A stretch of 22,542 bases of DNA from the IMG/VR virus record IMGVR_UViG_3300015366_000116, positions 1 through 22,542 of that record. One strand, given 5' to 3'. The notes below the pieces were generated by a model. That model saw only the letters and a list, made by a program, of their open reading frames with translations, was not told the DNA's origin and did no database searches. Below, in pieces: positions 1-22,542 of the stretch (positions are counted from its first letter, which is position 1; every line of letters starts with the position of its first letter). The translations under genes were made by a program, and so were the position numbers. The DNA is from a virus.

Positions 1-356
1 CTTTTAGCAAAATCTTTGTTTTCAGCCATATAAACGCCTGGCGCAATTATTTGTTGCCCTTCGCCAGTTCCCATCTTTGCCGTGTCAAATTTTACAAATT
101 TGTAAGGCGATCCGTGATAAACAGTAATTCCTCCTGGCGCATAAGATTCAGCCATTTGTTGCGCCATTTCTTGCGTTTTAGGGCCATATTCCATCCCTTC
201 AGCAGTAGCTTCTTTTTGAAGCTTATTAAATCCTTTTGCCCTGTCATTTGTTAATGACAACATTTCATTTAATTCAGATTTGGGATTTTTAATAAAATTT
301 GATCCCTGCCGTTTAAATGAATCAATAGCGTTGTAAATGTCAGAAAGCAATGGCAT
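1..356 (-). CDS. ADP-ribosyltransferase-like phage protein, 3' end missing
   Basis: The gene runs off the left edge; 118 residues are visible, from the ATG at 356. Residues 79-112 carry YHGSP, F..FD, GTGEG and GVYMAEN, in the order and spacing of the polyvalent-protein ART-like domain often seen in large phage proteins. In that family the His of YHG contributes to NAD+ binding, and the catalytic Glu would lie in the missing part. Residues 1-70 are helical and hydrophilic. If active it would modify host or virion proteins. It is the most promoter-distal visible gene of the left block, so it may be injected or structural. The fold is inferred from motifs only. Confidence 0.55.
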   Translation of the reverse strand, partial: MPLLSDIYNAIDSFKRQGSNFIKNPKSELNEMLSLTNDRAKGFNKLQKEATAEGMEYGPKTQEMAQQMAESYAPGGITVYHGSPYKFVKFDTAKMGTGEGQQIIAPGVYMAENKDFAK

Positions 357-368
357 TACATAATTCCT

Positions 369-512
369 TTATTTTTTAGCTTTTTTAGCTGCGGCTTCTT
401 TTTTTACCGCATAGCTAATAGCTACGGCTTGCTTAACCGGTTTACCGGCTTTTACTTCTGCCTTTATGTTTTCCTTAAAGGCTTTATCACTAGTGGATTT
501 CTTTAATGGCAT
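369..512 (-). CDS. small basic phage protein, DUF6496-like
   Basis: This is a 47-residue Lys-rich protein with the pattern MPLKKSTSDK..F..NIKAEVKAGKP.KQAVAISY. I recognise it as a very common tiny phage family (DUF6496-like), function unknown. Two ATGs lie in tandem at 515 and 512. The second sits better behind the AAGGTGA ribosome site and overlaps the previous stop as TGATG; starting at 515 would add one Met. The Lys/Ala-rich C-terminus suggests nucleic-acid or structural binding, which is inference. Confidence 0.72.
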   Translation of the reverse strand: MPLKKSTSDKAFKENIKAEVKAGKPVKQAVAISYAVKKEAAAKKAKK

Positions 513-835
513 CATTTCACCTTTTTCGCTGTTTTGGCCGATTGAGTAAATGCTTCTTTTGTTGGTGCGCCTTTGGTGCCAGGCTTACGCATCTTTTCTA
601 CTGGCTTGCCTTCAGCCTTTTCACGTTCAATACGTTCTTGTTTGGCGTGAATGTTTGCATACAAACCTTGTTTAGCCATTTGTTTTTCCTTTGCTGTTTT
701 TACTTTTGCAAATGATTTTTTTGGTCTTGCCCGTTTAACTTGGGGCATAGGCCGGATAATTTCAATAACTTCTGGTTCTGGCTGCTTGTGCGGCTCAAAG
801 AAATGCAAAGCCCAGCTAATTAGTCGTTTGATCAT
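512..835 (-). CDS. basic phage protein with YANIHAKQERI motif
   Basis: The product has 107 residues and is strongly basic. The N-terminal 18 residues (MIKRLISWALHFFEP) are amphipathic, followed by a Pro/Lys-rich linker. The C-terminal half (AKQGLYANIHAKQERI, KPVEKMRKPGTKGAPT, SAKTAKK) is a recurrent small phage protein of unknown function, usually found alone; here it is fused to an extra N-terminus. I start it at the ATG at 835, preceded by AGGA at a 7-nt spacing. The longer frame to 853 needs a TTG without a ribosome site. It overlaps the GroES-like gene by 20 nt. Confidence 0.68.
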   Translation of the reverse strand: MIKRLISWALHFFEPHKQPEPEVIEIIRPMPQVKRARPKKSFAKVKTAKEKQMAKQGLYANIHAKQERIEREKAEGKPVEKMRKPGTKGAPTKEAFTQSAKTAKKVK

Positions 836-1154
836 TGTGTTGTCCTGTAACAAAGCATACGTCTTGCCAAGACATTATCAGATAACGTTCGCCATTAGTA
901 AAGTATTCTTGATATTTTAGATATTCGGCTTTCGGATCGTCACTCATAGTGCCAAATCTTACGTGTTCGCCTACTTGTACTGGCATGGGTTCACGGCGGT
1001 TTCCTACTTTTTTGCCTAATCCTACGGCTACCACCGTACCCATATTGTCATGTTCTTTGTTAGATACATGAATAACTGAACTTAAAACACGAACATCCGG
1101 CTTGACAACTATTTTGTCAGCCAGCGGTTTAAGTATAAAATTGGCATCAGCCAT
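816..1154 (-). CDS. GroES-like co-chaperonin (Cpn10)
   Basis: The 112 residues follow the Cpn10 pattern end to end: LKPLADKIVVKPD at the N-terminus, a mobile-loop-like segment with SSVIHVSN, NMGTVVAVGLGKK, PVQVGEHVRFG, and a C-terminal YFTNGERYLIMSWQDVCFV that matches the GroES ending. GroES caps GroEL and lets it fold proteins in the cytosol. Phage versions (T4 gp31 type) adapt host GroEL to the coat protein. No GroEL gene is visible, so host GroEL would be the partner. The start has a good GGAGAA site 7 nt upstream. The family call is confident; the capsid-folding role is inferred. Confidence 0.82.
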   Translation of the reverse strand: MADANFILKPLADKIVVKPDVRVLSSVIHVSNKEHDNMGTVVAVGLGKKVGNRREPMPVQVGEHVRFGTMSDDPKAEYLKYQEYFTNGERYLIMSWQDVCFVTGQHNDQTTN

Positions 1155-1185
1155 TGCAAGTTCTCCGTTTACTTGTAGTGGTTAG

Positions 1186-1219
1186 AAAGCCCCTAGTACC
1201 CTTCACGGCTAGGGGTTTT
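1186..1219. terminator. bidirectional-looking rho-independent terminator
   Basis: AAAGCCCCTAG (1186-1196) pairs with CTAGGGGTTTT (1209-1219), a stem of about 11 bp with one G-T pair and a 12-nt loop. T-rich sequence follows on the + side (TTTTCGTTT) and a shorter run on the - side (CTTTCT). It sits directly downstream of the 76-aa gene and upstream of the GroES-like gene, so it should end or attenuate leftward transcripts of the former. Confidence 0.7.
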
Positions 1220-1233
1220 CGTTTATTACTGAT

Positions 1234-1464
1234 TTATTCTTTATCTTCTGCTTTGTATGCAGAACGGGTGTGTTCGTAGCAAATGCCACCAGTACGGCCT
1301 GTGTTGAACTGTTTGTCAGCACCGGTCATATCTTCTTTGCCCATAGCAACGCCGCCTACCAGCTTGCCTTTGCGCTCGCCGGAAGTGTCAGCAGAAGTTG
1401 CGCCTTTAGGTGCGGTTGCGCCAGTTGTTGAAGTTACGCCCTTCATTGAATCCATTTTGCCCAT
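1234..1464 (-). CDS. 76-aa phage protein of unknown function
   Basis: This is a small hydrophilic protein rich in Gly, Thr, Lys and Met, low in complexity (TSTTGATAPKGATSADTSGE), with a C-terminal ICYEHTRSAYKAEDKE. No domain is recognised. It has a strong ribosome site (TTTGGAGAACTTAAC before ATG), the same GGAGAACTT box as the GroES-like gene. A probable promoter 38-65 nt upstream and a terminator just downstream make it almost a single-gene transcription unit. That suggests an abundant product such as a virion accessory protein; this is inference from context. Confidence 0.65.
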   Translation of the reverse strand: MGKMDSMKGVTSTTGATAPKGATSADTSGERKGKLVGGVAMGKEDMTGADKQFNTGRTGGICYEHTRSAYKAEDKE

Positions 1465-1501
1465 GTTAAGTTCTCCAAAGTGATGGGGGGTTACAAACTA
1501 C

Positions 1502-1529
1502 ATTTTCCGCTATTTTACTACCTTGTCAA
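1502..1529 (-). promoter_or_regulatory. probable leftward promoter before the 76-aa gene
   Basis: Read on the minus strand, a perfect -35 TTGACA (1524-1529) is followed after 16 bp by GAAAAT (1502-1507), a 4/6 match to the -10. It overlaps the 3' end of the RusA gene and precedes the 76-aa and GroES-like genes. It lacks the 5' hairpin shared by the three early promoters, so it may be of a different timing class. Confidence 0.45.
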
Positions 1530-1531
1530 TA

Positions 1532-1879
1532 CTAAATTACTTCTATCATTACATCAACGCCGCCGCCCTTGCGCTGTTCTTTACGATGGATAGTCAAAAT
1601 GTCAATTTGGCCATCATTGTCATATACGCCGGCATCCTCTAAACCATCCAAAACCGCTTTTAAGCGATTATCCAAATCAGTTACCACCTTTGAACGTGGA
1701 TAAAGCAATAACGTTACAGCAAGCCGCTGATCGCCAAATTTAGGTATGTTCTGCGCTATTACACATTCAGATACCGTAGTTTTAAATTCACGGCCGGCTT
1801 TGCTTAATACCGTGTTGCCACGGAAGTTGCGCCAATAAGTGTTAGTGCTAGGTGGATATGGAAGTTTAACTATTGTCAT
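1532..1879 (-). CDS. rusA: RusA-family Holliday junction resolvase
   Basis: The 115 residues fit RusA in length and pattern: PYPPSTNTYWR at the N-terminus, then V.TDLDNRLKAVLDGLEDAGVYDNDGQID. Asp68, Asp70 and Asp89 match the three metal-binding aspartates of RusA (D70, D72, D91 in E. coli). The enzyme cuts four-way DNA junctions and would resolve recombination or replication intermediates before packaging. It overlaps the upstream Ref-like gene by 14 nt and shows no Shine-Dalgarno box of its own, so translation is probably coupled. Confidence 0.9.
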   Translation of the reverse strand: MTIVKLPYPPSTNTYWRNFRGNTVLSKAGREFKTTVSECVIAQNIPKFGDQRLAVTLLLYPRSKVVTDLDNRLKAVLDGLEDAGVYDNDGQIDILTIHRKEQRKGGGVDVMIEVI

Positions 1880-2159
1880 TTAATAATTGATTCGTCTTTT
1901 CAAGCAAATCTTCTTCTGAAAATCCCCAAAACTTGGTAAATCCTTTATGGCCAAGTCCGTGAATACTGGTACGGGAATCAAGTCGGTGGTGCCATGCGCA
2001 CAAAGGGATTGTTGGGGCAACGGATCGTTTGCCACCGTATCGCCTAATGTGATGGATTTCCGTGGGTGAATCTTCAATGTTTCTAACGTCAATCTGTCGG
2101 CATAAGATACAGCCCAATCTTGCAAGCTTTGCATAATGTTCTTTTTCAGCTTTAGTCAT
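1866..2159 (-). CDS. Ref-like HNH-superfamily recombination nuclease
   Basis: The 97 residues carry CILC (C17, C20), HHIRRYGG (H36, H37), TIPLCAWHH (C54, H57, H58) and GLGHKGFTKFWG, the arrangement of the P1 Ref / RecA-dependent nuclease family. Zn2+ is held by the Cys/His set and H36-H37 belong to the nuclease centre. P1 Ref cuts DNA within RecA filaments. Its place directly upstream of RusA fits a recombination module. It is shorter than P1 Ref (186 aa), as many phage versions are. The ribosome site is weak and the start lies right after the upstream stop. Confidence 0.78.
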   Translation of the reverse strand: MTKAEKEHYAKLARLGCILCRQIDVRNIEDSPTEIHHIRRYGGKRSVAPTIPLCAWHHRLDSRTSIHGLGHKGFTKFWGFSEEDLLEKTNQLLNDNS

Positions 2160-2624
2160 TTACTGTGCCATTACGAATTCATCAATCAAATCTGATTGTG
2201 GCACAAAATAAGCCGGTCTATTTTTACCGGATGGATCATTCCAATACTTTGGTTGTTTAGCATCTTTGGCAAACATATAGCCACGGATCACATAATTGCC
2301 AAGTATTCCAGTAACTAAGTAATAACGCTTTTCATCTTTGTCAGTAGGATGAACGATCAAACTGCCATGTGCCAACGGCGTTTGGCGTACTTCGTATGGA
2401 CCTACATCATCCGAACCATACGTGCCTTTGCCCCAGAATATTCCAAAATGCTTGGCAATTACCATTTCACCCATTGCGCCTTCAATACCCATTTGCCAAG
2501 TTTCAGTATCTTTGGCACCGTATCTGTGGCGTTTACTATCACGTTTGCATTGTAGAATTCTTAACGTGGCTTGCTGGGCTGCCATTAGCATTTCATCTTC
2601 TGTAAGATTAATCCGTATAGGCAT
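2160..2624 (-). CDS. conserved phage protein of unknown function, possible PD-(D/E)XK-like fold
   Basis: The protein has 154 residues from the ATG at 2624 (AAAGGG 8 nt upstream). The 18-nt longer frame needs a TTG start. I recognise the pattern MGIEGAMGEMVIAKHFG...DVGPYEVRQT...SLIVHPTDKD..YYLVTG.....IRGYMFAKDAKQPKYW.DP.....AYFVPQSDL from phage hypothetical proteins. The sequence GAMGE (helix Glu), DDVGPYEVR and a following beta-rich stretch resemble the order of motifs in restriction-endonuclease-like folds, but the Lys is replaced by Arg. The nuclease idea is a guess. It overlaps the upstream gene by 17 nt. Confidence 0.65.
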   Translation of the reverse strand: MPIRINLTEDEMLMAAQQATLRILQCKRDSKRHRYGAKDTETWQMGIEGAMGEMVIAKHFGIFWGKGTYGSDDVGPYEVRQTPLAHGSLIVHPTDKDEKRYYLVTGILGNYVIRGYMFAKDAKQPKYWNDPSGKNRPAYFVPQSDLIDEFVMAQ

Positions 2625-2781
2625 CACGCAAACCCTTTGCAAAATCTTCTAGCTTTTGCGCCATTTCTGTAATGTCTAACGATATTTCATAAGCCCTAGC
2701 AAACTCGCCCTGCATTGTGGCTTCATAAAAATCTTTGCATAATCTATGTAATGTTAAAAATGGTCCTGAATAGTTATCCAT
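2608..2781 (-). CDS. 57-aa helical phage protein
   Basis: MDNYSGPF starts at 2781 behind AAAAAGGGATC, a good ribosome site. The longer open frame to 2892 depends on a TTG and would cover the zinc-knuckle gene in another frame. The protein is helical and amphipathic (LHRLCKDFYEATMQGEFARAYEISLDITEMAQKLEDFAK), without a recognised domain. It overlaps the upstream small gene by 8 nt (ATGGATAA), a typical coupled junction. Confidence 0.55.
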   Translation of the reverse strand: MDNYSGPFLTLHRLCKDFYEATMQGEFARAYEISLDITEMAQKLEDFAKGLRDAYTD

Positions 2782-2938
2782 GTTTTTGATCCCTTTTTCT
2801 TCCTTGGCTTTTATAAATACTTTCTGATTTGTGTTCAGCGCATTGCTTGCAACGCCAGCCCCTAAATCTTGATTGCTTTTGTACGCCACCAAACAATGGC
2901 TTGTGTTGCTGGCAAGTTGTGCAAAATTTAGTTTCCAT
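2774..2938 (-). CDS. 54-aa zinc-knuckle-like protein
   Basis: This short gene reads METKFCTTCQQHKPLF, then FRGWRCKQCAEHKSE and a basic tail. Two CxxC pairs (CTTC, CKQC) 26 residues apart can hold one Zn2+, as in small treble-clef or ribbon proteins. The ATG at 2938 has a strong AAAGGGGC site 4-5 nt upstream. It overlaps the upstream gene by 11 nt and the downstream gene by 8 nt, exactly like its neighbours, which supports it being real. The tail is rich in Lys and Arg, so nucleic-acid binding is plausible. Confidence 0.6.
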   Translation of the reverse strand: METKFCTTCQQHKPLFGGVQKQSRFRGWRCKQCAEHKSESIYKSQGRKRDQKHG

Positions 2939-3215
2939 TTTGCCCCTTTAATATTTTTTCAACTTCTTCAACAACTTCATGAACCGTTTTTGCTTTTTGA
3001 ACTAACTTCCAATAATCAACTGGGCTTAAATTTTTCCATTCTTTTTGCGGCATTGGCAAACCAATAGAATCAAGAAAATATTCCAAACCTATTTCATCAA
3101 AAGTAAATTCATATTTACCTTTAGCGTCAATAGCCCACATAGATGCGTAATCTTTAGCGTTTTGTAAGTAATCCATTATTTTTTCGCTTCCATTATTGTG
3201 TGGAAATGCTTTCAT
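2928..3215 (-). CDS. 95-aa phage protein of unknown function
   Basis: I take the start at 3215 because its ATG overlaps the upstream stop as ATGA and has AAAGGT 9 nt ahead. An ATG at 3224 is too close to that site, and another at 3176 is possible. The sequence is acidic and aromatic (YASMWAIDAKGKYEFTFDEIGLEYFLDSIGLPMPQKEW) with a C-terminal helix VHEVVEEVEKILKG. No family is recognised. Confidence 0.6.
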   Translation of the reverse strand: MKAFPHNNGSEKIMDYLQNAKDYASMWAIDAKGKYEFTFDEIGLEYFLDSIGLPMPQKEWKNLSPVDYWKLVQKAKTVHEVVEEVEKILKGQNGN

Positions 3216-3421
3216 TTGCCGCATACCTTTCTTCTAGCTTTTTCTAAATCTGATTGAAATAACCATTGCATACAAATTTCATTTACGTGGTTTTCAGATA
3301 ATGAATCAGCACCAGCCGCATAACCACGTTGATAAGCAGAATCTTTAATGTTTTGTAATGAATGGACTATTAACAATATGACGATTAAACCAATGGCTAA
3401 ACTTCCGTAAAATTTAATCAT
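3212..3421 (-). CDS. small protein with N-terminal membrane anchor
   Basis: The product has 69 residues (MIKFYGSLAIGLIVILLIVHSL). Residues 4-22 form one hydrophobic segment, with a helical hydrophilic remainder including QRGYAAGADSLSENHV and a basic C-terminus with two Cys. N-terminal anchor plus helical outer part superficially resembles a small i-spanin, but it lies in the early operon far from the lysis genes, so I do not call it one. GTG at 3424 is an alternative start; the ATG at 3421 has GGATGA upstream. Confidence 0.6.
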   Translation of the reverse strand: MIKFYGSLAIGLIVILLIVHSLQNIKDSAYQRGYAAGADSLSENHVNEICMQWLFQSDLEKARRKVCGK

Positions 3422-3515
3422 CACTATTCATCCAAATGTAAACAATAATTGCGCCAACTAATACCCAGCAAGCAACGCCAGTTAACATCAAGAAAAATGC
3501 AAAGAAATCCATCAT
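3414..3515 (-). CDS. 33-aa single-pass membrane protein
   Basis: The very short gene reads MMDFFAFFLMLTGVACWV, then LVGAIIVYIWMNSDD. About 25 of 33 residues are hydrophobic, enough for one membrane helix, with a charged C-terminal end. Tandem ATGs at 3515 and 3512 follow AAAGGGTTCAAT, a good ribosome site. The first overlaps the upstream stop as ATGA and its own stop overlaps the next gene by 8 nt. The positioning within an otherwise gap-free operon supports it. Function is unknown; it may act with the anchored protein encoded next. Confidence 0.6.
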   Translation of the reverse strand: MMDFFAFFLMLTGVACWVLVGAIIVYIWMNSDD

Positions 3516-3844
3516 ATTGAACCCTTTCTACGGTTAGCCGATAACGTTTGCCAAATTTCAGTTATGCGAATTTCGTGCATCCGTTTGTTTTCTAGCGTCT
3601 TAAATTCTTTGTAAGCCCCTACCCATTCATCAACTGCGTTCTTGTATGATGGGCTATCAATAGCTTGCGCTTCACGTTCTGCTACCGTACCGCTAGATAA
3701 TAAAAATGCGTGGCTCTTGGCCTGTTTAATCAGTTCTTCTAGCCGCTTAACTTCGCCAGATAATTCTGCGTGTTCTTCATCAGTTGATGATAAATAAATT
3801 AATGCTGATTCAACTCTGCCATCACTTAACTTTTCTAAACTCAT
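3512..3844 (-). CDS. 110-aa coiled-coil phage protein
   Basis: The pattern ALIYLSSTDEEHAELSGEVKRLEELIKQAKS.AFLLSSGTVAEREAQAIDSPSYKNAVDEWVGAY.EF..LENKR...I.ITEIWQTLSANRRKG is a phage family I recognise without a known function. It is almost entirely helical, with heptad-like hydrophobics in residues 28-45 and 75-100. The start is behind a very strong AAGGGGGC site that is embedded in the repeated RARGQ-encoding sequence. Confidence 0.72.
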   Translation of the reverse strand: MSLEKLSDGRVESALIYLSSTDEEHAELSGEVKRLEELIKQAKSHAFLLSSGTVAEREAQAIDSPSYKNAVDEWVGAYKEFKTLENKRMHEIRITEIWQTLSANRRKGSI

Positions 3845-3882
3845 TGCTGCCCCCTTGCTCTGATAGAATATCTATATGTCAT
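3841..3882 (-). pseudogene. 13-codon remnant of an IRARGQE-tail gene
   Basis: A tiny frame reads MTYRYSIRARGQQ and stops. Its start overlaps the lipoprotein stop as ATGA, and its stop overlaps the next start as ATGA. The last eight residues match the C-terminus of the two genes at 4037 and 4282 (IRARGQE). It looks like a third paralogue reduced by internal deletion to its first codons and its tail, kept because the tail DNA supplies the ribosome site of the next gene. Translation of the peptide is possible but unproven. Confidence 0.5.
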
Positions 3883-4040
3883 TTAACTTCATCTAAAGAA
3901 CGGCATGGTGGTGCGTAAAGATTTTCAATCCATATTGTTTTGCGTTTTACAAACTGCTTATGATCAATACACTTGTATTTATCTGTATCATCAATAACTC
4001 CGCACCCATTCAACAATAAAACAATCATTAGATATTTCAT
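3879..4040 (-). CDS. 53-aa putative lipoprotein
   Basis: The short gene begins MKYLMIVLLLNGCGVIDD. A one-Lys n-region, a hydrophobic core and LNGC form a minimal lipoprotein signal, with Cys13 as lipidated residue. The mature 41 residues contain two further Cys and end RSLDEVK. The start has AAGGGGGCAGGA ahead and overlaps the upstream stop as ATGA. The signal is at the short end of the usual range. The context (between IRARGQE-tail genes) gives no function; superinfection exclusion is one role of small phage lipoproteins, but this is speculation. Confidence 0.62.
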   Translation of the reverse strand: MKYLMIVLLLNGCGVIDDTDKYKCIDHKQFVKRKTIWIENLYAPPCRSLDEVK

Positions 4041-4285
4041 TCCTGCCCCCTTGCTCGGATAGCTTCGCCGTATTGCCAGCCAGCAAAACCGTCAACAACG
4101 TCATCATCAAAGTCATCACACAACTTCGCACACGCTTCACGCTCGGCAGCAGCGACTAGGTTGGCGAAGCACTCAAACTCATCTTGTGTAGCCCATACAT
4201 CTGTTCTATCTGGCTTTCCAAAACCATCGCCCATCAAACGAATACCAACTTCTTTAGCCATGCGGATAATGTCATCTTTAGTCAT
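4037..4285 (-). CDS. phage protein with EREACAK...AIRARGQE C-terminus
   Basis: The product is 82 residues. The N-terminal part (MTKDDIIRMAKEVGIRLMGDGF) is followed by VWATQDEFECFANLVAAAEREACAKLCDDFDDDVVDGFAGWQYGEAIRARGQE. The C-terminal half is one of the most frequent motifs in small phage proteins, function unknown. It is paralogous to the next gene over the last 40 residues. The start overlaps the upstream stop as ATGA with AAGGGGGCAGGA ahead. Confidence 0.78.
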   Translation of the reverse strand: MTKDDIIRMAKEVGIRLMGDGFGKPDRTDVWATQDEFECFANLVAAAEREACAKLCDDFDDDVVDGFAGWQYGEAIRARGQE

Positions 4286-4473
4286 TCCTGCCCCCTTGCT
4301 CGTATTTCATCAGCAATATCGTCAATATATTCATCCCAGCCATGATTTTCCATTTTCTTATCACACACCTTTGCACACGCTTCACGTTCTACTTCAACTG
4401 CTTGTTTAACTGCTTGATGATGGTGTTCTGCTTTTATCCACAATTCACCCTCAAATTTTTTTGCTAAAATCAT
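4282..4473 (-). CDS. second EREACAK...IRARGQE protein
   Basis: The product has 63 residues from the ATG at 4473, which overlaps the upstream stop as ATGA; an ATG at 4479 lies too close to the AAAGGTGA site. The sequence MILAKKFEGELWIKAEHHHQ is followed by AVKQAVEVEREACAKVCDKKMENHGWDEYIDDIADEIRARGQE. It shares the EREACAK(L/V)CD core and the RARGQE end with its neighbour, whereas the N-termini differ, so the pair arose by tail duplication or domain swapping. Confidence 0.75.
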   Translation of the reverse strand: MILAKKFEGELWIKAEHHHQAVKQAVEVEREACAKVCDKKMENHGWDEYIDDIADEIRARGQE

Positions 4474-4685
4474 TTCCATTCACCTTTTATTCCTCTGTTT
4501 CCTTTGTTCCATTGTGACCTAGCATCATTTTCTAATTGCTTGGCTGCCGGATCACCCCTTTGTTTACGCACTCGTTCTATATGTGCCATTGCTTTGTTAC
4601 GATCTTCAAATCGCCACCGTAAAATTTGCCGCACTTCACATTGGTGCCGATATTCTTCGCTATACGTATCAACCAAATTTGACAT
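4470..4685 (-). CDS. 71-aa phage protein, RHQCEVR family
   Basis: The pattern EEYRHQCEVRQILRW..EDRNKAMAHIERVRKQRGDPAAKQLENDARSQWNKGNRG is a phage family I recognise, without a known role. It is often found beside replication genes, as here where it follows the FWDKYPRK protein. It is helical and basic. The start at 4685 has GGAAGGT ahead and lies 17 nt inside the upstream gene. Confidence 0.7.
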   Translation of the reverse strand: MSNLVDTYSEEYRHQCEVRQILRWRFEDRNKAMAHIERVRKQRGDPAAKQLENDARSQWNKGNRGIKGEWK

Positions 4686-5052
4686 TTACTACCTTCCCAC
4701 TTTTAGCAGCAGCAAACACCGCATCCCTAAATTGGTGAAACTGATCAAAATGTTCTTCATACAAACCAAGTTCTTTGCCCTTTTCACGCACTCCAGTAGC
4801 AGTTTCAAACCATTCTTTGCCCTTAACTACTTGGATCACTATTTCATCTTCAAACCGGCCTTGGCGTAACCAGGTTGTGGCGTGGGGAATAAACTCTAGT
4901 TCGGTGTTTTGCAGCTTCCAATGCTTGCAATGTTTGTCTATGGCATCAATGGCCATTGCTTTATCTTCGGCTGACATACGATCAAATACTGCCCTGGCTG
5001 CACGTTTAGCTACTTTGCGTGGGTACTTATCCCAAAAGATTTCAAATGACAT
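4669..5052 (-). CDS. replication-protein-like (C-terminal domain of phage O/helicase-loader type)
   Basis: The 127 residues begin MSFEIFWDKYPRKVAKRAARAVFDRM and contain FIPHATTWLRQGRFEDE (about residues 54-70). This FWxxYPRKxxK...A...HATTWLxxGRWEDE arrangement is the conserved C-terminal module of many phage replication initiators and helicase-loader-associated proteins. The N-terminal winged-helix domain of full-length versions is absent, so here it stands alone. It would help load host helicase at the phage origin (inference). The ATG at 5052 has GAGGA 7 nt upstream; the frame to 5082 needs a TTG. Confidence 0.68.
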   Translation of the reverse strand: MSFEIFWDKYPRKVAKRAARAVFDRMSAEDKAMAIDAIDKHCKHWKLQNTELEFIPHATTWLRQGRFEDEIVIQVVKGKEWFETATGVREKGKELGLYEEHFDQFHQFRDAVFAAAKSGKVVNVKFG

Positions 5053-5062
5053 TTGTGGTTCC

Positions 5063-5209
5063 TCAAAATGGCGCAGCTTCAAATTTAGATAAATCTAGCT
5101 TTGGTTTGCGTTTGCGAATAATTTTGCGGGTGATGTGCGGGTAGTCTGGCTTACACCAAACCCACCGCACTACAACGCCTTCATCATCAAGTATTCCGTA
5201 CTGAATCAT
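5063..5209 (-). CDS. 48-aa conserved phage protein
   Basis: The short gene reads MIQYGILDDEGVVVRWVW, CKPDYPHITRK and ends with PKLDLSKFEAAPF. I recognise this pattern (IQYGI.D..G.VVRWVW..P.YPHI......K..DLS.FE.A.F) from small phage proteins near replication genes; function unknown. It is basic in the middle and begins 2 nt after the upstream stop with only a weak ribosome site, so coupling is likely. Its stop lies 10 nt before the next start. Confidence 0.66.
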   Translation of the reverse strand: MIQYGILDDEGVVVRWVWCKPDYPHITRKIIRKRKPKLDLSKFEAAPF

Positions 5210-5211
5210 GA

Positions 5212-5382
5212 TTACTTGTTTTTAAATGGTGAATTTGATTTGAAATCGTAACCAAGTTTTTTTAATTCTTGGGTGGAATCTTCCAGGCTCATAGCATTTA
5301 CTTGTTGAACTGTGTAACCAAGTTTTACTAATGCTTTTTGTTGTGATACGGCTAACTTTACTAACCAGTTGCAATCCATCAT
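5212..5382 (-). CDS. 56-aa leader gene of the leftward operon
   Basis: The first gene after the leftward promoter starts with tandem ATGs at 5382/5379 behind AAGGGGAT, a strong site. It reads MMDCNWLVKLAVSQQKALVKLG, then YTVQQVNAMSLEDSTQELKKLGYDF. There are two short helical repeats each ending in KLGY (KALVKLGYTVQQ, QELKKLGYDFKS). No family is recognised. A GTG at 5403 would fall inside the 5' hairpin and is not favoured. Confidence 0.6.
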   Translation of the reverse strand: MMDCNWLVKLAVSQQKALVKLGYTVQQVNAMSLEDSTQELKKLGYDFKSNSPFKNK

Positions 5383-5401
5383 TTTTATCCCCTTGTTTAT
5401 C

Positions 5402-5415
5402 ACCGAACATTCGGT
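5402..5415 (-). promoter_or_regulatory. 5' mRNA hairpin of the leftward operon
   Basis: On the minus strand ACCGAATGTTCGGT begins 7 nt after the -10, that is at the expected transcription start. As RNA it folds into ACCGA-AUGU-UCGGU (5 bp, AUGU loop). The same element with a different stem occurs at 6403 and 9000. Confidence 0.65.
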
Positions 5416-5443
5416 AAAGAGAACTTTACTAAAGAATTCTTTA
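5415..5443. promoter_or_regulatory. tandem operators TAAAG-N4-CTTTA
   Basis: Two inverted repeats lie one base apart: TAAAGAGAACTTTA (5415-5428), covering the -10, and TAAAGAATTCTTTA (5430-5443), filling the -35/-10 spacer. The second extends to a perfect 16-bp palindrome (5429-5444). Their centres are 15 bp apart. Position and symmetry fit a dimeric repressor that blocks RNA polymerase. Confidence 0.6.
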
Positions 5444-5451
5444 GATGTAAA
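5423..5451 (-). promoter_or_regulatory. leftward early promoter
   Basis: On the minus strand -35 TTTACA (5446-5451), 17-bp spacer, -10 TAAAGT (5423-5428). It drives the operon from 5382 leftward. The -35 and spacing are identical to those of the two rightward early promoters. Confidence 0.65.
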
Positions 5452-5753
5452 GAAATTTGTGCAAAAAAAACTATTTATTTTTATTTTGGTTTATTTTTGA
5501 CAATAGGTTCCCCAAGGGTGATAAGCCCACCATCCATTCAAGAACAAGCTTGCAGTCCTGAACTAATGCTTCCGAGGATAATGTTCAATCGTTTAAAGGG
5601 TTGTCTATCACCACTTGCCCTTAAAACTTGTGTAGTGCCCATTTAAGCCTACGTGGCTCATACCGGGTGCAGGTAGGCCAATCTATTCTTTCCAGCCGGC
5701 GATCTAACCGCTTTGCTATCGTGGGAAGTACGGATGAAGAATAGGATCGGCAA
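5452..5753. other. about 300 bp without a gene, possible RNA gene or origin
   Basis: No open frame with a convincing start covers this stretch. It begins with an A/T-rich tract (5462-5497). On the + strand TTGACA (5497-5502) and GATAAG (5520-5525), 17 bp apart, could form a promoter into the region. Inverted repeats include GCCTAC/GTAGGC (5647-5652 and 5673-5678) and CGAT/ATCG around 5700-5721. A 21-codon + frame at 5581 follows GAGGAT but is unlike a protein. A structured RNA or replication origin would both fit the position between operons; neither is shown. Confidence 0.4.
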
Positions 5754-5846
5754 TAAAAAAAGGCTTTAGTGGCAACTCTGTGATTAGACGGCTTAAGAAA
5801 ACGTTCTATTTATTTTCCTAAACCCACAAAATTGCCGCTAAAGCCT
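5754..5846 (-). terminator. long terminator hairpin after the Cro-like gene
   Basis: The 22-nt arms 5761-5782 and 5825-5846 pair with about two mismatches and one wobble (AGGCTTTAG...CTAAAGCCT), enclosing a 42-nt loop. On the minus strand the stem is followed at once by seven T (5761-5755), so it should end leftward transcripts from the Cro-like gene and keep them out of the operon at 5382. Confidence 0.68.
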
Positions 5847-5893
5847 AATATCATCGAGTGTCTAATTCCTCAACAACATAAATATATCATAAT

Positions 5894-6124
5894 TTACGGA
5901 ATAAACAACTCCGGCCAAATTAAATGCCAATTATTTGGAAAAAGCTTTTTTCTGCTTACTTTGCCGTTTGTTTCTTTTTCTATCGTGGCGGCTATCATCA
6001 TTAATGGTGCCGCCGGAATAGCGTTATTGTTGCGCCATTGGCATACAGCCTGAACCGATACGCCGCATATCTTGGCCACTTTTGCTGGCCTACCCAACAA
6101 ATCAATTATTTGTGCATCCGTCAT
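5894..6124 (-). CDS. Cro/YdaS-like helix-turn-helix regulator
   Basis: The 76 residues begin MTDAQIIDLLGRPAKVAKICGVSVQAVCQWRN, a helix-turn-helix (about residues 11-33), then IPAAPLMMIAATIEKETNGKVSRKKL and a C-terminal NWHLIWPEL, typical of Cro/YdaS-type single-domain phage repressors. It should bind palindromic operators as a dimer; the TAAAG-N4-CTTTA sites at the early promoters are the natural candidates (inference). AAGGAT precedes the start, which overlaps the upstream stop as ATGA. No partner CI-like repressor is seen. Confidence 0.82.
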   Translation of the reverse strand: MTDAQIIDLLGRPAKVAKICGVSVQAVCQWRNNNAIPAAPLMMIAATIEKETNGKVSRKKLFPNNWHLIWPELFIP

Positions 6125-6339
6125 TTATTTTCATCCTTAAATGGTTTGTAATTTAACGCACCGTTTTCATAAGTCCATGATGCCCCGCATTGACAATGAA
6201 CGGAATTAAGCAATGATTCAGGCTGCGCTAGTCTGGCTTTAATTGCTTGTATTGTTTCAACTTGTTTTGTTGTTTTGTCCATGTTCCATACGGAAATCAA
6301 CGCATCCAACGCTTGCTGTAATAGTTCACGATCAGTCAT
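6121..6339 (-). CDS. 72-aa phage protein with C-terminal Cys pair
   Basis: MTDRELLQQALDALISVW..........QAIKARLAQPE is the N-terminal pattern of a very common small phage protein of unknown function. The C-terminal part has HCQCGASWTYENGALNYKPF, which could be half of a metal site. It is the first gene of the leftward unit facing the 6367 promoter. Its leader (AAAGATGAAAATAA before ATG) is nearly the same as that of the next gene (AAGGATGAAAATAA), a small duplication. Confidence 0.7.
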   Translation of the reverse strand: MTDRELLQQALDALISVWNMDKTTKQVETIQAIKARLAQPESLLNSVHCQCGASWTYENGALNYKPFKDENK

Positions 6340-6356
6340 TTATTTTCATCTTTTAC

Positions 6357-6370
6357 TAAATATTTCTTTA
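6357..6370. promoter_or_regulatory. operator-like site overlapping the 6367 promoter
   Basis: TAAATATTTCTTTA matches TAAAG-N4-CTTTA at nine of ten arm positions and overlaps the -35 of the rightward promoter (6367-6372). It also lies in the leader of the divergent Cro-like unit. Confidence 0.4.
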
Positions 6371-6395
6371 CATTGGTTCAATCTTACTTTACATT
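6367..6395 (+). promoter_or_regulatory. first rightward early promoter
   Basis: -35 TTTACA (6367-6372), 17-bp spacer, -10 TACATT (6390-6395), then 7 nt to the 5' hairpin at 6403. It drives the operon starting at 6438. Confidence 0.62.
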
Positions 6396-6409
6396 CTTAA
6401 TTACGGCAA
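6381..6409 (-). promoter_or_regulatory. possible divergent promoter for the Cro-like unit
   Basis: On the minus strand TTGCCG (6404-6409) and TAAGAT (6381-6386), each 4/6 to consensus, are 17 bp apart. Its -35 falls inside the hairpin repeat of the opposite transcript, so the two promoters would interfere. The match is weak. Confidence 0.33.
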
Positions 6410-6418
6410 TGTTGCCGT
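6403..6418 (+). promoter_or_regulatory. 5' mRNA hairpin of the first rightward operon
   Basis: ACGGCAATGTTGCCGT begins 7 nt after the -10. As RNA it gives ACGGCA-AUGU-UGCCGU, a 6-bp stem with the same AUGU loop as at 5402 and 9000 but other stem bases. Confidence 0.65.
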
Positions 6419-6437
6419 GAGTAACAAAGGAAAAAAA

Positions 6438-6695
6438 ATGGAATTCAAATACGATATGGAACAAGACTATTTAGACCAATACAATGACCAGGTTCAAACC
6501 GAATTTCGGCTTGAAGAAATATTTGGCGCATTGGAACGTGCAGAGCCGTTGGATGATGAAGAAATAGCGTTACTTCGCCACTCTTGCGGTATGCCAAAAA
6601 AATCATTAACTCAAATTAAAGCAGAAGCGCAAAAACGGCTTTTGCGTGACATTTTTATTGATGCAACAAATAACTTAATTAAGGAAAAAAAATGA
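6438..6695 (+). CDS. 85-aa acidic early protein
   Basis: The first gene after the rightward promoter starts at ATG 6438 with AAAGG 7 nt upstream; a GTG at 6417 falls within the hairpin and is rejected. It reads MEFKYDMEQDYLDQYNDQVQ, FRLEEIFGALERAEPLDDEEIALLRHSCGMP, and a basic C-terminal half (KSLTQIKAEAQKRLLRDIF). The acidic N-terminus with basic helical end suggests a small adaptor or regulator, but no family is recognised. It overlaps the SSB-like gene as ATGA. Confidence 0.68.
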   Translation: MEFKYDMEQDYLDQYNDQVQTEFRLEEIFGALERAEPLDDEEIALLRHSCGMPKKSLTQIKAEAQKRLLRDIFIDATNNLIKEKK

Positions 6696-7333
6696 TCGTA
6701 GCCCGTCAAAACAGTACAAATAGCGATTTTAAATTACCACCAGCAGGTAGCTTTAGCGCACGTTTATATCGTTTAATCGATATTGGCACCCAAACCACCG
6801 AATGGATGGGTAAGAAAAAAATGCAGCGCAAAATCATTGCAATGTTTGAATTGCATGGTGAAGATAATGATGGCCAGCCATTGTTAACCAATGACGGTAA
6901 GCCATTAGTTGTGTCCAAACGCTATACATTGTCTTTAGATGAAAAGGCTACATTGCGTAAAGATTTGGAAGCTTGGCGTGGCCGTGCGTTTACCCAAGAA
7001 GAACTAGATGGTTTTAACCTAGAAGTGTTGCTAGGCAAATTTTGCATGGTATCCATTACGCATACAGAACATGATGGCAAACAATACGCCAACATTTCTA
7101 GCATTAGCCAAGTACCTTCTGCGCTTAAAAAATTAGGCGAACCAAAAGGTATTAACGAACTGATGATTTTTACGCTAGACCAATTTGATCAAGGTAAGTT
7201 TGAAAAGCTTTCAGAAGGCTTACAAGGCGTAATCAGAAAATCCGCTGAATACCGCAACATTTTTGAACCTAATTCACCACCTGTTTCTTCCTCACCAATG
7301 GAAGAAATGGATGATGATATACCTTTTAATTAG
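6692..7333 (+). CDS. single-stranded-DNA-binding-like protein
   Basis: The 213 residues match a phage family with PPAGSFSARLYRLIDIGTQTTEWMGKKKMQRKI near the N-terminus and VSKRYTLSLDEKATLRKDLEAWRGRAFTQEEL in the middle (about residues 74-105). The beta-rich N-terminal part is compatible with an OB fold. The last residues, MEEMDDDIPFN, repeat the acidic DDDIPF tip of bacterial SSB, which recruits partner enzymes. It would coat single-stranded DNA in replication or recombination together with the RecB-like nuclease downstream. The family is recognised; the binding activity is inferred from the tip and context. Confidence 0.7.
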   Translation: MIVARQNSTNSDFKLPPAGSFSARLYRLIDIGTQTTEWMGKKKMQRKIIAMFELHGEDNDGQPLLTNDGKPLVVSKRYTLSLDEKATLRKDLEAWRGRAFTQEELDGFNLEVLLGKFCMVSITHTEHDGKQYANISSISQVPSALKKLGEPKGINELMIFTLDQFDQGKFEKLSEGLQGVIRKSAEYRNIFEPNSPPVSSSPMEEMDDDIPFN

Positions 7334-7376
7334 AATGGGTCTATAATGGTTGTATTTCTAGGCAAGGATATACAAC

Positions 7377-7802
7377 ATGATTCATTCCAAAAAATGCTTT
7401 AAATGCCATACCGTTACGCCATTAACTGAATTTTATAAACACGCAGCAATGGCTGACGGTTATTTAAATAAATGCAAAAAATGTACTAAAAAAGATGCTT
7501 TGGAACATCGCATCAAAAACATAGAACGAATTAGGGAATACGACAGAATTAGAAGTAAAAATTCTGAACGCATGAAAATTGCTAGTGAAATTTCTAAAGC
7601 GTGGTATCAAGCAGATAAACGTAGATTGCAATGCCATAACGCAGTTACTCGTGCCGTTAAAAAAGGAACTTTAATTCGTTTGCCTTGTATTAGATGTGGT
7701 TCTAAAAAAAGTCTGGCGCATCATGAAAATTATGATGAACCTTTAAATGTTATGTGGCTATGTCAGCCATGCCACAAACAAAGACATAAGGAAATTAAAT
7801 GA
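7377..7802 (+). CDS. HNH endonuclease with zinc knuckle
   Basis: The 141 residues begin KKCFKCHTVTPLTEFYKH...GYLNKCKKC, two CxxC pairs forming a zinc knuckle (residues 7-36). The C-terminus has PCIRCGSKKSLAHHENYDEPLNVMWLCQPCHKQRHKEI, an HNH centre with its own Cys pairs (CIRC, CQPC) and the HH of the beta-beta-alpha-metal motif. It resembles free-standing phage HNH nucleases that nick DNA, some of them homing. AAGGATATACAAC precedes the ATG. A TATAAT at 7342-7347 without a clear -35 could add a local promoter. The ATGA overlap links it to the next gene. Confidence 0.82.
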   Translation: MIHSKKCFKCHTVTPLTEFYKHAAMADGYLNKCKKCTKKDALEHRIKNIERIREYDRIRSKNSERMKIASEISKAWYQADKRRLQCHNAVTRAVKKGTLIRLPCIRCGSKKSLAHHENYDEPLNVMWLCQPCHKQRHKEIK

Positions 7803-7993
7803 AATGTATTGAATGTAAATGGTTTGCTGGTACCGCTAACGATCAATATGGGGTTTGCAAACGCTACCCCATAGTCCAAAACAAAACGCAGCATGATTGG
7901 TGCGGTGAATATGTATCTAAGATATGTGAAATATCGGAAGCAGTTGCAGAACTCCAAGCAAAACGTGGAAGGAAGCCAAAAAATGATAATTAA
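7799..7993 (+). CDS. 64-aa four-cysteine small protein
   Basis: It begins MKCIECKWFAGTANDQYGVCKRYP, with DWCGEYV following. Cys3, Cys6, Cys20 and Cys35 form a four-Cys set typical of small zinc-ribbon or iron-sulphur-type proteins, a common phage family without known function. A basic end (AKRGRKPKNDN) resembles an AT-hook-like RGRKP, so DNA binding is plausible. It overlaps the HNH gene by 4 nt and the nuclease gene by 11 nt. Confidence 0.7.
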   Translation: MKCIECKWFAGTANDQYGVCKRYPIVQNKTQHDWCGEYVSKICEISEAVAELQAKRGRKPKNDN

Positions 7994-8771
7994 AGAACGT
8001 CAATCTGAATCTGGCCATTGGTACGGGCGTGATGGTAGCCCAGCCTATACAGTAATTGGTAAAAATGGCCAACCCCGCAATACAACGCTACGTGATGCCC
8101 GATCCCATGATTTGGTGCCTAGTGTTTCCGGTATCTTGAACGTGGCCGCCAAGCCAGGTTTGGATACTTGGAAGCAGCAGCAAGTATTGTTGGCTGCGTT
8201 AACCCTGCCCCGCCAAGAAAGTGAATCTGAAGAAAACTGGCTAGAACGGGTAATGATGGATTCTAAACAAACTGGCCGTGTAGCTGCTGAACGTGGAACT
8301 GCTATTCACGCAATTATTCAAGAATACTTTGAGGGTAAAGTAGTGCCTGAATATGCAGCTATGTGTGAACCGGTCAGGGAAGCCGTAGAAGCGCATTTTG
8401 GGAAGCTTTTGTACGTGCCTGAAGTATCCTTTGCCCATCCGCTTGGATACGGCGGTAAAGCCGATTTAATAGCCCAAGCTTCGCTTAATTTTGATGGCGT
8501 TTGCATTGACTTCAAAACCAAAGAAACAGAAGATATTTCTACGGCTGATGTTTATGCGGAACATGGTATGCAGTTGGCCGCATATCGTGAAGGCTTCAAA
8601 ATGCCAAAGGCTAGATGTGCCAATGTGTTTGTTGGCTACAAAATGGTTGGCGGCAACGTAGTGTTTACTGGCGTTAAATTGATTGAACATGATCCAATTA
8701 ACTTAGATCGTTATTGGCTGATGTTTACAAAATTGCTAGAGTTTTGGCAATTGAAGAACAATCATTCTTGA
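7983..8771 (+). CDS. PD-(D/E)XK nuclease, RecB/Cas4-like
   Basis: The 262 residues run from the ATG at 7983, which has GGAAGGAAGCC upstream; the frame to 7893 would overlap the previous gene by 100 nt. Motifs in order: RGTAIH (104-109), EVSFAHPLGYGGKADLI (147-163, Asp161), CIDFKTKE (174-181, Asp176/Lys178) and GMQLAAY (195-201). This is the RecB-type exonuclease order (H, D, DxK, QxxxY). It probably resects or trims DNA ends for phage recombination with the SSB-like protein. No CRISPR genes are near, so a Cas4 role is unlikely. Confidence 0.85.
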   Translation: MIIKERQSESGHWYGRDGSPAYTVIGKNGQPRNTTLRDARSHDLVPSVSGILNVAAKPGLDTWKQQQVLLAALTLPRQESESEENWLERVMMDSKQTGRVAAERGTAIHAIIQEYFEGKVVPEYAAMCEPVREAVEAHFGKLLYVPEVSFAHPLGYGGKADLIAQASLNFDGVCIDFKTKETEDISTADVYAEHGMQLAAYREGFKMPKARCANVFVGYKMVGGNVVFTGVKLIEHDPINLDRYWLMFTKLLEFWQLKNNHS

Positions 8772-8808
8772 TTCACGGGAAAAAGCGGATGCTATACCTG
8801 GATGGCGT

Positions 8809-8940
8809 ATGCCGGCCTTTCTTACCAGCGGCATTTATGATAGTGAAGCGAGTATCCCACCATTTTATAAAGCCGTTAACTGGACAGTAGAGGATGCAAC
8901 AATTTGGGAATTTTTCCAGTTTCTGCCCAATTTGCAATAG
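8809..8940 (+). CDS. doubtful 43-codon frame after the nuclease gene
   Basis: A frame open from 8764 reads ILDSREKADAIPGWRMP, AFLTSGIYDSEASIPPFYK, WTVEDATIWEFFQFLPNLQ, a protein-like composition. The only ATG (8809) has a poor ribosome site, so the upstream 15 codons would need ATT or another rare start, or a frame change from the nuclease gene. A competing 33-codon frame starts at ATG 8789. It could be a decayed gene. Confidence 0.28.
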   Translation: MPAFLTSGIYDSEASIPPFYKAVNWTVEDATIWEFFQFLPNLQ

Positions 8941-8960
8941 TTGCCAAATTTAGGCTTTTT
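8929..8960 (+). terminator. weak terminator before the second rightward promoter
   Basis: AATTTGCAA (8929-8937) pairs with TTGCCAAATT (8941-8950) with one bulged C and a 3-nt loop; five T follow at 8956-8960. The stem is A/T-rich. It stands between the nuclease operon and the promoter at 8965. Confidence 0.42.
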
Positions 8961-8964
8961 CTTA

Positions 8965-8993
8965 TTTACACGTAAAGCAATCTTTAGTATATT
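8965..8993 (+). promoter_or_regulatory. second rightward early promoter with operator
   Basis: -35 TTTACA (8965-8970), 17-bp spacer, -10 TATATT (8988-8993, 5/6). The spacer holds TAAAGCAATCTTTA (8973-8986), a TAAAG-N4-CTTTA operator in the same place as at the leftward promoter. It drives the genes from 9036 to 9834. Confidence 0.68.
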
Positions 8994-8999
8994 AACTCT

Positions 9000-9015
9000 A
9001 CCGCAATGTTGCGGT
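9000..9015 (+). promoter_or_regulatory. 5' mRNA hairpin of the second rightward operon
   Basis: ACCGCAATGTTGCGGT starts 6 nt after the -10. As RNA: ACCGCA-AUGU-UGCGGU, 6 bp with the conserved AUGU loop. It is followed by GATAAATAAAGGAATAAAAA and the first ATG, a leader nearly the same as that of the leftward operon. Confidence 0.66.
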
Positions 9016-9035
9016 GATAAATAAAGGAATAAAAA

Positions 9036-9425
9036 ATGAACCGTAAACAAAAATCACAAGCAGTTTGGACACATGAATTAGACAATACCAAAACGTTTGC
9101 AGAACAAGCAAATCATGACAAAATTGATTATAAATATGTAGCCAATGAAGCTTTAACCGGCATTATATTTGTGGCTGCTGTACTTGCTGCATTATTCTTA
9201 ACTGGCTGTTCAACGCCTGGCACCGTTTATAGCCAAGCACCTACCCAACAATTAGTATTGGATAAACAAGTTGCCGGCTTATCAAGAAATGAAATTATTA
9301 ACGGCGTTACTGAATGTGAGGGTGCAGGATTACGTGCCCATGTAATTACTACTAAACGATCAATTAATGGCTTTAGTGCTGATATACCAATTGAAGTAAC
9401 TTGTATGCCTAAGTACCGATATTAG
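9036..9425 (+). CDS. membrane-anchored or lipoprotein-like protein with internal LTGC
   Basis: The 129 residues have a hydrophilic 40-residue N-terminus, a hydrophobic segment (GIIFVAAVLAALFLTG, about 42-57) ending in LTGC, then STPGTVYSQAPTQQ and a soluble part with two Cys (ECEGAGL, VTCMP). LTGC looks like a lipobox, but the preceding 40 residues are far too long for a lipoprotein signal and there is no internal ATG. It is either a type II membrane protein or a fusion of a leader to an old lipoprotein. AAAGG precedes the ATG. Confidence 0.66.
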   Translation: MNRKQKSQAVWTHELDNTKTFAEQANHDKIDYKYVANEALTGIIFVAAVLAALFLTGCSTPGTVYSQAPTQQLVLDKQVAGLSRNEIINGVTECEGAGLRAHVITTKRSINGFSADIPIEVTCMPKYRY

Positions 9426-9433
9426 GGGTTTAA

Positions 9434-9637
9434 ATGGATGAATATATTTGGACAGCACCAGGCACCGATGTGACTATCCGGTGGCGTTTAAAAGGCTGGA
9501 TGCCGCCATCAGAACTAAAGGAATTTAGGGATAAATGGCGGTATTACCAAAATCTTCCATTACGTGGGTTGGATGATGTTGCAAAAAAACAATATGAACA
9601 AGTTTTACGTAAAGCAAAAGTAGAAAGAATTACATGA
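9434..9637 (+). CDS. 67-aa phage protein of unknown function
   Basis: The pattern YIWTAPGTDVTIRWRLKGWMPPSELKEFRDKWRYYQNLPLRGLDD..KKQYEQVLRKAKVERI is a small phage family I recognise, with no known role. It is basic, rich in Trp and Tyr, with a predicted beta N-terminus and helical C-terminus. It ends in an ATGA overlap with the next gene. Confidence 0.7.
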   Translation: MDEYIWTAPGTDVTIRWRLKGWMPPSELKEFRDKWRYYQNLPLRGLDDVAKKQYEQVLRKAKVERIT

Positions 9638-9834
9638 AAACTGCTAAAAAACCTGCTAAAAAAATTGAGCGCAAATGGATAGCAAAAGACAACAACATTT
9701 GTGATGATTGTTTTATTCAACGTTTCCCTGATTTTTCCTATGAAGGATCAACTGCGCTAACAATATGGCGCATGGCTTGGGAATTATCTAGGGAAACAAA
9801 AGAAAACGAAAAGCCGTTAATTAAACTTATTTAG
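9634..9834 (+). CDS. 66-aa basic protein, last gene of the rightward operon
   Basis: It begins MKTAKKPAKKIERKWIAK, then NICDDCFIQRFPDFSYEG and TALTIWRMAWELSRETKENEKP. A Lys/Ala-rich N-terminus precedes a CxxC pair; there is no recognised family. Its 3' end overlaps the opposite-strand gene by 8 nt. Confidence 0.66.
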   Translation: MKTAKKPAKKIERKWIAKDNNICDDCFIQRFPDFSYEGSTALTIWRMAWELSRETKENEKPLIKLI

Positions 9835-9979
9835 TTTTACGGTGAGCCTTACTCATAGGCTCACTTTCATGTTTCTTCAATTCTTTTTTCAATTCAAACA
9901 CGCCGCTACGCAATTGCATCATTTCTTTGTGTTCAGCTTTTTCGTGTTTTTTTGTTTCTTTGAAAAATTTGTCAGCCAT
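9827..9979 (-). CDS. 50-aa highly charged phage protein
   Basis: The short gene reads MADKFFKETKKHEKAEHKEM, then LRSGVFELKKELKKHESEP and ends MSKAHRKTK. A Lys/Glu/His-rich single helix, recognised as a small protein recurring in phages near lysis genes; function unknown. TTAGGGGCATAAA precedes the ATG, which lies one base after the lysozyme stop. Its 3' part contains the hairpin that probably terminates the opposite transcript. Confidence 0.68.
   Translation of the reverse strand: MADKFFKETKKHEKAEHKEMMQLRSGVFELKKELKKHESEPMSKAHRKTK
9842..9870 (+). terminator. rightward terminator inside the opposite gene
   Basis: GTGAGCC (9842-9848) pairs with GGCTCAC (9858-9864), a 7-bp stem with a 9-nt loop, followed by TTTCATGTTT. 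It begins 8 nt after the stop of the last rightward gene and lies within the coding part of the leftward 50-aa gene. The T-run is modest. Confidence 0.5.
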
Positions 9980-9980
9980 T

Positions 9981-10481
9981 TTATGCCCCTAAGTAAATTG
10001 CACGTTCATCATTCCTGCGCCTAACTAATCCTGGTTCTACCCTACCACCAGCCATCCTATAAAGCAAAAAAGCATCAGCAGCACCGTCAAAATCACCACG
10101 ATTATGCTTCATTCTAATGCTAGATTTTTGTAATGCGCCTAACCCTGCGTTAAATGCAAAACTGACCATAGCGTCAAACCGCCCTTGAGTAAGATTAGCA
10201 GGGCAATAACGTAATACGCCTCGTTCAAAACGTGCCAAATCATCCTGCAATATTTGATCAACTTCTGCATCAGTTAATGTCCTATTCCATTCCGCTGGGC
10301 ACGGTAACTTGCCAGCTTTCTTCGCTTCTTTGCGCTGATCCAACGTCATTTTCTGTTGTTCAATCGGCGCAATTAAATGGCCTACGCCGGTGGTCCACAA
10401 CAAAATGCTATCCAAATAAGGCTTTTTTCTTACGCCTTCATGGTGGCAAACATCTTGCCGGCCTTTAGCTGACATTTTCAT
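9981..10481 (-). CDS. GH24 lysozyme (endolysin)
   Basis: The 166 residues match T4/P22-type phage lysozymes. HHEGVRKKPYLDSILLWTTGVGH contains the catalytic Glu15, Asp24 and Thr30, spaced 9 and 6 as in T4 lysozyme (E11, D20, T26). FDAMVSFAFNAGLGALQKSS and RMAGGRVEPGLVRRRNDERAIYL are the conserved C-terminal lobe. It cuts the MurNAc-GlcNAc bond of peptidoglycan. There is no signal peptide or SAR segment, so release depends on a holin, which is encoded just upstream with an ATGA overlap. Confidence 0.93.
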   Translation of the reverse strand: MKMSAKGRQDVCHHEGVRKKPYLDSILLWTTGVGHLIAPIEQQKMTLDQRKEAKKAGKLPCPAEWNRTLTDAEVDQILQDDLARFERGVLRYCPANLTQGRFDAMVSFAFNAGLGALQKSSIRMKHNRGDFDGAADAFLLYRMAGGRVEPGLVRRRNDERAIYLGA

Positions 10482-10960
10482 TTTTTAAATGCTTGAGTAC
10501 CAAACCAAAAGCTTACAACTGATGCCCAAATAATTTGGGTTTCATCATCCCACAAAATATTTAGCGCAACATCAAATGGCACGTTTGTGTGAATAGCATA
10601 GTAAAAGCCAAATATATCTACAAACACTAATAAACCAAATAAACCAAATGTAATTAGTGGCCGTACTGATGCACGGATATTAATTACCCATTGGCTGGCA
10701 CCTTGTCCAATCGCAATATCGTGTGCATACAACGCCTGGCGTTCATCAGCAGCACTTTGTATTTCTATTTGATGGGTTTTAATTTCTTCAATATGTTCTT
10801 GGGATTGATAGCCAGCAGCTTGCAATTTTAATTGCTGTTCTAGCTGCAATTGGGCTAATTGAAGTTCATGTTTTTTGTCGGATTTGTCTTGGAAAAAATC
10901 AAGTAACTTTGGCAAGCCACCTGATAAAAATGAAATCAGCGTGGAAAATAATGTCATCAT
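10478..10960 (-). CDS. 3TM-type holin
   Basis: The 160 residues have an amphipathic N-terminus (TLFSTLISFLSGGLPKLLDFFQ), a long charged helix, then INIRASVRPLITFGLFGLLVFVDIFGFYYAI, ILWDDETQIIWASVVSFWFGTQAFKK. The RASVRP...FWFG(T/S)(Q/R)A pattern marks the 3TM holin family first described in gene-transfer agents and frequent in phages. It would form inner-membrane lesions for the lysozyme. Tandem ATGs at 10960/10957 follow AAAAGGG. Confidence 0.82.
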   Translation of the reverse strand: MMTLFSTLISFLSGGLPKLLDFFQDKSDKKHELQLAQLQLEQQLKLQAAGYQSQEHIEEIKTHQIEIQSAADERQALYAHDIAIGQGASQWVINIRASVRPLITFGLFGLLVFVDIFGFYYAIHTNVPFDVALNILWDDETQIIWASVVSFWFGTQAFKK

Positions 10961-11580
10961 AACGAACCCTTTTGATCAAAAATCCATTTAATAAACCAAG
11001 CAAAACCACCGATAATAAATGTAATTACAAAACCGCCAATAATGTTGTAAATTAGGTTTAATGTTTTTGCCCTGGCTCTGCGTTTCCGCATCTTTTCAGC
11101 AGCCAACGCTAATCTGGCTTCTGTGGCCGCTTTTCTAGCAGCTTCAGCCTTTTCTTCACGTTCCCTGCGTAATCGGCTTAAACGTTCCCAAAATTCATCC
11201 CACATACCACTTTCATCAAAGTGATAAATCATGATGTGTTTGATCTGGGCGTAATACTGTTTAATTTCCCGATCCATAGCCATCATTTCCATGACGTATT
11301 CAGCATCAGATATTGGATCAGCTACCGGCTCACCAGCCGCTATGGCTAAATCTTGTGCCTTTTTGGCTTCTTCTAAATTGTTTCTACCTAGTTCGTATTT
11401 GCTTGCAGCCGTGAAAAACTTCTTCACAGGTGAAAGTGATTCGCCTAATTTTTTACCCGATTCAACACATTCGTTTATGCTATCAACTGCTTCTTTTGCT
11501 TCGTCAGCCGCAGATTTAATGCTATTAACAACTAGCTTTACACCTTGTATAGCTAACCCTATTGTCATCGGGTCGATCAT
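10957..11580 (-). CDS. helical protein with C-terminal membrane anchor
   Basis: The 207 residues have a helical N-terminal part (VVNSIKSAADEAKEAVDSINECVESGKKLGES), a middle with AEYVMEMMAMDREIKQYYAQIKHIMIY, a charged coiled coil (about 130-172, RLSRLRREREEKAEAARKA) and one membrane segment (about 176-200, IIGGFVITFIIGGFAWFIKWIF). The C-terminal anchor puts the bulk on the cytosolic side, opposite to an Rz-type i-spanin. It is encoded next to the holin, so a lysis-control or virion role is possible. I do not recognise a named family. Confidence 0.65.
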   Translation of the reverse strand: MIDPMTIGLAIQGVKLVVNSIKSAADEAKEAVDSINECVESGKKLGESLSPVKKFFTAASKYELGRNNLEEAKKAQDLAIAAGEPVADPISDAEYVMEMMAMDREIKQYYAQIKHIMIYHFDESGMWDEFWERLSRLRREREEKAEAARKAATEARLALAAEKMRKRRARAKTLNLIYNIIGGFVITFIIGGFAWFIKWIFDQKGSL

Positions 11581-11588
11581 GATGCACC

Positions 11589-11819
11589 TTAATTTTTACC
11601 AAACCAATGTATTAGCCAGCCAACACCTGTACTAAAAGCAGATACAAACAACATTCCCATCCAAAAACCACCACGGCCACGTTCTGCCAGATAGCATAAT
11701 TCTTCTAATTTGGATTCCATCTTGTCTATCTTCTTATTCATTTCCTCTAATTTTTTTTCGTTATTTTCCACGGTATTCCACAATACGCCGTATTTAACTG
11801 GATCAAGTTCAAATGACAT
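11589..11819 (-). CDS. XhlA-like coiled-coil membrane protein
   Basis: It is 76 residues from the ATG at 11819 (GGTGAACGAT ahead); ATGs at 11834/11831 would overlap the fibre gene and have no ribosome site. MSFELDPVKYGVLWNTVENNEKKLEEMNKKIDKMESKLEEL is a short coiled coil, followed by GRGGFWMGMLFVSAFSTGVGWLIHWF, a C-terminal membrane helix. This architecture matches haemolysin XhlA-type proteins that accompany phage holins. It probably helps membrane disruption. Confidence 0.68.
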   Translation of the reverse strand: MSFELDPVKYGVLWNTVENNEKKLEEMNKKIDKMESKLEELCYLAERGRGGFWMGMLFVSAFSTGVGWLIHWFGKN

Positions 11820-11830
11820 ATCGTTCACCA

Positions 11831-12577
11831 TCATGTTTTCATGATGTACGCTAATGCGTAATACGGTGGCAAGTTTGCACCGGTGCCGCTTGTGCCAGCA
11901 GTTGCATTTGTTGTGGCTACTGTAATGCCAGTTGTTGCAGAACCAGTATTTGTTGTGTAAGTGCTACCAGAAGCATTGCCACCAGGTATTGGTGAATTAT
12001 TAGCAAATGCACCTGAATTTTGTTGTGGTACTGTGTGAATATGGCCAGCATCAGTAACAACTGAAGTTGCAGTATGTGTATGCGACACAACAATTGCATC
12101 AGCACTACCACCAGTTGCACCAACTGCATAAGTAGAACCAGCCGCAACAACAAAACGATCACGTAAATCTGGCGTTCCATTTGATCCATTACATAATGCC
12201 CATCCTGACGGTACAGAACCAATTGATCCTGACCAAAGCATAATCATACCAACAGTAAATGGATCAACTGTTGCCGCTGATGTTTGCAATATTGGGTAAA
12301 GATTATCCAACGTTTGCAAAGTTACACCAGCAGAAGTTTGCAAAACAAACTTGTAGCTATACCCAGTTTGTAACCATATTTCATTAGCGCAACGGCCAGC
12401 CGCATCCAAAATAATTGGGTTTGTGTTTGGCGTTGTACCTGCGTTTGTTGTGTACGTAGTTAACGGTGTGCTAGAACCAGCTTGGTAGGTATAAATTAAT
12501 CCACCAGATAATGGCACCCCGTTATTGTCAAAGAATTGCTGGCCATTGCCAACCGGTGATAAAAGAACTGATGCCAT
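11831..12577 (-). CDS. tail-collar-domain fibre protein
   Basis: The 248 residues have an N-terminal domain (LSPVGNGQQFFDNNGVPLSGGLIYTYQAGSSTPLTTYT, ILDAAGRCANEIWL) that is a shared attachment module of many podovirus fibres. From about residue 105: VGMIMLWSGSIGSVPSGWALCNGSNGTPDLRDRFVVAAGSTYAVGATGG, the tail-collar domain, then VSHTHTATS and a Gly/Thr-rich beta C-terminus with HIHTVPQ. The HTH and HIH triplets are typical of trimeric fibre tips with bound metal. It is a good candidate for receptor binding. Confidence 0.86.
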   Translation of the reverse strand: MASVLLSPVGNGQQFFDNNGVPLSGGLIYTYQAGSSTPLTTYTTNAGTTPNTNPIILDAAGRCANEIWLQTGYSYKFVLQTSAGVTLQTLDNLYPILQTSAATVDPFTVGMIMLWSGSIGSVPSGWALCNGSNGTPDLRDRFVVAAGSTYAVGATGGSADAIVVSHTHTATSVVTDAGHIHTVPQQNSGAFANNSPIPGGNASGSTYTTNTGSATTGITVATTNATAGTSGTGANLPPYYALAYIMKT

Positions 12578-12588
12578 TATTGTTTATC

Positions 12589-15270
12589 CTATTTAATTAA
12601 ATCTTTAATATCAACAAACCTTTTTTGCGTATTTTCTAAAGCTTGTTGTTCTGCTTTAGCTTCTGCTTTTGCACGTTTTGTAGCCGCACGGCCACTTAAA
12701 ATTTCATGCGTTACTAATGCTGGAACACCCATACCAGCACCGCCAGTTACAGTTTCAGCGGCAACTGCACCACCTTTAGTAATTAAATGTTCTTTAATTT
12801 TTGAACCTAATTTTTGTTCAACGTTGATTTTTTGTACTGCTGCGCCTTTGTAACCAGTATCAGTAGCCAAAATATGAACCGCATTGTGGTAATCACGGAA
12901 GTTATTCATTTCTTCCGGCGTAAATAATCTGTTCATTACCTCACTATTTGCTTTCATAAAATCAGTAACTTGTTTTGGTGTCTTTTTAGCAGCCAAATTA
13001 TTAGCAAATTGTGCTTTTATTTCTGCCAAAGCCGCACCAGCTTGTGGTTGTAAATTTTCAGGAACATTTCTTAAAGTTTCAATAACATGGCTGATTTGAT
13101 CCACCGGCATATCAGCAATGTTTTGTGCTATTTTTTCTATCTGAACTTTACGATTAATTTTATTTGGACCTTCAGCGTCTAATATCCTAGATATGCCATT
13201 TGGATTATCTAAAGTATTTTTACGTAATGCTACTAAATCACGGGCTTCTTTATAAAATGGTGTGCTTTGGTCTATATTAGCCAAAACATCTGCATCCACC
13301 GCATCTTTTAATTGACGATGTAAATTAGCGTTTTTACGATCCCAATTTTCATTTAAAAACTTACGAAAATTTTCAGCAGTTTTAGCATCAGTTGGTAATA
13401 AATTACCATCTTTATCCATCATGTTTAATTGCTTCATTCTTGCTTTAGCAATATTAGTTAAACCAATTGTTTCTGTATTAGCTAAAGTTAATGATTCATC
13501 ATTTAAAACATTTGCAATATTTTGCGCTTCAACTGGAATATCTTTAGCAAGATTATCCCGTTCCTTATATATGTTGCTAATAGCATCATCAAAATGCTTT
13601 TCTAAACCTTGTAATGGTTTTAAGATTGTATTACCACGTTTGTAAACCGTGCTTTCATCTAAACCTACAGTTCCACCAGTATTTTTAACTTGTTGTTCAG
13701 CATAATTAGCTAATCGTTTTTGTTCATCCGCAAACTTTTCTTTTAAGAATCCACCAATTGGCGTATCTGTGTTTGATGTAGCATAATTGGTAGCACGTTC
13801 TTTACCTTTACCTTCAATAGCTGCTAAATCTGCCGTATGATCTGATCCCAATACTCTATTTAATGTTTGAGCACGGGCATATTGTTCATCTAATGGCAAA
13901 CCATTTTCAGCATATTTAATTTCAGTAAATGGCGCATCAGGCGTTGTTGGTTTAGCTGATCCAAATGCCGCATTTTCGGTAGCAGGCGTTTCTGTTAGCG
14001 TACCTTCTGCATAAGGTTGACGTTGTGATTCTTCACGTTTTTTTATTTCATCAAAATTACGTTTTAAATTTTCTGCTGGTGTTTCATTTATTGGCGTTTC
14101 TTTTTTAGATTTTAATGCGTCAAATGATGATTGCAAAGTTTGTTTGCCGCCTTGATAAACTTTTTTAGTAACATTTGCTGCAACTGGTGCCGCTTTAATA
14201 GCTGCTGCATTTATAAACCATTCTGCATCAGCTTTTGACATACCAGTTTCTTTAGATATGGCATCAGCACCTTTTTCAATTTTCTTACTAACAAAATTCA
14301 TTGCCCGTTGTGAAGGCTCTGCGTTATACATTGGATCGTTAGTAATACCAAAAGCTTTGCCAATCGGCTTATCAAATAACTGCGTTGTCTTATCTAATAA
14401 TTCTTTTGGCGTAACACTTTGACCAAATATAGCTTTTGCAGCTTCTGAACGTGGCTTTGCTTTGCTAGAAGTGTCTTCAAACAATCTAGCTATTGGCGTT
14501 CCATAAAAATTAACTAAACCACCTACAGTTCCAATAGCAGTATCAGCAGCAGCAGCAGCTTGTTTAGGTAATTGGTTTGTATAGTAATCAGGATTGCTTA
14601 ATGTATTTTTTGCTGCAATTAATTCATTTTTAACGTTTGCATATTGATTTTGAAGTTCTTTTTTTACTTCACCAAGTTGGCCTGTAACTTCTGGCGCAAC
14701 AACATTAGCTGGTGCCGTAGCAACGTTTTGAATTTTTAAATATTTTGCGGATGGGTCAACATCTTCACCGTCAGGTAATGTAATATCTTGATCAACTTTA
14801 GCCCACGGTGCCTTTGGATTGATTTGTACGTGAACTGGATCTTTTGAACCGTATGGGCGATGTAAGCCAAATTTATTTAAATATTCGTCAGGTAATATGC
14901 CAGGCAATATATCTACGGCATCTTCATGAAAATATTCACGGTTTGGATACTTGTCAGGATTAACTGCCATAAAACCAGTATTTTTTGATCCTGACATTCT
15001 GGCTTTGTATTCAGCAGCTTGTTGTTCCCTAGTTCTTCTTCCACTAGTAATTGGTAGCGGTATGCCTTTAGGATTTAATTCCTTGTTAGCCATCCAATCA
15101 GCGTTTAATGCTGCAATACGTTCTTTTAAATCAGGATTGATGTTTTCTATGTCAGCGTTAACATTTACTGGCACTTTTGTATTTACGGGCGCAACTCGTT
15201 CAGGCCGCTTTAAATACTTGGCCGATGGATCAACGTCTTGATCGCCCCAATCAATTGATAAGACTTCCAT
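12589..15270 (-). CDS. large ejection protein with M15-type peptidase domain
   Basis: The 893 residues are probably the P22 gp16-type internal protein that passes into the cell with DNA. Residues 70-150 form a VanY/M15-like zinc peptidase: ITSGRRTREQQ, FHEDAVDILP (His115, Asp120) and DPVHVQIN (His147). It would cut cross-links in peptidoglycan during entry. The peptidase is bracketed by two copies of DVDPSAKYLK (12-21 and 170-179). The rest is mostly helical, with a hydrophobic patch near 845-870 (GGAGMGVPALVTHEIL). The start overlaps the previous stop as TAATG. Confidence 0.76.
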   Translation of the reverse strand: MEVLSIDWGDQDVDPSAKYLKRPERVAPVNTKVPVNVNADIENINPDLKERIAALNADWMANKELNPKGIPLPITSGRRTREQQAAEYKARMSGSKNTGFMAVNPDKYPNREYFHEDAVDILPGILPDEYLNKFGLHRPYGSKDPVHVQINPKAPWAKVDQDITLPDGEDVDPSAKYLKIQNVATAPANVVAPEVTGQLGEVKKELQNQYANVKNELIAAKNTLSNPDYYTNQLPKQAAAAADTAIGTVGGLVNFYGTPIARLFEDTSSKAKPRSEAAKAIFGQSVTPKELLDKTTQLFDKPIGKAFGITNDPMYNAEPSQRAMNFVSKKIEKGADAISKETGMSKADAEWFINAAAIKAAPVAANVTKKVYQGGKQTLQSSFDALKSKKETPINETPAENLKRNFDEIKKREESQRQPYAEGTLTETPATENAAFGSAKPTTPDAPFTEIKYAENGLPLDEQYARAQTLNRVLGSDHTADLAAIEGKGKERATNYATSNTDTPIGGFLKEKFADEQKRLANYAEQQVKNTGGTVGLDESTVYKRGNTILKPLQGLEKHFDDAISNIYKERDNLAKDIPVEAQNIANVLNDESLTLANTETIGLTNIAKARMKQLNMMDKDGNLLPTDAKTAENFRKFLNENWDRKNANLHRQLKDAVDADVLANIDQSTPFYKEARDLVALRKNTLDNPNGISRILDAEGPNKINRKVQIEKIAQNIADMPVDQISHVIETLRNVPENLQPQAGAALAEIKAQFANNLAAKKTPKQVTDFMKANSEVMNRLFTPEEMNNFRDYHNAVHILATDTGYKGAAVQKINVEQKLGSKIKEHLITKGGAVAAETVTGGAGMGVPALVTHEILSGRAATKRAKAEAKAEQQALENTQKRFVDIKDLIK

Positions 15271-16706
15271 TATTGAAAATTACCTATATGTAAATCATGA
15301 ATAACTTGACTTTTTTCTTTAATCTTGTCCAATTCTTTTGGTGTCATTTTGCTTGTAATTTCTTGAATACGAGTATGTTTTTCGTTTTCAGACAAGTTAG
15401 AAGTTGAAATATTTCGTATTTGAAAAATACGTGGATCGTAATTTTCTTTCCATGCGCTTTCAAATTTTTGCGCTTGAATCCTGCCGTTAATGTCACCACG
15501 TTTTTCAATAAATTTATTCAAGCCTGTATTAAACATTTCAGCCGCTGTAGATTCAGCTTTAATTTGTTTCATAATTTCTTTTAATGCTTCTGGGCTAATT
15601 TTTTCACTTCCGCTAAGTTTAGCGTTAAGTTCACGGGATGAATCAGTTTTATCTAATCCCATAACAGCCGCATTTCTAGCTTGTACTTGTGCAAGATTTT
15701 TAACCAATTCATCAAGTTTTGGATTTTCAAAAACCCATCCTAAACCTTGAGTAAATTTTTGTCCTAATTTAGAACCACTTGCAGACTTTAATAAATCTTC
15801 AACATTACGAACATTTTGTAACAAATCTTTTGGAATTTGTGCACTTGCAATTGTGTTTTTAATTAAAGTATTGCCAGTATCGTAGGCATTTTTTTGAATT
15901 TCATTTAAATTAAGAATACCGCTTGTTTGCGCTTTGTAATTTAAACTTTCATCTTCATTAATTAATTTTCGCTTTTGTTTATTAGTTTGTGTTGGTGCCG
16001 GTGTTGGCGTACCGCTTCCACCACCCAATGGTGCAGCTTCAACAGTAGGTTTGCTACCTGCAACTGATGGTTGCGTAACAATACCAACGGCTTGCCCACC
16101 TACTGTGCCGGTTGTTGCTTTAGGTGCAAACATTGCATTTTGATCTTGAGGCGATAGCAATTGATTTGCTGTTTGCAATGCAATTTTAGGCAAATCTTTA
16201 CCATCTTTGCCCGCCATATTTAAATTTGAAATGGCTGCATCAGCATAACGATGAATATTTTTGCTGTTTGGAAATTGTTCTTTAAGATTGTTTAAAGCAC
16301 TTTGATAAACTTTTGGGTCTTGTACACCAGCATAAGCCAATGATGAATATACTGCGCCAACAACATTACGTTCTTTGTTGTCAAAATTAAGTTTTGCGTC
16401 TTTTGCTTCAGTATTGTTTTTAGCTAAAGTGCTAAGTTTTGCAGCATATTCATGACCTGTTAATGGCGCAATAACTGGCAATACAGAATTTACTTTATCT
16501 ATATCAATATCACCTTGATCATTTAAATAATTGTTTTTGTCTTTCATGAAACCTTGAAATATTTCACGTTCCATTCCAGCCTGTTTAGCTTGTGCAGCTT
16601 GTTGCTGTGCAATATCACCTTGATATGAATACGCTTGCAGTTTTAGCAAATCTGCCAAACTGGTAGGTTGATTTTTAGGTGTTAAATCTACATTAAAGTC
16701 GGCCAT
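15270..16706 (-). CDS. helical ejection (internal virion) protein, gp20-like position
   Basis: The 478 residues are Gln/Lys/Asn-rich and helical (LADLLKLQAYSYQGDIAQQQAAQAKQAG at the start), with a Gly/Pro/Thr linker at about 197-243 separating two helical halves. In sequence detail it is not clearly related to P22 gp20, but it occupies the position between gp7-like and the large ejection protein, and the composition fits. The ATG follows ATGGGG. It is probably part of the trans-envelope channel formed by ejected proteins. Confidence 0.62.
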   Translation of the reverse strand: MADFNVDLTPKNQPTSLADLLKLQAYSYQGDIAQQQAAQAKQAGMEREIFQGFMKDKNNYLNDQGDIDIDKVNSVLPVIAPLTGHEYAAKLSTLAKNNTEAKDAKLNFDNKERNVVGAVYSSLAYAGVQDPKVYQSALNNLKEQFPNSKNIHRYADAAISNLNMAGKDGKDLPKIALQTANQLLSPQDQNAMFAPKATTGTVGGQAVGIVTQPSVAGSKPTVEAAPLGGGSGTPTPAPTQTNKQKRKLINEDESLNYKAQTSGILNLNEIQKNAYDTGNTLIKNTIASAQIPKDLLQNVRNVEDLLKSASGSKLGQKFTQGLGWVFENPKLDELVKNLAQVQARNAAVMGLDKTDSSRELNAKLSGSEKISPEALKEIMKQIKAESTAAEMFNTGLNKFIEKRGDINGRIQAQKFESAWKENYDPRIFQIRNISTSNLSENEKHTRIQEITSKMTPKELDKIKEKSQVIHDLHIGNFQ

Positions 16707-16708
16707 AA

Positions 16709-17371
16709 TTACCCCATTTTCTTCAAGCCATACAGCATAGCGTAATTACTTATACTATTTGCTGCATTACCCCAAGCTTGGCCAGCAGCATTTGTTGCGG
16801 CTGCTTGTGCATTACCAATACTAGATAAAACATTTGAAGCATTAGTAGCGGAACCACTTCCAGCATTAGCTGTAATTGTATTGGCGTTTTGACCAAATTG
16901 AACGCCAGCACCTATATTACTTGCAACGTTAGAACGATTAGCTTGGTATTGATTAAACGCATCAGCCAAAGAATTTTTTGCATAATCTTGGGCAAATTGA
17001 TTTCCACCTTGAATTGCATTACCGCTTATAAGCCCACCACCAGCATTGATCATAGATTTAAAACCACCTAAACCTTGATCTAATCCAAACTGATAATTTG
17101 GCATTAAACGTGTCAAATCATCCATTGACGGTTGATTTGTAAAATAACCATTATTTAAATTTTGGTTGTATAAATTTGCGGCATTTTCGCCGACTGTACG
17201 ATAAGTTGCATTTTGTGCATTTGTCCTATCATACATTTGTTGGTTATATTGCAATGCACGTTCACCTTGTGCAGCATATTGGCCAGCAGCATCTTTTGCC
17301 GCTTGGCCTTGCATATAACCGCCAATTAATTGCGATCCACCAACAATTGCGGCTGCGGCTAAGAATGACAT
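16709..17371 (-). CDS. DNA transfer protein, P22 gp7-like
   Basis: The 220 residues begin MSFLAAAAIVGGSQLIGGYMQ, then AAKDAAGQYAAQGERALQYNQQMYDRT, the conserved N-terminus of P22 gp7-like proteins. A middle LMPNYQFGLDQGLGGFKSMINAGGGLISGNAIQGGNQFAQDYAKNSLADAFNQYQANRSN and a low-complexity Ala/Asn end follow. It is packaged in the head and ejected at infection. AAAGGGAAG precedes the ATG. Confidence 0.82.
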   Translation of the reverse strand: MSFLAAAAIVGGSQLIGGYMQGQAAKDAAGQYAAQGERALQYNQQMYDRTNAQNATYRTVGENAANLYNQNLNNGYFTNQPSMDDLTRLMPNYQFGLDQGLGGFKSMINAGGGLISGNAIQGGNQFAQDYAKNSLADAFNQYQANRSNVASNIGAGVQFGQNANTITANAGSGSATNASNVLSSIGNAQAAATNAAGQAWGNAANSISNYAMLYGLKKMG

Positions 17372-17372
17372 A

Positions 17373-17849
17373 TCAACTTCCCTTTAATAAGTTTTGTTGA
17401 AGTTCTAAAGCCCAATCCTTCAACTTATTGCTAGAATCAAAAAGGGCTTTTTCATCAGGTTCAATTAATTCAGCTTCTATATCGTCTAAATCGGTTTTAT
17501 CCGTTCTATGAACCGTAGTGCCAATAGAATCAACAGTTGCTAAAGTAACCCTTTTTGTTCCACGTTTACACTCAATTATATCGCCCGCTGTTAGCTTCTT
17601 CATACCTTTTTCAGTCCAAGCTATGATTTCACCTTTAGTACAAATAAAGAAATGATCCTTTAAATGAACTTTGCCAACAATTAATGTTCCGGCTTTTCTA
17701 AATACCCTTCGGCAATACATACCATCAGCAAAAAAATGATCTGTAATTAATCCATCAGCCTGAGGAAGCTTTGAAACTTCTTCCTGAAGCTTGTCAATTT
17801 GCTGACGATCAGGTATTTTTGATTCAAGTTGTTCAATAATATTGTTCAT
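17373..17849 (-). CDS. cupin-like virion-associated protein
   Basis: The 158 residues have a helical N-terminal 30 residues, then LITDHFFADGMYCRRVFRKAGTLIVGKVHLKDHFFICTKGEIIAWTEKGMKKLTAGDIIECKRGTKRVTLATVDSIGTTVHRTD, a single beta-barrel of cupin type, then TDLDDIEAEL. I recognise it as a frequent phage protein next to tail genes. The ...H..DHF...G pattern may bind metal, but many phage versions lack activity. The start overlaps the upstream stop as ATGA. Confidence 0.72.
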   Translation of the reverse strand: MNNIIEQLESKIPDRQQIDKLQEEVSKLPQADGLITDHFFADGMYCRRVFRKAGTLIVGKVHLKDHFFICTKGEIIAWTEKGMKKLTAGDIIECKRGTKRVTLATVDSIGTTVHRTDKTDLDDIEAELIEPDEKALFDSSNKLKDWALELQQNLLKGS

Positions 17850-18100
17850 TGGTTGTAATATGGCACTTTGTAAGGCTGGCCATTAACAGTAATGTTAATA
17901 AACCCCACCGGATTAGATGGTAAAGTAGCCGCCCCTTTGGTGGCCGTGGTAGCTGAAGTAAAGTTCAGTATACCAAGAAAAAACTGCTGCCAGGCTCTAG
18001 TTGGCCGCTTTGTTTGTCCATCCAAAAATTCTGATTGTGGGTAAGGATTATTCTGACTATTTGTCCAAATGCCATTACCTGAATTATTGCTACTAGCCAT
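17846..18100 (-). CDS. 84-aa conserved neck-region protein
   Basis: The pattern YPQSEFLDGQTKRPTRAWQQFFLGILNFTSA...LPSNPVGFINITVNGQPYKVPYYN is a small protein that recurs in short-tailed phages beside gp10-like genes. The C-terminal NPVGFI...NG...KVPYYN is strongly conserved in the family. Role unknown, probably structural. It is joined to the gp10-like gene by a TAATG overlap. Confidence 0.7.
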   Translation of the reverse strand: MASSNNSGNGIWTNSQNNPYPQSEFLDGQTKRPTRAWQQFFLGILNFTSATTATKGAATLPSNPVGFINITVNGQPYKVPYYNQ

Positions 18101-20298
18101 TAGTTATCCCCAGCTTCCGCTTTAAGATTAGCCGCCACAATAACGGCTTTAATTGGATCAGTAACCACTACTTCAAATATACGATCACGGGCTTGGCCTA
18201 ATCTACGCCAAATTGCACGGTTTTTATATGCGCCTTGCAATCCAATGGTTGTCCAATGTTCGTTAGACCATGTAGAACCGCCATCATTTGACCACCGCAA
18301 CATAGCCTGTGGATTTGCACCCAACGTGGCCAAATTGTTCTGACCAGCAATTGCCAAACCTGCTACAGCAACACCAGCCACCGCATTTGTTGGACTATTA
18401 ACGCCAGTAACGTTACCGGACAAACCAACACCAGGCTGAAACAAAATCTGTAATTCAGAAAAGTATTGACGCTGGAAATCAGATACCAAGTGTGGCGCAC
18501 GGCGCACCCTACGGATTTCGCCACCATCATCAGTATAAGTATTGGGATCAAGCATATAAATCTGGCCGTTTTCCCAATCGCCAACCAAATTCATGTTATT
18601 AAAATGAACATGGCAATTACCACGATGCCGGTGAAATACATTGTTTGTATCCACCCAAAGCCATTTGTGCCACATTCCAGTAGCAATATCGTATGCCCAA
18701 GTTAAATCTAACCCTGGAAAGCTAATAACATAAACTTCATGGCCTTCAATAAGATATGTCCATGCCCGTGCATCACTAATATCTGCGCCTTCAATGCTGT
18801 TTTCTACCGCATGAGTGCTAATTCTGGTTGGTGTGTAGCCATTCATCATCATTACTTGGCCATCACCACGAATATTTTTACTCAAATAAGCAAACGAATT
18901 ACCCAATCTAGCTACAGAAAACTTGGCTGCGATACCGTGCTGGGTGGATGTGCCAGGAATACGTTGGAAAGCAAACGGGAATAAGCCACTATCTACCCAA
19001 ACTTCACTTGATACTTCACCCAATAAATAAACTTCCCTATGATCCACAATAAGTGAAACCAAGTTATCCGGCGCACCATCTTTTGAACTAAAACTTAATG
19101 ATGGCGATATTGGCGATAAAGGTGCAGTTGCACCAAATTGTTGGGTATTTGGCCTGTTATAAACAAAATAGTTATCCACAACATCAACAACGTTTGCCCC
19201 AGTAAATGCCCCATCACTATTTGGCATAACGCTAAAGTTAAGCGCATAAACTGTGGTTGATGATACGGTTTGGGATGTTGAAACAACATAAGTACCAGTT
19301 CCACCAGTACCAGAACCAAAAGTTAACGTAAGTGTTAATCCTGTACCGTTGCCGCTTGTAGTGGTTGTTGATGGCGAACCAGGCTTAATTGTGTAGTTGC
19401 CGTTGCTAACCAAAGTTAAACCAGTAACCGCACCACTACCGCCAATTGTTGCTACTGTGTAAGTAGTTTGGGCTGAATATACACCGCCAACCACCGTAAT
19501 CGTGTCACCAACAGCATAACCAGTACCTGCTGCTGTAATGCTATAAGACAATGCAGCAGAGCCGCCTAAAGCCGTAATAATCGTTCCAGCAGTAATGCCT
19601 GTACCTTGTACGGTTTGGCCTGGGTATAACGTGCCGCTAGTAACAGCAGTTACAGTTAACGTAGTTCCTGAAATGCTACCAGTTACTACAGCACCAGCAG
19701 TTGCAGAATTAAAATCTTGTTGTGTACCTATTGAATGACTAATGTTAATAGTATAAGTACCAACACCGCCAGTTCCAGTACCTAAAGCCGTAATTACAGT
19801 TTCAGCAGTAACACCCAAACCAAATAATTGTTGCCCCGCAGCAATAGTGCCGCTTTTCATTAAAGATACAGTTAATGTAGTTCCTGATATTGTTCCGCTA
19901 AATGTAGCTGCGGCTGGGTTTGAAACACGCCATGTATAACGATTTGATCCATCAACAATGTATAAATTAATGCCATTGTCAGTAATACCAACAATTCCAG
20001 TTGAAGTATTTAATGTTCCAATTAAAGTTGGCGTTAAATTAGTATCGACAATATAAACATAAGGGCCACAAACAATGGCCATGTAATTGCCGCTTGATAT
20101 GTTACGCATACCACGAACTTCTGCGTAGTTTAAAGTAAGCTTTGTTACTAATCCTGGCGTTGGATAAAGCGCAACTACCCCGTACATACCAGGCTGTTTT
20201 AATGGATCAATTTCTGGTCTGAAATTAATACATTCTTGATCATCCTGGTAAATACTAGGTGCTTCGTATGATGGACCTACAAATCCGAAATCAGGCAT
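18100..20298 (-). CDS. tail hub / packaged-DNA stabilisation protein, gp10-like
   Basis: The 732 residues run from the ATG at 20298 (TAATG overlap with the fibre gene); a GTG at 20307 has no ribosome site. MPDFGFVGPSYEAPSIYQDDQECINFRPE and, after residue 365, VDNYFVYNRPNTQQF, LGEVSSEVWVDSG..PFAFQRIPG, YLSKN.RGDGQV, GMWHKWLWV and RWSNDGGSTWSNEHW are the P22 gp10 pattern. gp10 plugs the head-tail channel and holds DNA in. Two Gly/Thr-rich beta modules (about 132-348) interrupt the beta-propeller-like core and make it much longer than P22 gp10 (472 aa). Confidence 0.86.
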   Translation of the reverse strand: MPDFGFVGPSYEAPSIYQDDQECINFRPEIDPLKQPGMYGVVALYPTPGLVTKLTLNYAEVRGMRNISSGNYMAIVCGPYVYIVDTNLTPTLIGTLNTSTGIVGITDNGINLYIVDGSNRYTWRVSNPAAATFSGTISGTTLTVSLMKSGTIAAGQQLFGLGVTAETVITALGTGTGGVGTYTINISHSIGTQQDFNSATAGAVVTGSISGTTLTVTAVTSGTLYPGQTVQGTGITAGTIITALGGSAALSYSITAAGTGYAVGDTITVVGGVYSAQTTYTVATIGGSGAVTGLTLVSNGNYTIKPGSPSTTTTSGNGTGLTLTLTFGSGTGGTGTYVVSTSQTVSSTTVYALNFSVMPNSDGAFTGANVVDVVDNYFVYNRPNTQQFGATAPLSPISPSLSFSSKDGAPDNLVSLIVDHREVYLLGEVSSEVWVDSGLFPFAFQRIPGTSTQHGIAAKFSVARLGNSFAYLSKNIRGDGQVMMMNGYTPTRISTHAVENSIEGADISDARAWTYLIEGHEVYVISFPGLDLTWAYDIATGMWHKWLWVDTNNVFHRHRGNCHVHFNNMNLVGDWENGQIYMLDPNTYTDDGGEIRRVRRAPHLVSDFQRQYFSELQILFQPGVGLSGNVTGVNSPTNAVAGVAVAGLAIAGQNNLATLGANPQAMLRWSNDGGSTWSNEHWTTIGLQGAYKNRAIWRRLGQARDRIFEVVVTDPIKAVIVAANLKAEAGDN
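19255..19905 (-). repeat. duplicated Gly/Thr-rich modules with a nested insert
   Basis: Within the gp10-like gene, copy 1 (SGTISGTTLTVSLMKSG...GTGTGGVGTYTINIS) is followed by copy 2 (TGSISGTTLTVTAVTSG...TIITALG). Copy 2 is broken at 19563 by an 82-residue unrelated module (SYSITAAGTGYAVGDTITV...LTLTLTF, 19318-19563) and then resumes (SGTGGTGTYVVSTSQTVSS). Both are beta-type modules common in phage surface proteins. Confidence 0.72.
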
Positions 20299-21179
20299 TA
20301 TTCCCACATAATGTTAATTGATCCAGCGTCAAATGTTTGAGAACCATTTACTGTTGTAATTCGTACTCTATCTAATGTTGCACCTAAATCTTTAGTGCCG
20401 CCAGTAGTAATTGTTCCGCTTAAATAAGCCATACATCCTGAAGCTATCCAAACATTACCACTAATTAAATTTAAAACTACTGTTCCACCAAATAAACTAT
20501 CACCAGCAGAAGCCATATTTATTACATATCCAGCAGTTGATGATGTGCTTGTTGAAGCATTTGATAATCTACTTGAATAAGATATATAACCAGTATTTTG
20601 AACGCCACCTGATGTTCCAATTTGAACAAGATATTCACTTGTTCCATTTGTGCTAACGCTATTAAATATTACAGTAACTCGTTTTGCCCAACTAGGAATT
20701 CCAGTAAAATCAACAGAAGTTCCCGATGCACTTACAGCCGTACCACTAACAATATTAGAACTTAACCCATTAACAGAAATTGTTCCTGATCCACTTGGAA
20801 AAGTAATTGTATTTGTACCCGCCACCGCTGGAACAGTTAAAGATACTGTTCCTGATGTTGTGCCTTTTAATGGCAATGGCGTAGTTACTGCAGTAGCATT
20901 TAATGTAGTAGCTGTTAAAGTTGTAGCTGTTAAAGTTGTTGCTGATAACGTAGTAAATGCACCTGTATTCGGTGTTGCACTACCAATTGCGCCTGGTGAA
21001 GCAAACACATTATTAATTAAATTTGTAAAACCAGCACCAGAAGCCGTTCCAGTACAAACCATTGACGTTGCTGTTATTGTTGGCGATACAAAAACACCGT
21101 TATAAACAGCATTGTTTACATCATTTAGCCATGCAGCATAAATAGTTGTTTGGTTATCAATAAAAGTAGTTGATGCCAT
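20298..21179 (-). CDS. tail fibre-like protein
   Basis: The 293 residues have an N-terminus TTFIDNQTTIYAAWLNDVNNAVYNG that is the attachment motif of many podovirus fibres. It is followed by GAIGSATPNTGAFTTLSATTLTATTLTATTLNATA, a repetitive trimer-forming stalk, a beta-rich middle and a C-terminal FDAGSINIMWE. It lies between the gp4-like and gp10-like genes, an unusual place for a fibre, possibly the neck. GGAG lies 9 nt before the ATG. Confidence 0.74.
   Translation of the reverse strand: MASTTFIDNQTTIYAAWLNDVNNAVYNGVFVSPTITATSMVCTGTASGAGFTNLINNVFASPGAIGSATPNTGAFTTLSATTLTATTLTATTLNATAVTTPLPLKGTTSGTVSLTVPAVAGTNTITFPSGSGTISVNGLSSNIVSGTAVSASGTSVDFTGIPSWAKRVTVIFNSVSTNGTSEYLVQIGTSGGVQNTGYISYSSRLSNASTSTSSTAGYVINMASAGDSLFGGTVVLNLISGNVWIASGCMAYLSGTITTGGTKDLGATLDRVRITTVNGSQTFDAGSINIMWE
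20900..20959 (-). repeat. 15-bp tandem repeat in the fibre stalk
   Basis: Four units of 15 bp (20900-20914, 20915-20929, 20930-20944, 20945-20959; the last diverged) encode TLTAT-type pentapeptides. Being a multiple of three, the unit can expand or contract without a frame shift. Confidence 0.7.
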
Positions 21180-21181
21180 AA

Positions 21182-21508
21182 TTAATTACTCCACGGCAAT
21201 GGTAATTGCACAAAAGGTGGTTGATTATCCGCAATAATTTGTGCAGTTATTTTTGACTGCATTTGATCTATTTGTAATGGCGTTAATGCAGCCAACAGCC
21301 AGCCTAAAACTTGCTGTTCAGTTAAATCAGCATACGGCGTATATGTTGCATCAGAATCAAGAACTAAAGCTTGGCTTAAATGAATATCTGAAGAATATGT
21401 ACCATCCGTGCCTGTGTAAGTTGCAAATATAGTAAAAACAACATCCTGATTCCCCATGTATTCTGGGTAAGAATTTAAAGCCGTAATAGTCCAAGAATAA
21501 GTAATCAT
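21182..21508 (-). CDS. 108-aa conserved phage protein, DUF7936-like
   Basis: The pattern ITYSWTITALNSYPEY...DVVFTIFATYTGTDGTYSS...PYADLTEQQVLGWLLAAL...QIDQMQSKITAQI......PP...LPLPW is a family I recognise from many phages as short proteins next to neck or tail genes (named from memory as DUF7936). The N-terminal part is beta, the C-terminal part helical. Function unknown; probably a virion or assembly protein. ATGA overlap with the gp4-like gene. Confidence 0.72.
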   Translation of the reverse strand: MITYSWTITALNSYPEYMGNQDVVFTIFATYTGTDGTYSSDIHLSQALVLDSDATYTPYADLTEQQVLGWLLAALTPLQIDQMQSKITAQIIADNQPPFVQLPLPWSN

Positions 21509-22493
21509 TGGGTAAAGCCCCCTGTAAGAATCCAGCCAGCATCTTTGGCTTTACTCATTAATAACGCATCCTGATAACGTGAAACACGCATTGGTGCCAT
21601 ATTGGTACTTTTTAACGTAGCTTTAGCTTGGGCTGCAAATGCGCCAATTTGGGCTACTAATACTGGATTAGTTTTGCCATACATGGGCATTAATCGTTCT
21701 GCTAAACACCAGCGCAATGCCAAAGTATAACCTTGCGGTAACGTGGCATCATCATAAAGTGAATCGTAATTTCTAAATAAAGTTTCAGCAAACATATGTA
21801 CTTCACCCTGACTTGGGTTAGGCCATAAAAATACGTTGCCGGAATCTTCATTTGCATTGAAATATAATGCTTTTGGCCACGGCCCATTTAGCGTTTTAAG
21901 GCCAATAGAATTGTAGTTATCCAATGCCAAAACAGCTACTGGATAATCAATCCCGCCATTCAATACAGGCGTTCCGCTTTGGCTTGTAGCAATACGAACA
22001 TAAGCAGAATTGATATTTAATGGCTTAGAGTAATAAGCTTGTATTGCCGTTGATGCAACGCCATTTGGATAGCTGACATTAAGTAAATACGTACCAACTT
22101 CGTTAACGTTACCACCAGCACCAGTTATTGTAGAAACAATCTTTGTGCCTTCATTAATTCCAGTGCCAGTAAGGTATTGGCCAACAACCACGGCACCAGC
22201 CTCAATAGAAGTAACAGTTAAAATCTTGCCTTGAATTGACCCAGTAAAGTTTGCACCAATAAAATTTGGCGTAGTGTGGTTTGGTCCTATCGTATATTGA
22301 ACTTGGCCTGGTATAACATTCCAAATAATTTCTTGGATGTTAAAAACCATCATGTTTTCATTAGACCATTGGTCAACAAGCAGATTTAACATTACCAACG
22401 CATCTTGCGCTGCATCATTTGATGGCACTTCACCAGCTTCTAATGCGCCAATATCCTTCAATGCGCCACTAATAATATCGAACGGTGTTGGCA
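21505..22493 (-). CDS. tail accessory factor, P22 gp4-like, start at contig edge
   Basis: About 329 residues are visible: PTPFDIISGALKDIGALEAGE, AAQDALVMLNLLVDQWSNENMMVF, then ALRWCLAERLMPMYGK and AFAAQAKATLKSTN are the helical pattern of the gp4 family, which bridges the portal and the gp10 hub. A beta module (about 82-152, TGSIQGKILTVTSIEAG...GTYLLNVS) like those of the gp10-like protein is inserted. The first codon reads ?TG because its first base is replaced by adapter; it may be the true ATG. The apparent GTG start is an artefact. Confidence 0.85.
22039..22251 (-). repeat. beta module shared with the gp10-like gene
   Basis: Residues 82-152 of the gp4-like protein (NFTGSIQGKILTV, GQYLTGTGINEGTKIV, VGTYLLNVS) align by eye with both copies in the gp10-like protein (GSISGTTLTV, GQTVQGTGITAGTII, TGTYVVSTS). 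Confidence 0.65.
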
Positions 22494-22542
22494 CTGTCTC
22501 TTATACACATCTCCGAGCCCACGAGACGCTACGCTATCTCGT
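22494..22542 (+). other. Illumina Nextera adapter contamination
   Basis: CTGTCTCTTATACACATCT (22494-22512) is the Tn5 mosaic end. CCGAGCCCACGAGAC (22513-22527) is the read-2 adapter, GCTACGCT (22528-22535) an index that I recall as N709, and ATCTCGT (22536-22542) the start of the P7 flow-cell sequence. These 49 bases are library DNA and should be trimmed. Confidence 0.97.

Follow-up and report, generated by a model that had tools for sequence, protein, structure and literature searches.

A compensated hairpin at the predicted 5' end of early transcripts in a group of phages

Introduction

Why should three promoters of one phage each be followed, at nearly the same distance, by a small inverted repeat whose arms differ from copy to copy? 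The question is raised by the window, by which we mean the whole stretch of DNA analysed, a virus record of 22.5 kb (22,542 nucleotides). The original prediction was that these repeats are selected as RNA structures at mRNA 5' ends rather than only as DNA operators, and that they could stabilise the mRNA, bind an RNA-binding protein or act on the polymerase as put sites do.

The window contains genes for lysozyme and Hc3 head closure, as well as RusA-like, GroES-like, RecA-dependent nuclease, exonuclease and ssDNA-binding-like genes. Together with the P22-like portal and coat of the annotated relatives MW202674 and MW202520, this content places the phage among freshwater podophages of the P22-like kind. 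The last positions of the window (22493-22542) are Nextera-type adapter sequence (CTGTCTCTTATACACATCT...) with an index, which is why they match the ends of unrelated phage records. A GTDB scan for a host via prophages gave distant matches only (35-40% identity), and no member of the integrase family was found in 8 records.

Results

Three early promoters with one layout

The three promoters share the layout TTTACA-N17-(-10)-N6/7-hairpin-SD-ATG, and each was present with the position, -35 element, spacing and hairpin that had been predicted. On the minus strand, P_L has its -35 TTTACA at 5446-5451, its -10 TAAAGT at 5423-5428 and, after a gap of 7 nt, the 5'-terminal hairpin ACCGA-AUGU-UCGGU at 5402-5415, with the predicted +1 at 5415. 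On the plus strand, P_R1 has its -35 TTTACA at 6367-6372, its -10 TACATT at 6390-6395 and, again after 7 nt, the hairpin ACGGCA-AUGU-UGCCGU at 6403-6418 (predicted +1 at 6403), and P_R2 has its -35 TTTACA at 8965-8970, its -10 TATATT at 8988-8993 and, after 6 nt, the hairpin ACCGCA-AUGU-UGCGGU at 9000-9015 (predicted +1 at 9000). A short A-rich leader, the Shine-Dalgarno sequence (SD) and the ATG follow each hairpin. Counted through the ATG, the leaders are 36-39 nt long, and on folding the one hairpin of 14-16 nt is the sole structure in each, with energies of -5.4, -8.5 and -8.5 kcal/mol for P_L, P_R1 and P_R2.

The P_L operon begins with a predicted ORF of 56 aa (5212-5382, minus strand). 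The P_R1 operon, on the plus strand, starts with an 85-aa gene (6438-6695), followed by an ssDNA-binding-like gene (6692-7333), an endonuclease gene (7377-7802) and a PD-(D/E)XK exonuclease gene (7983-8771). The first gene after P_R2 (9036-9425, plus strand) encodes 129 aa, with a lipobox-like LTGC motif and a hydrophobic segment; relatives differ in this gene. It is this gene content that leads us to regard the three operons as early. Divergent from P_R1 lies a gene for a YdaS/P22 Cro-like regulator (5894-6124, minus strand).

An operator of the form CTAAAG-N4-CTTTAG lies in or adjoins all three promoters. The P_L spacer holds a perfect palindrome, CTAAAGAATTCTTTAG (5429-5444, minus strand), a probable repressor operator of a class that recurs in relatives; the operator-like CTAAATATTTCTTTAC (6356-6371), also repeated in relatives, overlaps the P_R1 -35 between the divergent promoters; and the P_R2 spacer contains the imperfect operator palindrome GTAAAGCAATCTTTAG (8972-8987).

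The hairpin recurs in three lineages

Relatives were gathered by scanning viral contigs with the ssDNA-binding-like protein and the exonuclease as queries and by pattern scans. This recovered more than 250 loci in three lineages; as loci overlap and some contigs recur, counts were made on unique sequences. Lineage A is that of the window, the exonuclease of lineage B is 57-59% identical, and lineage C comprises MW202674 (exonuclease 47% identical), MW202520 and 25 contigs. The hairpin stands at the same place after early promoters in all three lineages, homologues of the P_L site included, and nearly all operator-bearing early promoters carry it.

Selection bias was countered by picking promoters on DNA features alone, with no hairpin required. 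With the -35, -10, SD and ORF as sole criteria, 172 of 224 unique sites reach a hairpin score of at least 12, against 3 after shuffling, so the hairpin occurs at promoters beyond chance; the real promoters below this score mostly have the weaker ACTC...GAGT hairpin of lineage B. When sites were picked by the operator or the P_R1 promoter sequence, every one of the five outer pairs was intact in 119 of the 120 belonging to the 16-nt class; sites of 14 and 15 nt behaved alike except for 32 four-pair stems in lineage B. The P_R2 orthologue has the hairpin in every one of 110 unique phages. Lineage C gave 25 scoring sites among 37 operator promoters, where 0.25 were expected; five of the 12 non-scorers have a hairpin 1-2 bases further on (CTGGC/GCCAG type), and the others belong mainly to the divergent regulator gene.

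Five whole records of ~35 kb showed three clear sites apiece, none of them outside the early/regulatory region. The remaining matches of the scan in these records, which might have been hairpins at late genes, look like scattered background and were rejected. We found no comparable site in MW202573 and MW202426, the nearest phages by SSB-like protein, and no comparable early hairpin in Rhodoferax phage P26218.

The hairpin is independent of the repressor operator: the latter changes from CTAAAG-N4-CTTTAG in lineage A to GTTAAG...CTTAAC in lineage B and TTTAGATAGCTTAA in lineage C, whereas the hairpin persists in all. This variation of the operator suggests that repressor specificities may be particular to each lineage.

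The hairpin keeps its distance from the -10 element

The hairpin is anchored to the -10 element, and more tightly so than to the SD. It starts 6 nt (132 sites) or 7 nt (75 sites) after the -10 (n = 207), a spacing with a standard deviation of 0.48 nt, compared with 1.50 nt for the distance from hairpin to SD, which is 5-9 nt in nearly all sites. Because a hairpin beginning 6-7 nt after the -10 begins where +1 is expected, transcription would start at its base, leaving no unpaired 5' nucleotides. In lineages A and B a T almost invariably precedes the hairpin, whose own first base is A, and this fits a pyrimidine-purine start. Of 160 predicted folds, 159 have +1 paired and 138 leave the SD open. 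The divergent regulator, which is YdaS/P22 Cro-like in lineage A and represented by other small helix-turn-helix-like proteins in B and C, provided the negative control: its leaders lack the hairpin, and those of lineage A average -0.1 kcal/mol (20 leaders). Regulator leaders are very short in B and C, and the contrast is cleanest in A.

Stems change in pairs, with wobble on the sense strand

Selection acts on the conserved hairpin as folded RNA at the 5' end of the mRNA, a conclusion that we hold with high confidence and that bears out the original prediction. A number of observations carry it. First, in an alignment of 65 distinct 16-nt sites, 98.5% of cells are paired and covariation is 0.446, against 0.160 in shuffles (0/500) that preserve column make-up but not relatedness, so that no exact probability is claimed; the signal collapses once the register is slid. 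The 39 distinct 14-nt sites give 0.560 against 0.115, and RNAalifold recovers the same helix unaided. Second, when the P_R2 orthologue is placed on a tree of another gene, the exonuclease, the fewest changes at pairs 3, 4 and 5 are 4, 6 and 10, a total of about 20 stem-pair changes, most of which keep pairing, although recombination could inflate these counts. Third, uncompensated change, which would speak against a selected RNA, is nearly absent: pairs 1-4 of 68 distinct hairpins (lineage C stems entered by hand) comprise 259 Watson-Crick cells, 13 G.U, 0 A.C and 0 other mismatches. Single-sided changes are thus sense-strand G.U only, which points to RNA, since a DNA palindrome would not prefer wobble on the sense strand. 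Fourth, lineage C has unrelated stems at the same place (ATGGC/GCCAT, GTAGCA/TGCTAC, CTGGC/GCCAG, CTGAC/GTCAG) and preserves a full path from CTGGC/GCCAG through the G.U intermediate CTGGC/GTCAG to CTGAC/GTCAG. The compensated pairs were counted in aligned promoter sites, a 16-nt hairpin holding too little information for covariance-model searches of collections.

The loop behaves otherwise. It is ATGT in all three window copies, and its constancy had been taken as part of the signature, which turns out to be local to the window: relatives have ATGG, ACGG, ATAG, AAGT, ACGT, ATTGG, AATAAC and other loops, varying in sequence and length with a first base that is mostly A. An AC...GUG(A) frame is nearly invariant in lineages A and B and absent from lineage C, and we therefore rejected AC...GUGA as a universal motif. 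Some lineage B P_R1 leaders (13 loci) have a second hairpin, ACCC-loop-GGGTGA, directly downstream of the first, which at L263 and L275 is an evident tandem duplication. Weak hairpins also occur at P_L in part of lineage B (ACTC-6 nt-GAGT, -2.3 kcal/mol).

Discussion

What could such a hairpin do? Among the functions first proposed, stabilisation of the mRNA fits best, because the stem lies at the predicted +1, is free in sequence, stands on early operons and is absent from the regulator. Each early promoter of this P22-like podophage group would produce an mRNA whose first nucleotide opens a hairpin of 4-7 bp, with a short unstructured leader and the Shine-Dalgarno sequence directly 3' of it. 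RppH and RNase E both need a 5' end that is single-stranded, and mRNA is stabilised by secondary structure at that end (reviewed in PMC3997798). A blunt 5' stem may thus be poorly attacked by RppH and poorly recognised by the 5' sensor of RNase E; decay that depends on the 5' end would be blocked, early messages would last longer and the divergent regulator mRNA, lacking the hairpin, would keep its ordinary turnover. We give this full explanation a probability of roughly 0.55. The stabilising mechanism taken by itself is an even bet, and the knowledge of RppH and RNase E behind it comes from E. coli. A number of observations count against it: 1) the near-invariant AC...GUG(A) frame in two lineages is superfluous for a generic cap; 2) the second internal hairpin (ACCC...GGGT) in part of lineage B is not needed by a structure acting at the 5' end; and 3) the P_L hairpins of lineage B can be weak.

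As the frame and the tandem hairpin are left unexplained by a cap, there is room for a protein. An RNA-binding protein of the phage or of the host might bind the hairpin and control all early operons jointly, at the level of translation or of stability, a reading we consider rather unlikely. The frame shared by lineages A and B, the preference for A as first loop base and the tandem copies in some phages would all suit a recognised site, but the inner stem, loop sequence and loop length vary, lineage C keeps neither frame nor loop, and a candidate binder was not identified. A broader picture, which we put forward tentatively, is that of a structural "RNA cap": the phage group would mark every early transcript, and not the regulator's, with a blunt +1 hairpin, setting early mRNAs apart from those of the host, either in their decay or as targets of a dedicated binding protein; a single element would then coordinate stability across all early operons.

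Less probable still is that the hairpin acts on translation rather than on decay, as an insulator that keeps the leader open and places the ribosome site. The narrow range of hairpin-to-SD distances and the prevalence of unpaired SDs are compatible with this role, but the tighter anchoring is to the -10, and the regulator's leader shows that an A-rich sequence can stay open with no hairpin at all.

The put-like role of the original prediction, in which the nascent RNA would make RNA polymerase resist pausing or termination, looks improbable in the window. It finds some encouragement in the location at early promoters, as for HK022 putL, and in the two tandem hairpins of some relatives. The HK022 put RNA has two stem-loops in ~70 nt (PMC9378689), whereas the window leaders hold one short hairpin, nothing else in them folds and there is no room for a second stem; the tandem hairpins of relatives are short. 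Moreover, terminator-like sites in the early region are no commoner than in shuffles. In both systems a structured RNA stands at the beginning, here the predicted beginning, of early phage messages; the put fold is specific and bound to RNA polymerase, where it contacts the zinc-binding domain of beta', unlike the single hairpin of variable sequence described here.

A reading of the inverted repeat as the DNA operator of some transcription regulator is very hard to sustain. Its position at a promoter and the ATGT centre common to the three window copies would be expected of an operator, but the bases on which protein recognition would depend vary as complementary pairs, the window half-sites (ACCGA, ACGGCA, ACCGCA) differ where a repressor operator would conserve them, single-sided changes show the sense-strand bias described above, the evident operator is a separate palindrome, and the divergent promoter lies under operator-like sites without having a hairpin. 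An N4 virion RNA polymerase-type DNA hairpin promoter, suggested by a stem and loop of similar size, and a leaderless mini-ORF from the loop (AUG UUG CCG UGA), suggested by the AUG in all window copies, were rejected as the least probable readings, since the hairpin follows a sigma-70-like -10 instead of preceding the start, the wobble is on the sense and not the template strand, and many relatives no longer have the AUG (loops such as ACGG, ATAG and AAGT). An N4-type promoter would also call for an N4-type polymerase gene; the largest open reading frame of the window, itself a fragment, encodes 893 aa.

How do the phage hairpins compare with known elements? Lambda nut boxB is also a short hairpin in phage early leaders, but it lies downstream of boxA and N recognises its specific loop, whereas the hairpin here is at the predicted +1 and its loop varies. 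N4 virion RNA polymerase promoters, small hairpins near a phage early start site, are template-strand DNA hairpins upstream of the start, unlike a hairpin that covaries in the sense strand. Closest are the 5'-terminal stabilising stem-loops of E. coli ompA and papA, as the review PMC3997798 presents them (Emory 1992, Bouvet and Belasco 1992, and Bricker and Belasco 1999, cited therein), which have a paired stem at the 5' end of the mRNA, or a few nucleotides from it, with an unstructured ribosome site behind, an arrangement predicted for the phage hairpins too. The phage case differs in that one small hairpin stands at every early promoter of a phage group, is maintained through compensatory changes from lineage to lineage and begins at the predicted +1. 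We rate the phage hairpins as a variant of known 5'-terminal stem-loops that is apparently unreported at phage early promoters; our search covered mainly the open-access literature, where no report of such elements was found.

Protection of bacterial mRNA by a 5' stem was previously known from isolated examples. Natural mutants and rescues at one promoter in more than 100 phages make the rule, a stem at +1 of free sequence, testable. If it is true, phages would have a simple route to shield early messages from host decay, apart from promoter strength and repression, and the hairpins would be a source of portable natural 5' stabilisers.

Other structured RNAs were sought in the window. Rfam at curated score gave no match in it, and a permissive search of 5300-6460 gave chance-level matches only. 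A sub-threshold match to the Polynucleobacter-1 RNA at 6095-6233 on the minus strand (15.9 of 37 bits, E 0.83) overlaps coding sequence and is probably due to chance. Most of the noncoding stretch 5480-5890, between the regulator gene and P_L, is conserved in lineages A and B (71-83%), and the minus strand of this stretch is strongly folded (-125.9 kcal/mol, z -4.7, compared with z -1.5 for the plus strand). The stretch includes an arm resembling a terminator (AGGCTTTAG...CTAAAGCCTTTTTTT) as well as another structured part, and is a possible novel RNA candidate.
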